A stretch of 64,000 bases of DNA, from contig DASRBN010000032.1 in assembly GCA_035653615.1 (NCBI GenBank), forward strand, positions 1 through 64,000, read 5' to 3'. This DNA comes from Ktedonobacteraceae bacterium. GTDB taxonomy: Bacteria > Chloroflexota > Ktedonobacteria > Ktedonobacterales > Ktedonobacteraceae. The translations under genes and the position numbers were made by a program. The notes below the pieces were generated by a model that saw only the letters and a program-made list of their open reading frames with translations, was not told the origin of the DNA and ran no database searches. Below, piece after piece: positions 1 to 64,000 of the stretch. The number at the start of each line of letters is the position of its first letter. Position 1 is the first letter of the stretch.

Positions 1-2
1 GC

Positions 3-128
3 AATCTGGCCATCACCCTCATCCATCGCTCTGGCTCTTGCCACATCCGAGCCAGTCGTCGTCATTTTGCCTCCTGTCCTCACGAAGCTCTGGCCTTGCT
101 TGGTTTCTCCAAAGTCGGCCTGCAATAA
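3..128 (+). CDS. C-terminal end of a transposase (ISAs1-like), cut by window edge
   Basis: An open frame runs from the left edge to TAA at 126-128 and gives 41 residues beginning NLAITLIHRSGS and ending near the motif RRHFASCPHEALALLGF. The pattern of an N-L-A/I helix, then R-R-H-F-A, then A-L-A-L-L-G-F matches the C-terminal tail that I recall for ISAs1-family DDE transposases. Only the tail is visible, so neither the catalytic triad nor the terminal inverted repeat can be checked. It could belong to an intact element lying mainly to the left or to a remnant. Family assignment is from memory of the motif. Confidence 0.5.
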   Translation, partial: NLAITLIHRSGSCHIRASRRHFASCPHEALALLGFSKVGLQ

Positions 129-167
129 TTCACAAGCCCTGCAGAGCTTGAAAACGCTGAGAAGCGC

Positions 168-398
168 ATGCAGCGACAATGGTACGACCTGATTGTAGCG
201 GAGCAGGAGGGCGAGCCTTTAGAGGTGCTTGAGCAACTGTACGACTCCTACATCCTGCTCGTCGAAGAATACAATCGCTGCTCCGATGAATACCAGCGCG
301 AGCGACTGGCGTGGAAGAGTTCCGCGCCCAAAACGAAGAAGGTAACCCGGCCTATCTCATCTCGCCACAATGAGGAACATATCAGGCTGGCATCGTAA
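168..398 (+). CDS. Small hypothetical protein next to the transposase tail
   Basis: A 76-residue acidic N-terminal, basic C-terminal protein rich in E, Q, Y and L. Residues 1-45 look like one or two amphipathic helices (motifs EPLEVLEQLYDSYILLVEEYN), and the tail is polar and probably disordered. No signal peptide or membrane segment is seen. The ribosome site before ATG 168 is weak (GAGAAG). It ends just before a strong convergent hairpin at 408-457. It may be an accessory gene of the neighbouring insertion sequence or a free-standing small gene. No function can be assigned. Confidence 0.4.
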   Translation: MQRQWYDLIVAEQEGEPLEVLEQLYDSYILLVEEYNRCSDEYQRERLAWKSSAPKTKKVTRPISSRHNEEHIRLAS

Positions 399-407
399 TG
401 TGGATAT

Positions 408-457
408 GAATTTGAGCAAACATGCGACCCCGCCCGGTCGCATGTTTGCTCAAATTC
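408..457. terminator. 22-bp perfect hairpin between convergent genes
   Basis: Arms 408-429 and 436-457 are perfectly complementary, with a 6-nt loop (CCGCCC). It lies between the end of the 168-398 gene and the end of the minus-strand hydrolase, so it can act as a bidirectional transcription stop. There is no clear T-tract on either side. Confidence 0.7.
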
Positions 458-469
458 CATTCCTAACCC

Positions 470-1351
470 TCACAATTGTCCCACAAAATCCGCCAGGGCG
501 CTTGCTACCTGGTCGGCAGCATCGAACAATACCATATGGCCTGCCCCCGGAATGATTACCAGCCGCGACTCAGGTATTTCGCGGTGCAGGCGCTGGGCGT
601 ACTTCAAGGGAACCTGCTGATCTTTTTCACCCCAGATTATGAGTGTTGGCTTTCCCATTACTTTCAAATCGGATGCCACGGAGTTGGAATAGCTGGGTAT
701 CAGCAGGCGGACATGCTGGTAAAGCATCTCCTTGCCCAGGTGACTGTTCCATTGATCGATCCAGGGGTTCATAGCCTGCTTGAGCTGATCGGCATTGCTG
801 GAAGCGTCAGGCAGCGTTGATTTCAGGTCGTTCAGTACATCCTCGACGCTGGTGTGCTGGGGAAGATCAGGGTCCTGAGCCTTCTTCATATCGGCAAGCG
901 GCCAGTCCGGTGAAAATGCGTACTCGTAGCAATAGGTGTCAATAAGCACCAGCGCGGCGACGCGGCTGCGGCTCAGGCGAGTCGCCAGCACCTGGGCCAC
1001 GCTCCCACCCAGGCCATGTCCTACCAGCACGATATTGGTTAAGTTGAGCTGGTTGAATAAAAAGGAGAGGGCATCGGCATGCCCCCAGATGGAGGTATCG
1101 GAGGGCCAGGGAAATTCTGAAAGGCCGTAACCAAGCATATCAATGGCATAGACCGCTCGATTCGTGGCGGCCAGTTGTGGAAGCGCATTCTCCCATTCGA
1201 AAGCGCCCGCCGGTATGTCGTGGAGCAGGACTATCGCGCCATCGGTGCCGTGTTCTGCCCCCTGCAAAATATAGCTCAGATCATAGTGAATGACGCGCGC
1301 AGTATGTCGTTCTCGCGCAGCCGTTGTCTCATTTGAAGTTTGTTGCAACAT
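470..1351 (-). CDS. Alpha/beta-hydrolase fold protein with Gly at the nucleophile position
   Basis: A 293-residue alpha/beta-hydrolase (Abhydrolase_1 type). I chose ATG at 1351 because GAGAGGT lies just upstream; a longer TTG start at 1375 is possible. Visible family features are the strand and oxyanion region LLHDIPAG, the nucleophile-elbow region LVGHGLGGS, the acid loop WGEKDQQVP and the histidine loop PGAGHMV. The usual elbow is G-H-S-x-G-G, and here the codon for the Ser is GGC (Gly), which I checked on the DNA. Acid and His are retained, so it may be catalytically dead, a binding protein, or use another mechanism as cofactor-free oxygenase relatives do. It is monocistronic, with the PASTA kinase upstream on the same strand. 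Confidence 0.85.
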   Translation of the reverse strand: MLQQTSNETTAARERHTARVIHYDLSYILQGAEHGTDGAIVLLHDIPAGAFEWENALPQLAATNRAVYAIDMLGYGLSEFPWPSDTSIWGHADALSFLFNQLNLTNIVLVGHGLGGSVAQVLATRLSRSRVAALVLIDTYCYEYAFSPDWPLADMKKAQDPDLPQHTSVEDVLNDLKSTLPDASSNADQLKQAMNPWIDQWNSHLGKEMLYQHVRLLIPSYSNSVASDLKVMGKPTLIIWGEKDQQVPLKYAQRLHREIPESRLVIIPGAGHMVLFDAADQVASALADFVGQL

Positions 1352-1505
1352 ACTACCTCTCTTTGCTTCGCCCAATCGCGGAGCAGCCTGAAATTATTTC
1401 TTACATAGTATAGCACTGTGTGTTCCTGCGAACCAATAGGGCGGGAATGCTAGGAAGTATAGGAACTTATGATCGCCACGAGAGTTGCATCGCCGGTGAT
1501 ATATT

Positions 1506-1527
1506 AGGAGCCGATTGCTCGGCTCCT
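1506..1527 (-). terminator. Short hairpin overlapping the kinase stop codon
   Basis: Arms 1506-1514 and 1519-1527 (9 bp, loop TTGC) form a GC-rich hairpin that includes the first bases of the kinase stop codon. No U-tract follows on the minus strand, so it is a weak terminator or an RNA-stability element. Confidence 0.4.
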
Positions 1528-3583
1528 AAGCTTTTTCGCTCGCTTCATCAGCGTCATCCCTATTTTGCCAACGTCGTCTTCTCGTGATTCGCTTTCTGAG
1601 TCTGAAGCGTGCCAGGCCAAGCAGAAGGAGAACCCACAGGCTGGCCACTTCTAGCGCGATATTATTAGGGCCTGACTTGCCAGGAGGAACGGAAGTGATA
1701 TTGCTGGATTGGTGAATCGAAGCAGTCGGCCCGGGCGTAGTTGTGGGCGTAGGCGTAGGCGTAGACGTAGCAGTCGATGTAGGAGTGGGTGTTGTAGTCG
1801 GAGTAGGCGTCGGTGTCCTGGTCGACGTGGGCGACGGACTCGGACTTGGCGATGGACTCGGATTTGGTGACGGCGTCACAGAAGGTACAGGAGTAGCATT
1901 CAAATTCCACACATAAAGAGTAACCGGCTTCGTCACATCTATGGGCTGGCCAGATGGAGGATTGGTCTTCGCTACAATATCAGGGCCAACCTTTGGATTT
2001 GACCCGTCAGAGACAACTATATACTTGAGACCTGCATTCGTAAGGATGTTCTCAGCCGTAGAAAGTTTGACATTAGTCAGACCGGGCGGCACATTTACGG
2101 TCATTGGCCCCATCGTAACTAAGATACAATCACTTTTAGGATAGGCCCTACCAGGATCAGGTCTCTGCCCTGTTACAACACCTGAAGTGCTAGCGACGGG
2201 ACACAATGTAAAGCCAGCGTTTGCTGCTTTTGCAGACGCCTCTGAATAACTCAAATTCTTAAGATCTGGCACTAATGCCGTCGCCTGGGTCGTGGCTGTC
2301 GGAGTCGAACCACCAGTCGCGAAAGGCAAATTGAACAGGTGGAACTGCGCCGATGCCAGGTAAATGCTGAAGACAAGCAAGACGATGGTAGCAAGAATGA
2401 TGAGTGCGGTAACGATCGCGGCTAAACGCGACTCGCGCCTGTCATTTTGCAATGCTTCGGAGCGAGGCAGTGTGCGGCGCTGATAGGGAGGCTGCGCCGG
2501 CCCTTGCGGAATATACGGCGGCATGTATGCTGGCTGGTCGGCAAGCGGGGGCCGGTCTGCTCCAGAGTTATGTACCCTATCCACACCGTTGAAATTGGAT
2601 GCCGCCGCGCCATTTAGCATATTATTCGGCGATGAAGTGGGTCGCTGTGGAATTGTTCGCCCGCCGCTATTGGGACGAGGCAACGTTTGCTTGTAAGGAG
2701 GAACAGGCGACTGTCCAGGGGTGATGGTAGGAGCGTTGGCTATGACATCATCGCTATCGGTCTCACCCAGCATCTCCAGCGCGCGCGCCAGCTGCGAGCC
2801 ATCGCGGTAACGCATCTCAGGCACTTTCTCCAGGCAGCGCAGGATAATGTCTTCCAGTGCCAGGGGAATATTCGGATTGAGCTGGCTGGGTGGCGTCGGT
2901 GGATCTTGAATATGCTGCATCGCGACCGCGACCGGCGTATCGCCATCGAAAGGTGGGTGACCGGTGAGCATTTCGTACATCACGATGCCCAGCGCGTAGA
3001 CATCGGCTGCCGGCGTCACAATCTCGCCCTGCGCCTGCTCCGGCGCGTAGTATTGCACCGTGCCCAGGGTCATACCGGTCGTGGTGAGCCGTTCGGCGTT
3101 CATATCTTTATAGACGCTGGCGATGCCAAAGTCCGTCAGTTTAATTGTCCCCCTGCGGCCCACCAGGATATTTTGGGGTTTGACATCGCGATGCACGATG
3201 TTGCGACGATGTGCCGCACCTAATCCAAGCGCGACATCATGGGCAATAATCACCGCGCGGTCCACATCGAGGATGCCACGTGACTTCAAATAGCGGCGCA
3301 GGTCGGTTCCCTCGACCAACTCCATGACGATGAAATAATTGCCATCGGTCAGGCCGTAGTCGTAGACCTGCACAATATTCGGATGCTGTAAGGCCGAGGC
3401 CGCTTTCGCCTCAAGCTCGAAGCGCTTCACGAACTTGGGATCAGTACTATAGACTTCCCGCAGCACCTTGATAGCCACTTCGCGATCCATATGCAGGTCC
3501 CGACCGCGATAGATGGTGGCCATCCCCCCACGGCCTATGGGATCTTGTAACTGGTAACGCTCTCCCAGCATTTCGATTTGCAT
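1526..3583 (-). CDS. pknB: Membrane Ser/Thr protein kinase with PASTA domains (PknB/PrkC type)
   Basis: A 685-residue Hanks-type kinase. The start is ATG 3583 with GGAG five bases upstream; a GTG lies 12 bases earlier. Kinase domain about residues 8-270: glycine loop GRGGMA, ATP lysine in VAIKVL (about 39), catalytic HRDVKPQN (about 132-139), DFG (about 151), APE (about 180). A Pro/Asn/Gln-rich juxtamembrane linker is followed by a transmembrane helix (about 387-409), then two PASTA-like repeats (about 436-565) with an extracellular position. A low-complexity P/T/S tract (about 566-630) leads to a second hydrophobic segment and a very basic tail. PASTA kinases sense muropeptides and control envelope growth; that role is inferred. 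The second helix and P/T/S stalk are unusual extras. Confidence 0.93.
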   Translation of the reverse strand: MQIEMLGERYQLQDPIGRGGMATIYRGRDLHMDREVAIKVLREVYSTDPKFVKRFELEAKAASALQHPNIVQVYDYGLTDGNYFIVMELVEGTDLRRYLKSRGILDVDRAVIIAHDVALGLGAAHRRNIVHRDVKPQNILVGRRGTIKLTDFGIASVYKDMNAERLTTTGMTLGTVQYYAPEQAQGEIVTPAADVYALGIVMYEMLTGHPPFDGDTPVAVAMQHIQDPPTPPSQLNPNIPLALEDIILRCLEKVPEMRYRDGSQLARALEMLGETDSDDVIANAPTITPGQSPVPPYKQTLPRPNSGGRTIPQRPTSSPNNMLNGAAASNFNGVDRVHNSGADRPPLADQPAYMPPYIPQGPAQPPYQRRTLPRSEALQNDRRESRLAAIVTALIILATIVLLVFSIYLASAQFHLFNLPFATGGSTPTATTQATALVPDLKNLSYSEASAKAANAGFTLCPVASTSGVVTGQRPDPGRAYPKSDCILVTMGPMTVNVPPGLTNVKLSTAENILTNAGLKYIVVSDGSNPKVGPDIVAKTNPPSGQPIDVTKPVTLYVWNLNATPVPSVTPSPNPSPSPSPSPSPTSTRTPTPTPTTTPTPTSTATSTPTPTPTTTPGPTASIHQSSNITSVPPGKSGPNNIALEVASLWVLLLLGLARFRLRKRITRRRRWQNRDDADEASEKA

Positions 3584-3912
3584 AGTTCTCCGCACCTGTG
3601 AAGCGGAGCTTCACCCATTTCCAAAAACATTACTGCTTCGACCGGATAACGCGGCTAGCCAGGATAGCCCACAGATTTGTAGAGAGCCGAACCGTTAAAC
3701 CCACTATGCCCGCATATCAAGTCGAAAAAGACCGGTTTATTACTTCTAGCGCCCACTATTGTAACGTATTTTGCAACTTAATGGAACACTTTAACCTATT
3801 TGTGTTGCTAAAATCCTATTAATATTCGGAGTTTCGTCCTTCAGGGCGACCAGAGCGATTGGGAACGACCCCACCCTGGACGCGACCAATCTCGTCCCTA
3901 CGTCCCTCCATG
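3584..3912. other. Intergenic region upstream of pknB, no gene
   Basis: About 330 bases between selB and pknB, both on the minus strand. It must hold the pknB promoter on the minus strand. Bases about 3832-3910 contain repeated GTCCCTAC/GTCC and GCGACC motifs with partial inverted symmetry, like the CCCTAC-ended dispersed palindromes elsewhere in the window. A 74-codon open frame on the plus strand (3598-3822) shows no coding character. Confidence 0.5.
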
Positions 3913-5919
3913 CTATGGACCCTGGCCGGCTGCGACTCCCAGCACCCGCTCGTCGCCGGCGCGCCGGGTGATGCGCCGCTCATCCATATGCTCGAGTAGA
4001 GGCAGGATGTATTTGCGCGTGGTGCCTAATACGTCGCGCGCTTCGGAAGCCGTCATCTTACCATGCTCGTGCAGGTAGGCTATCAACTTCGCTACCGCCT
4101 CTTCATAAGTTTCGCGCAGGAAGAAGACCGTATCCGTGTTCCCTCCCAGCTTCACCAATCTCCCCTGCTCAACCAGCGCCGCTAATACCTCGGCCCCTAC
4201 CATCGCCTCGGCCTCCACTCGTCCGGGAGGAGTATAGGGGTTCTCATTGAACTGCCGCAACATCCGTCGAATCTGCTGCTGTTGAGCTTCGGTAAACGTT
4301 GGAACGAAGGTGGGCAAGCGAATGAGGCCGCTCGGAGCGCCCGTTGCAGCGATAACTTCCGCCAATTGCTCCTCTTCCTGCAATGCCGCAAAAATCTCTG
4401 CCGCCATCTTAGAAGACAGGCCTAATCGCGCGCGCCACTCCTCTTTTGAAAGGCCTGCTCGTAGAGGATACTGGCGATGGTATTCGCTCACCAGGCGAAC
4501 AGCTTCGTCTTTGAAAGCCTCCCAAACAGGCTGCGCAAACCAGAAGCCTCCCACCTTACAGACCCGTCCCTCAGTTAACAACGTCTCCAGGGTCGCCTGC
4601 GTCACATCCGTTGGCAAACTGCTCTGTTTAGCGATCTCGGCCAGCTCATATCCTTGCAGTCCGTGTAAGGTCCTGGCTCCTGTCTGACCATGAGGGCGCG
4701 CCGGGCGACCGCCTGTCGCCTTCGCAGCCGCATTTTGCCTGGACGTTTCACGCCTTCGATCAAGAGCAGCCAGAACAAGCTCATCCGGCGATCCACGCTC
4801 AAGGGTTTCCAGGACATTCAGCACCGTTTGCTGGAAGCGCCGGTGGTAGCGGGGATGCACATCGATCACTTCACCGCCACCGATGGTCATACTGGGCGAG
4901 GGAATGCGCAGGATGAAGCGATCTCGCCGCGCCACCACAGCCGGACGGCTCAGGCGCAGCTGCACCCAGGCGCTTTGCCCAGGCTCCACTTCGTCTGCAT
5001 CGAGCAGCCTCACCTTCGCGGGCACTTCCTGCGAACCGCTATAGAAATCGACCAGCGTGTTATGCTCAAGCGATCTCGCGGCATCCGCCAGCAGTTGAAT
5101 ACGAGCATCGATGAGCATGGTTGGCTGCATCTGACCGGGAAGCGCGACTACATTGCCGCGTTCAATTTCGCTGCGCGGCACGCTCGCCAGGTTGATGGCC
5201 ACGCGACTGCCAGGCTGCGCCACCTCGACCTGGTGCCTGTGCGTCTGGAGGGTGCGGATGCGTGTCTTCAGGCCCTGTGGCAAAATCTCGACCTCCTGAC
5301 CCGGCTTGAAAGCGCCATCCAGCAGCGTCCCCGTCACGACGGTGCCAAAACCGGTCATCGTGAACACGCGATCAACCGGCAGGCGCGGGCGCGCGATGTC
5401 TTGCCGCTCCTGCTCTTCATCAAGGATACGTTCTAATTCGGCCAGCAATTCCGGCAATCCCTGACCGCTATAGGCCGAAACGGGAATAATGGCGGCATTC
5501 GCCAGCGTGGTCGGTTTCAACTGCTCAATAACTTCTTCTCGCACCAGCTCGAGCCATTCTTCATCGACCAGGTCGGCCTTGGTGAGGGCAACGACGCCGC
5601 GCCGCACGCGCAGCAGATCGAGGATTGCCAGGTGTTCGCGTGTCTGCGGCATGATTCCTTCGTCGGCGGCAATTACCAGCAGCGCGGCATCGATTCCCCC
5701 TACACCGGCCAGCATATTCTTGATGAACCCTTCGTGACCCGGCACATCGACGATACTAACCTCGCGGCCATTAGGCAGCGTCAACCACGCGAAGCCGAGG
5801 TCTATCGTCATGCCGCGTTCTTTTTCTTCCGCCAATCGATCAGGATCAATGCCCGTGAGCGCCTTTACCAGGGTTGACTTGCCATGGTCTATATGTCCTG
5901 CTGTACCAATACAACTCAT
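3913..5919 (-). CDS. selB: Selenocysteine-specific translation elongation factor SelB
   Basis: A 668-residue translational GTPase that delivers selenocysteyl-tRNA to the ribosome at UGA codons followed by a SECIS element. Visible features: G1 GHIDHGKST at residues 8-16, switch region ERGMTIDLGFAW, G3 DVPGH, G4 TKAD, then EF-Tu-like beta-barrel domains 2 and 3 (motifs TMTGFGTVVTGT and RFILRIPSP). The last about 250 residues are predicted winged-helix repeats that bind SECIS RNA (KEEWRARLGL and YEEAVAKLIAYLHEHGKMTASEARDVLGTTRKY regions). Length fits the family. ATG 5919 has no strong ribosome site. No selA, selD, tRNA-Sec or selenoprotein gene is visible in the window. Confidence 0.95.
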   Translation of the reverse strand: MSCIGTAGHIDHGKSTLVKALTGIDPDRLAEEKERGMTIDLGFAWLTLPNGREVSIVDVPGHEGFIKNMLAGVGGIDAALLVIAADEGIMPQTREHLAILDLLRVRRGVVALTKADLVDEEWLELVREEVIEQLKPTTLANAAIIPVSAYSGQGLPELLAELERILDEEQERQDIARPRLPVDRVFTMTGFGTVVTGTLLDGAFKPGQEVEILPQGLKTRIRTLQTHRHQVEVAQPGSRVAINLASVPRSEIERGNVVALPGQMQPTMLIDARIQLLADAARSLEHNTLVDFYSGSQEVPAKVRLLDADEVEPGQSAWVQLRLSRPAVVARRDRFILRIPSPSMTIGGGEVIDVHPRYHRRFQQTVLNVLETLERGSPDELVLAALDRRRETSRQNAAAKATGGRPARPHGQTGARTLHGLQGYELAEIAKQSSLPTDVTQATLETLLTEGRVCKVGGFWFAQPVWEAFKDEAVRLVSEYHRQYPLRAGLSKEEWRARLGLSSKMAAEIFAALQEEEQLAEVIAATGAPSGLIRLPTFVPTFTEAQQQQIRRMLRQFNENPYTPPGRVEAEAMVGAEVLAALVEQGRLVKLGGNTDTVFFLRETYEEAVAKLIAYLHEHGKMTASEARDVLGTTRKYILPLLEHMDERRITRRAGDERVLGVAAGQGP

Positions 5920-6143
5920 TTTATTGAACCAGGGGAATAAGAGTTAATTATGACGGCTTCAGTATACAACATCAACCCGCTTTCTGCCTATCTTCCAAAA
6001 TGGTAATTTTTCACAAAATGGCCTGATTCCACGTGTGAAAGCAGGCATATAGGCATATTTATACGTGGCGCTTGAGGCAGGTATTTATATTGAATTTGAG
6101 CAAGCAAGCATGTGGAATCAAAAACGTATTGTACCCGGTTCCC

Positions 6144-6152
6144 TGCTACAAT
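6144..6152 (+). promoter_or_regulatory. Extended -10 promoter for the WXG100 gene
   Basis: TGCTACAAT at 6144-6152 is an extended -10 (TGn plus TACAAT) placed about 45 bases before the WXG100 start codon. No convincing -35 is seen. The same TGC-TAnnnT pattern precedes four other genes in this window. Confidence 0.5.
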
Positions 6153-6197
6153 GCTCGGCTAAACGAGATTGAACATATAAAGAAGGAGTAAGATCTT

Positions 6198-6470
6198 ATG
6201 ACCACCATTCATGTAAATACCGACCTGATGCGCCAGCTGGGGCAGATCTTCGTCCAGCTCGACGATCAGATTGCCAATCAGATTCGCCCGCAAATCCAGA
6301 GTCATATTAATGAGTTGGAGGGCGATTGGCAGGGTGTGAGCCGCCAGCGTTTCGAGCAACTGTTTCAGGAATGGCGCACCGCTGTAGACCAGGTTGTTCA
6401 GAACGGCGAAGATATTGGCCGCCACCTGCAGGATACGGCTCAGCGCTTCGAGAGCGCCGACCAGTCGTAA
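6198..6470 (+). CDS. WXG100-family protein (ESAT-6-like, type VII secretion substrate)
   Basis: A 90-residue protein with the size and helical-hairpin layout of WXG100 proteins. Helix 1 is about residues 3-40, the W-x-G turn is in GDWQGVS (about residues 43-49), and helix 2 runs to about 85. AAGGAG lies nine bases before ATG 6198. Such proteins dimerise and are exported by the EssC/EccC ATPase of type VII systems. No secretion ATPase, EssA/EssB or LXG toxin gene lies nearby, so this is an orphan substrate or chaperone. A 36-bp hairpin repeat follows directly and may end its transcript. Confidence 0.88.
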   Translation: MTTIHVNTDLMRQLGQIFVQLDDQIANQIRPQIQSHINELEGDWQGVSRQRFEQLFQEWRTAVDQVVQNGEDIGRHLQDTAQRFESADQS

Positions 6471-6493
6471 CCGGGGCGGCTGGACGACCTGGA

Positions 6494-6590
6494 GCGGGGG
6501 ATTCTTCGCTGCGCTCAGAATGACAGGCCCCGGGGCCTGTCCAGACACGTCCGAGGCCTGTCATTCTGAGCGCAGCGAAGAATCCCCCGC
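6494..6590. repeat. Dispersed palindromic repeat, class A, 36-bp perfect stem
   Basis: Arms 6494-6529 and 6555-6590 are exactly complementary over 36 bases with a 25-base loop. The core is TCATTCTGAGCGCAGCGAAG, in both orientations. The same core recurs at 7318-7407 and 32691-32795. In translation it gives the CHSERSEES peptide often seen in spurious ORFs. Its position after the WXG100 gene suggests it also serves as a transcript end. Confidence 0.85.
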
Positions 6591-6662
6591 CAACCTTTGG
6601 GGAATCATCAGTATTTGCTCTATTGGCAGTACATCTTTAAAGAGGAAAAGCAGGTGAAAGGG

Positions 6663-7142
6663 TCAGGATAATGGCTTTCTCATATGTCGCCTTGTTGTCT
6701 GATATCCCAGCTTTTCATAAAAAGTCAGAGCAGAGCCAGGAAACTCCCATACATCCAGTTCAATTTCTGTAACCCCTTGCTCGCGCGCCCACTGTTGAAT
6801 CCGCTCCATCAGCAACCGTCCAACGCCTTGATGCCGGACGTGTTCGCTTACTACCAGGTCATCAACCTGGACAAAGTGGCGCGGCACAACCATAGGCACA
6901 GGAGGCGTCAAGCGCACATAACCAAAGATCAAGCCAACGAGAGTTTCTTGCTGTTCCGCCACAAAGAGGGCCGCATTCTCGTTAGCGAGAAGCTCTGCAA
7001 ATCTCTCAGGTGAGCGGGCGGGTCCCTCTACAGGATGGAAAAAATTTGGAAGAGCCTGAGCGTGTATACGATCTAATTGCTCATACAATGCGCATGCGCC
7101 CTCATAGTCCTCGTATTTAGCTGCCCGAAGCACAATGCTCAA
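6663..7142 (-). CDS. GNAT-family N-acetyltransferase
   Basis: A 159-residue protein that would transfer an acetyl group from acetyl-CoA to an amine; the substrate is unknown. The acetyl-CoA loop is visible as VRHQGVGRLLMERI, preceded by the beta-4 strand FVQVDDLVVSE and followed by YEKLGY. A start at TTG 7142 is preferred because AAAGGAGG lies five bases upstream and the frame begins with the typical IVLRAAKYEDYEG; the open frame extends further but without a better start. The start region is duplicated 74 bases upstream (see the leader ORF). It is flanked by class A palindromic repeats on both sides. Confidence 0.88.
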   Translation of the reverse strand: MSIVLRAAKYEDYEGACALYEQLDRIHAQALPNFFHPVEGPARSPERFAELLANENAALFVAEQQETLVGLIFGYVRLTPPVPMVVPRHFVQVDDLVVSEHVRHQGVGRLLMERIQQWAREQGVTEIELDVWEFPGSALTFYEKLGYQTTRRHMRKPLS

Positions 7143-7233
7143 CGTTTCCCTCCTTTGCCCAAAGAAGCCGCTCGGCGGGATTTGCAGGCTATAGGAGCCC
7201 GAAGCACAATGCTCAACGTTTCCCTCCTTTGCC
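7123..7233. repeat. 37-bp direct repeat duplicating a translation start region
   Basis: Bases 7123-7159 and 7197-7233 are identical over 37 positions (offset 74). The repeat carries the first GNAT codons, the TTG start and the AAAGGAGG ribosome site on the minus strand. Confidence 0.85.
7139..7216 (-). CDS. Candidate 25-codon leader ORF overlapping the GNAT start
   Basis: A second copy of the GNAT initiation region (AAAGGAGG plus TTG 7216) lies 74 bases upstream of the real one. From TTG 7216 a 25-codon frame reads to TGA at 7141-7139, which overlaps the GNAT TTG start (7142-7140) as TTGA. The last residues are GKGGKR, encoded by the real gene's own ribosome site. This geometry permits translational coupling. 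It may be an accident of duplication with no selected product. Confidence 0.35.
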   Translation of the reverse strand: MSIVLRAPIACKSRRAASLGKGGKR

Positions 7234-7317
7234 TGCTTGAGAGCTATGGAATTTCCTACTTGCCTGCATCTTACACTGTGATTATTCTCCCGGCAAGCTA
7301 TGAAAAAGTGATCAGGG

Positions 7318-7407
7318 CATGTCATTCTGAGCAAAGCGAAGAATCTCTTGTGAACCAGATCGATCAGGTGCGTGCTGCGGATTCTTCGCTTTGCTCAGAA
7401 TGACATG
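7318..7407. repeat. Dispersed palindromic repeat, class A, 28-bp stem
   Basis: Arms 7318-7345 and 7380-7407 are exactly complementary with a 34-base loop. This is the GAGCAAAGCGAAG variant of the class A core found at 6494-6590. It lies between the divergently oriented GNAT gene and uvrC. Confidence 0.85.
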
Positions 7408-7474
7408 CGAGAGGGTCTTTTTCAGGGCAAGCCATTCGTAGCAATTTACGCCCTAAGCTCTCCTTTACCCCATG

Positions 7475-7483
7475 TGCTATACT
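7475..7483 (+). promoter_or_regulatory. Extended -10 promoter for uvrC
   Basis: TGCTATACT at 7475-7483 is an extended -10 element about 72 bases before the uvrC start. No clear -35 is seen, which suits the extended -10 type. Confidence 0.5.
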
Positions 7484-7554
7484 AAAGCCATACATCACAC
7501 TCCAAATAAAGCAGCAGGGTAGGGCGCGCCATTGCAGCCGCCTGAAACAGGGCC

Positions 7555-9483
7555 ATGAACGAAAAAATCCAATCAGTACTGAACTCACTGCCACATAAAC
7601 CGGGCATTTATTTGATGAAGGATGCCCAGGGCACTATTCTGTATGTCGGCAAAGCCATCTCGCTGTATAACCGCGTGCGCTCCTACTTTCAGGAGTCCAC
7701 CGATCTCAGCCCCAAGAATCGCAGCATGGTGGCGAAGGTTGACGATATCGAATTTCTCGTCGTCAAGAACGAGGTCGAGGCGCTGGTGCTGGAGAGCAAT
7801 TATATCAAGCAGTATCGTCCCAAGTATAATGTGCTGCTGCGCGACGATAAAAACTATCCCTACATCAAGGTTTCGCTGGCGGAGGATTTTCCGCGCGTCT
7901 ATCGCGTGCGCAGCTTCCAGCGCGATGGCAATCGCTACTTCGGGCCGTACACCAATTCGGGCGCGGTAGACTCGACGCTCGATCTGCTGAACAAGCTCTT
8001 CGCCTTTCGCACCTGCCGCTATGATGCCAGCACCTGGGCGCCACCGCGCAACGGCGAACCACCGGCGGGCTGGAAACAGAAGCTGCTGCCGCGTCCCTGC
8101 ACGCAATACTACATTCACCGCTGCATCGCTCCCTGCGTCGCCTATGCCACGCGCGAAGAATACGATGCCGTCATCCGGCAGGTGATCCTCTTTCTGGAGG
8201 GCAAGCACGACGAGGTGGTGAAGAATCTGCAAGAGAAAATGGAGGAGGCCGCCGAAAACCTCAATTTTGAGGAGGCGGCGCGCATTCGCGACCGCATCAA
8301 AGCGGTTGAGCGCATCCTGGAGAAGCAGCGCATCATTTCTACGGAAGGACAGGACGATCAGGATGTGATCGCGCTTGCCAGCGAAGAGGATGAGACCTGC
8401 GCGCTGGTGTTCTTCTTCCGCGGCGGCAAGCTGGTCGGCAGAGAGTACTTCATCCTGCAAGGCACCAGGGACAGCAGTCCCGGTGAGGTAATGGGCTCCT
8501 TCCTGATGCAGTTCTACGAGAGTTCGCCGCACGTCCCGGCTGAAGTAATCGTCGAGGCCGAACCGGAAGATCGCGCTATGATCCAGGCCTGGCTCAAAGA
8601 GAAACGTAAGGGCGCGGTCGCGATTACCGTCCCCAAACGCGGCGAAAAAGTGGGCCTGATCGAGATGGTCAAACAAAACGCGAGCGAGGTACTGGAGCAG
8701 CAGCGCATCAAGTGGTTGACCGATAGCCAGAAGACGCAGATGGCGTTGGAGGAACTGCAGGAGGCCTTGAACCTGGCCGCTCCACCCATGCGCATCGAAT
8801 GCTATGATATCTCGAATACGCAGGGAACCAATTCGGTGGGCGCAATGGTCGTGTTCGAGGCTGGTCGCCCTAAGAACAGCGAATACCGGCGCTTCAAAAT
8901 CAAGACGGTCGAGGGGCCAAACGATTTCGCCAGCCACCAGGAGATGCTGCGCCGGCGCTTCCGCAGGGCCGCGCAACACGAAAAAAGCGAAGAGAACCAG
9001 GATGGCGAGACAGCAGCCGAACCGGAAACGCCGCTGCAACATGAGTGGGCGATGCCCGACCTGATTATTATCGATGGCGGCAAGGGCCAGCTCAGTGCGG
9101 CGCTTGAAGTTTTGCAGGAACTACATATCGATGTGCCCACGGTCGGATTGGCAAAGGAGAACGAGGAGATTTTTATTCCCGGCTCGCCGGATCCAATCAT
9201 CCTGCCGCGCTCCTCGCAGGGGCTGTACCTGGTGCAGCGCATTCGTGACGAGGCGCACCGCTTCGGCATCACCTATCACCGCAAACTGCGCTCCGACCGC
9301 ACCTTCAAATCGGTGCTGGACGAGATTCCTGGTATCGGCCCCAAACGCAAACAGGCGCTGATGAAGCATTTCGGCTCCGTTCGCGCTATCAGCAATGCCA
9401 GCCTGGAAGAGCTTGCGGCGCTCGATGGCATGACCCGGGACGCCGCCGAAAAGGTCAAGGAGTACATCGGGCGCGGGGAGTAG
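7555..9483 (+). CDS. uvrC: Excinuclease ABC subunit C
   Basis: A 642-residue nucleotide-excision-repair nuclease that makes the 3' and then 5' incisions in the UvrB-DNA complex. Domains in order: GIY-YIG nuclease (residues about 13-95; GIYLMKD, ILYVGKA), the Cys-containing linker (CTQYYIHRCIAPC), UVR motif for UvrB contact (about 205-240; LNFEEAARIRDRIKAVERI), RNase H-like 5' nuclease (about 400-560; ECYDISNTQGTNSVG, IIDGGKGQL), and tandem helix-hairpin-helix (about 585-640; IPGIGPKRKQALMKHFGS). Length and order are complete. Ribosome site before ATG 7555 is weak. It is transcribed alone from a promoter at about 7475. Confidence 0.97.
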   Translation: MNEKIQSVLNSLPHKPGIYLMKDAQGTILYVGKAISLYNRVRSYFQESTDLSPKNRSMVAKVDDIEFLVVKNEVEALVLESNYIKQYRPKYNVLLRDDKNYPYIKVSLAEDFPRVYRVRSFQRDGNRYFGPYTNSGAVDSTLDLLNKLFAFRTCRYDASTWAPPRNGEPPAGWKQKLLPRPCTQYYIHRCIAPCVAYATREEYDAVIRQVILFLEGKHDEVVKNLQEKMEEAAENLNFEEAARIRDRIKAVERILEKQRIISTEGQDDQDVIALASEEDETCALVFFFRGGKLVGREYFILQGTRDSSPGEVMGSFLMQFYESSPHVPAEVIVEAEPEDRAMIQAWLKEKRKGAVAITVPKRGEKVGLIEMVKQNASEVLEQQRIKWLTDSQKTQMALEELQEALNLAAPPMRIECYDISNTQGTNSVGAMVVFEAGRPKNSEYRRFKIKTVEGPNDFASHQEMLRRRFRRAAQHEKSEENQDGETAAEPETPLQHEWAMPDLIIIDGGKGQLSAALEVLQELHIDVPTVGLAKENEEIFIPGSPDPIILPRSSQGLYLVQRIRDEAHRFGITYHRKLRSDRTFKSVLDEIPGIGPKRKQALMKHFGSVRAISNASLEELAALDGMTRDAAEKVKEYIGRGE

Positions 9484-9748
9484 GGGCCAGGTTATCGAAT
9501 TACTTCGGTCATCCGGCAAAGGCCGATCAATCGGCGATGGGTACGGTATGCCTGTCCCCCAGACAGGACTGCCCGGCCCCTACGGCTTCGCCGTGGGATG
9601 TCCCATTCGTGCGTTGCTATTCGGATTCCCGTAGGTACCGATTGATCGCGGACACCGCCGATTGATCGGCCCTTACGTCGCCGGGAATACTTTTGCCTTC
9701 ACAAAACGTTGTAGTAATGAGAAGAGTGCTAGCAGTCTTGTCATATGA
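9484..9748. repeat. Intergenic region with class B palindromic repeats
   Basis: No gene is visible. GGCCGATCAATCGGC at 9521-9535 and GCCGATTGATCGGCCCTTAC at 9657-9676 are copies of a dispersed palindrome (GGCCGAT-NN-ATCGGCCCCTAC) that also occurs near 32827-32989, 34038, 47839, 48892, 50294 and 55320. Degenerate half copies (GTAGGTACCGATTGATCGCG) lie between them. Confidence 0.75.
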
Positions 9749-9777
9749 TTGACAAAAACCGAAGAGCAAGCTAGTAT
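9749..9777 (+). promoter_or_regulatory. Sigma-70-like promoter for the FmdB-type gene
   Basis: TTGACA at 9749-9754 and TAGTAT at 9772-9777 are separated by 17 bases. The start codon at 9870 lies about 85 bases downstream of the expected transcription start. Confidence 0.6.
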
Positions 9778-9869
9778 AGTAGTAATGGTAGAGGCGTTCG
9801 ATAGTGCGAACGCTCTCTATTTCCCTGTTGATAGAGCGTAGTTCGTACAACTAAGGGGTGAAACAGCGT

Positions 9870-10211
9870 ATGCCAACCTACGAGTACCAGTGTCGATCTT
9901 GTAATTATCGCTTTGAAATCTGGCAGAAAATGACCGATCTGCCCTTGACCGTTTGCCCGCAATGCGGCGGCCCCATTCACAAACTATTCTTCCCCGCCGG
10001 TATCGTCTTCAAGGGTTCGGGTTTCTATAAGACCGACCACCCTTCTCATAACTCAGCCGGTGAAAACGGCCATAATCATACATCCGATGGCGCTGAGACG
10101 AAGAAGGAAGGCGATACGAAGTCCACAACCGAGAGCAAATCCGGCGAGGGCAGTTCCGAGAAGTCCGCGAAGAAAAGCAGTGAGGATAGAGTCCCGGCTG
10201 GGACAAGATAA
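9870..10211 (+). CDS. FmdB-family zinc ribbon protein
   Basis: A 113-residue protein. Residues 1-40 are a zinc ribbon: MPTYEYQCRSCNYRFE, then CPQCGGP, so two C-x2-C pairs bind zinc. FmdB-like proteins are small putative regulators or nucleic-acid binding factors of unclear role. The tail from about residue 60 is hydrophilic, rich in K, E, S, T and G, and likely disordered. ATG 9870 follows AAGGGG. The next gene starts seven bases after its stop, so the two are probably co-transcribed and end at the hairpin at 10436-10510. Confidence 0.85.
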   Translation: MPTYEYQCRSCNYRFEIWQKMTDLPLTVCPQCGGPIHKLFFPAGIVFKGSGFYKTDHPSHNSAGENGHNHTSDGAETKKEGDTKSTTESKSGEGSSEKSAKKSSEDRVPAGTR

Positions 10212-10217
10212 TCGATT

Positions 10218-10430
10218 ATGGCTGAATCAGTGCTGGCCGTCATGCAGCGGCGGCAAATCGAAATAACGGTAGGTGAGTTACTGCTCACATCCGATCATTA
10301 TATGCGCCTGGAGATTCTGGAACGTCTCCGCCATCTCATCTCGCATGCCGATCCCTCGATGGATCTGAATCAACTGAGCGAGGTAGCGCGAGAAGAATTG
10401 CAGGAACATGACCTGCTGCCTGCAAGGTAA
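10218..10430 (+). CDS. Small helical hypothetical protein downstream of the FmdB-type gene
   Basis: A 70-residue, mostly helical acidic protein (MAESVLAVMQRRQ, LEILERLRHLISHA, REELQEHDLL). It begins seven bases after the zinc ribbon gene, with a weak ribosome site. No cysteines, signal peptide or membrane segment are seen. Co-transcription with the FmdB-like gene is likely. I do not recognise the family and assign no function. Confidence 0.6.
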   Translation: MAESVLAVMQRRQIEITVGELLLTSDHYMRLEILERLRHLISHADPSMDLNQLSEVAREELQEHDLLPAR

Positions 10431-10435
10431 TTGAA

Positions 10436-10510
10436 GTAGGGAAACACGAATTTTTCAGGCAATGAACCGGCGGGCGAGGTTCATTGCCTGAAAAATTCGT
10501 GTTTCCCTAC
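10436..10510 (+). terminator. 33-bp perfect stem terminator with U-tract
   Basis: Arms 10436-10468 and 10478-10510 are exactly complementary over 33 bases with a nine-base loop, followed by TTTTTT at 10511-10516. This is far longer than a typical intrinsic terminator. Confidence 0.85.
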
Positions 10511-10687
10511 TTTTTTCATTCCGCTTCGAATTATTCCCCTTATTCAAGAGATTTGCCCTCTTGTTGCCTAAATAGTACGCAATAAACATACCCAATATTC
10601 CTAATCAGGGCATCAACATTGGCATATCATCATGCATAAAGGTATACTTTACACAACCCCCTCAGACAAATAGCGGGAGATGTAAGT

Positions 10688-11464
10688 ATGCAGGTACAGG
10701 ACGAGCGCTCACAGGAAGAGTCCATTCAGGCTTTGCAACAGCAGGTGGACCAACTGACGGCAGAGAATCTTTTATTGAAAGAGCAACTGGCGCGCAAAGA
10801 ACAGTTTGCGGCGATGATTGCTCATGAGTTACGTGGCCCTTTGACCCCCATCATTAATTACGCCCAGATCGCGGCGCGCCCCAATCAGCGCCGTGAAAGC
10901 ATCGTGCGTGCTACCAATATCATCATCAGCCAGGCCTGGCGCCTGACACGGCTTGCCAAAGATTTACTGGATGCCTCACATTTATCTTCTGGCCGCTTTA
11001 CGCTCTCATGTCATGCATGCGATGCTGTAAAGCTCATCAAAGATGTTGTGGAGCAGGTACGCCCCGTCGCTCCATATCATACATTTGCCATAGAGGCTCC
11101 CGAAGAGCCTGTGGTTGGGCACTGGGATGCCGGACGATTGGAGCAGGCAGTGGGGAATCTGCTGGATAACGCCATCAAATATTCTGACGAGGAAACAACG
11201 ATTACTGTACGCGCCTGGAAAACAGAACATACCGCTCACATCAGCGTCCACAACGTGGGCGTCAGCATCCCCGCAAGCCAGAGGAGCCAGCTCTTCCATC
11301 CCTATACGCGCTTGCCCGGAAGCAGTACCCAGCGCGGCAGCGGGCTTGGCCTCTATATCACTAAATCAATCGTTGAGGCACATGGCGGCGAACTGCGCCT
11401 GGAGCTGAGCAATAGTAACGAAAATGGCACGACCTTCGTTTTTGACCTGCCAATGGAAAAATAG
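10688..11464 (+). CDS. Soluble sensor histidine kinase, orphan
   Basis: A 258-residue kinase without membrane segments. Residues 1-40 form a Gln/Glu-rich coiled coil. The H-box is IAHELRGPLTP (phospho-accepting His about 47). The N-box is NLLDNAIKYS, and the G2 box is GSGLGLYI. The G1 region reads HNVGVSIP, where the usual D-x-G-x-G is altered (Asp to Asn and the second Gly to Ser), so ATP binding may be weakened. GGGAGA precedes ATG 10688. No response regulator lies next to it, so its partner must be elsewhere. A hairpin follows the stop. Confidence 0.88.
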   Translation: MQVQDERSQEESIQALQQQVDQLTAENLLLKEQLARKEQFAAMIAHELRGPLTPIINYAQIAARPNQRRESIVRATNIIISQAWRLTRLAKDLLDASHLSSGRFTLSCHACDAVKLIKDVVEQVRPVAPYHTFAIEAPEEPVVGHWDAGRLEQAVGNLLDNAIKYSDEETTITVRAWKTEHTAHISVHNVGVSIPASQRSQLFHPYTRLPGSSTQRGSGLGLYITKSIVEAHGGELRLELSNSNENGTTFVFDLPMEK

Positions 11465-11478
11465 CTGCAAAACATAGG

Positions 11479-11515
11479 AATGAGGGCTGGACATTGCGAG
11501 CATCCAGCCCTCATT
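11479..11515. terminator. 13-bp hairpin, bidirectional
   Basis: Arms 11479-11491 and 11503-11515 are exactly complementary, with CTTTTCTT following on the plus strand. It ends the histidine kinase transcript. Read from the other side, it would end the candidate minus-strand RNA described next. Confidence 0.7.
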
Positions 11516-11911
11516 CTTTTCTTACCCACAGCTCACATGTTCATCCAGGCAATACATTTTTAAGAGCTCAACGCAGGATGAAGATGTTGCTGAAAGGCCC
11601 AGGTTCTTCAAATGCCCGCCTCTACGGGCACTCCTAAGTAACCTGAAAGACCATTCCTAGTAAGCGAACCGGTATCTTCATAGGTTCGTTAAGCCTCCTT
11701 TCGGCTTCCCTACTCAAACCTTTCGCTGTAATCCAGGTTTCTGACGTTCAGTCGATCTGTTTGCCCGCCTTCACGGGCACTGCTAATCGATCTGAAACAC
11801 CATTCCTAGTAAGCGAACCGGTGTCTTCATAGGTTGCATCAAGCCTCCTTTCGGCTTCCCTATTCAGGACCTTCGCCCTAGTAGAGCCAGGGGTCTATTT
11901 GCATCCCTGGT
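11479..11911 (-). ncRNA. Candidate structured RNA with two tandem repeated modules
   Basis: Two similar units, about 11613-11720 and about 11763-11868, are spaced by 150 bases. Shared blocks include CCATTCCTAGTAAGCGAACC and AAGCCTCCTTTCGGCTT (plus strand). Each unit, read on the minus strand, can fold into AAGCC/GGCTT, CCTA/TAGG and GCCCG/CGGGC hairpins. An outer stem differs between copies but still pairs: CAGGTT/AACCTG in one and CAG-TCGAT/ATCGA-CTG in the other. That compensatory change argues for RNA structure. A TTGCAA-17-TACAAT promoter lies at 11946-11918 on the minus strand, and the hairpin at 11479-11515 would end the transcript, giving about 430 nt. No good ORF is present. I could not match it to a known riboswitch or ribozyme. 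Confidence 0.5.
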
Positions 11912-11917
11912 GTCTAT

Positions 11918-11946
11918 ATTGTAATACAATCGCTTCGCGATTGCAA
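11918..11946 (-). promoter_or_regulatory. Minus-strand promoter for the candidate RNA
   Basis: On the minus strand TTGCAA (11946-11941) and TACAAT (11923-11918) are 17 bases apart. Expected transcription start is near 11911, right at a 6-bp hairpin (11887-11892 with 11905-11910). Confidence 0.5.
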
Positions 11947-12431
11947 GTTGAACAATAGGAAGGGAGTGGGTTTTCCACCCGCAACTGTCAAAATCTACAG
12001 GTTGGTCCCGTTCATTTTACCTGCCCAAAAACCGTCGAAAATAGCGGTGCGCTTCGCCGGAATCGCGGCTATACTTACATCGTGCAGAGGAATCTGCCGG
12101 CACAATCCTACGATTGGTGAGGCGCTGATTGTGGAACCCGGCGCGGCACCGATCGTTCATGGAGAGCGTTGTACATCTGCGTGCGAGGCGGAACAGTGGG
12201 AAAACTTCCTGGCGTACCTGATAAACTAAAAAAGGTAGCGCCAGGAAAAAGCCCCGGATGTTTTCTTATGGAGGCGCCATCGGATATGGCGTCGAGGGTT
12301 GTGCCGGCAGGGACCAGACATAGCACCATTTCGTTCACGGGAAACCGGCATCAGGAACACGTACATACCCTACCTGTGTGCATGTCACGCGAGGGAATGC
12401 ACGCATGCATGAAAAGGAGGAAAGATCACAC
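11947..12431. other. Intergenic region without a supported gene
   Basis: Two overlapping open frames on the plus strand (from 11948 and 12169) lack coding character and run into the next gene in another frame. Only the strong ribosome site AAAAGGAGG at about 12413-12421, which serves the DUF4177 gene, stands out. Confidence 0.5.
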
Positions 12432-12725
12432 ATGGCACAACAATGGGCTTATAAAGTTGCGTATATTGATTATCGCGGGCGCATTTCCAGCGAGGGCCTT
12501 GAGACGCTCATCGGCAACGAGCGGCGCAGCGCCTTTGCTCGTCGCTACCTCAACACGCTTGGGCAGGAAGGTTGGGAACTGGTTGGCATTCAACCGCTGA
12601 CCGCTAACTCGGCCTACTACATTTTCAAACGCCCCGCGCAGGAGGGCGATTTCGCGCAGGAGACTCCGCCAGCGGCAGGCGAGCAAACAACCCCTACCGG
12701 CGGTCCAAACATCGAAACCGCTTGA
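12432..12725 (+). CDS. DUF4177-like small protein
   Basis: A 97-residue protein of unknown function. ATG 12432 is chosen over an in-frame earlier ATG because AAAAGGAGG lies about ten bases upstream. The core YKVAYIDYRGR, then LNTLGQEGWELVGIQP, then YYIFKRP matches the DUF4177 pattern (YKVV, LN-LG-EGWELV, FKR). The last 25 residues are a Thr/Pro/Gln-rich tail. It is cytoplasmic, with no membrane segment. It is transcribed alone. Confidence 0.75.
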   Translation: MAQQWAYKVAYIDYRGRISSEGLETLIGNERRSAFARRYLNTLGQEGWELVGIQPLTANSAYYIFKRPAQEGDFAQETPPAAGEQTTPTGGPNIETA

Positions 12726-12833
12726 AGTAGTTTCGTTCTGGTCATCTCCATATAGGGGCAAGCAAGGTCCTGCTTGCCCTTACTATTATTTTCTCCATGC
12801 CACAATCTCACTCATCTCAGCCTTAGCACAACA

Positions 12834-12864
12834 TTAGACGCCTCCTCATTTTGCCTGATATAAT
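12834..12864 (+). promoter_or_regulatory. Probable promoter of the aldehyde dehydrogenase gene
   Basis: A perfect TATAAT at 12859-12864 lies about 64 bases before the start codon. The best -35 is TTAGAC at 12834-12839, with a 19-base spacer, so the -35 match is weak. Confidence 0.45.
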
Positions 12865-12927
12865 GGCTGTAGATTGAACAACCACGTGGTTCAGAGAAGA
12901 TTCCGCAACTCAACGAGGAGATGTATC

Positions 12928-14421
12928 ATGTCAATTTCATTCCCTGCCCAGGCGGGCCAGGGTCAGATGTATCAGAATTTTATTGGGGGCGAGTGGCGCA
13001 ACTCGCGCAGTGGAGAGACGTTTACCAGCACGAATCCGGCACACACTTCCGAAATCATCGGGCATTACCAGAAATCTACGCCCGCCGACCTTGAGGATGC
13101 CATCGACGCGGCTGTAAAGGCGCACCCGGGCTGGGCCACTACTCCGGCGCCGGAACGCGGCGAGATCATGCTGCGTGCCGCGCTGCTGCTGGAACAATAC
13201 AAACAGGAACTGGCCGAGTCCATGACGCGCGAGATGGGCAAAATTCTGCGGGAGACGCTTGGCGATGTACAGACGGCCATCGATGTCGCCAAATATGTGG
13301 CCGGTGAGGGACGGCGCGCTGAAGGCGAAACCATTCCATCGGGACTGCGCAATAAATTCTGCATGACCATTCGTCACCCGGTCGGCATAGTAGGCATTAT
13401 CACACCCTGGAACTTTCCCATGGCCATCCCTGCCTGGAAGACCTTTCCAGCACTGCAGGCGGGCAACGCTGTCATTCTCAAACCTGCCAGCGATACGCCC
13501 CTGCTGGCGCTGCGGCTCGCCGAGATACTGGCCGAAGCTGGACTGCCCGCCGGTGTATTAAATGTCGTGACCGGCCCCGGCGGCACATTGGGAGATGCGC
13601 TGGCAAGCAATAAGCGCGTGAATATGATCTCACTGACAGGTTCAACCGAGGTGGGACGGCGTGTGGCCGAAATATGCGGGCGGGACCTGCGCCGCTGCAC
13701 GCTCGAACTGGGTGGCAAGAATGCGGTGGTCGTGCTGGAAGATGCCGACCTTGACCTGGCCGTGGAGAGCGTGACCTGGGGAGCTTTCGGCACTACCGGG
13801 CAGCGTTGCACCGCGACCAGCCGCGTCATCGTACAAAAATCGGTGCAGCAGGCATTCACCGACCGGCTCGTAACCGCCGCTGAGAAGTTGCGTGTCGGCG
13901 ATGGCCTGGACCCGGATATTGATATGGGGCCATTGGTGAATATGGGGCGTGTCAAGGCGGTTCAGGAATATGCCGAGATCGGCAAACAGGAGGGCGCGAA
14001 GCTTGTGCTGGGCGGCTTCCCATTGAACGATGAGAGCCACCGCGATGGCGCATTCTACAAGCCGACCATCTTCACCAATGTCACGCCGCAGATGCGCATC
14101 GCAAAAGAGGAAGTATTCGGCCCGTTCGTCTCCATTATTCCTGTCGATACGTTTGAAGAGGCCATGCGGGTCGCGAATTCGACCGAATACGGGCTTTCGA
14201 CGGCCATCTTCACCGAGAGCAGCCGCCTGACTTTCCGTGCCATGCGCGAGATCGAATCGGGCCTGATCTACTTCAACGCGCCCACGACTGGCGCCGAGAT
14301 TCAGCTGCCGTTTGGCGGTATGAAGGCGAGCGGCAATGGGCATCGCGAGCTTGGCGCGAGCGCGGTAGAGGAATTCAGCGAGGTTAAGACAGTATTCGTA
14401 TCATATCCTGTTAAGAAATAA
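12928..14421 (+). CDS. NAD(P)-dependent aldehyde dehydrogenase
   Basis: A 497-residue cytoplasmic enzyme oxidising an aldehyde to the acid. ATG 12928 follows GAGGAG; the frame is open for 18 more codons without a better start. Visible motifs: PWNFPMAIPAWKTFPAL (Rossmann entry), KPASDTP, SLTGSTEVGRRV, the general base region LELGGKNA, the catalytic Cys in GTTGQRCTATSRVIV, and EVFGPF. The sequence around the Cys resembles 2-oxoglutarate-semialdehyde and succinate-semialdehyde dehydrogenases, but substrate cannot be fixed from motif alone. It is monocistronic, with its own TATAAT promoter and a 17-bp hairpin behind. Confidence 0.93.
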   Translation: MSISFPAQAGQGQMYQNFIGGEWRNSRSGETFTSTNPAHTSEIIGHYQKSTPADLEDAIDAAVKAHPGWATTPAPERGEIMLRAALLLEQYKQELAESMTREMGKILRETLGDVQTAIDVAKYVAGEGRRAEGETIPSGLRNKFCMTIRHPVGIVGIITPWNFPMAIPAWKTFPALQAGNAVILKPASDTPLLALRLAEILAEAGLPAGVLNVVTGPGGTLGDALASNKRVNMISLTGSTEVGRRVAEICGRDLRRCTLELGGKNAVVVLEDADLDLAVESVTWGAFGTTGQRCTATSRVIVQKSVQQAFTDRLVTAAEKLRVGDGLDPDIDMGPLVNMGRVKAVQEYAEIGKQEGAKLVLGGFPLNDESHRDGAFYKPTIFTNVTPQMRIAKEEVFGPFVSIIPVDTFEEAMRVANSTEYGLSTAIFTESSRLTFRAMREIESGLIYFNAPTTGAEIQLPFGGMKASGNGHRELGASAVEEFSEVKTVFVSYPVKK

Positions 14422-14457
14422 TGATTTCCGTGGCTCGGTTTTCCATACCTGTGAATA

Positions 14458-14505
14458 CAGTAAAAGAGGTTGATGGGGCGCAGCGCCTATCAACCTCTTT
14501 TACTG
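14458..14505 (+). terminator. 17-bp hairpin between convergent genes
   Basis: Arms 14458-14474 and 14489-14505 are complementary, with an inner GGCGC/GCGCC pairing. CTCTTTTACTG forms the 3' arm. It follows the aldehyde dehydrogenase stop. Confidence 0.65.
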
Positions 14506-14594
14506 CTGCACACAAGTCTTCTACGAACAGGAACCGTGTTCCTTAAGCATAAATTGTGTGTTGCTGGCAACCTTTGGTAAGAAGACACCTTTCA

Positions 14595-15734
14595 CTATGC
14601 GCCACTCCATTGTTCAATCAGTGTGTGACCATCATAGGTACCTGCTGCCCAGATATCAGTGCTGGATATCGCCGTAATTGCCCTCAAGACATTACTTGAT
14701 CCAGCGTTGGGGCTGCTGACAATCTGCCATTGCTGCCCATCCCATTGTTCAATCAGCGTGTAGGCATCATAAGAACCCACTGCCCAGATGTCAGTGCTGG
14801 ATACCGCCGTAACCGCATTCAGAAAATCATTTGATCCGGTATTGGGACTCTTGACAATCTGCCATTGTTGCCCATTCCATTGTTCAACCAATGTTTGTGA
14901 AGGAGAAGAGTTGACGAAATAATCCCCTACCGCCCAGACCTGCGTGGAAGACACAGCTGCTATCCCGTTAAGATCATTGTTATAACCCTTGTGATTCGCG
15001 CCTTGAACAATGCTCCATTGGGATCCATCCCAGTGTTCGAATAGCGTGCGGTCGTTACTATTAGGCCCTTGTTCATATTCTCCGGTAGCCCAGATATCAT
15101 TTGCCGATACTGCTGCTATTCCGTTGAGAAAGTCAAATAACCCCTTATTAGGGCTTTTCACAACGCGCCATTGGGAGCCGTCCCAATGCAGAATAAGAGT
15201 TTGACTCCTACCATAAGACCCCACCGCCCAGACATCATCAGTGGAAATAACGGTTATTGCGTCTAGCACGGGATTGCCACCAACATCTGGGGTTTTTACG
15301 ATACTCCATTGGGAGCCGTCCCAATGTTCTATCAATAGCCGCCCACCGTGGCGCCTGTAATTATTTCCGACTGCCCAGACATCGTTTGTGGATACCGCTG
15401 CTACTGCACGAAGCAGGTTGCCCCCATGCTGCTGATTGGGACTATGTACGATGCTCCATTTCGTGCCATCCCAATGCTCGATAAGGGTGTATAACAGGCC
15501 AGAACTATGTTTCTGATAGGAGCCTACCGCCCAGATATCATTCGGGGCAATACTGGTTATCCCATAAAGATTATTTGGGCCGTCACCAGCATTGGGGCTT
15601 GGGACGATATTCCATGTGCCTGCACTGCGTGAAAGAGCGTGAACTGCTCCAGTACGCAAAACGAAAGTAACCATTACAATGATGAAAACGTACAGGAATG
15701 GACTCCTCCTGAGGCGATACACGTTTCTCTGCAT
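14595..15734 (-). CDS. Secreted W-repeat protein, probable beta-propeller
   Basis: A 379-residue protein with an N-terminal signal or anchor segment (basic residues then FLYVFIIVMVTFVLRTGAVHA). The rest is about seven repeats of roughly 45-52 residues. Each repeat carries W-x-I-V-x-S-P-N, then L-x-A-I/V-T-A-V-S-S-x-D-I/V-W-A-V-G-x-Y, then T-L-I-E-H/Q-W-D-G-x-Q. The layout fits a Kelch- or WD-like beta-propeller displayed outside the cell. Ligand unknown. AGGGGAGG lies just before ATG 15734. Repeats near the C-terminus are most alike, which suggests recent internal duplication. It is transcribed alone. Confidence 0.8.
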   Translation of the reverse strand: MQRNVYRLRRSPFLYVFIIVMVTFVLRTGAVHALSRSAGTWNIVPSPNAGDGPNNLYGITSIAPNDIWAVGSYQKHSSGLLYTLIEHWDGTKWSIVHSPNQQHGGNLLRAVAAVSTNDVWAVGNNYRRHGGRLLIEHWDGSQWSIVKTPDVGGNPVLDAITVISTDDVWAVGSYGRSQTLILHWDGSQWRVVKSPNKGLFDFLNGIAAVSANDIWATGEYEQGPNSNDRTLFEHWDGSQWSIVQGANHKGYNNDLNGIAAVSSTQVWAVGDYFVNSSPSQTLVEQWNGQQWQIVKSPNTGSNDFLNAVTAVSSTDIWAVGSYDAYTLIEQWDGQQWQIVSSPNAGSSNVLRAITAISSTDIWAAGTYDGHTLIEQWSGA

Positions 15735-15809
15735 ATTGTCCTCCCCTTTTTACAAGTGACAATACATCAACCTCAAGCCAGGATTAGCTATCGCGCGGGA
15801 ACCCTGTTC

Positions 15810-17084
15810 CTACCCTCGCGGCAGCCCAAACTGTGTAAACATCGCCTCCCACACCTCCTGGTTCTCCAGGCGCTCGTAAAGGGAGGCGACACGGGCATTG
15901 ATCGAGTCGAAGATGCAGGTGAGAATTTTTTGCAGGACAATACAGCCCTCTTCAAAGAAGTCGGTGGCTTTCTGAATGTCCCCTTGCAGCACCTCGTGAC
16001 AGAGCGAGGTAAAATTCTGGACGTTGATCATATTCTGCTCAATCACAAACCGGTAGTTGCCCATGTAGCGCAGGTTATTGCGCGTAAGCAAGACTTCCAG
16101 CGTGTTGGGGTCCAACTCAGTACCGTTGATACGGCAGGCCTCGGAAAGGGCGTCCATCATCCAGTTGACGAATTCGGCCAGCGCGGATAATTGCTCCATC
16201 GGTGTGCGCCGGCGCAGCCATTCTTGCTCCATACGACTGATGAGGTTGAGCAGTTCAAAGCTTTCCATGCGGAATTTTTCGGCAGGGTCGGGGAGGCGCA
16301 CGCCACTGCGCCTGTTGCCGTTTCCGTTGTGGTGCGGAGTTGCTTCCTGGAAGACGGGAACAATAAGCCGGTGATACACCAGCTGTGCCAGGTCGCGCGC
16401 CACCTCTAACTCTGGACGCCGGATGGTGCTGGCAATGCGACGCACGCTGCGATTCAAATTCACCTTGCCGAGCAATTCAATGGTGCGGCTATCAAAGCTC
16501 ATGGGATAAGGGATGGCCGGAACGAGCTGGAGCGTTGTGTGCATCCCCTGGGGCAAATATTTATACAGCTGCTTCCACTCGTCCTCGTAACGTATCATCT
16601 CCATCGTTACACCCACAACTTCGAGATCAAGCGATTCTTCGCCGTAAGGTAAAATCGTTTGCCCCTCAGGACTGGCAACGAAATCATAGGTGCCATTTTT
16701 CCACAGCGCCAGTTCGCGGGCCGTCCACAATGCCTTGGTACGCAGCGCCTCTCTCAATTGCTTCTCGTTAATCACCCGCATTTCGATGAGGCGCTCGCCG
16801 ATGCGCTTGCCGAAAGGGTCCTGGAGCTGCCGGGAAAAAGCCAGCTCTATCTGCATGCTGTTCGCCATAGCCAGTTGTTGAAGAACATCACCCAGCGTCA
16901 GCGCGCCCGAATCGAGTTCAGAGCAACCGGCCAGCTTGCCATCCTGAAAGTAGATAATACCGATGCGTCCCGACTCCTGCTTGAGGTGAATGGCACCGGT
17001 CATCCCACTCAGTCCCATCATTTGCAGGACTTCTACGAGGCCAAATTCCCGCAGCGATCCTTGCAACCTCGTATTAATAGTCAT
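15810..17084 (-). CDS. DUF4388 (PATAN-type) domain protein
   Basis: A 424-residue cytoplasmic protein. ATG 17084 is chosen because the DUF4388 domain starts at once (LQGSLREFGLVEVLQMM) and GGGGGG lies upstream; a longer ATG frame to 17234 reads through what looks like repeat-derived sequence. Residues about 5-110 match DUF4388: TGAIHLKQ, GIIYFQDGKLAGC, GDVLQQL. A second similar region follows (RIGERLIEMRVINEKQL, YDFVASPEGQ). The C-terminal half is helical with no motif I know. DUF4388 proteins often link to two-component or GTPase signalling in myxobacteria and Chloroflexota; here no such partner lies nearby. Confidence 0.8.
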   Translation of the reverse strand: MTINTRLQGSLREFGLVEVLQMMGLSGMTGAIHLKQESGRIGIIYFQDGKLAGCSELDSGALTLGDVLQQLAMANSMQIELAFSRQLQDPFGKRIGERLIEMRVINEKQLREALRTKALWTARELALWKNGTYDFVASPEGQTILPYGEESLDLEVVGVTMEMIRYEDEWKQLYKYLPQGMHTTLQLVPAIPYPMSFDSRTIELLGKVNLNRSVRRIASTIRRPELEVARDLAQLVYHRLIVPVFQEATPHHNGNGNRRSGVRLPDPAEKFRMESFELLNLISRMEQEWLRRRTPMEQLSALAEFVNWMMDALSEACRINGTELDPNTLEVLLTRNNLRYMGNYRFVIEQNMINVQNFTSLCHEVLQGDIQKATDFFEEGCIVLQKILTCIFDSINARVASLYERLENQEVWEAMFTQFGLPRG

Positions 17085-17612
17085 GCGCCCCCCGATAAAC
17101 CAATATGTAAACAAGGTAAAAGACGGCCTGCTATCCTGGCGGGGACAGGCACCAGGCGCTATCCCTGCAGAAGCGCCAGGCACTCCTCTTTCCCTTGCAG
17201 AAATACGTGTTTTTGGCATTATAACAGATATCACAATGGTTCAACAAGCCAGGAAAGCAATCGTTCAGGCTAAAAAATTACCCTTCGCTTGTTTCTAATC
17301 AAATTCTCATCAAAAACCTGATTTTCTCAGCGTTTATTAGAAGATAGTACTTTTTCCATAATTCTTTGAACTTTTTCCAAGAAATATGTTATATTCTTAT
17401 ACGTGGGTGGCACTCCTCCTATCGTCCGTCTGTGTTTGAATTGATAACATCTCCTAATGTGCTACCCACACGTATTTTTCAAGCACGATGCTCGCCTGAA
17501 ACCCAGGGATTATTGAAAGTATATCGACTTGTCCTGTTTCACTACCTAACCACATCCTGCTCGACATTCAAAATCCATCTATTCAAAAGATACGCATCAA
17601 ACGTCCAACTTT
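17085..17612. other. Intergenic region, decayed
   Basis: Bases 17142-17185 hold a GGACAGGCACCAGGCGCTAT-type palindrome related to the CCCTAC-ended repeats. Bases about 17398-17476 hold an imperfect inverted repeat (ATACGTGGGTGGCAC against GTGCTACCCACACGTAT). No supported gene. Confidence 0.45.
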
Positions 17613-17690
17613 TGGTGTCCTGCCAGCATCTCTAATGGCGTTCTCTATCAAGGAAATGAAGATGGTAAGCTCTATGCCTTTGGGACGTAG
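17613..17690 (+). pseudogene. Remnant of a PQQ-type beta-propeller repeat
   Basis: The frame ending at TAG 17688-17690 reads ISNGVLYQGNEDGKLYAFGT, which matches the repeat VxNGVVYVGSxDGKLYAFG of PQQ/quinoprotein-like propellers. Nothing upstream in this frame or the others extends the similarity. It looks like the last repeat of a deleted gene. The SDR promoter lies just behind it. Confidence 0.6.
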
Positions 17691-17719
17691 CAAGTAAAAG
17701 ACGCTACCAAAAACCCACG

Positions 17720-17728
17720 TGCTATAAT
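17720..17728 (+). promoter_or_regulatory. Extended -10 promoter giving a probable leaderless mRNA
   Basis: TGCTATAAT at 17720-17728 ends seven bases before ATG 17736. A transcript starting at the usual distance would begin at or within a base or two of the start codon, and no ribosome site is present. Confidence 0.55.
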
Positions 17729-17735
17729 GATCATT

Positions 17736-18449
17736 ATGAGCATTCAAGATCGTATCGCCATCATAACCGGAGCCGGGCGTGGCATCGGTCGTGCCACCGC
17801 GCTGCGTTTTGCCCGCGAGGGCGCGCAGGTCGTCCTCTTCAGCCGCACAGCCTCAACTTTAGATGAAGTTGAGGCTGAGATTGCGCGCGAGGGGCAGAGC
17901 GCACTGGTTATTGCCGGTGATGCCGCTCGCGAAGAGGATGTGCAGCACCTCTTCCAGAAAGCTATGGATGCGTATGGGAGAGTCGATATCCTCGTCAATT
18001 GCGCCGGCATAGTCGCTGTACGCCCTTTTGCTGAGATGGACGTGGCTACCTGGGATAATGTGCTGGCTGTCAATCTGCGCGGCACATTTCTGTGCTGCCG
18101 CGAGGCATTTCGCATTATGGCCGGCCAGCATTCCGGCGTCATTATCAACCTGTCATCGCTTTCGGGCGTGAGAGGCGTGGAGAAATTTCCGGGTTTGAGC
18201 GCATATAATGTCTCGAAAGCTGGTGTCGCCAGTTTGACCGAAATTCTGGCGGTCGAGGGCAAGCCATACAATATTCGTGTCTGCGCCGTCAGTCCTGGAG
18301 CAGTAGATACTACCATGCTCCGCCAGGCCGCGCCGCATCTAAAGGCCGGTATGACTCCCGAGGATATGGCCGAAATATTGCTCTTCCTGGCCGGCGATTC
18401 GGGTCGCAAGCTCAGCGGCACCAACCTTGAGATATTCAGCAATGCTTGA
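17736..18449 (+). CDS. Short-chain dehydrogenase/reductase, possible sepiapterin-type reductase
   Basis: A 237-residue classical SDR. ATG 17736 is chosen from the promoter position; an ATG nine bases earlier overlaps the -10. Visible motifs: cofactor loop TGAGRGIG, an Arg in FSRTAS that suggests NADPH preference, NCAG, catalytic Ser (NLSSLSG), and YNVSK (catalytic Tyr and Lys). Length suits carbonyl reductases such as sepiapterin reductase, but also many 3-oxoacyl reductases. Its stop is 29 bases before a 6-pyruvoyltetrahydropterin synthase gene, followed by an overlapping GT4 gene. That context is the reason to suspect reduction of a pterin side chain. Confidence 0.88.
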   Translation: MSIQDRIAIITGAGRGIGRATALRFAREGAQVVLFSRTASTLDEVEAEIAREGQSALVIAGDAAREEDVQHLFQKAMDAYGRVDILVNCAGIVAVRPFAEMDVATWDNVLAVNLRGTFLCCREAFRIMAGQHSGVIINLSSLSGVRGVEKFPGLSAYNVSKAGVASLTEILAVEGKPYNIRVCAVSPGAVDTTMLRQAAPHLKAGMTPEDMAEILLFLAGDSGRKLSGTNLEIFSNA

Positions 18450-18478
18450 AGATACATGGAGACATAAGGATACAAAAC

Positions 18479-18889
18479 ATGGTTTACCTGACAAGGCGCA
18501 CCAGTTTCAGCGCATCACATCGCTTGTGGAGCGAGCACCTGGCGGAAGAAGAGAATTATGCCATCTACGAGAAGTGCGCGAATCCCAATGGGCATGGACA
18601 TAACTATATCCTGGAGGTCACGGTTCGCGGCACACCAGACCCACACACCGGCATGGTATTGAATTTGACGGACCTGAAGCAGGCAATTTCTGAACAGGTG
18701 ATACAATGGGTTGACCATAAACACCTCAATTACGATGTACCCTGGCTGGAGGGCTGCATTCCCACTACCGAGGTGCTGGCTATGAAGTTCTGGGAACGGC
18801 TGGCTCCAGCCTTTCCCAAAGGTCTTTTATATGAAGTGAAGCTGTATGAGACTGAGAACAATAGCGCCAGTTATCGAGGAGAACCATGA
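18479..18889 (+). CDS. 6-pyruvoyltetrahydropterin synthase, eukaryote-like
   Basis: A 136-residue enzyme of the PTPS/QueD family (T-fold). ATG 18479 follows ATAAGG; a TTG lies 11 codons earlier. Zinc ligands are the His in FSASHRL and the two in NGHGHNY. The catalytic Cys is in EKCANPNGHGH (C-x5-HGH). The segments NPNGHGHNY, GMVLNLTDLK, VDHKHLNYDVPW, PTTEVLA and GLLYEVKLYETENNS follow the animal PTPS pattern (as I recall the human enzyme) much more closely than a QueD pattern. The reaction would convert 7,8-dihydroneopterin triphosphate to 6-pyruvoyltetrahydropterin. Its stop overlaps the next gene as ATGA. Confidence 0.9.
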   Translation: MVYLTRRTSFSASHRLWSEHLAEEENYAIYEKCANPNGHGHNYILEVTVRGTPDPHTGMVLNLTDLKQAISEQVIQWVDHKHLNYDVPWLEGCIPTTEVLAMKFWERLAPAFPKGLLYEVKLYETENNSASYRGEP

Positions 18890-19995
18890 GAGTCGCTTTG
18901 GTTGCACCGCTTGTTTCCACTATTGCGCAGCCCTACCTGGGAGGAGCGCAGGCGCTGCTGGCCGACCTTGCGCAGGGATTGATGCGTCGTGGGCACAGTG
19001 TCACCTTGTTCGCACGCAATGAGTCCTTCGTCCCTGGAATCGAGATCGAGCCGGTGGCCGTGCCGGATGATGTCGAGCCTGCCGACTTTTCTGGGCCGGC
19101 GCAGGAACGACCGGCGGATACCAGCTTCTTCACGCAGGCAAATCTTTTCCTTGACCTTTTTCTCCAATTGCAGCGGCGCAGCGCCGAATTTGACCTGGTA
19201 CACGTACACGCTTTCGATTGGCCCGCGTATGCATGCAGCACGTTGATTCACGATATCCCTGTCCTTCACACGCTGCACCTTCCGGCGGTCTCGCCTGAGA
19301 TCAATACCGCTCTACATGTGCTGGATCAGCAGGGGCATCCCGTGACCTTGATAACCGTATCGCATGCCTGCGCGCATACCTACGAAGAATTCACCCCTAT
19401 CGACCACGTGATTTATAATGGGCTGGACCTGGATGCCATCCCTTTCTCTCCCAGGCCCTCGAAGGAAGCGCCGCTGTTGTTCGCGGGCCGCATCGCGCCC
19501 GAAAAAGGGGTTGAGGCCGCCATTGAAATCGCGGAAATGGCCGGATACCGCCTGTTGATCGCCGGCGGCATCTATGACCGGCGCTACTATAATGAAAGCG
19601 TTGCCCCGCGCCTGCAAGAGGCCGGAGAGCGCGTAACCTACCTGGGCCAGCTGGAACGCCTGGCACTGTGGAAGATCATGGGACAATCGCTGGGCCTGCT
19701 TTTCCCTATCGAATGGGACGAGCCGTTTGGCTTGACCGCCGTTGAATCGATGGCTACCGGCACGCCCGTTATCGCCTACCGGCGTGGCGCGGCCGAGGAG
19801 ATCATTCGTCACGGCGAAACCGGCTTCCTCGTCGAAGAGGGCGAACGAGCGCACGCCGCCGCCCTGGTCGATGACCTGTTCGACATCCCGCGCGCACGCT
19901 GTCGCGCCCACGTCGAAGCAAACTTCGCCCTGGATGAGATGATCGACGCGTATGAACGGGTGTATAGAGAGGCCATAACGAACCACGAGATTTGA
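18886..19995 (+). CDS. GT4-family glycosyltransferase, possible pterin glucosyltransferase
   Basis: A 369-residue GT-B enzyme. The N-terminal acceptor domain begins MRVALVAPLVS and has GGAQALLADLAQGL and LVHVHAFDWPA. The C-terminal nucleotide-sugar domain has FAGRIAPEKGVEAAIEIA and the E-x7-E motif in EWDEPFGLTAVESMATGTPVIAY. Both fit family 4. The start codon overlaps the stop of the pterin synthase gene (ATGA), so the two are translationally coupled. Cyanobacterial and green-sulfur UDP-glucose:tetrahydrobiopterin glucosyltransferases are GT4 enzymes of about this size (established knowledge). That this one acts on a pterin is inference from the operon. Confidence 0.88.
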   Translation: MRVALVAPLVSTIAQPYLGGAQALLADLAQGLMRRGHSVTLFARNESFVPGIEIEPVAVPDDVEPADFSGPAQERPADTSFFTQANLFLDLFLQLQRRSAEFDLVHVHAFDWPAYACSTLIHDIPVLHTLHLPAVSPEINTALHVLDQQGHPVTLITVSHACAHTYEEFTPIDHVIYNGLDLDAIPFSPRPSKEAPLLFAGRIAPEKGVEAAIEIAEMAGYRLLIAGGIYDRRYYNESVAPRLQEAGERVTYLGQLERLALWKIMGQSLGLLFPIEWDEPFGLTAVESMATGTPVIAYRRGAAEEIIRHGETGFLVEEGERAHAAALVDDLFDIPRARCRAHVEANFALDEMIDAYERVYREAITNHEI

Positions 19996-20032
19996 CTGGT
20001 GAGAATACAGGCTTTTTTTTGTTGCAAACCTC

Positions 20033-20061
20033 TTGACTTCCGGCTAGTTTCTGGTTATCAT
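20033..20061 (+). promoter_or_regulatory. Promoter of the ArsR-DUF2087 gene
   Basis: TTGACT at 20033-20038 and TATCAT at 20056-20061 are 17 bases apart. The -10 lies inside the 38-bp palindrome that begins at 20055. Confidence 0.65.
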
Positions 20062-20092
20062 ACAATTAGAAAATTTTCTAATTGTATGATAA
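20055..20092. promoter_or_regulatory. 38-bp perfect palindrome, probable autoregulatory operator
   Basis: Bases 20055-20092 are a perfect palindrome centred between 20073 and 20074 (half-site TTATCATACAATTAGAAAA). It covers the -10 element and the start of transcription of the regulator gene, a classical arrangement for self-repression. It is AT-rich, unlike the terminator hairpins of the window. Confidence 0.65.
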
Positions 20093-20108
20093 GAGAAAGA
20101 GGTGAATT

Positions 20109-20732
20109 ATGGAAGACAAAAAAGATCAACCGCGAGAGCAGGAGCAAAACGAACTGAATCTCTCCTCCGAGGAGATGAAGCGGCTGGTGGTGATTGGGCG
20201 CGCGCTGTCGGACCCGACACGCATACGCATTCTGGGTCTGCTGGCGGAACACCCGATGTATGGGCAGGAACTGGCGAAGGCGCTGGATGTCACGCCGCCG
20301 ACGGTTTCTCACCATCTTACGCCGCTGGTTATGGCCGGACTGGTGCAGGTCAGGCGCGAGAACAATTATCACTACTATGAACTGTCCAGTGAGGGGCTTG
20401 AGCAACTGGCCGAGAGTACGCAGCGTATCGCGAGCAGAGTGTTTCCACATAACCCGCTGCCTCCACGCAGCGATGAGCGTGCCCGTGTGGTGGCTACCTT
20501 TATTCAGAATGGCCGCCTGGTGAGCATTCCCTCACAGTACAAGAAGCGGCGCTACGTGATGGAAGAACTGGCGCGTTCATTCGAGTGGGGACATCTCTAT
20601 GACGAAAAAGAGGTAAATGCCATCCTCAAGACATTTCACGAGGATGTCGCGAGCCTGCGCCGCGAGATGATCGATCAACGCATTATGATGCGCGAAAACG
20701 GTCGCTACTGGCTTGTGCGCCCGCATGATTGA
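20109..20732 (+). CDS. ArsR-type regulator fused to a DUF2087 domain
   Basis: A 207-residue one-component regulator. Residues about 20-95 form an ArsR winged helix (ALSDPTRIRILGLLAEHP, GQELAKALDVTPPTVSHHLTPLVMAGLV, YELSSEG). Residues about 125-205 match DUF2087: GRLVSIPSQYKKRRYVMEEL, FEWGHLYDEKEVNAIL, DVASLRREMIDQ. DUF2087 is often attached to HTH domains; its ligand is unknown to me. GAGGTG precedes ATG 20109. A perfect palindrome over its own promoter suggests autoregulation. It is transcribed alone and ends at a 16-bp hairpin. Confidence 0.9.
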   Translation: MEDKKDQPREQEQNELNLSSEEMKRLVVIGRALSDPTRIRILGLLAEHPMYGQELAKALDVTPPTVSHHLTPLVMAGLVQVRRENNYHYYELSSEGLEQLAESTQRIASRVFPHNPLPPRSDERARVVATFIQNGRLVSIPSQYKKRRYVMEELARSFEWGHLYDEKEVNAILKTFHEDVASLRREMIDQRIMMRENGRYWLVRPHD

Positions 20733-20737
20733 ACGCT

Positions 20738-20772
20738 TTCTCAGGCCCATTTCAATGAAATGGGCCTGAGAA
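20738..20772. terminator. 16-bp hairpin between convergent genes
   Basis: Arms 20738-20753 and 20757-20772 are exactly complementary with a 3-base loop. It lies between the regulator and the end of glnA on the other strand. Confidence 0.75.
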
Positions 20773-20775
20773 GCC

Positions 20776-22182
20776 TTAAAAGACCGAAAGATAGCGATCC
20801 AGTTCCCATTCGTGAACCTGTTTGCGGTAATCGCTCCATTCCATGGTTTTGGCCTCGATGAAACCTTCGTAGATGGAATCGCCAAGTGCCTCGCGCAGGA
20901 GAGTGTCTTCTCGCAACCCTTCGAGCGCCTCGCCAAGGGTGGCGGGCAGCAGTTTGGAGCGATGGCGCTGCCGCTCGCTTTCGTCGCGCAGGAACAGGCT
21001 TTCATTCATAGCTGGAGGTAAGGGCAACTTGTGCTGTATGCCATCCAGGCCGGCACGCAGCATGACGGCGAGTGCGAGGTAGGGATTACAACTGGGATCG
21101 CAGCAGCGCAGTTCGATGCGCGTGGAAGATTGTGGGTCAGCATCAGGGCGTGGTACGCGAATCAGCGCCTCGCGGTTCACCCTGCCCCAGTTGATATATA
21201 CGGGGGCTTCATAGCCGGATACGAGGCGTTTGTATGAATTTACCAGGGGGGCAAGTATCGCACACAATCCGCGCGCATGCGCCAGCTGGCCGGCGATGAA
21301 GTAACGCCCAATGTCTGAAAGTCCAAGCTCACCATGCTCATCGACAAAAGCATTACCCCCCGTCGCGCGCTGGATCAATTGCTGGTGCGTGTGCATACCT
21401 GAGCCATTCACGCCGTAGAACGGTTTGGGGAGGAAGGTGGCATACAGGTTATGCTGCGCGGCAATAGCTTTTAAGACATATTTTGCCGTCACCAGGCTAT
21501 CGGCGATATGTAGCGCGCCATTCATCTCAAAATCCAGTTCGTGCTGGCCTGCCGCTACCTCGTGATGGCTGGCATCAATAAGAATATCCATCTGCTGCAA
21601 CGCCTGCACCATCTGCCGCCGGACGGTGGATGCCAGGTCGGTGGACAGGTCGAAGTATCCTCCGCGATCATGAGGCAGTGGCCTGGGAGTTTTACCCTCG
21701 AGTTGCAGCAGAAAAAACTCAAGTTCGGGGGCCGCGCGGAAATCGTAGCCCATCGCGGCAGCTACATCTAGCGCGCGTAAGAGTGTAGCCCGTGGGTCGC
21801 CATCAAAATATTCGCCGTCAGGAGTACGCACGTGGCAGATCACGCGTGCTACGACATCCTCATCTGAGAACAGGTTAAAGGATTGCTGGGGTAAGAAAGG
21901 CATAGACGATTGCGGTCGTACCTGCCTGGGCAAGATAGCAAAAGTACTCAGATCAGGAACCAGGTACATATCGCTTTCGGCGACGCGCGCAAAGCCTTCC
22001 AGTGCAGAGCCATCGAACCATTTTCCCTGTTCGAGGCAATCAGGAAACTGCTCAACGGGAATCGTCACGCATTTTGCCATACCAACCACATCGGTAAATT
22101 CCAGGTTTACGAAGCGCACCCTTTCGACATCAATCGTTGCCAGGATACGTCCGCGTGCGCTTGCATCCTGCTGCTCCGCCAT
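20776..22182 (-). CDS. glnA: Glutamine synthetase, type I (GSI-alpha-like)
   Basis: A 468-residue enzyme making glutamine from glutamate, ammonia and ATP. ATG 22182 follows GAGGAG; the frame is open six more codons. Visible motifs: beta-grasp N-terminal domain (VRFVNLEFTDVVG, DGSALEGF), metal and glutamate site APELEFFLLQ, EVAAGQHELDF, NGSGMHTH (ATP and metal His), the Asp/Glu flap region NSYKRLVSGYEAPVYINWG, and R-I-E-L-R-C-C-D. The Tyr adenylylation loop of GSI-beta is not seen, and length fits GSI-alpha, which is usually feedback-regulated. The C-terminus HEWELDRYLSVF is typical. The gene stands alone, convergent with the ArsR-DUF2087 gene. Confidence 0.94.
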   Translation of the reverse strand: MAEQQDASARGRILATIDVERVRFVNLEFTDVVGMAKCVTIPVEQFPDCLEQGKWFDGSALEGFARVAESDMYLVPDLSTFAILPRQVRPQSSMPFLPQQSFNLFSDEDVVARVICHVRTPDGEYFDGDPRATLLRALDVAAAMGYDFRAAPELEFFLLQLEGKTPRPLPHDRGGYFDLSTDLASTVRRQMVQALQQMDILIDASHHEVAAGQHELDFEMNGALHIADSLVTAKYVLKAIAAQHNLYATFLPKPFYGVNGSGMHTHQQLIQRATGGNAFVDEHGELGLSDIGRYFIAGQLAHARGLCAILAPLVNSYKRLVSGYEAPVYINWGRVNREALIRVPRPDADPQSSTRIELRCCDPSCNPYLALAVMLRAGLDGIQHKLPLPPAMNESLFLRDESERQRHRSKLLPATLGEALEGLREDTLLREALGDSIYEGFIEAKTMEWSDYRKQVHEWELDRYLSVF

Positions 22183-22303
22183 CTTACTTGCTCTCCTCAC
22201 AGCATCTCATTCAGTAGAATCGCTTTACCTTACCCGCGCCAGGTAAGGCACATTATAGCAGATTGCCCTGAGAAACGATATGGCAGCATTGCGCATTGTC
22301 TCT

Positions 22304-23581
22304 TTAGAGTATATCCCCAACCAGTTCTTCCTGCGCGAGCGGGCCAATGGCGGCCACCGTTAAGGGATGCAATGGGGAGAAACGGCGCAGCACCTGTAGC
22401 ACCTGCTCCTGGGTTACGGCATCTATGGCTTCTTTGACCTCCTGGATGGTATGTATCTTGCGCTCGTACCACCAGGAACGGGCAATGGCTCCCATACGCG
22501 CGGCGGAGCCTTCGCTGCGCATCACGTTCTCGCTCTTCAACTGCACTTTGGCACGCTCAAGTTCATCGGCGGTGATGCCCTCCTGCTCCAATTTGCGCAG
22601 TTCGTCCACGATGACCTGGAGACATTCATGCCCCTGCTCTGGTGTGGTTCCGGCATAAATGCGCATGGCACCGATATGTTTATTGCTTGCCAGCCCTGCC
22701 GAGATTCCGTAGACGAGGCCGCGTTTCTCACGCACTTCGACAAAGAGGCGCGATGCCATGTTTCCACCAAGCACCTCGCTCACTACCAGGCCGGCATAGT
22801 AATCGGGATCGGTATAGTTGGGGAATGGGAACATCAAGGCCAGGTGCTCCTGCTGCCCTTCCTGGTGTTCCATAGCGATACTGGGGGCCGGTTGCGGCCG
22901 TTGCTCCGGCGATGGGGAAGCTGTTCCACTCCAGCCGCCGAACAACTCCTGCATCTGCTGAACGACGGAATCCCAATCAAACTTTCCGGCGATAGCGAAA
23001 AGCGTGTTGTTGGGCTGGTAGCGAGCTTTCCAAAAATCGCGTAAATCCTGCCGCTGCAAGGATTGCACGCTTTCTGAGGAACCAAGCAATGGACGGCTCA
23101 GGGCTGTACCGCGATAGAAATGAGCGCGCACAAGTTCAAAGATACGGCTCATCGGCTCATCGTCGCGGCGACGAATCTCTTGCAGCACAATGTTGCGCAT
23201 CTGCTCTAATTCTTCACGTGGGAATGTAGAGGTCAGCAGGAGCTCATTGATCAGTTGCAGGGTGGCATCAAATTTGGTATTGACGATCTGCGCCCATACC
23301 TGCGATGTCTCCAGGCCCGTACTGGCGCCTTTACGCGCCCCCAGGGACTCGAAAGCCTCGTTCAAAGCGCGCGCATCCTTCTGCTTCGTACCCTGGAACA
23401 GCATATATTCAAAAAGGTGCGCAAGGCCCTGTTTATCTTCCGGCTCGTTGATGACCGCGGCATCGAGCTGGAAGCCAAAAGTAATCGAACTGAGGCTGGG
23501 CATGTACTGGCCAATCATTTCGATTCCATTGGGCATTTGATGATAAAAATAGTTTGGGGGCAGATTTTGCTGTGTACTCAT
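22304..23581 (-). CDS. M16-family (insulinase-like) protein lacking the second zinc His
   Basis: A 425-residue pitrilysin-fold protein of processing-peptidase size with two homologous halves. Starts at ATG 23581. The first-half active region reads AHLFEYMLFQGTK, where active M16 peptidases have H-x-x-E-H; the fifth position is Tyr here (codon TAT checked on the DNA). The downstream Glu region (LQLINELLLTSTFPREELEQMRNIVLQEIRRR) and the second-half R/Y region (FPNYTDPDYYAGLVVSEVLGG, REKRGLVYGISAG) are present. The missing ligand suggests an inactive partner subunit like those of heterodimeric M16B enzymes, yet no active M16 gene is adjacent. It is divergent from an MFS gene. Confidence 0.88.
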   Translation of the reverse strand: MSTQQNLPPNYFYHQMPNGIEMIGQYMPSLSSITFGFQLDAAVINEPEDKQGLAHLFEYMLFQGTKQKDARALNEAFESLGARKGASTGLETSQVWAQIVNTKFDATLQLINELLLTSTFPREELEQMRNIVLQEIRRRDDEPMSRIFELVRAHFYRGTALSRPLLGSSESVQSLQRQDLRDFWKARYQPNNTLFAIAGKFDWDSVVQQMQELFGGWSGTASPSPEQRPQPAPSIAMEHQEGQQEHLALMFPFPNYTDPDYYAGLVVSEVLGGNMASRLFVEVREKRGLVYGISAGLASNKHIGAMRIYAGTTPEQGHECLQVIVDELRKLEQEGITADELERAKVQLKSENVMRSEGSAARMGAIARSWWYERKIHTIQEVKEAIDAVTQEQVLQVLRRFSPLHPLTVAAIGPLAQEELVGDIL

Positions 23582-23719
23582 GTATATGGTATGTTCCTTT
23601 CTGAACAGTGATAGCAATGGAGTTGCTTGAGCATCGCCGAAAACACGTTCAGTATATCACAAGCTATGGTGTATCATAGTAAGCAGTATATAATCCGATA
23701 TAGAAACTCAGGAGGGGGA

Positions 23720-24976
23720 ATGCTGCGGAATCGAACACTGCTGGCTGTTTCACTGGTTGTCTGCGCCGCCTATACAGGTATTGGCATGATAGGTCCTGTG
23801 CGCGTGCTTTACGCGCAATCGCGCGGGGCTTCTCTCACCATCATCGGAACGATGTCGTCGGCTTACCTGATCTCGAACTTTCTCTTCCAGTATCCCTCGG
23901 GCTGGCTCGCCGATCGTTTCGGGCGCAAGCCAATGATGCTGATCAGTCTCGTGGCACAGGCCGCGCTCTCGCTGGCATACCTGTTCATCACCGATCCTGT
24001 TTTGTTCGTGGTCTTGCGCTTTGCCGAAGGCATTGCCGCGGCTGCAGTCGTGCCATCCGCTCGCGCGCTGGTCGCGGACAGCGTTCCGCCTGAGCAGCGC
24101 GGCCAGGCGTATGGAATATTCGGGGCGTTTTTCAATACCGGTTTTCTGCTGGGCCCGGCGCTTGGTGGACTGCTGGCCACTACAGGATATGCCACCAGCT
24201 TCATAGGCGCGGTCATCTTCCGCCTGCTCGCGGCTGTTATTGTTATCACTATGATCCGAGTGCGCCCCCGCAGTGGGTCATCGGCAGAAGGGCAAGCTGT
24301 ACGTATTCCCTTCCGCAAGCTCTTCACGCTGCCGTTGATCGCCGCGTACATCCTGGTATTTGGAGACTGGCTGTACGTTGGTTTCGATATTACGCTGGTG
24401 CCGCTCTGGATGCACGACCACCTGGGCGCGTCGGTCGCGATCATCGGTTTTTCCTACATGGCCTGGTCGATACCCAACGTTATTTTGACGCCTTTCACCG
24501 GGCGGGTAGCCGACCGCGTGCGCCGTTCGCTACTGGTACTGATCTTCGGGCTGGCCCAGGTACCGCTCTATGTTGTCTATGGCCTCGCCAATACCTTTAT
24601 GATCATCCTGATCCTGTTCGTCGTCCATGGCATCGTCTATTCAATGGTGCAACCGGCGGTGGATGCGCATCTTGCCGCCTCATCGGGCGCTGAGGCACGC
24701 GGCAGGGTACAGGGGATGTATTACGCCTTCGGGCTGTTCGGTGGCTTCATTGGCTCCAACGGGTTCAGCCTGCTGTATGGAGTAAACTTCCGCCTGCCAC
24801 TTTTCGCGATAGGCACCGCGTTCGGCATCTGCGTCCTTATCGGTGCTACCTTGATGCGCGTCTCCGAGAATCGCGGGCTGGTCGCCGGTCCGGGGAAGCA
24901 ATACGAGGAACTGGAACAGCGCATTCCAGGCTCGCTTGCCGAAGAGGTGAATATCGGCTTCCCGGAGGACAGCTAG
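23720..24976 (+). CDS. MFS transporter, drug/sugar exporter type
   Basis: A 418-residue inner-membrane protein with about 12 hydrophobic helices. ATG 23720 is chosen since CAGGAGGGGG lies directly upstream and the first helix begins at once. The MFS signature between helices 2 and 3 is GWLADRFGRKPMM. The second half repeats a weaker version (GRVADRVRRSLLV). The central loop RVRPRSGSSAEGQ separates two six-helix halves. Substrate unknown. It is divergent from the M16-like gene, so the region 23582-23719 holds both promoters. Behind it lie two decayed genes. Confidence 0.88.
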   Translation: MLRNRTLLAVSLVVCAAYTGIGMIGPVRVLYAQSRGASLTIIGTMSSAYLISNFLFQYPSGWLADRFGRKPMMLISLVAQAALSLAYLFITDPVLFVVLRFAEGIAAAAVVPSARALVADSVPPEQRGQAYGIFGAFFNTGFLLGPALGGLLATTGYATSFIGAVIFRLLAAVIVITMIRVRPRSGSSAEGQAVRIPFRKLFTLPLIAAYILVFGDWLYVGFDITLVPLWMHDHLGASVAIIGFSYMAWSIPNVILTPFTGRVADRVRRSLLVLIFGLAQVPLYVVYGLANTFMIILILFVVHGIVYSMVQPAVDAHLAASSGAEARGRVQGMYYAFGLFGGFIGSNGFSLLYGVNFRLPLFAIGTAFGICVLIGATLMRVSENRGLVAGPGKQYEELEQRIPGSLAEEVNIGFPEDS

Positions 24977-24980
24977 CAGG

Positions 24981-25067
24981 TCATGCGCCTATGCTCTCCG
25001 AGGCGACCTGGGCGAAGTTGAGCGCCGCTACAAGCGAAACGCCGCCGATACTATTGCCGGCAAATCC
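24981..25067 (-). pseudogene. C-terminal remnant of a formate/nitrite-transporter-like protein
   Basis: The minus-strand frame ending with TGA at 24983-24981 reads GNSIGGVSLVAALNFAQV followed by ASESIGA. The motif GN-x-x-GG-V-x-L-V-A-L-L-N-x-x-Q-V matches the last helix of FNT-family channels as I recall it. No longer frame is open upstream. It looks like the 3' end of a deleted gene. Moderate confidence in the family. Confidence 0.4.
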
Positions 25068-25196
25068 TTTTCACGCGACTCACTCTTCACAAACATCTCC
25101 TCTAATGATATTGCCTGCTGATTATTGCTCTTCTCATCACGTCGATGGGATGCAAAAGTGATACAAACTTTGACAGAAATACATGGGGTTAGCTCA

Positions 25197-25374
25197 TTAC
25201 CCAGGCAGAGCTTGCTAAACGGCTTGGTGTTTCGCAAGCGCAGGTGGCGCGTATGGAGAAGCGAGGCTATGATGCCTATACCCTCAACAGTTTGCGCCGC
25301 TATGTGAAAGCATTGGGCGAGGGATTTGAGCTTGAAGTTGCAGTGCGTGAGCCTTCTCGCCCCAGGTCTTGATA
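25197..25374 (+). pseudogene. Frameshifted XRE-type antitoxin/HTH remnant
   Basis: Residues TQAELAKRLGVSQAQVARME, then YDAYTLNSLRRYVKALGE, are read in the frame of 25202. The continuation GFELEVAVREPSRPRS, ending TGA 25372-25374, is in another frame, shifted at about 25321. A third frame upstream (about 25150-25190) reads TLTEIHG. Together they match HigA-like XRE antitoxins (helix-turn-helix, then a YDA-LxxLRRYVxALG-G tail). At least two frameshifts and loss of the N-terminus make it a pseudogene. No toxin partner is seen. Confidence 0.65.
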
Positions 25375-25408
25375 GGAAAAAGGCCTTTCGCTGCTTTTTT
25401 AGAACGCA

Positions 25409-25807
25409 TTACCGCAGTCTCCCACTGTCATTCCTGTGAGGAGGGTCGAGCCAGAACGCGAGGCCTATCCATAATGATTTAGTGAGGCGGAAGAAGATGA
25501 ACGGCAGGATCACCGGCAAGGGTGAGATAGCAATGAAGATGGGTATGGCCGGAACGCCGGGAGTCAGGGCAGCCCATACCGCGACGGGAATAACGACCGC
25601 CGTCACTATCAACTCGCTGACGACCAGGTTGATGGCGATTGCGCCCGTGTAGAAGCCCTCTTCGCGTTCAAACACAAAGTTGCACACCTGGCAGCGTTCG
25701 TATGATGCAAACCAGCGCCTAAATATTTTCCCCTTGCCACACCTGGGGCAGCGCAGGAGCAGCGCCCTCTGCAAAATTGTCCAGAACCCAACCGTTGTCA
25801 AATTCAA
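25409..25807 (-). CDS. DUF983 family membrane protein
   Basis: A 132-residue protein if TTG 25807 is the start (CAGGGA lies upstream); an ATG at 25882 gives 157 residues but has no ribosome site. N-terminal zinc-ribbon-like region: LLRCPRCGKGKIF and ERCQVCNFVFEREEGFY, with two C-x2-C pairs. Two transmembrane helices follow (IAINLVVSELIVTAVVIPVAVW and IPIFIAISPLPVILPFIFF), then a short tail. The pattern CP-CG-G, then C-C, then F-RE-GFY-GA matches DUF983. Function unknown; it sits in the membrane. It is divergent from the acyl-CoA dehydrogenase gene. Confidence 0.82.
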   Translation of the reverse strand: MNLTTVGFWTILQRALLLRCPRCGKGKIFRRWFASYERCQVCNFVFEREEGFYTGAIAINLVVSELIVTAVVIPVAVWAALTPGVPAIPIFIAISPLPVILPFIFFRLTKSLWIGLAFWLDPPHRNDSGRLR

Positions 25808-25992
25808 GCTTTTTCCCTGGCGAATAGTTGTCTTTCGTTCACTTGCACTAAAGTATATCACGCGCAAGTCTGCGAGAAGCATACACGAGGACTCATTGCG
25901 TTGTTAAGATTGCCCTTGCCTGTGTTACAATGAATGTATTGTCAGTCCTTTGCCAGCAATTTGAGCATTTTGCTACCACGAAAGGGGTTGCT

Positions 25993-27162
25993 ATGGATTT
26001 CTCCCTCACCGAAGAACAGAAAATGGTACAGCAAACAGTACGACGGTTTGTTGAGCGCGAACTGATGCCCCTCGAAAAGGAGGTGCTGCAAAATGAAGGA
26101 AAATACCCCAACGGCATTGAGCCGGGACGCTATCATTCACTACAAATGAAGGCTAAAGAGATGGGTTTCTGGGGTATCAATACGCCTGAAGAATACGGCG
26201 GCGCCAACCTGGGCGCGGTCATGACGGCGTTGATCATGATGGAAACCGGCAAAACCCTGGTTCCTTTCGCCTTTGGGGGCAGCGCCGATAATATCCTTTA
26301 TCATGGCAACGCGCAGCAGAAGGAAGAATATCTCATTCCCACCATCGAGGGGAAACGCAAGTCATGCTTCGCGCTGACCGAGCCAGGCGCGGGTTCCGAT
26401 CCCTCGGCCATCCGCACCACCGCCGTTAAGGATGGCAACCACTGGGTCATCAATGGACAGAAAGTATTTATCACCGGCGGCAACGAGGCCGATTTCGCGA
26501 TGGTCTTCGCCGTCACGGACCGCAACAAGCCCCCACAGAAAGGTGGCGTTACCTGCTTCCTGGTGGATCGCTCAATGGGCTGGACATCGCGCCCCGTACC
26601 GACCATGGGTGGCTGGTCGCCGGCGGAACTGTTTTTCGAGGATGTGCGCGTGCCGGAAGATCACGTGTTAGGAGAAGTAGGCTACGGTTTCTCACTGGGT
26701 ATGCAGTGGATCGGCCAGGGGCGATGGCTGATTGCCTCGCGCTGTGTCGGCACAGCCGAGCGCCTGCTACAGATGGCAATCGATTACGCCCGGCAGCGCG
26801 TGACCTTCGGCCAGCCGATTGCCGACCGCCAGGCCATCCAGTGGATGATCGCCGATTCCGCCGTCGAAATCGAGGCGACCAGGTGGCTGGCGCTGCACGC
26901 GGCCTGGAAAGTCGACCAGGGCCTGGATAACCGCCACGAGGCCAGCATGGCAAAACTGTACGGCTCCAATATGGCGAACCGCGTGGTAGATCGCGTGATG
27001 CAGATTCACGGCGGTATGGGCTATACCCGCGAGATGCCCATTGAACGCTGGTACCGCGACCTGCGTGTTACGCGTATCTACGAGGGCACGGACGAGATCC
27101 AGCATTTCATCATCGCGCGCGATTTGCTCAAGGGATACGTGAAGCTGGGGGCCTGGGAGTAG
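25993..27162 (+). CDS. Acyl-CoA dehydrogenase
   Basis: A 389-residue FAD enzyme catalysing alpha,beta-desaturation of an acyl-CoA, passing electrons to ETF. ATG 25993 follows AAAGGGG. N-terminal helical domain begins MDFSLTEEQKMVQQTVRRFVE. The central beta domain has CFALTEPGAGSDPSAIRTTA (FAD/substrate signature 1) and FITGGNEADFAMVFAVT. The C-terminal helices carry QIHGGMGYTREMPIERWYRDLRV (signature 2) and the catalytic Glu in RIYEGTDEIQ. Chain-length preference cannot be told. No beta-oxidation genes adjoin it. An 80-base palindrome follows its stop. Confidence 0.94.
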   Translation: MDFSLTEEQKMVQQTVRRFVERELMPLEKEVLQNEGKYPNGIEPGRYHSLQMKAKEMGFWGINTPEEYGGANLGAVMTALIMMETGKTLVPFAFGGSADNILYHGNAQQKEEYLIPTIEGKRKSCFALTEPGAGSDPSAIRTTAVKDGNHWVINGQKVFITGGNEADFAMVFAVTDRNKPPQKGGVTCFLVDRSMGWTSRPVPTMGGWSPAELFFEDVRVPEDHVLGEVGYGFSLGMQWIGQGRWLIASRCVGTAERLLQMAIDYARQRVTFGQPIADRQAIQWMIADSAVEIEATRWLALHAAWKVDQGLDNRHEASMAKLYGSNMANRVVDRVMQIHGGMGYTREMPIERWYRDLRVTRIYEGTDEIQHFIIARDLLKGYVKLGAWE

Positions 27163-27164
27163 GG

Positions 27165-27244
27165 AGGATTATTCAAAAATTGCCCAGGCAAGTTCGAGGC
27201 CGCCGGCGGCCTCGAACTTGCCTGGGCAATTTTTGAATAATCCT
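27165..27244. terminator. 40-bp perfect uninterrupted palindrome
   Basis: Bases 27165-27244 form an exact 80-base palindrome (40-bp arms, no spacer; centre between 27204 and 27205, GCCG/CGGC). In RNA the loop would be the central four or so bases. It begins three bases after the acyl-CoA dehydrogenase stop. The 3' arm ends with CAATTTTTGAATAATCCT. Confidence 0.8.
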
Positions 27245-27353
27245 GATTTGTGTGCCCCTTGCCTGTTTTATTCTAAAGGTGTATAAATGATAGTGGCAAT
27301 TCCCATAAATAACCTGATGTGAGGTATGGTAGTTCGCGAAGGAGGTTTATCTG

Positions 27354-27677
27354 ATGGCAGCCGTGACGATGCGCCAGCGCGCATACAGGATCAGTTATTT
27401 CGTTACCGTTCAGCTCATTGCCCTGGTTGGTTGGATTATTGTGCAATCATTCTTCTCCCTTTCCCCGCTTGGTCACAACATCCCTTTTGCCGTTACCATC
27501 GTTATCGAAACAATCTGGTGGATCGCAACGCTTGTTATTATGTTTGTACTTTTCCGGCGAGAATATCAAGGATTCGTCCAGGCTGTGCTTGATCTGGAGG
27601 AGGCGAATAAGAGGTTGAGGGAGACAACGAACACGATCTTCCAGGAGTTGAGGAATCAGGGCGCCCAGGAAGAGTGA
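27354..27677 (+). CDS. Small two-helix membrane protein with coiled-coil tail
   Basis: A 107-residue protein. GAAGGAGG lies nine bases before ATG 27354, a strong ribosome site. Two hydrophobic segments span about residues 15-33 (FVTVQLIALVGWIIVQSFF) and 45-67 (FAVTIVIETIWWIATLVIMFVLF). The tail from about residue 70 is a charged helix (QAVLDLEEANKRLRETTNTI), probably a coiled coil in the cytoplasm. YtpR/YggT-like two-helix proteins are similar in layout, but I do not recognise a family. Transcribed alone, ending at the hairpin 27693-27734. Confidence 0.65.
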   Translation: MAAVTMRQRAYRISYFVTVQLIALVGWIIVQSFFSLSPLGHNIPFAVTIVIETIWWIATLVIMFVLFRREYQGFVQAVLDLEEANKRLRETTNTIFQELRNQGAQEE

Positions 27678-27692
27678 GCAATGCGAAGGGAG

Positions 27693-27734
27693 AAAGTAAG
27701 CAGGGCATCCTTTCGTGATCGCCCTGCTTACTTT
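27693..27734 (+). terminator. 14-bp hairpin terminator
   Basis: Arms 27693-27706 and 27721-27734 are exactly complementary with a 14-base loop. ATTTCT follows on the plus strand. Confidence 0.7.
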
Positions 27735-27841
27735 ATTTCTCATGCATTTGCCCTTGATATGTTCAGGTCTGGCCACCATACTTTCCCAGAGAGAAGCGGC
27801 AGGAACTGGTCCTTTTCCCGACTTCCTGCTGGGGATTGAAA

Positions 27842-28441
27842 CTATGGATTAAACCGGCCGAGCTGGCGGCGAACTTCCGCCATATCGTAATAGAGCGATT
27901 CGCGTGTGATCTTGCCATTCTCTCGAACGACAACTGTGACGCCCTGGATGGAGAAAGAACGCCCTGAGGCCGGAAGGCCTGGGAAGTCGCCTGAGTGCGT
28001 GCCGGTCGCGATCCACTCGACACTCACCTGGTTACCATGCACAACGCGGTTCACAACCTGAATCTGTAAATCGGGAATGGCGGCCATGCCGGTACCCTTG
28101 CGGGCCATGATGGCGGCGCGACCGACAAATGGTTGCGGATACATACTATCTTCCACGATAGCATTTTCGTGGTAGTCATTCTGCAAAGCGCCTGTATTGC
28201 CGCTGGTTTGATTTTGAAGGTGCTGGTCATGCAGCTGCAGGTGATCGGTTCCATCTTCTATCACGGGCGCGCTGGTGATTGGCCCTGAGGCAGTTGGAAT
28301 AGACGCGACCGCGGCTATCGCTCCAATGCCCGCGGCAGTGATGCCCATATGCGCCAGCTTCTTCATGAACTGGCGGCGCGGCATTTTCCCCGCTCGCACT
28401 TCGTCTACCATCTGGGGGATGGTGTATTCTTCTTCTCGCAT
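27842..28441 (-). CDS. Exported SnoaL/NTF2-like (ester-cyclase-type) protein with Tat-like signal
   Basis: A 199-residue protein. AAGGAG sits directly before ATG 28441. Residues about 20-52 form a twin-arginine-like export signal: RRQFMKK followed by a hydrophobic helix (MGITAAGIGAIAAVASI). The mature part has the SnoaL-like features of an NTF2 cone: HDQHLQNQ, VGRAAIMARKGTGMAAIPDL, VNRVVHGNQVSVEWIATGTH, GRSFSIQGVTVVVRENGKI, and YYDMAEVRRQLG. Such proteins act as polyketide cyclases or hydrolases or only bind ligands, so the activity is unknown. It is convergent with the small membrane protein gene. Confidence 0.78.
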   Translation of the reverse strand: MREEEYTIPQMVDEVRAGKMPRRQFMKKLAHMGITAAGIGAIAAVASIPTASGPITSAPVIEDGTDHLQLHDQHLQNQTSGNTGALQNDYHENAIVEDSMYPQPFVGRAAIMARKGTGMAAIPDLQIQVVNRVVHGNQVSVEWIATGTHSGDFPGLPASGRSFSIQGVTVVVRENGKITRESLYYDMAEVRRQLGRFNP

Positions 28442-28602
28442 ATTTTCTCCTTGCAATATGGCTACATATGACTTTACGTCTCTTGCCATCTCAGGAGAAC
28501 AATAGCATAGTTCTGGCAGGCTTTCGTCATAGACAGGTTAAGGATATGTGACGATTTTAGAGGATCGGTTATGGTTTATTAACCGGACTCTATCAAAACG
28601 AC

Positions 28603-28630
28603 TTGACAAACGTCCACATTGTGCTATATT
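28603..28630 (+). promoter_or_regulatory. Promoter of the ArsR-MFS operon
   Basis: TTGACA at 28603-28608 and TATATT at 28625-28630, 16 bases apart; the -10 is also extended (TGC before TATATT). About 75 bases before the ArsR start codon. Confidence 0.65.
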
Positions 28631-28704
28631 TCCAGTACGTTATGAATTCGCATTTCGTTTTGAAATTGTTGTTCATCCAGGGAAATCAGCAAAGAGGATG
28701 ATGT

Positions 28705-29373
28705 ATGAGCGCATTCAAAAGCAACGATGACATCGATGCCATTCCAGTTCTGCCTGATGATGTACCTGTTGAGATGCCCCAACTGCCACCGAGAATGACG
28801 ATTGAGACTGTACAGCAATTCAAGGCTTTCGGCGACCCCACGCGCAGGCGTATTCTGGGTATTATCCAGAACTCGCCGGCCACGGCCAAGCAGATCGCCG
28901 AGCGGCTGGGAGCGACACCCGGCGCTATCGGCCATCACCTGCACGTGCTTGAGGCAGCAGGATTGGCGAAAGTGGTTGCCAGGAGGCTCACACGTGGCAT
29001 CGTCGCGAATTACTACACGCGCACGGCCCGTATCTTTGACTTTCACCTCTCACGGGATATGGCCGGAGAATCCCCTGGCCTCGATATATTCACCAATGTT
29101 CGTAACGAGCTGATCGAAGCCATAGATAGCGGCGAGGAAGATCCTTTGCTTTATGATGGATTCCCGCGTGTCCGGCTCTCGCCCAAACGCGCAAGCTATT
29201 ATCAAGAGCGGCTCGAAGCGCTGGTCGAGGATATTTTGCACGAAAAGCCCGACCCTGACGGCAAGGTTTATAGTATCTTCGTTGCTATGTTTATAGCGCC
29301 TCCTTACCTGCAAGGACCGGCTACATTTACACCTGCTGCACCGGAATTTACGTTGTCTGACGAAAACGAGTGA
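28705..29373 (+). CDS. ArsR-type transcriptional regulator, probable local regulator of the MFS exporter
   Basis: A 222-residue protein. The winged helix is at about residues 32-110: FKAFGDPTRRRILGIIQ, AKQIAERLGATPGAIGHHLHVLEAAGL and a wing ending in NYYTRTARIF. The C-terminal about 110 residues form a helical ligand-binding or dimer domain (YDGFPRVRLSPKRASYYQERLEALVEDIL). No cysteine metal site is visible, so it is likely an effector-binding member. GAGG precedes ATG 28705. An MFS gene starts 18 bases after its stop, so the pair probably forms a regulator-exporter operon. Confidence 0.88.
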   Translation: MSAFKSNDDIDAIPVLPDDVPVEMPQLPPRMTIETVQQFKAFGDPTRRRILGIIQNSPATAKQIAERLGATPGAIGHHLHVLEAAGLAKVVARRLTRGIVANYYTRTARIFDFHLSRDMAGESPGLDIFTNVRNELIEAIDSGEEDPLLYDGFPRVRLSPKRASYYQERLEALVEDILHEKPDPDGKVYSIFVAMFIAPPYLQGPATFTPAAPEFTLSDENE

Positions 29374-29391
29374 CCTGTAAAGGAGACCTCA

Positions 29392-30729
29392 ATGGCAACC
29401 AACAATCACGGCTTTCCCCAGCCCGCCCGGCGCCTGAGTAGCGATTTCTGGAAATACTGGACGGGGCAGACGATCTCGAATCTGGGTAGTTCGGTTACCC
29501 TCTTCGCGCTACCCTTGCTGGTCTTCAAAATCACCGGCTCGGCGCTCAATCTTGGCATTACGACCGCCGCCGAATTTTTGCCCTACCTGCTCTTCGGGCT
29601 GATCCTTGGCGCGTGGACGGACCGCGTAGACCGCAAGCGCATGATGATCGCGGTCGATGTCGGGCGCGCGCTGATCATCGCATCGATTCCCGCCATGGCC
29701 ATCGCGGGCCTGCTTACCGTGTGGTGGATATACATCGTGGGATTTGTGCAGTCGACGCTCACCATCTGCTTCGAGGCCGGGCAATTTGCCGCAATACCGG
29801 GGCTGGTCAATCAAGATGACCTGGTGACGGCGAACGGGCGCATCCAGGCCAGCTATTCCGCCGCGCAGGTAATCGGGCCATTGCTGGCCGGCCTGCTGGT
29901 GACGGTGATGCCGCTGGCGATGCTCATGGCTGTTGATGCCTTCTCGTTTCTGGTTTCATCCTTTTCGCTGGCATTGATACGTGCCAGCTTCAATACCGGC
30001 GCGAAACGCGCATCCGCCAGCATTGGCCGCGACGTTATCGAGGGGTTGCGTTACGTCCTGGGCCATCCCGTCTTGCGCAATATCTCGCTGATGATGGCAA
30101 TGGTCAACTTCGTAAGCGTAACAACCGGTGCTCAACTCGTGCTATTCGCCCGGCATCAATTGCAGGCCGGTGATGTCCAGATAAGCCTGTTGTACTCAGC
30201 ATCGAGCATCGGAGTTGTGGTTCTCTCGTTATCGGCGGGATTGTTGCGCAAGCGCTGGTCGTTCAGTACCGTTGCGTTGGGCGCGTTGATGACCGAGGGG
30301 TTGCTGACAATCGTGTTCTCGCAGATGCGCTGGTACTGGCTCGCCTTGCCACTATGGGCATTGATGAGTGGGCTGGGCATCCTCTTCAATATCAATACGA
30401 GTAGCCTGCGGCAGGCTATTGTGCCGAACCACATGCTGGGGCGCGTGATAAGCATTGCCAGCGTACTGGCCTGGTCGGCTATCCCACTGGGTAGTATTGC
30501 CGGAGGCTACGCGATTACTTTGACAAACAATGTAGCGCTGGTCTATGCGGTCATTGGGATACTCGTCTTCCTTATTCCCTTTTCGTTCTCTTTCACCCCG
30601 CTCGGCCATGCCCAACGTTATATTTCTGCGCACAACCCCGCGACTCAGGCAGAAACGGAGACTGCTGTTAATGCATCCGCTCCCGAACCAACAGATGGTA
30701 CCTATTCATCAGATACATCTCCTGCATGA
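29392..30729 (+). CDS. MFS exporter (MFS_3 / EntS-like)
   Basis: A 445-residue membrane protein with about 12 helices. AAAGGAG lies before ATG 29392. N-terminus FWKYWTGQTISNLGSSVTLFALPLLVF is typical of MFS_3 exporters (macrolide or siderophore exporters). The loop 2-3 motif is GAWTDRVDRKRMM. A mid-protein loop RASFNTGAKRASASIGRDVIEGLRYVLGHP also fits that group. The polar C-terminal tail of about 40 residues is rich in Thr, Ala and Glu. It shares an operon with the ArsR-type gene, which suggests drug-induced export. Substrate unknown. Confidence 0.9.
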   Translation: MATNNHGFPQPARRLSSDFWKYWTGQTISNLGSSVTLFALPLLVFKITGSALNLGITTAAEFLPYLLFGLILGAWTDRVDRKRMMIAVDVGRALIIASIPAMAIAGLLTVWWIYIVGFVQSTLTICFEAGQFAAIPGLVNQDDLVTANGRIQASYSAAQVIGPLLAGLLVTVMPLAMLMAVDAFSFLVSSFSLALIRASFNTGAKRASASIGRDVIEGLRYVLGHPVLRNISLMMAMVNFVSVTTGAQLVLFARHQLQAGDVQISLLYSASSIGVVVLSLSAGLLRKRWSFSTVALGALMTEGLLTIVFSQMRWYWLALPLWALMSGLGILFNINTSSLRQAIVPNHMLGRVISIASVLAWSAIPLGSIAGGYAITLTNNVALVYAVIGILVFLIPFSFSFTPLGHAQRYISAHNPATQAETETAVNASAPEPTDGTYSSDTSPA

Positions 30730-30761
30730 GGCCGGGATAGAGCGCTCTTCTTCACCGGCCT

Positions 30762-31646
30762 CTACTCAAGTACTCGTTCGTATGTATAAAAAATTGTTCC
30801 ATCCCACTCGTACTCCGCGCCGGTGAACGCGTCGCGCACCATGATCAGATCGGGGACGTTGGCCTGGACGGCATCCAGGTTCATTTCACTAATTCTGTCC
30901 CGTAGGGCATAGGCAATCAGGCTGATCGATTCGGTAGTGCCGTCGATGTAGCCGATGAACAGGTTTTTGCCCTGCCGCCCCTCACGTGGCTGGGCAATCG
31001 CCAGACCATCCAGGCGGTCCCAGCGACGCAAAAGATAGACGTTGTGCGCGGCTATTTTTGCCTCCAGCATTTCCTGGGTGATGCTATAGGCTGTGAAGCC
31101 TTCGTAATAGAGGCCGCCCACGGCAGGAAAGATATTCGAGACGTTGAGATAGTCGATAATGTCGTTGAGATCGGCAGCGGTTGCCACGGTTGGCATCTCC
31201 TGTTCGTACTGCCTTTTAGCGGATGCCGGAATAGGCATTGCTTTATATGGCGCATAAGCTCCTACCTGGCGCATGTAGCTGCGTTCGAGCAGGCGGATGG
31301 AGTTGGTATTGGTTGATTCGGTAATCAGCCGCGCTACCTTCGCGCCGCGCCGCATGGCCTCCGCAATTATCTCAGTATTGAGTGCCGCTGCCACCCCTTG
31401 CCTGCGATATGCCGGGTCGACGCGCATCCCCTCGAGCCATGCTTCCGTGGCAGTGAGCATACGCATATGTTCTATACCAACCGGCTTGCCATCAATGAGC
31501 GCGACAAGCAGTATGCCATTGGGATCGTGTAACCATTCATCCCACACGTATTCAATATAGTCGCCCCACTCCCAGGTGTGAGCACAAAACGCGAGTATGG
31601 CATTACGATCTTCGGGTCGAGCCGGCCGGATTTCAATTTGAGGCAT
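30762..31646 (-). CDS. GNAT acetyltransferase with C-terminal extension
   Basis: A 294-residue protein. Residues 1-150 are a GNAT domain: IRPARPEDRNAILAF, WEWGDYIEYVWDEWL, and the acetyl-CoA loop VDPAYRRQGVAAALNTEII. Residues 150-294 form a second GNAT-like half without a clear acetyl-CoA loop (NLFIGYIDGTTESISLIAYALR). Two-domain members of this kind acetylate small amines or antibiotics; substrate unknown. AAGGAG lies ten bases before ATG 31646. It is convergent with the MFS gene, with only 32 bases between stops and no strong hairpin. Confidence 0.85.
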   Translation of the reverse strand: MPQIEIRPARPEDRNAILAFCAHTWEWGDYIEYVWDEWLHDPNGILLVALIDGKPVGIEHMRMLTATEAWLEGMRVDPAYRRQGVAAALNTEIIAEAMRRGAKVARLITESTNTNSIRLLERSYMRQVGAYAPYKAMPIPASAKRQYEQEMPTVATAADLNDIIDYLNVSNIFPAVGGLYYEGFTAYSITQEMLEAKIAAHNVYLLRRWDRLDGLAIAQPREGRQGKNLFIGYIDGTTESISLIAYALRDRISEMNLDAVQANVPDLIMVRDAFTGAEYEWDGTIFYTYERVLE

Positions 31647-31798
31647 GTTGCATTGACTCCTTCTTAGTCTCGTCTACCTAAAAGTCTAACGAGAAATCGG
31701 TTATTCGTCAAATGGAAACGGTATGCTCAACAAAAACGTGTTTATAATATCCAAAAGGATATGCTGAAGAGGGTTGAGTAAACAGGCAGGGAACCAGT

Positions 31799-32629
31799 AT
31801 GGCACAAAAACAGAAAAAAGAAGACTCTATGGAGGAACTTCCTGCAGGCACGCGCCTCGGAAATGAAGTAGGATCCGTAATCAGCGAAGCGGAAAAAGAG
31901 GTAAGTGGGTCGCGTAGAAGCTGGTACGAGAGCGTCAGGTGGGGACGAATACTGATTACCGCTGATGCCATCCTGCTTGCGCTCTTCGCGCTGCTGGCAT
32001 GGTGGGTACACATACATCCAATACTGGCCATCGATGTGACGATTACGCGTGAGTTCCAGGAAAATCAATCTCCCTGGCTGAGTACGATGATGATCGCTGT
32101 AAGCTATCCCGGCAATACACTGCCCTTGCAGATCGGCCTGATTGCGCTGGCCGCGGCCTTATTCGCTCTTGTACGCCTGTACCTGGAAGCCGTGACCGTG
32201 ATCGTGGTCTCAGCGGTCAGCGCCATTTTAAACTTCTCGATCAAGTTGCTGGTAGACCGTCCGCGTCCAAATTCGCACCTGATTGATGTGATCCAGCACG
32301 CGAATGGGCTGAGCTTTCCCAGCGGTCATGTGATGTCCTATGTCGCTTTCTGGGGCCTGCTTTTCTCGCTGATGATTATTCTCTTTAAAGGCAATCACTG
32401 GTGGCGTATTGCGTTGCTGATCATTTCGGGGCTGTTCGTGGTGCTGGTTGGTCCATCGCGCATCTACCTTGGCGATCACTGGGCATCGGATGTCCTGGGG
32501 GCCTACATATTTGGCGGTGTCTGGCTCTGTATTGCGCTCTTGATCTACTTTAAGCTAAATGAAAAAGGTGTACTGGTATCGAAGAAGCGGGGTAGATTTT
32601 TGCGGAAGTATATGCGACAAAGCAAGTAG
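31799..32629 (+). CDS. PAP2-family membrane phosphatase
   Basis: A 276-residue inner-membrane enzyme. The N-terminal 45 residues are cytoplasmic and charged; about six helices follow. The three phosphatase motifs are present: KLLVDRPRP (K-x6-RP), PSGHVMSY (PSGH) and SRIYLGDHWASDV (SR-x5-H-x3-D). Such enzymes dephosphorylate lipid phosphates such as undecaprenyl diphosphate or phosphatidate on the outer face. Which one cannot be told. Start ATG 31799 has GCAGGGA upstream. Transcribed alone; the TAATAT at about 31744 could be its -10. Confidence 0.92.
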   Translation: MAQKQKKEDSMEELPAGTRLGNEVGSVISEAEKEVSGSRRSWYESVRWGRILITADAILLALFALLAWWVHIHPILAIDVTITREFQENQSPWLSTMMIAVSYPGNTLPLQIGLIALAAALFALVRLYLEAVTVIVVSAVSAILNFSIKLLVDRPRPNSHLIDVIQHANGLSFPSGHVMSYVAFWGLLFSLMIILFKGNHWWRIALLIISGLFVVLVGPSRIYLGDHWASDVLGAYIFGGVWLCIALLIYFKLNEKGVLVSKKRGRFLRKYMRQSK

Positions 32630-32690
32630 CTTCTGGAACTGGCCACGGGCCGGTGATGAGTTTTCACAAGCAAGATCGATAATCAGTGAG

Positions 32691-32795
32691 TCGTGTCATT
32701 CTGAGCGCAGCGAAGAATCTCCATCCGCCAGTGCCAGGATTCTTCCCCATTCGCTCCGCTCAGGGCTTGCGGCTTCTGCGCTCAGAATGACACGA
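32691..32795. repeat. Dispersed palindromic repeat, class A, with three core copies
   Basis: Arms 32691-32710 and 32776-32795 are exactly complementary (TCGTGTCATTCTGAGCGCAG). An inner partial core copy (GGATTCTTCCCCATTCGCTC, about 32738-32757) adds a third unit. Same core as 6494-6590 and 7318-7407. Confidence 0.8.
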
Positions 32796-32826
32796 GCTAA
32801 TCCCGGTTCTGGTCGTGAAAGTTCAT

Positions 32827-32989
32827 AATCGGCCCCTACAGGGGTGACGGTGAAAGGCGGGCAACGAGACAGGGCCGATCAATCATGGGCATGGTGGCAT
32901 AGGGCGCGGTATAGGCCAGCGCGCGGTGAAAGGCGGGCAACGAGATAGGGCCGATCAATCGGCGGTGTGTACGATCAATCGGCCCCTAC
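32827..32989. repeat. Cluster of class B palindromes and a 37-bp direct repeat
   Basis: Bases 32848-32884 and 32924-32960 are near-identical over 37 positions (one difference) and end in GGGCCGATCAATC. Three class B ends (ATCGGCCCCTAC) lie at about 32827-32839 and 32972-32989. No gene is present from 32630 to 33041. Confidence 0.75.
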
Positions 32990-33041
32990 GAAGAGAACAC
33001 GTGCATAGATGGGCCGAGAGCGGTCCATCTATGACTTACAC

Positions 33042-33809
33042 TTAGTATGTCTCTTCCTGAGAAGGCTCGCCCTGAGAGGATTCCCAGGCAGATGTGGCCT
33101 CATCCTCGTGCTGCTCCTCGGGCATGGGAGGAGAGCTTTCATACTCACTCTCCATAGAGGTTGAAGTATCTGATTCCTCCGTTGAGGATGCAGTTTCATC
33201 CTCGTGCTGCTCCTGCGGCATGGGATAAGAATTTTCTGGTTCGCCATCAGTAGAAAGAGATGAATTTGACGATTCCGTTGAATCGCTGGCAGACGGCTGT
33301 GTGCCCGTTGCCTGATCTTCAGGGAGGATGTCGGCACGTCCTTCCGCTGGGGGTAAGGACACTTCCTGGTCGGTTGGAATGGGGGTATCGACGCTGCTGG
33401 CAGGCTCGGTGGCTCCTCCTGCGCTCCCTTCGCTCATAACATGGGTCTGTGTGCCCAGAAGGTCTGCCGCAGTTGCCGGCATGGCAGTAGCAGTTGTTGT
33501 CTGTTCATTGGCACCTTGCCCTGATTGTCCATTTAGCCCATACTGCGAACTGCTGTCCTGTGCTTGATCATGTGCCGATGAAGCGCGCACGTCCGACAAT
33601 TTGTTTTCTAGAGAGTGTAGCCGGGCAGTGCGAGCATCTAGACGTTCCTTCGCTCTGGCTAATTTCCGCTGCGCCTTCTCGATGCTGGCTTTCGCCTTCT
33701 CTATGGCCAGCATGACTTTCGCCTCGCGTTTGGCCTGCTTCTTGCGATCTTTTTGCCGCCCACGCTCCTGATCGCTGGATGTTTGATCCTGGTTGATTGT
33801 TTTTGCCAT
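33042..33809 (-). CDS. Acidic low-complexity protein with N-terminal coiled coil
   Basis: A 255-residue protein. Residues 1-30 are highly basic and polar; residues about 30-75 form a coiled coil (AIEKAKASIEKAQRKLARAKERL, followed by LHSLENKLSD). The remainder is disordered, rich in S, T, E, Q, P and G. Near the C-terminus a block is repeated: ENSYPMPQEQHEDE and YESSPPMPEEQHEDE. GAGGTG precedes ATG 33809. No signal peptide or membrane segment is seen. I do not recognise a family. A cytoplasmic scaffold or nucleoid-linked role would be a guess. Confidence 0.6.
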   Translation of the reverse strand: MAKTINQDQTSSDQERGRQKDRKKQAKREAKVMLAIEKAKASIEKAQRKLARAKERLDARTARLHSLENKLSDVRASSAHDQAQDSSSQYGLNGQSGQGANEQTTTATAMPATAADLLGTQTHVMSEGSAGGATEPASSVDTPIPTDQEVSLPPAEGRADILPEDQATGTQPSASDSTESSNSSLSTDGEPENSYPMPQEQHEDETASSTEESDTSTSMESEYESSPPMPEEQHEDEATSAWESSQGEPSQEETY

Positions 33810-34348
33810 CTTTCACCTCAAATTCTTTTTTTGCTGAGCAGGACAGGGCAAGCCGCTGTCCCTACTAACGATTCAGGATAGGTTTCAAATAAAGACACGT
33901 TCTAGCATGGAATCTGGTCTCAGCAATGCGGAGCAGACGTGCCGTCTGCTGCCAGATAACACTATACCACAAAGGACAAGGACAGGAACTACCCGCTGTC
34001 CCTACAGAGGGACTTTCGTGAGGACAGGAACGAGCCGGGGGCCGATCAATCGGCCCCACAGAATTTTGAAGACGCAAAACAAGAGGTTTTTGGGAAGTTG
34101 AGAGAGAAGGAGCGGGGGCACTGGTATTAGCCATTAGGGGTCTCCAGAGCTGCAACCGAGCAACCGAGGGGTGATTGTTGTTTGCAGCGCTCTGATTGCT
34201 CGCAAATCCAACCAGAGGGAGTGTAGGTAGGTTGCCCCCGCCAAAAAGGAATATACCATAGTTTTTGGAATATGTCTATAGACTTTTTGGAAAAAGTACT
34301 TTTGGGTATGAATCCGGCGCATGGCGCATAATGGAACACCAAGATATA
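33810..34348. other. Repeat-bearing intergenic region
   Basis: No gene supported. GGACAGGGCAAGCCGCTGTC at 33839 and GGACAGGAACTACCCGCTGT at about 33980 are copies of a palindrome with a CCCTAC end. A class B palindrome lies at 34038-34057. Minus-strand promoters for the 33042-33809 gene should lie here. Confidence 0.5.
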
Positions 34349-34403
34349 GAACGAAAAGCGCAAGCCGGATGCAGAACTCGCATCCGGCTTGCGCTTTTCG
34401 TTC
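34349..34403 (-). terminator. 24-bp hairpin terminator of ftsH
   Basis: Arms 34349-34372 and 34380-34403 are exactly complementary with a 7-base loop. It begins ten bases after the ftsH stop on the minus strand. Confidence 0.75.
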
Positions 34404-34412
34404 GTTAGCTCT

Positions 34413-36494
34413 TTATCTGTTTTCAGGTGATACGGGCGGCTCGATGGGTGGTGGCGGTGCGAGTTCCTGCGGCGTGACCTGCTCACCTGCGGTCGAGGGG
34501 ACGGGAACGGCTCCTGTTTCCAGCATGATCTGTTGCAGCTGTTTGGCGTCAATCGTTTCGTGGCGGCGCAGTTCCTGCGCAATGCGATCAAGCGTCTGGC
34601 GATGGCTTGACAGGAGATCCAGCGCCTTTTTATAGCAAGAGCTGACGATGCGCTCGACCTCTTCATCCACAATTTCGGCGGTCATCTCACTATAATCGCT
34701 GGGCGCGCCGGTATCGCCACCTCCTAAAAATGGGCTTTGCCGCTCGCTGAAGGAAACGGTTCCTACGCGCTCGCTCATGCCCCAGCGAATGACCATCTGG
34801 CGCGCGATGAGCGTGACCTTTTGTAGATCGTTCTCCGCTCCCGTGGTGATACGACCGATTGCGACCTGTTCTGCCGCCCGGCCACCCAACGCGGTCACTA
34901 TTTGTGTCAGCAGGTACTCTTTGGAGTAGTTGTAGCGATCATCGAGCGGCGTGGACATGGTGACGCCCAATGCCTGGCCGCGCGGCACAATCGTCACCTT
35001 CGTCACCGGGTCGGCGTTTTCTGAAAGCAAAGCGGTGAGCGCGTGGCCACCTTCGTGATAGGCGATGACATTCAAATCTTCGTCGCTCAGCACGAGCGGG
35101 CGTTCAGCGCCAAGAATAATTTTGTCAAGAGCTTCATCAAAGCAGCGCTGGGTGACGCGATCAAGGTTGCGGCGCGCGGCCAGCAGCGCTGCTTCATTGA
35201 CGAGGTTTGCCAGGTCTGCACCGACCATACCGGGTGTAGCGCGCGCTATTCTGACCAGGTCAACATCGGGCGCCAGCGGCACACTACGAGCATGAATTTT
35301 CAGGATCGCCAGTCGCCCATTCCAATCAGGTCGATCAACCGTGACACGCCGGTCGAAGCGGCCTGGACGGAGCAGCGCTATGTCAAGTCCATCCGGTCGG
35401 TTCGTCGCGCCTATCACAACAACTGCCTGGCGCGTATCGAAACCGTCCATCTCTACCAGCAACTGGTTGAGGGTTTGCTCGCGCTCATCGTTGGTGTTGA
35501 TGCTTGCGCCGCGCTGCCGTCCTACGGCGTCGATCTCGTCAATGAAGATGATACTGGGGGCGGCCTTCTTTGCCTGATCGAAGAGGTCACGCACGCGACT
35601 TGCGCCGACACCGACCAGCACCTCTACAAATTCTGAGCCTGACATGGAGAAGAAAGGCACGCCTGCCTCGCCTGCTACGGCGCGCGCAAGCAACGTCTTA
35701 CCGGTTCCCGGAGGGCCTACCAGAAGCACGCCACGTGGAATCTTGCCACCTAATCGCTGGAATTTATTGGGCGTCTTGAGAAATTCTACAACTTCCTGCA
35801 AATCGTATTTCGCCTCATCTACTCCGGCAACATCGGCAAAGGTCGTGCTGGGGCGATCCTCCAGAATGAGCTTGGCGCGGCTCTTGCCGAAGCTGAATAT
35901 GCCCTGCTGCCCTTGCGTGGCCCGGCGACTGATGAAGATGAAAAGGCCGATCAAGAAAATCCACGGCAGGAACGTAATCAATATGTTTAACCAGAAACCA
36001 TTATCGCTCGGTGTCTGCGTGACAACCGTTGTCTGGGCGGCACACGTTGGTTTTTGCCTCAGTAGTGTCGGTGTCAGATTTGGGTCTCCGTTAGGAAGCT
36101 GCACGACATGGTAGGTCGAGAATGTGCCTTGAGAAGTGGCTACGGGCGTACAAAAATTTCCTGTGATATCGGTTGACCCGATAATAGTGGCGGATTTGAT
36201 GTTGCCGGCGGAGATTTGATTATAGAAGTCGCTATATGTAAGCTCATCCGTGGTAGGAGTGCTTGAGCTGCTATTGGAACTCAGAAACTGGTACAGGTAG
36301 ATGCCGAGCATCAGCACAACAATGATCAGTAACCAGCGATTGAGGGAAGACATGCCTCCATTACCGGGTTGCCGTCCATTAGAATTGGGACGCCCGCCAG
36401 GACCCATATTTGGACGTTGCTGATTTTGTTGTCGCTGCGGCGGCAAATTGTTATTATTTTGTAGCCAGAATTTACCGGCCGGTTCTTGTTTCAT
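34413..36494 (-). CDS. ftsH: ATP-dependent zinc metalloprotease FtsH
   Basis: A 693-residue membrane AAA protease that degrades misfolded membrane and short-lived cytosolic proteins. A Gln/Asn/Pro/Gly-rich N-terminal extension of about 50 residues precedes the first transmembrane helix ([18 protein letters not shown]). A periplasm-side loop is followed by a second helix ([20 protein letters not shown]). AAA motifs: Walker A GPPGTGKT, Walker [12 protein letters not shown], the pore [14 protein letters not shown], and the [25 protein letters not shown]. The protease site is HEGGH with a distal Asp in [11 protein letters not shown]. The N-terminal extension is longer and more polar than usual. 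The C-terminal tail is Pro-rich. Confidence 0.96.
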
Positions 36495-36658
36495 AAAAGG
36501 TACACCTTATTCTTTTTTTGTGGACCCTGACGTGTGCTGACGGTCGCAGTTGCTGAAAATAAGCAGATAACAACCATCTAACAATAATACTCTATTATAT
36601 ATTACGCACGGATGAAATGCACGGTTACGGCACAGCAAAGCCATACTGAACCATATCG

Positions 36659-37480
36659 TTATAGCGGCCTGGCCGTCAATTGTAAGACGAAAGATTGCGC
36701 GCTGTGCGGGTCAATCGACAAACGGTCGGCGGGACGATTGAGCGCGTCTTCGGTGCTAACGGTTGGCTCAAAGCAGACAAAATCGTGATCTGGTTTGTCC
36801 GGTGGCTCGGACCAGACCTGCATGTTGGACAGCGAATAGTTGCCATTCCGCGGCAATTCCGCGATGGTCAAAGTGCCCTTTCCTGGGAACTGGATATCGA
36901 CATGATGTGGAAATGGGTAAGGATTATCCGGTACGTTTGTGACCCAATCGAAATCGCTGGCCTTAAATCCCGGCGGGCCATCGGTGATCAGTTGTGATTT
37001 CTGCTGCTGCTCAATGGCGAAGTACGGATGAAAGCCGGGCGCGATGGGCATAGTCTCGTCGCCGCGATTCTCCATCGTCACGGTGTAAGTAAGCGTCTGC
37101 TCGCCGGCCTGGATCGTGGCGGTAAAGGTGAACTCATAGGGGTAGCTCTCCCGGGTCGCGTCGCTGCTGCTCAACTGCATTGAAAGGGACGAGCTGTCCA
37201 TGGAAGTAACCGTCCAGGGCAGCAGGCGACCGAAGCCGTGCATGGGCAACATAGTGCCTTTTTCCTTGAAAATACCATCCTTCAAACGCGAGAAATTGGG
37301 GATCATCAGGGGCAGGCCCCATCTTTTCACGTTGCCGGTCTCCTGTGGTCGATACAGCACCTGCCAGGAACCGACCTGGAAATGCGAGACCAGGCAAATA
37401 TCGCTAATCACGCCAATGGTTGTATCGCCACGCGTGAGGACTTTTTCGCGTGGGGTTGGGAAATTCATAAAGTCGGCCAT
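36659..37480 (-). CDS. Aldose 1-epimerase family protein
   Basis: A 273-residue beta-sandwich enzyme interconverting alpha and beta anomers of a sugar (or sugar phosphate). ATG 37480 is chosen because GGAGAAG lies just upstream; the frame stays open further. The catalytic His is in PGFHPYF and the second conserved His region is MLPMHGFGRLLPW. The catalytic Glu is in FVCFEPTVS. Length is on the short side, like galactose-mutarotase-related or YeaD-type members. It is monocistronic on the minus strand, divergent from minC. Confidence 0.85.
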   Translation of the reverse strand: MADFMNFPTPREKVLTRGDTTIGVISDICLVSHFQVGSWQVLYRPQETGNVKRWGLPLMIPNFSRLKDGIFKEKGTMLPMHGFGRLLPWTVTSMDSSSLSMQLSSSDATRESYPYEFTFTATIQAGEQTLTYTVTMENRGDETMPIAPGFHPYFAIEQQQKSQLITDGPPGFKASDFDWVTNVPDNPYPFPHHVDIQFPGKGTLTIAELPRNGNYSLSNMQVWSEPPDKPDHDFVCFEPTVSTEDALNRPADRLSIDPHSAQSFVLQLTARPL

Positions 37481-37702
37481 TCGCTTCTCCATAAAGCTAA
37501 TAAGAAAATATGTTGTTGATAGCATTCTATTAGAGGTGGGGGAAGAACTGCAAGCCTGATCCCCAACCATAATGCCTACAGCTATTGCGTTTTGTCGCTT
37601 GTACGCTTATACTTGATCTTGATACTATGTGCCTTTAAATGGCATGGAGAGAGAAAATCGTTGCATACACCTCAGCCAGTATGCGTGTGAGATGGTGAAA
37701 TT

Positions 37703-38482
37703 ATGGGTATGGAGGACACTTCGGAGCAGAGGACATCCGAAACACACGGCGAACTGGAAAGGGAGGAACAGCAATCAGTGCAAGGTAATGTCGCAATCAA
37801 GGGTACGCGCAATGGCCTGCTTTTGACCCTGGAACCTGGAACTCCTTTTGGCGAATTGCTCAACGCGCTGGCCGAGCGGTTGGCCGAGGCTCCCGGCTTT
37901 TTCCGCGGCGCTTCGCTGGCCCTTGATACCAGTCGCCGGTCTCTCCACGGCAGCGAGCGAACGCAGCTTGAGGCCTTACTTGCCCATTATCAAATGTCGG
38001 TCATGCCACTGGAAACAGCAACGGCACAGCGCAAGGATGCCGCACCGGCGGTTCTTCATCCCGCCAATACCTCTCCCTTGACCCAGGCACCAGGCGACAG
38101 GATGCAACTCCCGGCACAACGAGATCCGCGCGAATCGGATGATACGCTGTTCTTACGCCGCACGGTGCGTTCGGGCCAGGCCATTCATCATGGCAGCAAT
38201 GTCGTTGTCCTCGGTGATGTCAATCCCGGCGCGGAAATCATAGCCGGTGGGGATATCATCGTCTGGGGAGTTCTGCGCGGCATGGTGCATGCAGGCTATC
38301 CCGATAACACGAAAGCTGTCGTTTGCTCCCTCTTGCTGGCCCCCGTGCAGTTGCGTATCGCGCATTTGCTCTCGCGGCCACCAGACGGGGTCGAAGTACA
38401 GCCACGGCCAGAGGTTGCCTCTATCCGCGATGGACAGATCGTCGTTGAGGCGTGGATCAGTGGCCGCCCATCACGAAAATAG
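37703..38482 (+). CDS. minC: Septum site-determining protein MinC
   Basis: A 259-residue inhibitor of FtsZ ring assembly. The N-terminal about 30 residues are polar. An N-terminal FtsZ-binding domain (about 28-105; VAIKGTRNGLLLTLEPGTPFGELLNALAERL) is followed by a Pro/Ala-rich linker and the C-terminal beta-helix (about 150-255), with LRRTVRSGQAIHHGSNVVVLGDVNPGAEIIAGGDIIVWGVLRGMVHAG, the MinD-binding core. It is first in the order minC-minD-minE. About 100 bases separate it from minD. Confidence 0.93.
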   Translation: MGMEDTSEQRTSETHGELEREEQQSVQGNVAIKGTRNGLLLTLEPGTPFGELLNALAERLAEAPGFFRGASLALDTSRRSLHGSERTQLEALLAHYQMSVMPLETATAQRKDAAPAVLHPANTSPLTQAPGDRMQLPAQRDPRESDDTLFLRRTVRSGQAIHHGSNVVVLGDVNPGAEIIAGGDIIVWGVLRGMVHAGYPDNTKAVVCSLLLAPVQLRIAHLLSRPPDGVEVQPRPEVASIRDGQIVVEAWISGRPSRK

Positions 38483-38588
38483 CACGAGAAGAGTTCTTAT
38501 TACTAAAGGTAGAAGCTTTTCTGGCCCTGCCGATTTTATAGACAACTCGTAAAGCAGTTATTTGAACAGTTGCTAATGGAGCGTGCGT

Positions 38589-39413
38589 ATGGATAGTCGG
38601 GTGATTACCATCACTTCGGGGAAGGGCGGTGTTGGCAAAACCACAACCACGGCGAACCTGGGCACAGCCCTGGCGCTGCAGGGGAAAAAGGTCGCTGTTG
38701 TCGATTCCGATATTGGCTTGCGTAACCTTGATGCCGTTCTTGGATTGGAGAACCGCATCGTCTATGATCTCGTCGATGTCGTAGAGGGCCAGTGCCGTTT
38801 ACGGCAGGCATTGATTAAAGATAAGCGCGTGCCGGAACTCTATCTCCTTCCTGCCGCCCAGACACGTGATAAGAATGCCATAAATAGCGTGCAGATGGAA
38901 CAGCTTTGCCAGCAATTGCGCGCGGAGTTCGACTTCGTGGTGATCGATTCGCCCGCCGGCATCGAGCAGGGATTTCGCAATGCGATTGTGGGCGCGGACG
39001 AGATCATTATTGTCGCCAATCCTGAGATGGCCTCGGTGCGTGACGCCGACCGCATTATTGGACTGGTGGAGGCCGCAGGCAAGCCGGAGCCACGCCTGAT
39101 TCTCAACCGCCTGCGTCCCGAAATGGTCAAGCGTGGCGATATGCTGGACGTGGCGGACGTACTGGAAGTCCTGGGCATCGATCTGCTGGGCATCGTTCCA
39201 GAAGATGAGATGATTATTATCGCAACGAATAAGGGTGAGCCTGTCGTTTACGAGAAGCGCTCCCGTGCCGGGCGTGCCTACCTCAGCGCGGCACAACGCA
39301 TTCTAGGCGAAGAGGTTCCCCTGGATGAAGTTGTTGAAACACCGTCCCTTATGGAACGTTTGAGGCGTTTGATGGGATTTGGTCCTGCATTAGCCGAAAA
39401 GCGTGTACGTTGA
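38589..39413 (+). CDS. minD: Septum site-determining ATPase MinD
   Basis: A 274-residue deviant-Walker ATPase that recruits MinC to the membrane. ATG 38589 follows GGAG; an ATG six bases earlier is in the same frame. The P-loop is SGKGGVGKTT at about residues 10-19, then DSDIGLRNLD, FVVIDSPAG and NRLRP. The C-terminal amphipathic membrane helix is SLMERLRRLMGF. The gene lies between minC and minE with short gaps, so the three likely form one operon. Confidence 0.96.
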   Translation: MDSRVITITSGKGGVGKTTTTANLGTALALQGKKVAVVDSDIGLRNLDAVLGLENRIVYDLVDVVEGQCRLRQALIKDKRVPELYLLPAAQTRDKNAINSVQMEQLCQQLRAEFDFVVIDSPAGIEQGFRNAIVGADEIIIVANPEMASVRDADRIIGLVEAAGKPEPRLILNRLRPEMVKRGDMLDVADVLEVLGIDLLGIVPEDEMIIIATNKGEPVVYEKRSRAGRAYLSAAQRILGEEVPLDEVVETPSLMERLRRLMGFGPALAEKRVR

Positions 39414-39439
39414 TAGCCATCCGATAAAGGGGACAGATT

Positions 39440-39790
39440 ATGGGTGTGTTTGGCTTTATGACCGGTCGCAAGAAGCCGACTCCAAGCGAGCAAGCCAAGG
39501 AGCGCTTGAAGGTTGTTCTGGTGCATGATCGTATCAAGGTGAACCCGGAATTGCTCGAACTGATCAAGGCCGACCTGCTTACGGCCATTTCGCGGCGCCT
39601 TGAAATAGATGAGCAGCATGTACAGATCAACATGGCGCGCGAGGATCGCTGGGATAAACTGCACGCAGAGATACCCGTCAAGCGCCAGAAAATCTCTTTC
39701 GAATGGGACCCTCCCTCATATACTCCTGCCTCTAATGCCCTGCGTGGCAACAAGATTCGGGTAGAAGTCGAACGCATCGAGGATGAATAA
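39440..39790 (+). CDS. minE: Cell division topological specificity factor MinE
   Basis: A 116-residue protein that stimulates MinD ATPase and gives pole selection. The N-terminal membrane-targeting residues MGVFGFMTGRKK precede the MinD-contact helix SEQAKERLKVVLVHDR. The dimer domain then follows: ELLELIKADLLTAISRRLEID and VQINMAREDRWDKLHAEIPVK. The C-terminal about 25 residues extend beyond the usual length. AAAGGGG lies before ATG 39440. The MinE-type system, rather than DivIVA alone, is notable for a probable monoderm. Confidence 0.92.
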   Translation: MGVFGFMTGRKKPTPSEQAKERLKVVLVHDRIKVNPELLELIKADLLTAISRRLEIDEQHVQINMAREDRWDKLHAEIPVKRQKISFEWDPPSYTPASNALRGNKIRVEVERIEDE

Positions 39791-39830
39791 GATGGGGACA
39801 GGCCCAGGGTTCCGTCCCTATAGTGGCCTG

Positions 39831-40174
39831 TCAGTTGCCATCAGGAAACCCACCACGATGCAAGACCATGGGGTAGTGCGGTAGTGTTTCAGGCTTGCTG
39901 ATTGACGCTCGCCAGCCGTCAGGATAAGGTTCTAATCCCTTGAACAAGGGCGATTGTTGCGCAGTGGGATCGCCGACCAGTCGCTCAAGAGCTTCGCGTA
40001 GATTATGAATAGTGGCCTCGCCGCCCAACGACCTTCGATAACTTCGAGCAACCGATGGTACCCCTCCTGAGCCTTTTGCCCTTTAGCAGTAAGACGAGCT
40101 ACTTTGAAGCGACTGCCGAGCGGGTCTGGCTCGACTACGGCAAAGTGTCCTTTCTCAAGTATGCCCATTGCCAT
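39831..40174 (-). pseudogene. Frameshifted remnant of a MarR-like winged-helix regulator
   Basis: Two minus-strand frames join to one protein. The first (from ATG 40174, AAAGGAGG upstream) reads VVEPDPLGSRFKVARLTAKG and QEGYHRLLEVIEGRW. The second continues IHNLREALERLVGDPTAQQS, ending LPHYPMVLHRGGFPDGN. They switch frame at about 40020, within GGGCGGCG. The LPHYPMVLHRGG end and VRLT-x-KG wing match a group of MarR/PadR-like regulators that I recall from Actinobacteria and Chloroflexota. The usual N-terminal helix-turn-helix is absent, so it is both truncated and frameshifted. Confidence 0.65.
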
Positions 40175-40473
40175 GCTAAGCTCCTCCTTTGACTAGCAAA
40201 GCCTTTGTTGTTACCAAGCGATCTACAGTATAGATAATCCTATATCTATTGATTCATAGGTTAAGAACCCTGCAATAAAACACACCATTTCTCAACTGAA
40301 CCTCCATGATCTCATAACCAGAACCGTGTCCGCTTTCAGTACAATACAACTAGAACCCTCGCAATGATGAGGAGTGGGTAATGTGGTGGAAGTGTTTCTC
40401 CAGGAGGTGTCTTGCTTGAGTGAGGACGAGGACAGGCCATCGTCCCTACAGCAATCGAAAGTTTCCGGTTGAT

Positions 40474-40760
40474 ATATTTCCTTTCGCGATAGTGAAGTGC
40501 TGGTGTGCGAACACGGGCAGGACTCAACGTGTGCCATGCGTTGTGTCCGGGTGTGGTGTTGGGATGCGGTGTGGTATGCCGGTGATGCATGGCTGCTGCG
40601 CAGCGTATGCGTGGGCGTGGGATGGGGTGGTCTGGTGGTGTAGAGGGCCTCGCTTACCTGCGTAGCGTTGTTGGGATGTGGTGGACGTGTGTTGCACGCC
40701 ATGCACTGAAGTGCAGCTGGTTCTATGCGCCAGCACTTCAGTGTCGCGAGAGGAAATTTT
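40474..40760. mobile_element. GT-rich element with imperfect terminal inverted repeats (MITE-like)
   Basis: Bases about 40474-40505 and 40728-40759 are inverted repeats of about 32 bases with about five mismatches (ATTTCCTTTCGCGATAGTGA against the complement of the right end). The right end also forms its own 11-bp hairpin, CACTGAAGTGC at 40704-40714 with 40734-40744. The interior (about 40520-40690) is strongly G- and T-rich on the plus strand, unlike any neighbour. No coding frame is convincing. It could be a small non-autonomous transposable element or a structured RNA. Confidence 0.45.
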
Positions 40761-40888
40761 TCCCGCATATGACCTTCGGGTAATTCCGTTGACCCCTCAC
40801 TGTGGGCTGTGTATGATACAAGTTGAAATAGCGTAGACAAATGCCGTGCCGGCAGAGGTATCCATAACAGACCAGGAGGCAGGTTACC

Positions 40889-41857
40889 ATGAGTGAGCAG
40901 CAGATTCAAAAGGTGCGCGTACAAAGACTGGCCCATATTGGGCTGTGGGCAAACGATGTGGCAGCACAAACGCGATTTTATCGCCAGGTGCTGGGTTTCA
41001 ATCTACGCGCCACCGAAGTTATTTCGCCGGAGCAGGACATAGAAATTGAGGAGGCGAATACTTACCTGGCCCTGGGCGACGAACATCATTGCCTGGCCCT
41101 CTTCAGTGATACGCGCGCATCAAGCGGCAATGGGCGGCTACCGCTCCAGCAATCACGTTTGCATCACATGGCTTTTGAGGTAGACACTGATGCTGAACTG
41201 GCCGCTCTCGCTGCTCGCCTCAAACAGTCCGGTATCGAACTCTCGTTGCAGGCGCGTGATGGCGACCCGGAAATGGGCGATACGTTATGGTTCAACGACC
41301 CCGATGGCAATCGCGTCGAAATTTCGGTCACGCCTGATGACTCGCTGACCCTGTCTCCCATCAGCAACGAGGCGAGGCGCGCGCGTCTCCATCCATATGC
41401 CTTGCAGCACCTGGCGATCCGCACGACCCGTATGGAAACTATGGTTGAATTTTACACCGAGGCGCTGGGCTTTGATATCTCGGACTGGTTATTGCGAGAA
41501 GCCGTCTGGCTGCGCTGCAACAATGATCACCATACCCTGGTGCTTCTACAGGGCAAACCGGATATTGATCATATCGGTTACAGCATACCCAGTGGATCAG
41601 ATCTATTGGTATGGGCCGACTATCTGAGCCGCCAGCAAACTCCAATCTTGTGGGGGCCTGGTCGTCACGGCGCGGGCAACGACCTGTTCCTGCGTTTCGC
41701 CGATACCGAAGGCGTTCACATCGAGCTTTCCGCCGAACTGCAACAATATTATGACCGCGATGTAACGACTCCACCGCGCATCTGGCATTCGCGTCCGACC
41801 GCGCTCAACCTGTGGGGCGTGATGCCCTCCTGGCTACATGAAGAGGTGCGTGTGTGA
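40889..41857 (+). CDS. Two-domain VOC protein, extradiol dioxygenase-like
   Basis: A 322-residue protein with CAGGAGG before ATG 40889. Two vicinal-oxygen-chelate domains are visible. Domain 1, about residues 12-150: LAHIGLWANDVAAQTRFYRQVLGF, LHHMAFEV, WFNDPDGNRVEI. Domain 2, about 168-290: LQHLAIRTTRMETMVEFYTEALGF, IDHIGYSI, FADTEGVHIELS. In domain 2 the His, His, Glu triad (LQH, IDH, HIE) fits the Fe(II) site of catechol 2,3-dioxygenase-type enzymes. Domain 1 also keeps similar residues. The substrate could be a catechol, or it could be a non-oxygenase VOC member. It is transcribed alone. Confidence 0.85.
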   Translation: MSEQQIQKVRVQRLAHIGLWANDVAAQTRFYRQVLGFNLRATEVISPEQDIEIEEANTYLALGDEHHCLALFSDTRASSGNGRLPLQQSRLHHMAFEVDTDAELAALAARLKQSGIELSLQARDGDPEMGDTLWFNDPDGNRVEISVTPDDSLTLSPISNEARRARLHPYALQHLAIRTTRMETMVEFYTEALGFDISDWLLREAVWLRCNNDHHTLVLLQGKPDIDHIGYSIPSGSDLLVWADYLSRQQTPILWGPGRHGAGNDLFLRFADTEGVHIELSAELQQYYDRDVTTPPRIWHSRPTALNLWGVMPSWLHEEVRV

Positions 41858-41882
41858 GAAGCGCTTTCAGAAAAGAAATAAG

Positions 41883-41918
41883 AAACGCGGCCAGAGTCAC
41901 ATAACCCTGGCCGCGTTT
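41883..41918 (+). terminator. 12-bp hairpin terminator
   Basis: Arms 41883-41894 and 41907-41918 are exactly complementary with a 12-base loop; GCGTTTTG closes the 3' arm. It follows the VOC gene stop. Confidence 0.75.
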
Positions 41919-41976
41919 TGTAGCGCCTTGTATGATTTCAATTCCTCACGAGGGAAATCTACCACGTAGTCGACTA

Positions 41977-42216
41977 TCACCACCGGCTGTTCATCTCACG
42001 GGGAAAATCTGCCAGGTGTACGATCGATGTAGCATCGGCCCCGCAGCTATCGCAGGTGGTAGGCACGGCACCCGTATGAATCATGCCGCATACTTCGCAT
42101 ACCCAGCGGTAAGCGGCGATTTTCTGTTTCTGGGTGAGTAACTTTACTGCTGCCTGCACAGTCGCGTCATCGCCAGTTTCAACGACATTGTTGGTTTTTG
42201 TTCTCTGTGCAATCAT
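41977..42216 (-). CDS. Rubredoxin-like zinc/iron ribbon protein
   Basis: A 79-residue protein. AGAGGAG lies before ATG 42216; the frame is open for 32 more codons without a better start. The C-terminal 45 residues carry WVCEVCGMIHTG and TTCDSCGAD, two C-x2-C knuckles as in the rubredoxin-like domain of rubrerythrins. The N-terminal half is a short polar helical region (DDATVQAAVKLLTQKQKIAAYR). It may be an electron-transfer partner or only a metal-binding fold. It is monocistronic, between two hairpins. Confidence 0.78.
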   Translation of the reverse strand: MIAQRTKTNNVVETGDDATVQAAVKLLTQKQKIAAYRWVCEVCGMIHTGAVPTTCDSCGADATSIVHLADFPREMNSRW

Positions 42217-42352
42217 AGAAGTCTCCTCTTTATTTATAGGACAGGCACCAGGCGCTGTCCCTATTGGGTCTGTATAAATTAAGTCTACCAGCCCTCTCAT
42301 GCTCCTGTCCATGAATTTGGATAGGCGTTACAAATACTATCTATAACTAAAA

Positions 42353-42423
42353 GGTTATACATAAAGAAAAGCCTGGGCGGGCCAGCATTGCCGGCCCGCC
42401 CAGGCTTTTCTTTATGTATAACC
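42353..42423. terminator. 31-bp perfect hairpin
   Basis: Arms 42353-42383 and 42393-42423 are exactly complementary over 31 bases with a 9-base loop. It lies just after the chemoreceptor stop on the minus strand, between that gene and the upstream end of the rubredoxin-like gene. Confidence 0.8.
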
Positions 42424-42433
42424 GAAATACCTG

Positions 42434-44710
42434 CTATTCGGATTGGATGGGGCGCCAGGGACGCCTCTGCCCATTCGCGGGCTGTTGCTCAGGGGCCTGC
42501 CCGTTTGTTTGCTGCCTATAGGGTGCGACGGTGTATGGTGAGAATGGGGATGCCTGAGGCTGTTGAGACGCGGCGGCTATAGGCCGCGGAGTCGCCGGCG
42601 CCAGAGCATTATACACAGGAGCACCTGCCAGCGCCGGGCCGGCAGGTTGAGCGCTGGCGGTCACCGTGCGGAAAGCGCCGCTAAGGGAGAACTGGTTATC
42701 CCGTCCGTTTTCGGGTGTGATGGTGACATTCGAAGCCGGAGCAAAGTAGTTCTGGTTGTCACGCAACTTGAAGGCTTCTACCGAGGAGAGGAGCTGTTCG
42801 GCCAGGCGTGCCAGTCGTTCGATGTTCTGTGCGGCCATACGTGTGCTGGCGCTGCTCTGCTCGGTTGATTCGGAGACGCCCTGCATAATTTGCACGACGA
42901 CGCCGGAGGATTGCAACTGCTGCGTCGCCATCTGGTTGATGAGTTCGATTTCACGTGCCTGGCGTTCGACGACGCTGAAGATCGACTCCAATGCTGCGCC
43001 GGCTTCCTGCGCCAGGCGCGCTCCGGTGGACGTTTCGCGTTCGGTGTCGCGCATGGCGATGGCGGCGGCGGCGATATCGTCACCGACATTGCGTACAATG
43101 CGCCCAATCTGGCCGGCCTGGTCTTTAGCGCGTTCGGCCAGTCGCCGGATGTCGGCTGCGACGGCTCCAAAACCCTTACCGTTTTCGCCTGCCATAGCAG
43201 CCTGGATCGCGGCATCCAGGGCCAGGCGGTTCGTCTGGTGCGCGATGTTAGAAATGACTTCTACGATGTTGTTGATTTCACGCGAGTTCTCGCCCAGCGC
43301 CTGCACTTTAGTGGATGTTTCCTGCACGTTTTCGTTGATGCGGCCCATGCCTTCGATGGTCTGCCGCACGGATTGGCGGCCAGTTTGCGCGGTCTGGCGT
43401 GCTTCACGGGCGACATTATAAAGGACGCGTGCGCGTTCAGCGACCTGGCGGCTGGAGTCGGCCATGCGCTCCACTTCTACGGCGGCATCGGTGATACGCT
43501 GCAATTGCATGTCGTCGGTTTCCACCAGTTGCACCATGCGTTCGTAGGTCATAGTCGTAGAATTCTGTACCTCGCGCGCGACCATTTTCACGCGGATGAT
43601 CAGGCTGCTGAGCTCTTCAACCATGTAATTGAAGGAGTCGGCCAGCACACCGAGGGCGTCAGCGGTGACTTCGGCCTGAACGCGCAGGTCGCCTTCACCG
43701 ACGCCACTCACTTCGCTCACGAGCTTTTCGACCTGGGCCTGTAACAGGTCGCGCTGTGTTTGCGTCTCCTGGATCAGTCGCACGATGTTGTCCAGCATGC
43801 TATTCATAGAGGTAGCGACGAGGTAGATTTCGTCACCACCGCTGACATTCGCACGGGCGCTGGTATCTCCTTTGGCGATACGGTGAGTAAGGGATGCCAG
43901 CTGGCGCAGTGGTCGCGTGATGGTGAGGTTGACCAGGAAGCCGGCAGTGAGAATGACGAGCAAGGTGATCAGGAAGGCGATGGCGGTAGAAAGGATGACC
44001 GGTTGCGTCTCCGATGGGCCGACAGTGGTGACAGCCTTGCCCATAGCTACAGCGTCATTGACGACGCTTTGCCAGCTATTTTTGAGGTTGGTGAAGCTCA
44101 AATTCGCCTGGTACAGCACAGGATAGGCTTTCTGGTATGCGGTATTGAGTTGAGCCTGAGTAAAGGTTGTCTGGGCATCCAGTTTTTCCAGGAACTTTAT
44201 TTCAGTCTCTTGAAAATTTTCATACTTCGGCCATTGGTTTTGTATGACGGCATTCAGCGCGCGCTGCTGGTCTGAAATAATAGTGGTGTTGGGCTGATCA
44301 CTAAGGATGATACTGCGGATAATGCTCATATTGTCGGAGGTAGCCAGTTCATAGTTGCTTTGATAATCCTTCAAGGCCTGGTCAAACTGCAACTGGCGAT
44401 CGTTGATTTCGCTGTCTACCAATGCGCCGGCAGCCCCAAGAGAGGCATCGGTGATGACGCCACTTTTGGTGGCGAAGATCTGATTTTCGCGCGATTTGAG
44501 GAGCGCGTTCATGGTTTCCAGGTTGGCCAGTTGTTCGGAGGCGATACTTTGGGCGTCGAAACTGGTGCTGACTGCCTGGCTGCGTGTGTTCAAGGCGCCG
44601 AGATAGTAGCTGCCAAGCAAGATAATGACGACGCCTGGTATGGCCGCCGAGAGAGCAAATGCCAGGAAGAGGCGGCGGAAGATAGACAAACGACTCAAAA
44701 AATTCAACAT
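42434..44710 (-). CDS. Methyl-accepting chemotaxis protein (chemoreceptor)
   Basis: A 758-residue receptor; ATG 44710 has GGAG upstream. First transmembrane helix about residues 15-40 (FLAFALSAAIPGVVIILLGSYYL), then an about 200-residue helical sensor domain outside the cell, and a second helix about 245-275 (ILSTAIAFLITLLVILTAGFLV). A HAMP domain follows (RPLRQLASLTHRIAKGD), then a signalling coiled coil. Its hairpin tip region reads NIVEVISNIAHQTNRLALDAAIQAA and GKGFGAVAADIRRLAERA. The tail is Pro/Gln/Ala-rich. No che genes lie nearby. The tip differs slightly from the canonical (LALDAAIQAA for LALNAAIEAA), as in some type IV pili receptors. Confidence 0.92.
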   Translation of the reverse strand: MLNFLSRLSIFRRLFLAFALSAAIPGVVIILLGSYYLGALNTRSQAVSTSFDAQSIASEQLANLETMNALLKSRENQIFATKSGVITDASLGAAGALVDSEINDRQLQFDQALKDYQSNYELATSDNMSIIRSIILSDQPNTTIISDQQRALNAVIQNQWPKYENFQETEIKFLEKLDAQTTFTQAQLNTAYQKAYPVLYQANLSFTNLKNSWQSVVNDAVAMGKAVTTVGPSETQPVILSTAIAFLITLLVILTAGFLVNLTITRPLRQLASLTHRIAKGDTSARANVSGGDEIYLVATSMNSMLDNIVRLIQETQTQRDLLQAQVEKLVSEVSGVGEGDLRVQAEVTADALGVLADSFNYMVEELSSLIIRVKMVAREVQNSTTMTYERMVQLVETDDMQLQRITDAAVEVERMADSSRQVAERARVLYNVAREARQTAQTGRQSVRQTIEGMGRINENVQETSTKVQALGENSREINNIVEVISNIAHQTNRLALDAAIQAAMAGENGKGFGAVAADIRRLAERAKDQAGQIGRIVRNVGDDIAAAAIAMRDTERETSTGARLAQEAGAALESIFSVVERQAREIELINQMATQQLQSSGVVVQIMQGVSESTEQSSASTRMAAQNIERLARLAEQLLSSVEAFKLRDNQNYFAPASNVTITPENGRDNQFSLSGAFRTVTASAQPAGPALAGAPVYNALAPATPRPIAAASQQPQASPFSPYTVAPYRQQTNGQAPEQQPANGQRRPWRPIQSE

Positions 44711-45007
44711 AGCGGGCTCCAATCCCTACTGAAAACGCAGAAGCCGATGAATTCTGCCCCTACACCATGCAGGAGACGACTATCCTTATCTGAAAATGGT
44801 GAAGATGCTCGTATAACACTCCCACGGTAGTGTACATTACTTGAGCAAGAAATGATACTTTTGGGCGGGGGAATGACCTGATTTTCCTAGTCGGCCTCGC
44901 GATGGCACGGCCAATCGGACGCCCGGGCTCACTTCCAACCCCTGTAAATAGTTCAGATATCTTAGAATCTCTCGCACACTTCTATGTAATCACCAGAACT
45001 AAAAGCA

Positions 45008-45036
45008 TTGACAGGGCAAAAACAATATGCTACTTT
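45008..45036 (+). promoter_or_regulatory. Promoter of the FadR-type regulator and cluster
   Basis: TTGACA at 45008-45013 and TACTTT at 45031-45036 are 17 bases apart, and the -10 is preceded by TGC. It lies about 55 bases before the regulator start codon. Confidence 0.6.
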
Positions 45037-45051
45037 TGTCTTAATCGCAAA

Positions 45052-45070
45052 TGGTATGATAATCTTACCA
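45052..45070. promoter_or_regulatory. Candidate GntR/FadR operator
   Basis: TGGTA at 45052-45056 and TACCA at 45066-45070 form an inverted repeat with a nine-base spacer. FadR-subfamily operators commonly contain TGGT...ACCA. It sits just downstream of the likely transcription start, where a bound repressor would block the whole cluster. Confidence 0.5.
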
Positions 45071-45090
45071 ATGGAGTCCCCTGGCACAAC

Positions 45091-45822
45091 ATGACATATA
45101 TACCTGTGCATGCTCATAAAATTTATGAGCAAATAGCAATGCAAATAGAGCAGCGTATTCTCAGCGGTGAACTGCGTGAGGGAGATCGCTTGCCCACGGA
45201 GCGCGAGCTGGCGAACCAGTTCCAGGCCAGCCGCACTGCTGTGCGTGAGGCGATGAAAACACTGGCGCAGAAGGGGCTGGTAGACATGCGGCCTGGGCGT
45301 GGAACCATTGTTATTGATGGCACGTCGCAGGCAATGAGGCATTCGCTGGGCTTGATGATGCGGGTCGGGCAACCCAACAAAACAGTAGACCTGGTTGAAG
45401 TGCGCGAAATTCTGGAGCCGGAAATCGCGGCGCTGGCAGCGGCGCGGGCGCAACCGGAACAAATCCTTACGATGCAGGCAGCAGTAGAGGTGATGGATGT
45501 GAGTTTGAACGATGCCGATGCTTTTATCGCGGCCGATAACGATTTTCATCGCGCATTGGCAAAGGCCACACAGAACGAGCTTATCCTGGCGCTGCTGGAT
45601 TCTGTCGTTGATCTGCTAAGCGCGCAGCGCAAGCAAATATTTGCTGTTGCCGGCGGTCCTGAGCGCGGGCAGGTTCATCACAAGCTCCTGCTGGCCGCGG
45701 TTATGCGCAAGGACCCGGAGGCCGCGCGCAAGGCAATGCAGGCCCACTTGAAACAGGTACGAGACGATGTAGTGGCCGGGACCAGGTTCATCGCGCCCCG
45801 GGCCGCGCATTCCCTGGAATAG
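45091..45822 (+). CDS. FadR-subfamily GntR transcriptional regulator
   Basis: A 243-residue regulator. The start is taken at ATG 45091; the frame opens 63 codons further up, but that part overlaps the promoter. Winged helix, residues about 8-75: YEQIAMQIEQRILSGELREGDRLPTERELANQFQASRTAVREAMKTLAQKGLV, then RPGRGTIV. The C-terminal FCD all-helical domain (about 95-230) has VEVREILEPEIAALAA, ADNDFHRALAKATQN and HHKLLLAAVMRKDPEAARKAMQAHL, with Asp/His residues for a metal. The gene lies 28 bases before the first enzyme gene of the cluster. Confidence 0.92.
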   Translation: MTYIPVHAHKIYEQIAMQIEQRILSGELREGDRLPTERELANQFQASRTAVREAMKTLAQKGLVDMRPGRGTIVIDGTSQAMRHSLGLMMRVGQPNKTVDLVEVREILEPEIAALAAARAQPEQILTMQAAVEVMDVSLNDADAFIAADNDFHRALAKATQNELILALLDSVVDLLSAQRKQIFAVAGGPERGQVHHKLLLAAVMRKDPEAARKAMQAHLKQVRDDVVAGTRFIAPRAAHSLE

Positions 45823-45850
45823 TGACAGGGTTATACATTGGAGGTTATTT

Positions 45851-46735
45851 ATGGCTAACCTTGGTTTTGTAGGGCTTGGTGCGATGGGCGGGCGTGTAGT
45901 CAAACGCCTGCTTGATGCCGGGCATACTGTGACGGGTTATAATCGCACGCGCGAGCGGGCGGAATGGCTGGTGGAGAGGGGCATGCGCTGGGCGGATACG
46001 CCGCGTATGGTGGCGGTGATGGCGGATGTGACGTTTACCATGGTGACGAATACTGCCGCGCTGCAAGCAGTGGTGGGCGGAGATGACGGCATCCTGGCCG
46101 GTTTAGGACCCGACAAGATTTATATCGATATGAGTACCGTCAGCCCATCCAAATCGCGCGAGCTGGCTGGACAGGTGGCGGCAAAAGGCGCTTCGATGCT
46201 GGATGCGCCGGTGTCGGGCAGCGTGATAACGCTGGAGCAGGGCCAGCTTTCGCTGATGGTGGGCGGTGATCTTGTTACGTTTGAGCGGGTGAGGCCGATT
46301 CTGCTGGATATTGGGCCGAAGGTGACGTATATCGGCGCGAATGGGCAGGCCGTGCTGATGAAGATCGCGGTGAACCTGAACCTGCAGGTTCAATTCCTGG
46401 CGCTGAGCGAGGGGATGCTGCTGGCGGAAAAAGGCGGCATTCCACGCGAGACGGCGCTGGAGGTGATGCTCAATTCGGTAATTGCCTCGCCTTCGCTGAA
46501 GTACCGCGCCCCATTCATCCTCGATATGCCTGAAGAGGCATGGTTCAATGTGAATATGATGCAGAAGGATTTACTGCTGGCGCTGGAGCTTGGGCGCGAG
46601 TTCGATGTGCCGTTGCCGACGGTGGCCGTGAGCAACGAATTTCTGACGGCTGCGCGGGCGATGGGACTGGCAGAGCATGATTTTGCGATTGTGTACAGGG
46701 CGCTGGCGCGCCTGGCGGGATTAGACAAGGAATAA
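45851..46735 (+). CDS. 3-hydroxyisobutyrate dehydrogenase-type NAD(P)-dependent oxidoreductase
   Basis: A 294-residue beta-hydroxyacid dehydrogenase. GGAGG precedes ATG 45851. The Rossmann motif is GFVGLGAMGGRVVKRLLDAGH at residues 5-25. The substrate signature is DAPVSGSVITLEQGQLSLMVGG. The catalytic Lys is in GQAVLMKIAVNLNL (about 170). The C-terminal helical domain is complete. Members oxidise 3-hydroxyisobutyrate, tartronate semialdehyde, beta-hydroxyaspartate or 4-hydroxybutyrate; the substrate here is unknown. Only three bases separate it from the E1 alpha gene, so it belongs to the operon. Confidence 0.9.
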   Translation: MANLGFVGLGAMGGRVVKRLLDAGHTVTGYNRTRERAEWLVERGMRWADTPRMVAVMADVTFTMVTNTAALQAVVGGDDGILAGLGPDKIYIDMSTVSPSKSRELAGQVAAKGASMLDAPVSGSVITLEQGQLSLMVGGDLVTFERVRPILLDIGPKVTYIGANGQAVLMKIAVNLNLQVQFLALSEGMLLAEKGGIPRETALEVMLNSVIASPSLKYRAPFILDMPEEAWFNVNMMQKDLLLALELGREFDVPLPTVAVSNEFLTAARAMGLAEHDFAIVYRALARLAGLDKE

Positions 46736-46738
46736 GAG

Positions 46739-47773
46739 ATGCCGCATTCTGACATATCCGGTGCGAACGGCGCGCCGGCTCAGGCAATGGTTGGGGATGA
46801 GCAGGCAACGGCATTGAGCCAGGAACACTGGCTGCAGATGTACGAGCAGATGCTGAAAATCCGTCTTTTTGAGGAGCATGTGAACGAGCTGTACAAAAGC
46901 GCGAAGATGCCGGGCCTGGCCCACCTGTACAGCGGTGAGGAGGCGGTGGCGGTGGGAGTGTGCGAGGCGCTGCGCCGCGACGACTATATCACGAGTACCC
47001 ATCGCGGGCATGGTCACTGCCTGGCGAAGGGGGCGTCGGTGGATAAGATGTTCGCGGAGTTGTTGGGCAAGGAGGCGGGGTACTGTCGCGGCAAGGGTGG
47101 TTCGATGCATATCGCCGACCAGGATACAGGCAATTTAGGCGCGAATGCCATTGTGGGAGGTAGCACGGCGATGGCGACCGGGGCGGCGATGTCGAGCAAG
47201 ATGCGCGGCAGCGAGCAGGTAGCAGTGTGTTTTTTTGGAGATGGAGCGCTTGGTCAGGGGCTGTTGTACGAGGCGATGAATATGGCAGCGCTATGGAAAT
47301 TGCCGGTGATCTACGTGTGCGAGAACAACATGTATGGGGAATACACGCACTTTTCTGAGATGGTGGCGGGTGATATTAGCGCGCGGGCAAGGGCTTTCGG
47401 CATCTTGACTGTGGAAGTGAATGGGCAGGATGTGAGGGAGGTTTACGCGGCGGCAAAGAAGCTGGTTGAACGAGCCAGGCGCGGCGAGGGACCGGCTTTC
47501 TTGACCTGCAATACCTATCGCTATTATGGTCACCACGTGGGCGATGTTTCGCGCTCGTATTATCGCTCGAAAGAGGAGGAGCAAGATTGGAGGACGAATC
47601 GCGATCCGCTGACCTTGCTGAGCAGGTGGCTGTTGGAAGAACAGGGGGTTGACGCGGGGGTATTTAAAGAAATAGAGCAACGTGTAACTGCCGAAGTTGA
47701 GGCTGGCGAGCAATTTGCGCTGGATGCGCCATATCCAGAGCCGGGAGAGGTGACCGAAGATGTCTACGCTTAA
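46739..47773 (+). CDS. 2-oxoacid dehydrogenase E1 component, alpha subunit
   Basis: A 344-residue TPP-dependent subunit, of the acetoin/pyruvate dehydrogenase type. The first 25 residues are polar. Visible features: LYKSAKMPGLAHLYSGEEAVAVG, STHRGHGHCLAKG, GKGGSMHIAD, and the TPP motif GDGALGQGLLYEAMNMAALWKLPVIYVCENN (GDG about 162, then N). The loop with HFSEMVAGDISARARAFG and the phosphorylation-loop-like YRYYGHHVGDVSRSYY follow. Together with E1 beta it decarboxylates a 2-oxoacid and transfers the acyl group to E2. It overlaps the E1 beta start by 14 bases, so the two are coupled. Confidence 0.93.
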   Translation: MPHSDISGANGAPAQAMVGDEQATALSQEHWLQMYEQMLKIRLFEEHVNELYKSAKMPGLAHLYSGEEAVAVGVCEALRRDDYITSTHRGHGHCLAKGASVDKMFAELLGKEAGYCRGKGGSMHIADQDTGNLGANAIVGGSTAMATGAAMSSKMRGSEQVAVCFFGDGALGQGLLYEAMNMAALWKLPVIYVCENNMYGEYTHFSEMVAGDISARARAFGILTVEVNGQDVREVYAAAKKLVERARRGEGPAFLTCNTYRYYGHHVGDVSRSYYRSKEEEQDWRTNRDPLTLLSRWLLEEQGVDAGVFKEIEQRVTAEVEAGEQFALDAPYPEPGEVTEDVYA

Positions 47774-48884
47774 TAATCCGAGTGGGGAGGCTTTTGCGCC
47801 TGTTGCGGGATCCCAGGGAGGCCCGACCGGTGCCGGTCGGGGCCGATTGATCGCGCCCACCGCCGATGTATCGGCCCATGCGCCCGCCGCCAATGGACCG
47901 GCCAGGACGCGTGAGATTACGCTTGCGCAGGCCATACGCGAGGCGCTGGCCGAGGAGATGCGCCGCGATCCGACTGTATTCATTATCGGTGAGGACGTGG
48001 CCGAGGCAGGGACGCCATTTAAGGTGCTTGCCGGATTGGTGGAGGAATTTGGGCCGGGGCGCGTGATCGATTCGCCGATTTCGGAGGCGGGCATTACGGG
48101 CCTGGGAGTGGGTGGCGCGATGACGGGTATGCGTCCGGTAGTAGATATTATGTTTGGCGATTTCATCGGGCTGGCAATGGATCAGATTGTGAACCAGGCG
48201 GCGAAGGTGCATTACATGTCGGGCGGCAAGTTGCGGGTGCCGCTGGTGATTCGCACGACGCTCGGAGCGACGCGGCGCTCGGCGGCGCAACATAGCCAGA
48301 GCCTGCACGCCTGGGTGAGCCATATTCCAGGCCTGAAGGTCGTGCTGCCCTCTACGCCATATGACGCCAAGGGCTTGTTGAAGACGGCCATTCGCGATAA
48401 TAACCCGGTGGTGTTCTTTGAGGACAAGATGATGTACCAGCTCAAGGGGCCGGTGCCGGAGGAAGAGTACACCATTCCCTTTGGTGTTGCCGATATCAAA
48501 CGCGCAGGGACGGATATTACACTGGTAGCGACGAGCAGCATGGTGCAGGTATGCCTGGCCGCCGCCGAGTTGTTGGAGCAGCAGGGAATCAGCGCCGAGG
48601 TGATTGACCCGCGCACGACGTTCCCGCTTGACAAGCAAACGTTGATTGATTCGGCGAAAAAGACGAGCCGCGCGATTGTGGTGGACGAAGGCTACGAACG
48701 CTATGGGGTCACAGCGGAGATCGCCTCGATTATCGCCGATGGAGCTTTTTATTACCTGGACGCGCCGGTCAAGCGTATGGGGGCAATGGATGTGCCCATA
48801 CCGTTCTCGCCGGTGCTTGAAGATCTGACGGTGCCAACGCCGGAGAAAGTGGCGGGGCTGGCGAAAACGTTGTGCGGAAGGTAA
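47760..48884 (+). CDS. 2-oxoacid dehydrogenase E1 component, beta subunit, with repeat-derived N-terminus
   Basis: A 374-residue subunit. The core starts at about residue 50 (REITLAQAIREALAEEMRRDPTVFIIGEDVAEAGTPFKVLAGL), followed by DSPISEAGITGLGVGGAMTGMRPVVDIMFGDF, AKVHYMSGG and the C-terminal transketolase domain (TTFPLDKQTLIDSAKKTSRAIVVDEG). The first about 45 residues (SGEAFAPVAGSQGG, GRGRLIAPTADVSAHAP) are absent from typical family members. They contain a translated class B palindromic repeat at 47839-47877. A later ATG is not available before the core, so the extension seems to be translated. It overlaps E1 alpha. Confidence 0.92.
   Translation: MSTLNNPSGEAFAPVAGSQGGPTGAGRGRLIAPTADVSAHAPAANGPARTREITLAQAIREALAEEMRRDPTVFIIGEDVAEAGTPFKVLAGLVEEFGPGRVIDSPISEAGITGLGVGGAMTGMRPVVDIMFGDFIGLAMDQIVNQAAKVHYMSGGKLRVPLVIRTTLGATRRSAAQHSQSLHAWVSHIPGLKVVLPSTPYDAKGLLKTAIRDNNPVVFFEDKMMYQLKGPVPEEEYTIPFGVADIKRAGTDITLVATSSMVQVCLAAAELLEQQGISAEVIDPRTTFPLDKQTLIDSAKKTSRAIVVDEGYERYGVTAEIASIIADGAFYYLDAPVKRMGAMDVPIPFSPVLEDLTVPTPEKVAGLAKTLCGR
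47839..47877. repeat. Class B palindromic repeat inside the E1 beta coding region
   Basis: GGGGCCGATTGATCGCGCCC followed by GCCGATGTATCGGCCC. Two slightly degenerate palindrome copies lie in frame in the N-terminal extension of E1 beta. Confidence 0.65.
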
Positions 48885-48891
48885 GGGACGC

Positions 48892-48912
48892 GGGGCCGAT
48901 AAATCGGCCCTA
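48892..48912. repeat. Class B palindrome between E1 beta and M24 genes
   Basis: GGGGCCGATAAATCGGCCCT forms an 8-bp hairpin directly before the AAAGG ribosome site of the M24 gene. It could affect mRNA processing or stability inside the operon. Confidence 0.7.
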
Positions 48913-48930
48913 TACGAAAGGACGTACATC

Positions 48931-50265
48931 ATGGCGATAAAGACCTATGGCTTAATGGGGGTGGATTGGGAGGAACGGGCAAATTTTGAGCGCCTGCGCA
49001 TACAGCGGCTGGCGCGCATCAAGCAATTGCTGAAGGAGTCGGAACTGGGCGCGTTGCTGTGTTTCGATATGAATAATATTCGCTACATCACGGCGACGCA
49101 TATCGGGACCTGGGCGATGGATAAGCTGGCCCGATTCAGCTTGCTGCCCCAGGATGATGAACCAATCCTATGGGATTTTGGTTCGGCGGCTCGCCACCAC
49201 CAGCTGTATTGTCCCTGGTTGGGTGAGCGTTCGCGCGCCGGTATCTCTACCCAACGTGGCGCAATGCTGCCGGAGGCTGGTAGAGCCGAGGACGTGGCGC
49301 GTAAAATTCGCGTCGAGCTTGAGGCACGCGGACTGCTTCACGAGCCGCTAGGTGTCGATGCCATCGAACTACCGGTTCTCTTCGCGCTCCAGGCCGAGGG
49401 CATCAAGGTAGTAGATGGCCAGCAACTGATGCAACAGGCGCGCCTGATTAAAACGCGGGACGAAATCACGCTGCTGAGTACAGCATGCATGATGGTTGAC
49501 GCGGCCTACGATGAACTGTATCGCACGATGAAGCCGGGCATCCGCGAGAATGAATGCGTGGGACTGGTCAGCAAGGTACTCTACGATATGGGTTCGGAAC
49601 ATGTGGAGGGCGTGAATGCGATTTCCGGCGAGCGCTGCAGCCCGCACCCGCATGTATTTAGCGACCGCGCGCTGCGTCCGGGCGACCCGGCCTATTTCGA
49701 CATCCTGCATAGCTATAACGGCTATCGCACCTGCTACTATCGTACCTTCGCTATCGGCAGCGCATCGCAAGCGATGGTCGATGCGTATAAGCGCTGCCGT
49801 GATATCCTGGACGCGGCGATCAATGCGATCAAGCCAGGGGTGACGACGGCGGATATTGTCAAGCTATGGCCAAGGGCGGAGGAATTTGGTTTCCCCAACG
49901 AGGAGGCAGCTTTCGCTTTGCAATATGGACACGGCGTTGGGCTTTCCATCTGGGAGAAGCCGATCTTCAGCCGCCTTGTTTCGCTCGACCATCCCGAGGT
50001 GATACAAGAGGGCATGGTCTTCGCGCTCGAAACGTTCTGGCCTGCCAGCGATGGCTGGACGGCGGCACGTATCGAGGAGCAGCTCGTCGTGACAAAGGAT
50101 GGTTGTGAAGTGATCACGCGCTTTCCCGCCGAGCAGTTGCTGGTCGCGGGCGGGCGCTATTACACAGCGAGCGGCCCATTGCCAACGACGCGCGAAACGC
50201 AGTCTAATCTAAATGTGCTTGCTAACGGGCATCAACCGGCTTCAATGGACGCGAGCCGATCATGA
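48931..50265 (+). CDS. M24-family protein, creatinase-like, lacking one metal Asp
   Basis: A 444-residue two-domain protein with the creatinase/prolidase fold. N-terminal domain about residues 20-180 (RLARIKQLLKESELGALLCF, NNIRYITATHIGTWAMDKLAR). The pita-bread C-terminal domain has GVNAISGERCSPHPHVFSD, GDPAYFDILHSYNGYRTCYY, YGHGVGLSIWEKP, FALETFWPA and ARIEEQLVVTKDG. Metallopeptidases need D, D, H, E, E. The second Asp (GY-x-x-D) is Cys here, while the others remain. That points to a creatinase-like amidinohydrolase or lyase rather than an aminopeptidase. Ribosome site AAAGG. It sits between E1 beta and E2 genes, so it likely acts in the same pathway. Confidence 0.85.
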   Translation: MAIKTYGLMGVDWEERANFERLRIQRLARIKQLLKESELGALLCFDMNNIRYITATHIGTWAMDKLARFSLLPQDDEPILWDFGSAARHHQLYCPWLGERSRAGISTQRGAMLPEAGRAEDVARKIRVELEARGLLHEPLGVDAIELPVLFALQAEGIKVVDGQQLMQQARLIKTRDEITLLSTACMMVDAAYDELYRTMKPGIRENECVGLVSKVLYDMGSEHVEGVNAISGERCSPHPHVFSDRALRPGDPAYFDILHSYNGYRTCYYRTFAIGSASQAMVDAYKRCRDILDAAINAIKPGVTTADIVKLWPRAEEFGFPNEEAAFALQYGHGVGLSIWEKPIFSRLVSLDHPEVIQEGMVFALETFWPASDGWTAARIEEQLVVTKDGCEVITRFPAEQLLVAGGRYYTASGPLPTTRETQSNLNVLANGHQPASMDASRS

Positions 50266-50293
50266 ATTTTAACCAAATAGTCCGGCAATGGGC

Positions 50294-50316
50294 AGGGGCC
50301 GATTTATCGGCCCTAT
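50294..50316. repeat. Class B palindrome between M24 and E2 genes
   Basis: GGGGCCGATTTATCGGCCCT forms a hairpin just before the TAGGAG ribosome site of the E2 gene, matching the position of the copy at 48892-48912. Confidence 0.7.
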
Positions 50317-50334
50317 GAGGGTAGGAGACCCATA

Positions 50335-51678
50335 ATGGCGACGAATGTGATATTGCCGGCGCTGGGCATGGCGCAGGATACGGGCAAAATAGTGCGCTGG
50401 CTCAAGACCGAGGGCGAAGAGGTCGTAAAAGGCGAGCCGGTGGCCGAAATCGAGACCGATAAGGCTACCGTCGAACTCGAGGCTCCCGCCACTGGCCGGC
50501 TTGTCAATATCCTGGCTAAAGAAGGTGTCGAGGTTCCAGTTGGGCATGTCATCGCCACTATCCTGGCGGCAGATGAGCTGCCACACAGTGAAAATAGCCC
50601 GGCATTGCAGCCTGCCTCGGATAGCCATCCTGCGGATAATGGCAATAGTGATTCGCAAACCGGGGCAGGCTCCGCTCGTTCCACCAGCGTCTTAGCCAGC
50701 CCCCTTGCCGCGCGCATCGCAGCGGAACATCATCTCGACCTGACAGAGGTGAAGGCAGTGGGGAGGCGCATTTCGAAAGCCGATGTGCTGTCACATATTC
50801 AACAGCAACAGGCTCCCACGGCAGAAATCCAGCCTCGCCTCCTGCCTGCATCGCCAAAAGCGCGGCGGCTGGCAAACGAGCGAAATTTGAAGCTGAAGAA
50901 CATCATGGGGAGTGGCCCTGGCGGGGCAGTTTTGACCGCCGATGTGCTTGCCGCCACCATCCCGGCAACGCCAGATATAGCCGGAACAGGCCCTGAAGTT
51001 GAAGAACAGCGACCGGCGGTCAGTACGACCTGGCGCATCATGGCCGAGCGCACGACACAAAGCTGGACGACCACACCGCATTTTTACCTGGTGCGCGAGG
51101 TCAACGCGAGCCGCCTGATTGCCTGGCGCGAGCATATCCAGCGGCGTTCGTCCACAAGGATCACCTATACCGACCTGCTGGTAAAGATTGTCGCCGCTTC
51201 CTTACGCGATCACCCGCGCCTCAACGTCTCCTGGCAGAATGGCACGATCATCCAGCATCATGAAATCCATATTGGGCTGGCGGTAGCCACGCAAGATGGC
51301 CTGGTGGTGCCGGTCATTCACCATGCGGGCATACTTACAATTCAGCAAATTGCCCAGGCGCGGGCGGAGCTGGCGGAGAAGGCACAGGCGGGTAAACTGC
51401 GCTTGCCGGATATCTCCAATGGCACCTTTACGATCAGCAATCTTGGCATGTATGGCGTTGATGCATTCAACGCGGTCATCAATACGCCCCAGGCGGCAAT
51501 TCTGGCCGTTGGTCGCATAGCCGAGCGCGTCGTGCCCGTACATGGACAGCCTGCTGTGCAGCCCATGATGACGCTCACGCTTACCTGCGATCATCGCGCC
51601 ACCGATGGGGCGCGCGCAGCGCAGTTTCTGGACGGCGTGGCAACATTGATTGAGGAGCCACTAGGACTTTTGGGCTAG
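50335..51678 (+). CDS. Dihydrolipoamide acyltransferase (E2) with two subunit-binding domains
   Basis: A 447-residue core of a 2-oxoacid dehydrogenase complex. Lipoyl domain, residues about 3-78, with the lipoylated Lys in ETDKATVELEAP. After an S/P/A-rich linker, a first peripheral subunit-binding domain (about 117-152; ASPLAARIAAEHHLDLTEVKAVGRRISKADVL) and a second (about 172-208; ASPKARRLANERNLKLKNIMGSGPGGAVLTADVL) follow. The catalytic domain (about 230-445) ends with the His/Asp motif CDHRATDGARAAQFL. Most bacterial E2s have one such binding domain. No E3 (lipoamide dehydrogenase) gene lies in the cluster, so E3 must come from elsewhere. Confidence 0.93.
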   Translation: MATNVILPALGMAQDTGKIVRWLKTEGEEVVKGEPVAEIETDKATVELEAPATGRLVNILAKEGVEVPVGHVIATILAADELPHSENSPALQPASDSHPADNGNSDSQTGAGSARSTSVLASPLAARIAAEHHLDLTEVKAVGRRISKADVLSHIQQQQAPTAEIQPRLLPASPKARRLANERNLKLKNIMGSGPGGAVLTADVLAATIPATPDIAGTGPEVEEQRPAVSTTWRIMAERTTQSWTTTPHFYLVREVNASRLIAWREHIQRRSSTRITYTDLLVKIVAASLRDHPRLNVSWQNGTIIQHHEIHIGLAVATQDGLVVPVIHHAGILTIQQIAQARAELAEKAQAGKLRLPDISNGTFTISNLGMYGVDAFNAVINTPQAAILAVGRIAERVVPVHGQPAVQPMMTLTLTCDHRATDGARAAQFLDGVATLIEEPLGLLG

Positions 51679-52066
51679 GTTTTTCAATCCCAAGCGGGTT
51701 CAGAAAAGGTCTGGCCCCGCCGCTTCCTGTGGGGAGCAGTATAGCTGCTAAACCCGATAAGGTCAAAGGTACATACACTGGCCAGTGATAGTGGAAATAG
51801 GCGGCGGGCGACCATCAGGGTACGCCCCTACTTGAACAATTGGCGCGAAGCTAGTACTGTATAGCTGGGCCTTGAATGAATTGAGAGGTCTGGGTAAAGA
51901 ATAGACGTATTTTGATAGTTGAAATTCTTACCATGTAAAAATAAAGGGCATGGAGGGATTTGCGAGGAACCGGTGTGGTATCCTCGTGGAGGACGCGTGA
52001 CGAACCGGAATGCCATAGTATTTCCGGCCATAAGCGCGCCTCATGTATCGTAAAAAGGAGGGAGTC
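51679..52066. other. Intergenic gap in the cluster, with a CCCTAC-ended repeat
   Basis: About 390 bases between E2 and the binding-protein gene. GGGCGACCATCAGGGTACGC at 51806 with a CCCCTAC end resembles the stem sequence at 61688-61713. The strong ribosome site AAGGAGGG lies at 52055-52062. The gap suggests a separate promoter for the transporter genes, but I see no clear one. Confidence 0.5.
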
Positions 52067-53326
52067 ATGATCGGACGATATCTATTGCGTCCAAGAGCAT
52101 TCCTGAACAGTATTTGTGTCTTGATTGTAGCGCTGGTAGCGCTGAGTGCGTGTGGGAGTAGTACCACAACCGGCACCGGCACCGGTTCTAGCCAGACGAC
52201 CGCGCCGATTAAAATTGGTATTTCTGTGTCGCTTTCGGGCGACTTCTCAGCCGACGGGAAGGCCCTGATGGAGGGGTATCAACTATGGGCGTCTGAGGTC
52301 AACAAAAGCGGAGGCTTGCTTGGTCGCCAGGTGAAGTTAGACTTTGCCTCGGATGCCAGCAGTACAACGCAGGTGGTAACGAACTATCAGAAATTCATCA
52401 CTGTGGATCATGATGACCTGGTGTTGGGGCCATACTCAACACTGTTGACCAAGCCGTCATCGGTGGTTGCCAGCCGCTACGGCTATGCGTTTATCGAGGG
52501 CGCGGGCGGTGGCCCGTCGGTCTTCACGCAGGGATTGCACAACCTGTTCGCCGTATCGCCGCCGGTGGTGAGCCAGTTGAACGGCTTTACCTCGTATATC
52601 CTTTCGCTCCCTGCGTCACAGCGACCGACCACGGCGGCGTATGCGACCGAAGATGATCCGTTTACCCAGCCGATGATTGATACGGCGAAAGCCGCTCTGG
52701 AGCAGGGTGGCATCAAAACGGTGTTCTACAAAGTGTACCCGGCGGAGACCACCGACTACACGCCAATCGCGCAGGGCGTAGTTGCCTCTCACGCGCAAAT
52801 AGTGGTGTTGGGTTCGATGCTGCCCGATATCATCGCCTATGTCAAGGCATTCCAGCAGCAGCATTTCAACCCGGAAGCCCTGGCAGCTTCGGCAGGGCCG
52901 GACCAGGGTTCATCATTCACCGGGCCTATTGGTGGCAGCAATGTGGCCGAGGGAATTATGTATCCCAACGGCTGGTATCCTGGCCTGAACACATATCAGA
53001 ACAAGCAGATGGTGCAGGACTTCATCGCGATGTTCGGGGGAACGGCCGACCAGATCAGCGCGGACTCGGCGGAGGCATTCTCGGTAGGCCAGGTGCTGCA
53101 AGAGGCTGTGAACAAAATTCACAGCATCGATAACACAAAACTGATCGCTGAATTACATTCCGACACCTTCCAGACCGTGCAGGGGCCGGCGAAATTCAAC
53201 GATCAGGGCGAAAACATCTCGGCGGAAACTGCCATCTTCCAGTGGCAAAAGGGTTCAGTGGTGCCAGTGCTGCCGCCCGATCAGGCGAGCGCTACACCTG
53301 AGTTTCCCAAACCCAACTGGCCGTAG
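52067..53326 (+). CDS. Branched-chain amino-acid-type ABC transporter substrate-binding lipoprotein
   Basis: A 419-residue exported lipoprotein. ATG 52067 follows AAGGAGGG; an ATG 24 bases earlier is not preferred. The signal helix FLNSICVLIVALVALSAC ends in the lipobox L-S-A-C. The mature protein has the type I periplasmic-binding fold (Peripla_BP_6): IKIGISVSLSGDFSADGKALMEGYQLWASEVNKSGGLLG, VLGPYSTLL, AYATEDDPFTQ, SAGPDQGSSF. LivJ-like proteins bind amino acids, amides, urea or aromatic acids; the ligand is unknown. It is followed by the permeases after a hairpin. Confidence 0.92.
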   Translation: MIGRYLLRPRAFLNSICVLIVALVALSACGSSTTTGTGTGSSQTTAPIKIGISVSLSGDFSADGKALMEGYQLWASEVNKSGGLLGRQVKLDFASDASSTTQVVTNYQKFITVDHDDLVLGPYSTLLTKPSSVVASRYGYAFIEGAGGGPSVFTQGLHNLFAVSPPVVSQLNGFTSYILSLPASQRPTTAAYATEDDPFTQPMIDTAKAALEQGGIKTVFYKVYPAETTDYTPIAQGVVASHAQIVVLGSMLPDIIAYVKAFQQQHFNPEALAASAGPDQGSSFTGPIGGSNVAEGIMYPNGWYPGLNTYQNKQMVQDFIAMFGGTADQISADSAEAFSVGQVLQEAVNKIHSIDNTKLIAELHSDTFQTVQGPAKFNDQGENISAETAIFQWQKGSVVPVLPPDQASATPEFPKPNWP

Positions 53327-53340
53327 GGACAGATAATCAT

Positions 53341-53385
53341 TTCTTAGAGTTGCTTGCTGCCGCGGGTGGCAAGCAACTCTAAGAA
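53341..53385 (+). terminator. 17-bp intra-operon hairpin after the binding-protein gene
   Basis: Arms 53341-53357 and 53369-53385 are exactly complementary. There is no T-tract. Position between the binding protein and permease suggests partial termination or 3'-end protection, giving more binding protein than permease. Confidence 0.65.
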
Positions 53386-53425
53386 GACGAGGGATGGAGG
53401 CCCTCGACCATCAAGAGGAGCTATC

Positions 53426-54301
53426 GTGGGACTCATTATTGAAGCGATTGTGACGGGAATTTTGACCGGGGGCGTCTACGCGTTGATGTCATCCGGCTTG
53501 ACGCTGATATTTGGCGTGATGGATATCATCAATATCGCGCAGGGCATCCTGGTGATCCTGGGGGCTTACCTGAGCTTTGTGTTGCAGCAGCACTTTCATA
53601 TCGACCTCTTTCTAGGGTTGCTTATCACTATGCCGGTGATGTTCGGCTTCGGGGTGCTGCTCGAATTCGTCTTTATTCGCCCGCTGAAGCGCGACCGCAC
53701 GATGCTGTCTTTGCTGGTCATGTATGGGCTGGCGCTGGTGATTGAAGGTGTGCTGAACCTGATTTTCTCAGCTGACCTGGTGCAGTTGCAGGGATGGTAT
53801 ACAACGGCCTCGTTTAATGTAGGCGGATTTTATCTCTCGTACATCTATGTATTTGGCTTCTTGCTGGCAGTTGTGCTGCTGGCCGGTCTCTACTGGCTGG
53901 TCTATCGCACCAAATTTGGCTTTAGCTTGCGCGCATCGATGCAGAATCGCGTGGCAGCTGAACTGATCGGCATCGATGTAGAGCGCATCTCGGCGATTAC
54001 TTTCGGCATCGGCATCGCGCTGGCAGCTGCTGGCGGTATGGCTTTTGGCGCGACGAACGCTTTTGATGCTGCCAGTTCGTATGACTTGATTTCGCGCGTG
54101 CTGGCCATTATCATTTTTGGTGGCATGGGTAGCCTGTCGGGCGCGTTGATCGCCTCTGTCGGTATGCTGGTTGTGGAAGATGTTACGTCGGTCGTCTGGT
54201 CGCCCGTGTGGGCCAGTACGGTCTTTTTCATCCTGCTGGTAATCATCCTGGTTGTTCGCCCCCAGGGTTTGCTGGGCCAGGCGGAGGTAAGGAAGCAATG
54301 A
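53426..54301 (+). CDS. Branched-chain-type ABC transporter permease (LivH-like)
   Basis: A 291-residue inner-membrane permease. GTG 53426 is chosen since AAGAGGAG lies before it and the family start VGLIIEAIVTGILTGGVYALMSSGLTLIFG follows; the open frame extends back into the hairpin. About eight helices. Signature region GIDVERISAITFGIGIALAAAGGMAFG and IIIFGGMGSLSGALIAS near the coupling loop. Its stop overlaps the next permease as ATGA. Confidence 0.92.
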   Translation: MGLIIEAIVTGILTGGVYALMSSGLTLIFGVMDIINIAQGILVILGAYLSFVLQQHFHIDLFLGLLITMPVMFGFGVLLEFVFIRPLKRDRTMLSLLVMYGLALVIEGVLNLIFSADLVQLQGWYTTASFNVGGFYLSYIYVFGFLLAVVLLAGLYWLVYRTKFGFSLRASMQNRVAAELIGIDVERISAITFGIGIALAAAGGMAFGATNAFDAASSYDLISRVLAIIIFGGMGSLSGALIASVGMLVVEDVTSVVWSPVWASTVFFILLVIILVVRPQGLLGQAEVRKQ

Positions 54302-55407
54302 AGATTTTGAAAATGGTCGGAGTGCTGGTGTTGCTAGCATGCGCGATCATTTTTCCGCAGGTATTTACCGATCCGACGGTGACGACCATCGCCGTGTTCA
54401 CGCTGATCTTTGCCGCCGTCGCGACGGGCTGGAATATCCTGGGTGGCTATAGCGGCTATATTTCGCTGGGGCACATCGCCTACTTCGGCATCGGCGCCTA
54501 CGCTATGGCGTTATTCTGCCTGCACTGGAACATTCCGGGAGGGTACGAGCCGTTTTTGCTGGTGCCGCTGACGGCGCTGATCGCTGCGGTGGTCTCGATC
54601 CCGCTTGGTTGGATTGCCCTGCGCGTGCGGCGGCATACCTTTATCGTCATCACCATTGCGATGTTTTTTATCATACAGTTGCTTGCCTATAACCTGATAT
54701 GGCTTACCAATGGCTCGACAGGACTGGGTCTGCCCATTCCCACCGATTGGGGTGGCTATTTCTTCAACTATCCGTTCTACTACGCGGCCCTGATCCTGCT
54801 GGTAATTGCCGTCCTGGTCTCATGGTGGATACGCAATTCCAAATTTGGGCTGGGCCTGCTGGCGATACGCGACGACGAGGATCGCGCGCTCGGACTGGGC
54901 GTCAAGACGGTCGCATCCAAGCTGGCGGCATTCGCGATTGCCGCGTTTTTCGCCGGAGCAGCCGGGGCCATCTATGCTTACTTCGTAGAGTCGATCTACC
55001 CGGCCACCATCTTTGACCCGAACTTTGACGTGGCCGTTGTCCTGATGGTCTTCCTGGGCGGCCTGGGAACGATTTCTGGTCCCATCCTGGGCGCATTGAT
55101 CATGGAGCCTCTGCAGCAATACCTGAACCTGCAATACGGTGAGAATGGCTATAACCTGATCATCCTGGGCGGAATTTTCCTGCTGGTGATGCTGATCCTG
55201 CCGCGCGGGATACTACCTACACTAGGAGACTTGTGGAGGAAATACCGGGCGATGCGCGAGCAAGACACGGCCGTGCAGGCAGAGGAAGGAATGGTCATCA
55301 CGGCCCTTCCAGGTCGCGTGGGTCGATCAACCGCCGGACGCGATGAATCGGCCCCTACAGCAATCGCACCGAACCAGAATGAACCGGGGGAGGGCATCAA
55401 CGTATGA
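54298..55407 (+). CDS. Branched-chain-type ABC transporter permease (LivM-like) with repeat-derived tail
   Basis: A 369-residue permease beginning with ATG 54298, overlapping the LivH-like stop. About nine helices: WNILGGYSGYISLGHIAYFGIGAYA, LLAIRDDEDRALGLGV (coupling loop), FLGGLGTISGPILGALIMEPLQQ. The last about 60 residues after DLWRKYRAMREQD are polar. They include RVGRSTAGRDESAPTAIAPN, which is the translation of a class B repeat at 55320-55359. Its stop overlaps the ATPase start by four bases. Confidence 0.92.
   Translation: MKILKMVGVLVLLACAIIFPQVFTDPTVTTIAVFTLIFAAVATGWNILGGYSGYISLGHIAYFGIGAYAMALFCLHWNIPGGYEPFLLVPLTALIAAVVSIPLGWIALRVRRHTFIVITIAMFFIIQLLAYNLIWLTNGSTGLGLPIPTDWGGYFFNYPFYYAALILLVIAVLVSWWIRNSKFGLGLLAIRDDEDRALGLGVKTVASKLAAFAIAAFFAGAAGAIYAYFVESIYPATIFDPNFDVAVVLMVFLGGLGTISGPILGALIMEPLQQYLNLQYGENGYNLIILGGIFLLVMLILPRGILPTLGDLWRKYRAMREQDTAVQAEEGMVITALPGRVGRSTAGRDESAPTAIAPNQNEPGEGINV
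55320..55359. repeat. Class B palindromic repeat inside the LivM-like coding region
   Basis: GGGTCGATCAACCG and GATGAATCGGCCCCTACAG form a degenerate copy with the conserved ATCGGCCCCTAC end. It is read in frame as part of the C-terminal tail. Confidence 0.65.
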
Positions 55408-56135
55408 GTTTATTGGAAACGCAGGACGTCACTAAGGCATTTGGCGGTATCCAGGCCTTGAATAGCTGCTCCATCAGCGTCGAGCAAGGCTCGATTACGG
55501 GGCTGATTGGGCCGAATGGGTCGGGCAAAACTACGCTGTTCAACGTGATGACGGGCTACGAACGCGTCGACGGCGGGCAGATACGCTTTGAGGGGCGTAC
55601 AATCACCAACGCTTCGCCTGACAAAGTCTTCCGCCTGGGTATGGGACGCACCTTTCAATTGACGCGCGTCTTTCCTCGCCTGACCGTGTTGGAGAATATG
55701 CATGTGGCGGCCCAGCGCAACGATTTGAAAGGACTCTTCAGCCGCTGGAGTTCGACACACGAACAGCAGCGCGCGCTGGAATTGCTGGACTTCGTGGGGC
55801 TGACCAAACACAAAAATCTGCCGGCAGGCAACCTGTCCTATGGGCAGAAAAAACTGCTGGAGTTCGCGTTCATCTTGATCGCGGAGCCGCGGGTGATCCT
55901 GCTCGATGAACCGGCTGGCGGCGTGAACCCGACGATGCTCAACTACCTGACGAGCCGCATTCGCGCACTGAATGAACGCGGCGTGACCTTTCTAATTGTA
56001 GAGCATAATATGGAATTTGTGATGGGACTCTGCTCGCGCATCATGGTCATGCACCGTGGCACGAAGATCGCCGAGGGCACGCCCGTAGAGGTGCGCGCGA
56101 ACCCGGCGGTGCTGGAAGCGTATCTGGGAGACTGA
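55404..56135 (+). CDS. Branched-chain-type ABC transporter ATP-binding protein (LivG-like)
   Basis: A 243-residue ATPase. Walker A GPNGSGKTT (about residues 34-42), Q-loop FQLTRVFPRLTV, signature LSYGQKKLLEFA, Walker B VILLDEPAGGVNP, H-loop VEHNMEF. The A-G-G-V-N-P after Walker B is typical of LivG. It starts four bases inside the LivM-like stop and precedes LivF by four bases, so all are translated together. Confidence 0.95.
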   Translation: MSLLETQDVTKAFGGIQALNSCSISVEQGSITGLIGPNGSGKTTLFNVMTGYERVDGGQIRFEGRTITNASPDKVFRLGMGRTFQLTRVFPRLTVLENMHVAAQRNDLKGLFSRWSSTHEQQRALELLDFVGLTKHKNLPAGNLSYGQKKLLEFAFILIAEPRVILLDEPAGGVNPTMLNYLTSRIRALNERGVTFLIVEHNMEFVMGLCSRIMVMHRGTKIAEGTPVEVRANPAVLEAYLGD

Positions 56136-56139
56136 CAAC

Positions 56140-56862
56140 ATGCTGCTGGAATTACACGATATCTACGCCGGGTACGATGGCGGTGATGTACTCAAGGGCA
56201 TCTCTTTAGGGGTGGAACAGGGGACGACGACATGCATCGTCGGGCCTAATGGGGCGGGCAAATCCACCGTTTTGCGCGTGCTGAGCGGTCTGCTGAAGCC
56301 GCGGCTGGGCAAAGTGATCTTTGATGGCCGTCCGATTACGGGCCTGACGCCGCGCCAGATTCTGGCGCTTGGCATTGTGCAGGTGCCACAGAGCCACAGC
56401 CTGTTCCCGACAATGACGGTGCGCCAGAATGTGCGGTTGGGCGCCTATACGATACACGACCAGGGGTTGGTCGAGCGCCGCCTGCGCGAGGTCGAAGAAA
56501 AATTCCCCATCGTCAGGGAACGCGCACGCGATAAAGCGGGTAGCCTCTCAGGTGGTCAGCAACGCCTCGTCGAATTCGCGCGCTGCCTGATGCTCGATCC
56601 GCGTGTGATCTTACTGGATGAGCCATCGATGGGACTGGACCCGCGCACGTTCAAACTGGTGATCGAGAAGATCAAGGTCATGCAGAGCAGCGGCAGAACC
56701 ATTGTGCTGGTAGAGCAAAACGCTCGCACCGGCCTGAGCCTGGCCGACAACGGCATCGTGCTGGAAAGCGGGCGCATCCGGCTGGAAGGAACGCACACCG
56801 AAATCCTGAACAACCCGGAGATCGGCCACCTCTACCTGGGTGGCACGCTATCCAATGCTTGA
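56140..56862 (+). CDS. Branched-chain-type ABC transporter ATP-binding protein (LivF-like)
   Basis: A 240-residue ATPase. Walker A GPNGAGKST, Q-loop VPQSHSLFPTMTVRQNV, signature LSGGQQRLVEFARCLM, Walker B VILLDEPSMGLDP, and H-loop region LVEQNARTGLSLAD (Gln-Asn in place of His, as usual in LivF). Heterodimer partner of the LivG-like ATPase. The hydrolase gene follows after 28 bases. Confidence 0.95.
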   Translation: MLLELHDIYAGYDGGDVLKGISLGVEQGTTTCIVGPNGAGKSTVLRVLSGLLKPRLGKVIFDGRPITGLTPRQILALGIVQVPQSHSLFPTMTVRQNVRLGAYTIHDQGLVERRLREVEEKFPIVRERARDKAGSLSGGQQRLVEFARCLMLDPRVILLDEPSMGLDPRTFKLVIEKIKVMQSSGRTIVLVEQNARTGLSLADNGIVLESGRIRLEGTHTEILNNPEIGHLYLGGTLSNA

Positions 56863-56890
56863 CAGTTCTGGAAAGGATTCACACAACACT

Positions 56891-57961
56891 ATGGCGCGAG
56901 ACGAACAGGTGCAGAGCGCGATAGACAACTGGGCCCCCAGATTCATTGCCAACGGCATCGACTACAACGATTTCCAGCGCGTCACCAACAGTGTCGAACG
57001 CTGGGATGACTGGTGCCAGGCGTGGTCGGAGTGCGGAGCGATGCACGAGCAAATGGGCGAGCAGGCCGAGGCGCAAGGAAACTACATTTCTGCCGCCTAC
57101 CATTATTTCCACGCCGCCATCAGCTACCATTTCGGCAAATACTTGTTCGTGCGGTGGCCCGATCAACTCCGAGCCGCCCATGATCACGTCGTGCGCGATT
57201 ACCGGCGCGCCCTGCCCTATTTTGATTTCCCTGGCGAGCGCGTCATCATTCCCTACGAGGGCGGAGCCACTATGCCGGGCGTCTTAAGAAAGCCCTGGCA
57301 TACGCCCAAGCCTCCTGTCGTCATCCTCGTGCCCGGTCTCGACTCCGTCAAAGAAGAATTGCACCTCTACGGCGATGACTTCCTGCGGCGCGGCATGGCA
57401 GTGCTGGCTATCGACGGCCCCGGACAGGGTGAGATGGAGTTCGACTTCCCCTTGCGCCACGATTACGAAGTCCCCGTGAGATACGCCATCGACTACCTGG
57501 AAAGCCGCCCGGATATAGACGCCCGGCGCGTAGGCCTGATGGGTGTCAGTTTCGGCGGCCAGTTCGCCGTGCGCGCCGCCGCTTTCGAGCCGCGCATCAA
57601 AGCCGCCATCGAAAACTGCGGCCCCTACAACCAGGCTACCAACTTTCGCAACCGCCCGCGCATCAGCCGCGAAACGATGGTGCATCGCCTCAAGGCCGCT
57701 AGCGAAGAGGATGCCCAGGAAAAACTGCAACAATTCAACCTGCAAGGCGTAGCGGAGCGCGTCAGTTGCCCCATGCTCGTCATTCAGGGTCGCCGCGACC
57801 GCCTCGTGCCTGCGGAACAGGGCGAGCGCATCGCGGCGGAGATCGGCAGCAACGCGGAACTCTGGCTCTTTGAAGACGGCAACCACGTCTGCAACAACAT
57901 CCCCTACAAGCACCGGCCGCAACAGGCGGACTGGATGTGCCAGAAATTGATAGAAAGGTAA
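56891..57961 (+). CDS. C-C bond hydrolase of the 2,6-dihydroxypseudooxynicotine hydrolase type, copy 1
   Basis: A 356-residue alpha/beta-hydrolase with an N-terminal helical cap (residues 1-115) as in DHPON hydrolase of nicotine degraders. ATG 56891 is chosen to match copy 2; in-frame ATGs lie further up. Catalytic Ser220 in MGVSFGG, Asp303 in RRDRLVP and His332 in DGNHVCNN. The oxyanion/acid region is VPGLDSVKEE, where the nicotine enzyme has Glu, as I recall, at the Asp151 position. RGMAVLAIDGPGQGEMEF and HRPQQADW also match that family. Known relatives cleave beta-diketone-like C-C bonds by hydrolysis. Substrate here unknown. It belongs to the operon, four bases before copy 2. Confidence 0.88.
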   Translation: MARDEQVQSAIDNWAPRFIANGIDYNDFQRVTNSVERWDDWCQAWSECGAMHEQMGEQAEAQGNYISAAYHYFHAAISYHFGKYLFVRWPDQLRAAHDHVVRDYRRALPYFDFPGERVIIPYEGGATMPGVLRKPWHTPKPPVVILVPGLDSVKEELHLYGDDFLRRGMAVLAIDGPGQGEMEFDFPLRHDYEVPVRYAIDYLESRPDIDARRVGLMGVSFGGQFAVRAAAFEPRIKAAIENCGPYNQATNFRNRPRISRETMVHRLKAASEEDAQEKLQQFNLQGVAERVSCPMLVIQGRRDRLVPAEQGERIAAEIGSNAELWLFEDGNHVCNNIPYKHRPQQADWMCQKLIER

Positions 57962-57965
57962 ACCT

Positions 57966-59033
57966 ATGGCGAGAGATGAACGAGTGCAGAGCGCCATCGA
58001 CAACTGGGCGCCGCGCTTCGTTGCCAACGGCATCGACTACAACGATTTCCAGCGCGTCACCAACAGTGTGGAAACGTGGGACGAGTGGTGCCAGAAATGG
58101 AGCGAGTGCGGAGCGATGCACGAGCAGATGGGCGAGCAGGCCGAGGCAGCAGGGAACTATGAATCGGCGGCATATCATTATTTGCATGCTGCGATGGCTT
58201 ACCACTTCGGGAAATTTCTGTTCCTGAGCCATCCCGATCAACTGCGCGCCGCGCATGAGCGCAACGTAGCTGCCTACCAGCGAGCCTTGCCGTATTTCGA
58301 TATTCCCGGCGAGCGGGTAGCGATCCCCTACGAGGGCGGGTCCACCATGTATGGCATCCTGCGCAAGCCGTGGCACGTGGCAAAACCGCCAGTGGTTATC
58401 CTGGTGCCCGGACTCGACTCGGTCAAGGAAGAAATGCACAATTATGGAAATGTGTTTTTAGAGCGCGGTATGGCGGTGCTGGCCATCGATGGGCCGGGAC
58501 AGGGCGAGATGGAGTTTGAGCATCCGATGCGCCACGATTACGAGGTCGCCATCCGTCATGCCATCGACTATCTCGAGCAGCGCCGCGATGTCGATGCGGG
58601 CCGTGTTGGACTGATGGGTGTGAGCATGGGAGGCTACTACGCGCCCCGCGCCGCAGCGTTTGAGCCACGCGTGAAGGCGGCTATTGCTGTCGCCGGTGGC
58701 TATAACATCACCGGCCACTTTGATCGCCTGCCGCGCCTGACACGCGATGCCTTCATCGCGCGCTCCGGCTCCAGCAACGAGCAGGAGGCGCTGGAGAAGC
58801 TAGCGTCATTCAATTTGGAGGGCGTCATGGAAAAGGTGCGCTGCCCGTTGTTGATCATTATGGGACGCCTGGACCGGCTCATACCACCTTCGGACGCGGA
58901 AAGGATGGCAGCGGAGGCAGGTGGAGAGGTGGAACTGTGGATGTTCGAGGACGGCAATCACGTCTGCAACAATATCGTATACAAGCATCGACCACAGATG
59001 GCCGATTGGATGCGCGACAAATTGCGTGCCTAA
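57966..59033 (+). CDS. C-C bond hydrolase of the 2,6-dihydroxypseudooxynicotine hydrolase type, copy 2
   Basis: A 355-residue tandem paralogue of copy 1, with the same cap domain (DERVQSAIDNWAPRFVANG) and the same triad positions: Ser220 in MGVSMGG, Asp303 in RLDRLIP and His332 in DGNHVCNN. GAAAGG precedes ATG 57966. The region 221-285 differs most between the copies (GGYNITGHFDRLPRLTRDAF here), which lies where the substrate pocket is expected. This suggests that the two enzymes act on different intermediates or that one has become specialised after duplication. Confidence 0.88.
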   Translation: MARDERVQSAIDNWAPRFVANGIDYNDFQRVTNSVETWDEWCQKWSECGAMHEQMGEQAEAAGNYESAAYHYLHAAMAYHFGKFLFLSHPDQLRAAHERNVAAYQRALPYFDIPGERVAIPYEGGSTMYGILRKPWHVAKPPVVILVPGLDSVKEEMHNYGNVFLERGMAVLAIDGPGQGEMEFEHPMRHDYEVAIRHAIDYLEQRRDVDAGRVGLMGVSMGGYYAPRAAAFEPRVKAAIAVAGGYNITGHFDRLPRLTRDAFIARSGSSNEQEALEKLASFNLEGVMEKVRCPLLIIMGRLDRLIPPSDAERMAAEAGGEVELWMFEDGNHVCNNIVYKHRPQMADWMRDKLRA

Positions 59034-59075
59034 ACGTCTAGCGGATAAGCATCTAATAAGGAAAGAAGGGCATCG

Positions 59076-60059
59076 ATGGGTCTCATCAACACATCTCCTC
59101 GTTATAGCCGCGCCGAGGCCAAAGCGTATGCACGCGCCCATCTGCGGGGTGTCTGGGGAGCAATCCCCTATCCTTTCACAGCTGATGACGAGCTGGATGA
59201 GCAGGGACTGCGCGACAATATCCGCTATTGCATCGAGAACAGGTTGCTCGACGGCATCTATTGCGGCCACTTCATGAGCGAATTCTGGGCGCTGACGACA
59301 GAGGAACGCAAGCGAGCCGCCGAAATTGTGATTGACGAGTGCCGCGACCGCGTGCCGGTCATGATTCATATCGGCCATACCTCGGTTAAGGAAAGCGTCG
59401 AACTGGCTCATCATGCCGAGCGCACCGGAGCCGATTACCTTGCGGTGGGCAATCCGTATTTCATGGCCTACGATGACGAGCAAATTTACAGCTATTTCCG
59501 CTATATCTCGGATCGCACTGAGGCGGGAATACTGATTACCAACACGGGTTATACCGGCATCACGCTCAGTCCACAGATGGTGAGCCGCCTGGCAGACCTG
59601 GAGAATATCATCGCGGTGAAGAATTCGCCCAAGATGCCACATACGCTGGAGACGCTGCGGCTGGTGGGAGATCGCATTCTGGTGAGCCAGCCTGATGAGC
59701 GCAACTTTTTTGGGCTGATGGTTGAGCATGGTTGCCAGCTGTACATGTCCTCGGCCTCGCCATTTTTGATCCAGAAGCCCGGCTACACGCTGATCAAGGA
59801 TTATACGGCGCTCGTTTCCGAGAATCGCATCGAGGAGGCAGCGGCGGTTGCGCGTCGTTTAGACCCGGCGCGCCAGGTCTTCGATAAATGGCTGCGCGAC
59901 CCATGGCCTGCGCGCCGGGTGATGCCGATTGCCTACCTGAAGGCGTGGTGCGACCTGATGGGGATGGTCGGAGGCCCGGTACGCCCGCCATTGATGCAGA
60001 TTACGCCGGAAGAGCGCGAGGAACTGCGGCAAGATGTGGCGAACGCGGGACTGATTTGA
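59076..60059 (+). CDS. DHDPS/N-acetylneuraminate-lyase superfamily protein with altered motifs
   Basis: A 327-residue class I aldolase-fold protein. AAGGAAAGAAGGG precedes ATG 59076. The Schiff-base Lys is retained (IIAVKNSPK, Lys182). Two other hallmarks are altered. The usual G-T-T-G-E is GHFMSE at about 64-69. The Tyr of Y-N-x-P is replaced (ITNTGYTG at about 154-161). The 15-residue N-terminal lead and the C-terminus VGGPVRPPLMQITPEEREEL are typical of aldolases acting on larger substrates. It may cleave or hydrate a 4-hydroxy-2-oxoacid to give pyruvate or similar. It lies between the hydrolases and the flavoprotein. Confidence 0.85.
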   Translation: MGLINTSPRYSRAEAKAYARAHLRGVWGAIPYPFTADDELDEQGLRDNIRYCIENRLLDGIYCGHFMSEFWALTTEERKRAAEIVIDECRDRVPVMIHIGHTSVKESVELAHHAERTGADYLAVGNPYFMAYDDEQIYSYFRYISDRTEAGILITNTGYTGITLSPQMVSRLADLENIIAVKNSPKMPHTLETLRLVGDRILVSQPDERNFFGLMVEHGCQLYMSSASPFLIQKPGYTLIKDYTALVSENRIEEAAAVARRLDPARQVFDKWLRDPWPARRVMPIAYLKAWCDLMGMVGGPVRPPLMQITPEEREELRQDVANAGLI

Positions 60060-60095
60060 TATTCTATTGTTCCCATACAACAGGAGGCGCGAACG

Positions 60096-61676
60096 GTGAC
60101 AGAACAATTTGATATCGTGGTGGCCGGTGGCGGGCATAACAGCCTGGTGACGGCGGCTTACCTGGCTAAGGCCGGTTATTCCTGCGTGGTGCTGGAGGCG
60201 CATTCGGTAATTGGCGGTAACGCGACGACCGAGGAGTTGACGCTGCCCGGCTTTTTGCATGATACCTGCTCGACGGCTCACGCGATCTTCATGGAAAGCC
60301 CGATCTGGCGCAACCAGGAACTGCCGCTGGTAGAATATGGGCTGGAGTATGTACAGGTCGATCCGGCTTCGCACGTGATATTCCCCGATGGCAGCTACAT
60401 CACGCAGTGGGTCGATATTGATCGCACGTGCGAGCAGATCGCGAAGTTTTCGCGTAAGGACGCGGATACATATCGCAAGATGATCACCGAATGGCGCGCT
60501 GTGGCTCCCATTTTCAATAAAATCCGCTATACGCCTATCGGCTGGGACTCGTCGGTTTCGGGCGCGCTCGCTTCACACCCACAGGGAGCCATCTGGATGC
60601 GGCGCCAGGGGCTTTCGGCCTGGGATATCATCGACGCGGCCTTTGAAGACTGGCATGTGAAGTCGTGGATGCTATGGTTCGCGGAGGGAACGCTGCAGCC
60701 GGCGGAACGCCCCGGAACCGGGCTACTGGCCTATTCGTTCGTGGCCGGGCGGCAGCGCAGCGGTTGGGCTATCCCCAAAGGCGGCTCCGGCAAACTGACC
60801 GCCGCGCTCGGTCGCTACATCGAGGATCACGGTGGAACCGTGCTGACGAACAGGCCGGTGAGCCGCCTGATACTTGAGGGAGGTCGCTGTGTGGGTGTCG
60901 AAACGGAGGACGGGGAGCAGTTCCGCGCGCGTCATGCCGTTGTGTCGACCATCCACGTCAAACATCTGATAGAGATGGCGCCTGCCGGGGCCTGGGGGGA
61001 TGCATTCCTGTACGGGGTGGAAACCTACAAAGCGGGACGCTCGATGTTCGTGGCCCACTACGCGACGAGCGAGCCGCCCAGGTTCGCTACAGATGAAGGC
61101 TCGCTGGCAGTGGTGGCGGCCGGCATCGCGCAAACGGATGAGCGGCAGCTACGCGTGGCCTGGGATTTCGATCACGGCATCGTTAACAGCGACGACCCCG
61201 TGCTGCTGGTACTGACGCCCTCGGTAGAGGACCCATCGCGCGTGCCAGAGGGGAAGCATACGATGAAGATCATCAACGTGCAGCCCTACTCGTTACGCGA
61301 GGGAGCCGGAAAATGGGACGAGATCAAGGAGCAGGTAGCGGCCAGCAATCTGGAACACCTGCGCCGCTACGCTCCCAACCTGACGGATGACAAGATACTG
61401 GCGACCGAAATCCGCAGCCCGCTTGACCTGGAGCGCCATAACCGGCACAACTGGCACGGCAACTGTCACGGCGGCGACCAGGACCCGTCACAAACTGAAG
61501 CGTTGCGGCCCGTTCCCGGCTATGCGCAGCATCGCATGCCGATTCCCGGCCTCTACCAGACCGGCGCGACAACGCATCCGGGCGGCTCAGTCACAGGAGC
61601 GCCAGGACGCAACGCAGCGATGGTGCTGCTGAAGGACCTGGGCAGGGATTTGAATGAAGTGATTGCTGGATCATAA
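60096..61676 (+). CDS. Phytoene-desaturase-like FAD oxidoreductase (PYROXD2-type)
   Basis: A 526-residue flavoprotein starting with GTG 60096, with ACAGGAGG just upstream. The N-terminal dinucleotide motif is VVAGGGHNSLVTAAYLAKAGYSCVVLE at residues 7-33. The C-terminal FAD-contact motif is GLYQTGATTHPGGSVTGAPGRNAA. The middle has a substrate domain (WAIPKGGSGKLTAALGRYIEDHGGTV). Carotenoid genes are absent nearby, so it is likely a catabolic amine or alcohol/ene oxidase or dehydrogenase of the NAD(P)/FAD group. It is the last gene of the plus-strand run and ends at a long hairpin. Confidence 0.9.
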   Translation: MTEQFDIVVAGGGHNSLVTAAYLAKAGYSCVVLEAHSVIGGNATTEELTLPGFLHDTCSTAHAIFMESPIWRNQELPLVEYGLEYVQVDPASHVIFPDGSYITQWVDIDRTCEQIAKFSRKDADTYRKMITEWRAVAPIFNKIRYTPIGWDSSVSGALASHPQGAIWMRRQGLSAWDIIDAAFEDWHVKSWMLWFAEGTLQPAERPGTGLLAYSFVAGRQRSGWAIPKGGSGKLTAALGRYIEDHGGTVLTNRPVSRLILEGGRCVGVETEDGEQFRARHAVVSTIHVKHLIEMAPAGAWGDAFLYGVETYKAGRSMFVAHYATSEPPRFATDEGSLAVVAAGIAQTDERQLRVAWDFDHGIVNSDDPVLLVLTPSVEDPSRVPEGKHTMKIINVQPYSLREGAGKWDEIKEQVAASNLEHLRRYAPNLTDDKILATEIRSPLDLERHNRHNWHGNCHGGDQDPSQTEALRPVPGYAQHRMPIPGLYQTGATTHPGGSVTGAPGRNAAMVLLKDLGRDLNEVIAGS

Positions 61677-61687
61677 ACAGACCTTAT

Positions 61688-61770
61688 AGGGCGACTGCCA
61701 GGGTGCGCCCCTATCCTATGCGAAGCAAGCAGGCCCGCGTAGGGTAGGGGCGCACCCTGGCAGTCGCCCT
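61688..61770. terminator. 26-bp hairpin between convergent genes
   Basis: Arms 61688-61713 and 61745-61770 are exactly complementary (loop about 31 bases). The stem sequence GGGCGACTGCCAGGGTGCGC with CCCCTA resembles the repeat at 51806, so this terminator is built from a dispersed element. Confidence 0.75.
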
Positions 61771-61775
61771 GGTTC

Positions 61776-63098
61776 TCAATAATTCACAATTTTAGGGAAC
61801 TGGGGGTTCTCCGCGGCCGCCGAAGAGGGATACACTGGAAGAAAATTTCCATTTTGCCATTGGAACAGGTAGGCCAGCGCCAGGCTATTTTGTCCATACA
61901 GGTTGCTGGGGAATTCTTCTGGCCCCTGGACGCCATTGAAGACATCATTGTGCAGTTCATTGATCAGAGCGGCATTATTGATGCTGTGAATCTTTGTAAT
62001 CGCCTGCTGCAAGACCTGCCCAACCGAAAAAGCCTCGGCCACATCGGCATTGATATCATACTTGCTGCCGCCATATTGTGCCAGGTAAGCCTGCACCATC
62101 TGCGCATTCTGGAAGGTGTTGGCATCTGGATACCAGCTATTGGGCACAAAGATGTCCTGAGTGTATTGAACTCCGCCTACCGCCTTGATGAAATCCTGCC
62201 CCTGATCTGGCCCAGCAGTAGCGATAATGGCTTGCGGATTATAGTGGTCTTTCTTGAAGATATTCAGATAGGCAACTGCATCGGGGAACTGTGTACCTAA
62301 CAATACCACCTGCGCGTGTGAGTCCACAATCTTTTGTGCCACCCCAGGAATAAACTTTGTGACGTAATTGGGATCGTCAGCCGAGTATGGGTTATCGACA
62401 TTCGAGTAGACCGTTTTGATGCCACCATGCTCCATCATACCCTCCGCTATGCGCAACTGTGGCTGCGTGAACGGGTCATCAGAAGTGGCATAGGCGGCAG
62501 TCGTGGGCCGGTAGGGTTTGCCATTGAGCGTGAGCGGCAGTGAGAGGATGTAATCGGCGAACGTCTCCAGGTTATTGGCTGCCGGCACACTGGTGCTGAA
62601 GATATTAGTGTGATGAGCGTCAAATACCGAGGGACCTCCACCCGAACCCTCAACGAATGCGTAAACAGCATGCGAGGCATTGCCGCCATCGGCCACGATT
62701 GCTGCCGTCCTTGTGAGCAGTGTCGAGAATGGCCCAACCAGCAGGTCTACGTGATCCTTGTCAATCAGCGTTTTGTAGTTTGCAGTCACCTGAGTCGGGT
62801 CGCTGTTGTCGTGCAGGATCACCAGCCGCACGGGACGACCAAGTATGCCGCCGCTGTTATTGACCATTTGTGCCCAGAGCTGATATCCCTTTTCGACGGC
62901 TTTGCCGTCATCGCCGAAATCGCCTGAATTGGAGAACGAAGCGCCGATGGTGATGGGTGTCGAATCAGTAAAGTTCGTCGAGCCGGTGCTGCCGCCGGAA
63001 CTACAGGCGCTCAACACGGTCAGGATGATGACCATGATAGAAACGATCGGTATGGCCCCTCTAGACTTTATAGTGAAGCCCGTTAGAATGTCTTTCAT
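61776..63098 (-). CDS. Branched-chain-type ABC substrate-binding lipoprotein, paralogue 2
   Basis: A 440-residue lipoprotein with GAGGGGAG before ATG 63098. Signal helix IPIVSIMVIILTVLSAC with lipobox L-S-A-C. Peripla_BP_6 fold: ITIGASFSNSGDFGDDGKAVEKGYQLWAQMVNNSGGILG, VGPFSTLL, AFVEGSGGGPSVF, AYATSDDPFTQPQ, TAGPDQGQDF. It shares many segments with the binding protein at 52067-53326 but has an insertion after SLP (LTLNGKPYRP). No permease genes follow in this orientation, so it may feed the LivHMGF-like transporter. Confidence 0.92.
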   Translation of the reverse strand: MKDILTGFTIKSRGAIPIVSIMVIILTVLSACSSGGSTGSTNFTDSTPITIGASFSNSGDFGDDGKAVEKGYQLWAQMVNNSGGILGRPVRLVILHDNSDPTQVTANYKTLIDKDHVDLLVGPFSTLLTRTAAIVADGGNASHAVYAFVEGSGGGPSVFDAHHTNIFSTSVPAANNLETFADYILSLPLTLNGKPYRPTTAAYATSDDPFTQPQLRIAEGMMEHGGIKTVYSNVDNPYSADDPNYVTKFIPGVAQKIVDSHAQVVLLGTQFPDAVAYLNIFKKDHYNPQAIIATAGPDQGQDFIKAVGGVQYTQDIFVPNSWYPDANTFQNAQMVQAYLAQYGGSKYDINADVAEAFSVGQVLQQAITKIHSINNAALINELHNDVFNGVQGPEEFPSNLYGQNSLALAYLFQWQNGNFLPVYPSSAAAENPQFPKIVNY

Positions 63099-63330
63099 TT
63101 CTCTCCCCTCGGTTGCTGCGAGATAGCCTGGGCAGGGACCTTTGTGGTTGCCTTTTGCGAGAAGACGCGCTCCACTGGCCTATGCGAACGCCCATGGAGT
63201 ACACCCCTACCCTATACGAAGCTCAATCGGGATTGCTCAGTAAATCAACGAGTTTTACTTTACCTGAATTTATGGGAAAATGGAACTTTCGGGGGGAAGA
63301 GTCACCAAAATTTCCTATACGAATCGGTAA

Positions 63331-63391
63331 AAAGGGCAAAAGGAACCGCCCGTTTTTCCTTCTCAAAAACGGTTAGTTCCTTTTGCCCTTT
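63331..63391 (-). terminator. Branched hairpin terminator of the last binding-protein gene
   Basis: Arms 63331-63346 and 63376-63391 are exactly complementary, with an inner CGTTTTT/AAAAACG hairpin. It lies 45 bases after the stop of paralogue 3 on the minus strand. Bases 63099-63330 hold the upstream region of paralogue 2. Confidence 0.65.
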
Positions 63392-63435
63392 ATTTAAAAC
63401 TCTCCGGCGGACGAATACAGCAGTCTCCTGGTTGC

Positions 63436-64000
63436 TTAATAATTCGTGGCTTTAGGAAACTCGGGATTCTCCGCGGCCGCCGAAGAGGGATACACCGGGA
63501 TGAAATTTCCATTTTGCCATTGGAACAGGTAGGCCAGCGCCTCGCTATTCATTCCATGGAGATTGGTGGGAAATTCTGCCGGACCCTGCACCGTGTTGAA
63601 AACATCGTTATGCAGTTCAGTGATCAATTTCGTATTGTCGAGGCTATGGATTCTGGTAATCGCCTGCTCCAGGACCTGCCCGGTGGAGTAGGCCTCGGCC
63701 ACGTCGGCATTGATATCGTTCTCGTTGCCGCCATATTGCGCCAGGTAAGCCTGCACCATCTGCGCATTCCCGAACGTATTGGCCTGGGGATACCAGCCAT
63801 TGGGCACGAACATACCCTCGGTATATTTGACTCCGCCAACTCCTTTGATGAAATCCCGGCCCTGGTCGGGACCTGCCGTGGCGATGATGGCTTGCGGATT
63901 GTAGTGATCTTTCTTGAAGACACTCAGGTAGGCGATCACGTCGGGGAACTGCGTGCCCAAGAGCACCACCTGGGCTTTTGAGTTCACAATCTTTTGCGCC
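63436..64000 (-). CDS. Branched-chain-type ABC substrate-binding protein, paralogue 3 (partial)
   Basis: The frame is open to the right edge; 188 residues of the C-terminal lobe are visible and no start is in the window. It is very similar to paralogue 2 over the same region: QVVLLGTQFPDVIAYL, FKKDHYNPQAIIATAGPDQG, QMVQAYLAQYGG, AYLFQWQNGNFIPVYPSSAA. DNA identity is also high, so the duplication is fairly recent. Ends in TAA at 63438-63436. Confidence 0.9.
   Translation of the reverse strand, partial: AQKIVNSKAQVVLLGTQFPDVIAYLSVFKKDHYNPQAIIATAGPDQGRDFIKGVGGVKYTEGMFVPNGWYPQANTFGNAQMVQAYLAQYGGNENDINADVAEAYSTGQVLEQAITRIHSLDNTKLITELHNDVFNTVQGPAEFPTNLHGMNSEALAYLFQWQNGNFIPVYPSSAAAENPEFPKATNY

Follow-up and report, generated by a model that had tools for sequence, protein, structure and literature searches.

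We propose, with moderate confidence, that a tandem locus on the minus strand of the DNA analyzed here (a 64,000-nt stretch, hereafter the window) belongs to a new family of RNAs that encode a micropeptide and probably have a dual function, the peptide probably acting in trans. Judged by sequence, nearly all sequenced species of the Ktedonobacteria, a class of large-genome, filamentous, sporulating Chloroflexota, retain the peptide and an adjoining RNA hairpin, and no described family matches them. Most species carry one long copy, in which the open reading frame (ORF) sits within a covarying structured RNA of ~350 to 400 nt, and the window locus is best read as a recently duplicated short paralogue of this class-wide micropeptide gene. 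A gene that is almost universal in its class has probably been overlooked, its protein being 15 to 18 residues long and its RNA present in no family library. The family offers a clear opportunity to test how a micropeptide and a structured RNA evolve together; in its peptide-only paralogues, which occur naturally and include the window locus, the two components are set apart. There is also a warning here: where a loop is conserved and a stem varies, the cause can be coding sequence.

Organization of the window locus

Two pairs of repeat blocks define the minus-strand modules, one of 74 nt (11613–11686 and 11762–11835; 88% identity) and one of 36 nt (11691–11726 and 11841–11876; 86% identity), at a spacing of 149 to 150 nt. 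A sequence-only reading of this region had described a functional structured RNA with conserved loops, formed by two modules that fold alike in a noncoding gap between a promoter and a terminator. The repeat is real, and the common fold is borne out: the folding energy of the 447-nt minus strand is −172.3 kcal/mol (z = −6.0), a value matched by none of 100 shuffled sequences. The outer stems proposed in that reading also form in the fold around an inner hairpin in both modules, as CAG(A)TCGAT with ATCGA(C)TG in module A (11745–11794), where the 5′ arm is the last codons, Q-I-D, and as CAGGTT (Q-V codons) with AACCTG in module B (11596–11645). The noncoding gap did not hold: within each module lies a short ORF, and the homologues of this ORF show selection at the protein level. 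What stands is a functional structured transcription unit; its conserved block is better described as coding sequence than as RNA loop.

Read 5′ to 3′ on the minus strand, the predicted transcript of ~435 nt follows a sigma-70-type promoter-like sequence, TTGCAA-17-TACAAT (11946–11918), with 9 of 12 matches to the consensus. One such site was found against 1.1 expected by chance, which is not significant alone; support for it comes from the long forms, all 20 of those examined having a similarly placed TTGAC[A/T] promoter. Two hairpins precede module A: CCAGGG..CCCTGG (11887–11910), whose long-form counterpart, helix 2, has 100% of alignment cells paired and includes a G-C to A-U change, and the small AGGGC-GAA-GGTCCT (11866–11879), whose counterpart, helix 3, has two-sided changes in four of five pairs. 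In module A, the Shine-Dalgarno sequence GAAAGGAGG (11837–11857) occupies the loop and the 3′ arm of an AAGCC/GGCTT hairpin and is followed by the ORF MQPMKTPVRLLGMVFQID (11783–11839), in which a second in-frame ATG would give MKTPVRLLGMVFQID. The hairpin TGCCCGTGAAGGCGGGCA (11762–11779), the counterpart of long-form helix 7 (100% paired), lies 3′ of the stop. By sequence, module B repeats this plan, with the Shine-Dalgarno sequence GAAAGGAGG (11687–11702), the ORF MKIPVRLLGMVFQVT (11634–11681), and the hairpin TGCCCGTAGAGGCGGGCA (11613–11630) 3′ of the stop. A further hairpin of module B, GAACC/GGTTC, was considered as a mask of the start codon and rejected, being absent from the homologues. 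A terminator-like hairpin with a 16-bp stem lies at 11516–11478, common to this locus and a convergent histidine kinase gene.

The locus is flanked by this kinase gene and by a gene with a weak DUF4177 match. No gene lies downstream on the same strand in the window, and beside most long forms lepA (EF4) is convergent (tail-to-tail downstream in 22 of 36 long loci, a proximity that may reflect inherited gene order only); thus, there is no cis-regulated gene. Gene orientation was accordingly our reason for rejecting a riboswitch or cis leader of a neighbor. A leader peptide or ribosome-arrest attenuator for a downstream gene would fit the short ORF, the strong Shine-Dalgarno sequence, and the constant spacing between the ORF end and the hairpin, and the F-Q-I-D of the peptide presumably recalls the F-N-I-D of TnaC, which we take as a lead only. 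We nevertheless give attenuation very little credence, given the lack of a codirectional downstream gene, the terminators directly behind, and the variable position of the stop codon.

As the sequence-only reading had proposed, the modules were compared with Rfam, and no family matched them; at the gathering cutoff, there was no match anywhere in the window or in 12 homologous loci, and matches in the region below the threshold (E-value cutoff) were noise.

Two other features of the window were recorded. On the plus strand at 12094–12310, upstream of the small gene with the weak DUF4177 match, a 16-nt inverted pair forms the closing stem of a 217-nt multibranch fold; the surrounding 251-nt stretch reaches −119.8 kcal/mol (z = −7.5; 0 of 200 shuffles). 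It has partial DNA matches in five relatives and no Rfam match, and we regard it as a candidate for a separate structured-RNA element. Between a 70-amino-acid ORF and the histidine kinase gene lies a 35-bp inverted repeat (10434–10512) whose arms match perfectly around a 9-nt loop; it is found once in the genome.

The conserved block as coding sequence

Set side by side, the homologues share one module plan. A strong Shine-Dalgarno sequence (GAAAGGAGG), present in all those aligned, is followed by an ORF of 15 to 18 codons that begins ATG AAG AAA CCA ATT CGC and encodes MKKPIRLLGMVFQID before a stop; an almost invariant hairpin, GCCCG-nnnnnn-CGGGC, then stands at a fixed distance after the ORF end. 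The two window peptides are near-identical (K-x-P-V-R-L-L-G-M-V-F-Q-(I/V)-(D/T)). Across 43 distinct 14-codon cores, the entropies at codon positions 1, 2, and 3 are 0.54, 0.23, and 1.20, and the residues K-P-I-R-L-L-G-M-V-F-Q are conserved as amino acids while their third positions are free. Pooled dN/dS over the 43 distinct copies is 0.21 in frame, whereas the two alternative frames give 0.66 and 2.85; these values come from a directly scripted Nei-Gojobori calculation that ignores multiple hits and relatedness and in which synonymous differences are saturated, and they are thus indicative rather than fitted. Such a codon pattern is hard to obtain otherwise and therefore points to selection on the peptide. 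By this pattern, the conserved block encodes a peptide of 15 to 18 amino acids, whose residues are kept while third positions vary; a peptide of this size is out of reach of standard family searches. The loop block CCATTCCTAGTAAGCGAACC, described earlier as unchanged between the modules, is indeed conserved, the reason being that it is the reverse complement of coding GGTTCGCTTACTAGGAATGG.

The codon pattern bears most directly on the interpretation first given to this locus, that of a purely noncoding regulatory RNA or riboswitch. The strong folding and the covariation seen in long forms speak for that interpretation; against it stand the codon test and, for a riboswitch in particular, the gene orientation and the lack of an Rfam match described above, and we consider it very unlikely.

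Three features count against the micropeptide reading. A peptide by itself would have no need of so heavy an RNA structure; one of the three Thermosporothrix short copies has ATC where ATG is expected; and the end of the peptide varies, with the stop directly after D or after an added K, R, xECP, RVGP, or 16 to 21 residues, which is unusual where a C terminus matters. In three long forms (L005 in G005, L065 in G042, and L067 in G045), both the stop after D and the one in the hairpin loop have been lost, leaving a run-on of 16 to 21 residues (QERPWKRAYRPSPERLIVPCL, RPRPFKRASRVAAPAV, and RGRPVKRANRAAAPTA, respectively). Frameshifting or stop read-through, suggested by members in which TAG is replaced by CAG or AGG and a stop stands in the hairpin loop, was rejected: the loop stop is not universal, and the −1 frame looks open through the hairpin in several members as a consequence of the invariant stem.

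Other modes of peptide action were also weighed. Small tandem ORFs in a structured mRNA would suit a type I toxin-antitoxin peptide, but the peptide is short and charged with no membrane-spanning stretch, a search of the opposite strand at the window locus found no antisense promoter, and almost all genomes of the class have the gene, mostly in single copy; of the explanations considered, this is the least credible. Alternatively, the product may be secreted and serve as a pheromone, a signaling peptide that a receptor in the cytosol detects, an idea favored by the short, tandem, near-identical peptide genes and the divergent paralogues within one genome. However, the peptide has no signal sequence, no exporter, protease, or TPR-regulator gene adjoins the short or long loci, and the long form is single copy and nearly universal, unlike fast-evolving pheromones; we judge this explanation improbable.

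Distribution and two forms of the gene

In a DNA search covering 61 genomes of relatives, 22 carried the module. The module sequence model R1 matched 44 of 47 Ktedonobacteria genomes, including all 14 of the best assemblies, and none of 353 other genomes from the phylum; the class sample is small (n = 47) and its genomes are related, such that the covariation and dN/dS counts overstate independence. The three negative genomes (G008, G039, and G043) are all incomplete, fragmented assemblies, and a recheck under a laxer filter gave one match at E = 0.2. A pattern scan of named genomes returned 31 stretches, none of which came from outside the Ktedonobacteria or Chloroflexi MAGs; the genera represented were Ktedonobacter, Dictyobacter, Thermogemmatispora, Thermosporothrix, Tengunoibacter, Ktedonospora, and Ktedonosporobacter. 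The window genome has two loci only, the second being a long copy on a separate contig (L002). The concern that the modules might be an insertion-sequence end or another dispersed mobile repeat was dismissed on the basis of this low copy number, the lack of a module match in viral contigs, and conserved synteny, the long orthologue usually lying beside lepA.

The 5′ part of the long form comprises the promoter, three hairpins upstream of or overlapping the Shine-Dalgarno region, the ORF, and the hairpin; the 3′ part is a long, imperfectly paired helix (CCYCTGAGCG...CGCAGRGG) that contains internal hairpins, followed by the terminator, before which lies a conserved stretch, ACTCGGTTGA...ACACGGGAGTTGTG. 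RNAalifold applied to 16 long forms predicted 55 pairs, 19 of which have two-sided changes, and 37 cells change on both sides, compared with 10.2 ± 2.6 in shuffled alignments (0 of 500 shuffles) and 5 to 13 with slid partners, all counted on one alignment with the structure derived from that same alignment. Homologues with covarying stems, which the sequence-only reading had anticipated, are thus found among the long forms. On this modeled structure, the long form is probably dual function, acting as both peptide and RNA. One genome, G019, holds two long-type loci, L009 (G019:C879) and L037 (G019:C528); L009 has no recognizable promoter or 5′ hairpins and is either a second copy or contamination.

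The short form, to which the window locus belongs, consists of a promoter, one to three ORF-plus-hairpin units, and a terminator, the large 3′ RNA domain being missing. It was found in eight genomes: the window genome (two units), G004, G010, G011 (three units), and four of the Thermogemmatispora type (g13). The second Lys, present in all 36 long-form cores, is absent from all 8 short-form cores, where T, I, V, or L is found instead, and a short-form model scores short copies at 79 to 98 bits and long copies at no more than 65, with the exception of one short copy truncated at a contig end. lepA adjoins none of the short loci, which share no common neighbor gene. In Thermosporothrix hazakensis (L008, 300–560), the first of three tandem units has ATC at the position where the others have ATG or GTG as start codon; the first is perhaps decayed. 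Since the short paralogues have lost the 3′ domain and kept the peptide and hairpin, their sequences argue that the peptide, together with its hairpin, makes up a self-sufficient functional core.

Pairing of the last codons with downstream RNA

Both forms use RNA downstream of the ORF as a pairing partner for its last sense codons; this is the outer stem of the sequence-only reading. In the short form of the window, the Q-I-D and Q-V codons pair just behind the stop hairpin, and the basis for a conserved structure in this form is the two-copy covariation of the outer stem only. The first Thermosporothrix unit has the same stem in a different sequence (GTGAGC/GCTTAC), and in some other short copies the stem is shorter or shifted. 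In the long form, predicted helix 6 joins the I-D codons to a conserved 3′ UCGGUU element ~230 nt downstream of the ORF-end codons, a pairing that closes the large RNA domain; 96.8% of cells are paired, with one-sided changes only. Furthermore, ATT encodes Ile13 in 24 of 27 long forms, compared with 18 of 29 for Ile4 (P = 0.03, ignoring relatedness). Helix 6 and this codon bias support, but do not prove, an RNA-level demand on the codons at the end of the ORF.

The strongest rival explanation takes this pairing as its starting point. The RNA would be the actor and the ORF its switch, with translation opening the last-codon helix and toggling the RNA domain and the peptide being incidental. Helix 6, the pairing of the same codons just downstream in the short forms, and the Ile13 bias are consistent with such a switch. 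However, the K-P-I-R-L-L-G-M-V-F-Q residues upstream of the paired codons are kept as amino acids, the short paralogues retain the peptide without the 3′ domain, and helix 6 lacks two-sided changes. We therefore regard an incidental peptide as possible but doubtful.

Proposed model

In the model that we favor, a micropeptide encoded by a probably dual-function RNA, the short bicistronic gene on the minus strand would give rise to the ~435-nt transcript. Ribosomes would load at the two strong Shine-Dalgarno sites and produce two near-identical peptides of 15 to 18 amino acids. A ribosome reaching the end of the ORF would melt the outer stem, whose 5′ arm is formed by the last sense codons, and would stop just before the invariant hairpin; the outer stem would re-form once the ribosome departs. 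The peptide would act in trans within the cell, as it bears no evident signal for export and neither a modification enzyme nor a receptor is encoded beside it. Transcription of the window locus, translation of the ORFs, trans action of the peptide, and translational gating of the RNA are all inferred here. A bolder version, which we advance only tentatively, is that each round of translation opens and resets the class-wide RNA through a closing helix made of the final codons, that peptide and RNA are both functional, and that peptide-only paralogues split off in some lineages.

Comparison with known systems

Several bacterial small RNAs also encode a peptide, including RNAIII (delta-hemolysin), SgrS (SgrT), and Spot 42 (SpfP). 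Like these dual-function RNAs, the transcripts described here have their own promoter and terminator, carry a conserved short ORF in a structured RNA, and have no downstream gene. Two hallmarks of such RNAs are found: a short peptide under selection (dN/dS of 0.21 versus 0.66 and 2.85) and, in the long form, an RNA structure conserved independently of coding (19 of 55 pairs; 0 of 500 shuffles). They differ in sharing no sequence with the known examples, in belonging to another host lineage, and in placing the last sense codons in a conserved helix. The long form also resembles tmRNA in being a structured RNA of ~350 to 400 nt with an internal short reading frame that is nearly universal in its class, but ARAGORN found no tRNA-like domain in it and normal tmRNA genes are present elsewhere in the same genomes; tmRNA was therefore rejected.

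Among the open-license papers searched, nothing relevant was found on the peptide string or on Ktedonobacteria small RNAs, and the RNA-seq data in PMC6776052 are from Thermomicrobium, not Ktedonobacteria. Two described kinds come close. The odc1 (uORF-25-1) motif of alphaproteobacteria encodes a conserved peptide of 11 amino acids in a conserved RNA structure containing the ribosome-binding site and precedes a main ORF, its presumed regulatory target (PMC8632094). The present RNAs likewise encode a conserved short peptide inside a conserved structure that includes the ribosome-binding site; unlike odc1, the transcript stands alone, with no downstream gene. Genome-wide surveys of structured RNAs also recognize an sORF category, defined by a conserved stop, coding-like conservation, and a position not suited to regulating a main ORF (PMC11109978), the main text of which mentions no Ktedonobacteria or Chloroflexi sequence. 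The peptide gene agrees with this description but, unlike those candidates, is accompanied by extensive covarying RNA structure. None of these closest described kinds has a sequence or genomic setting in common with the RNAs reported here, which, on the sequence comparisons, are a new family.
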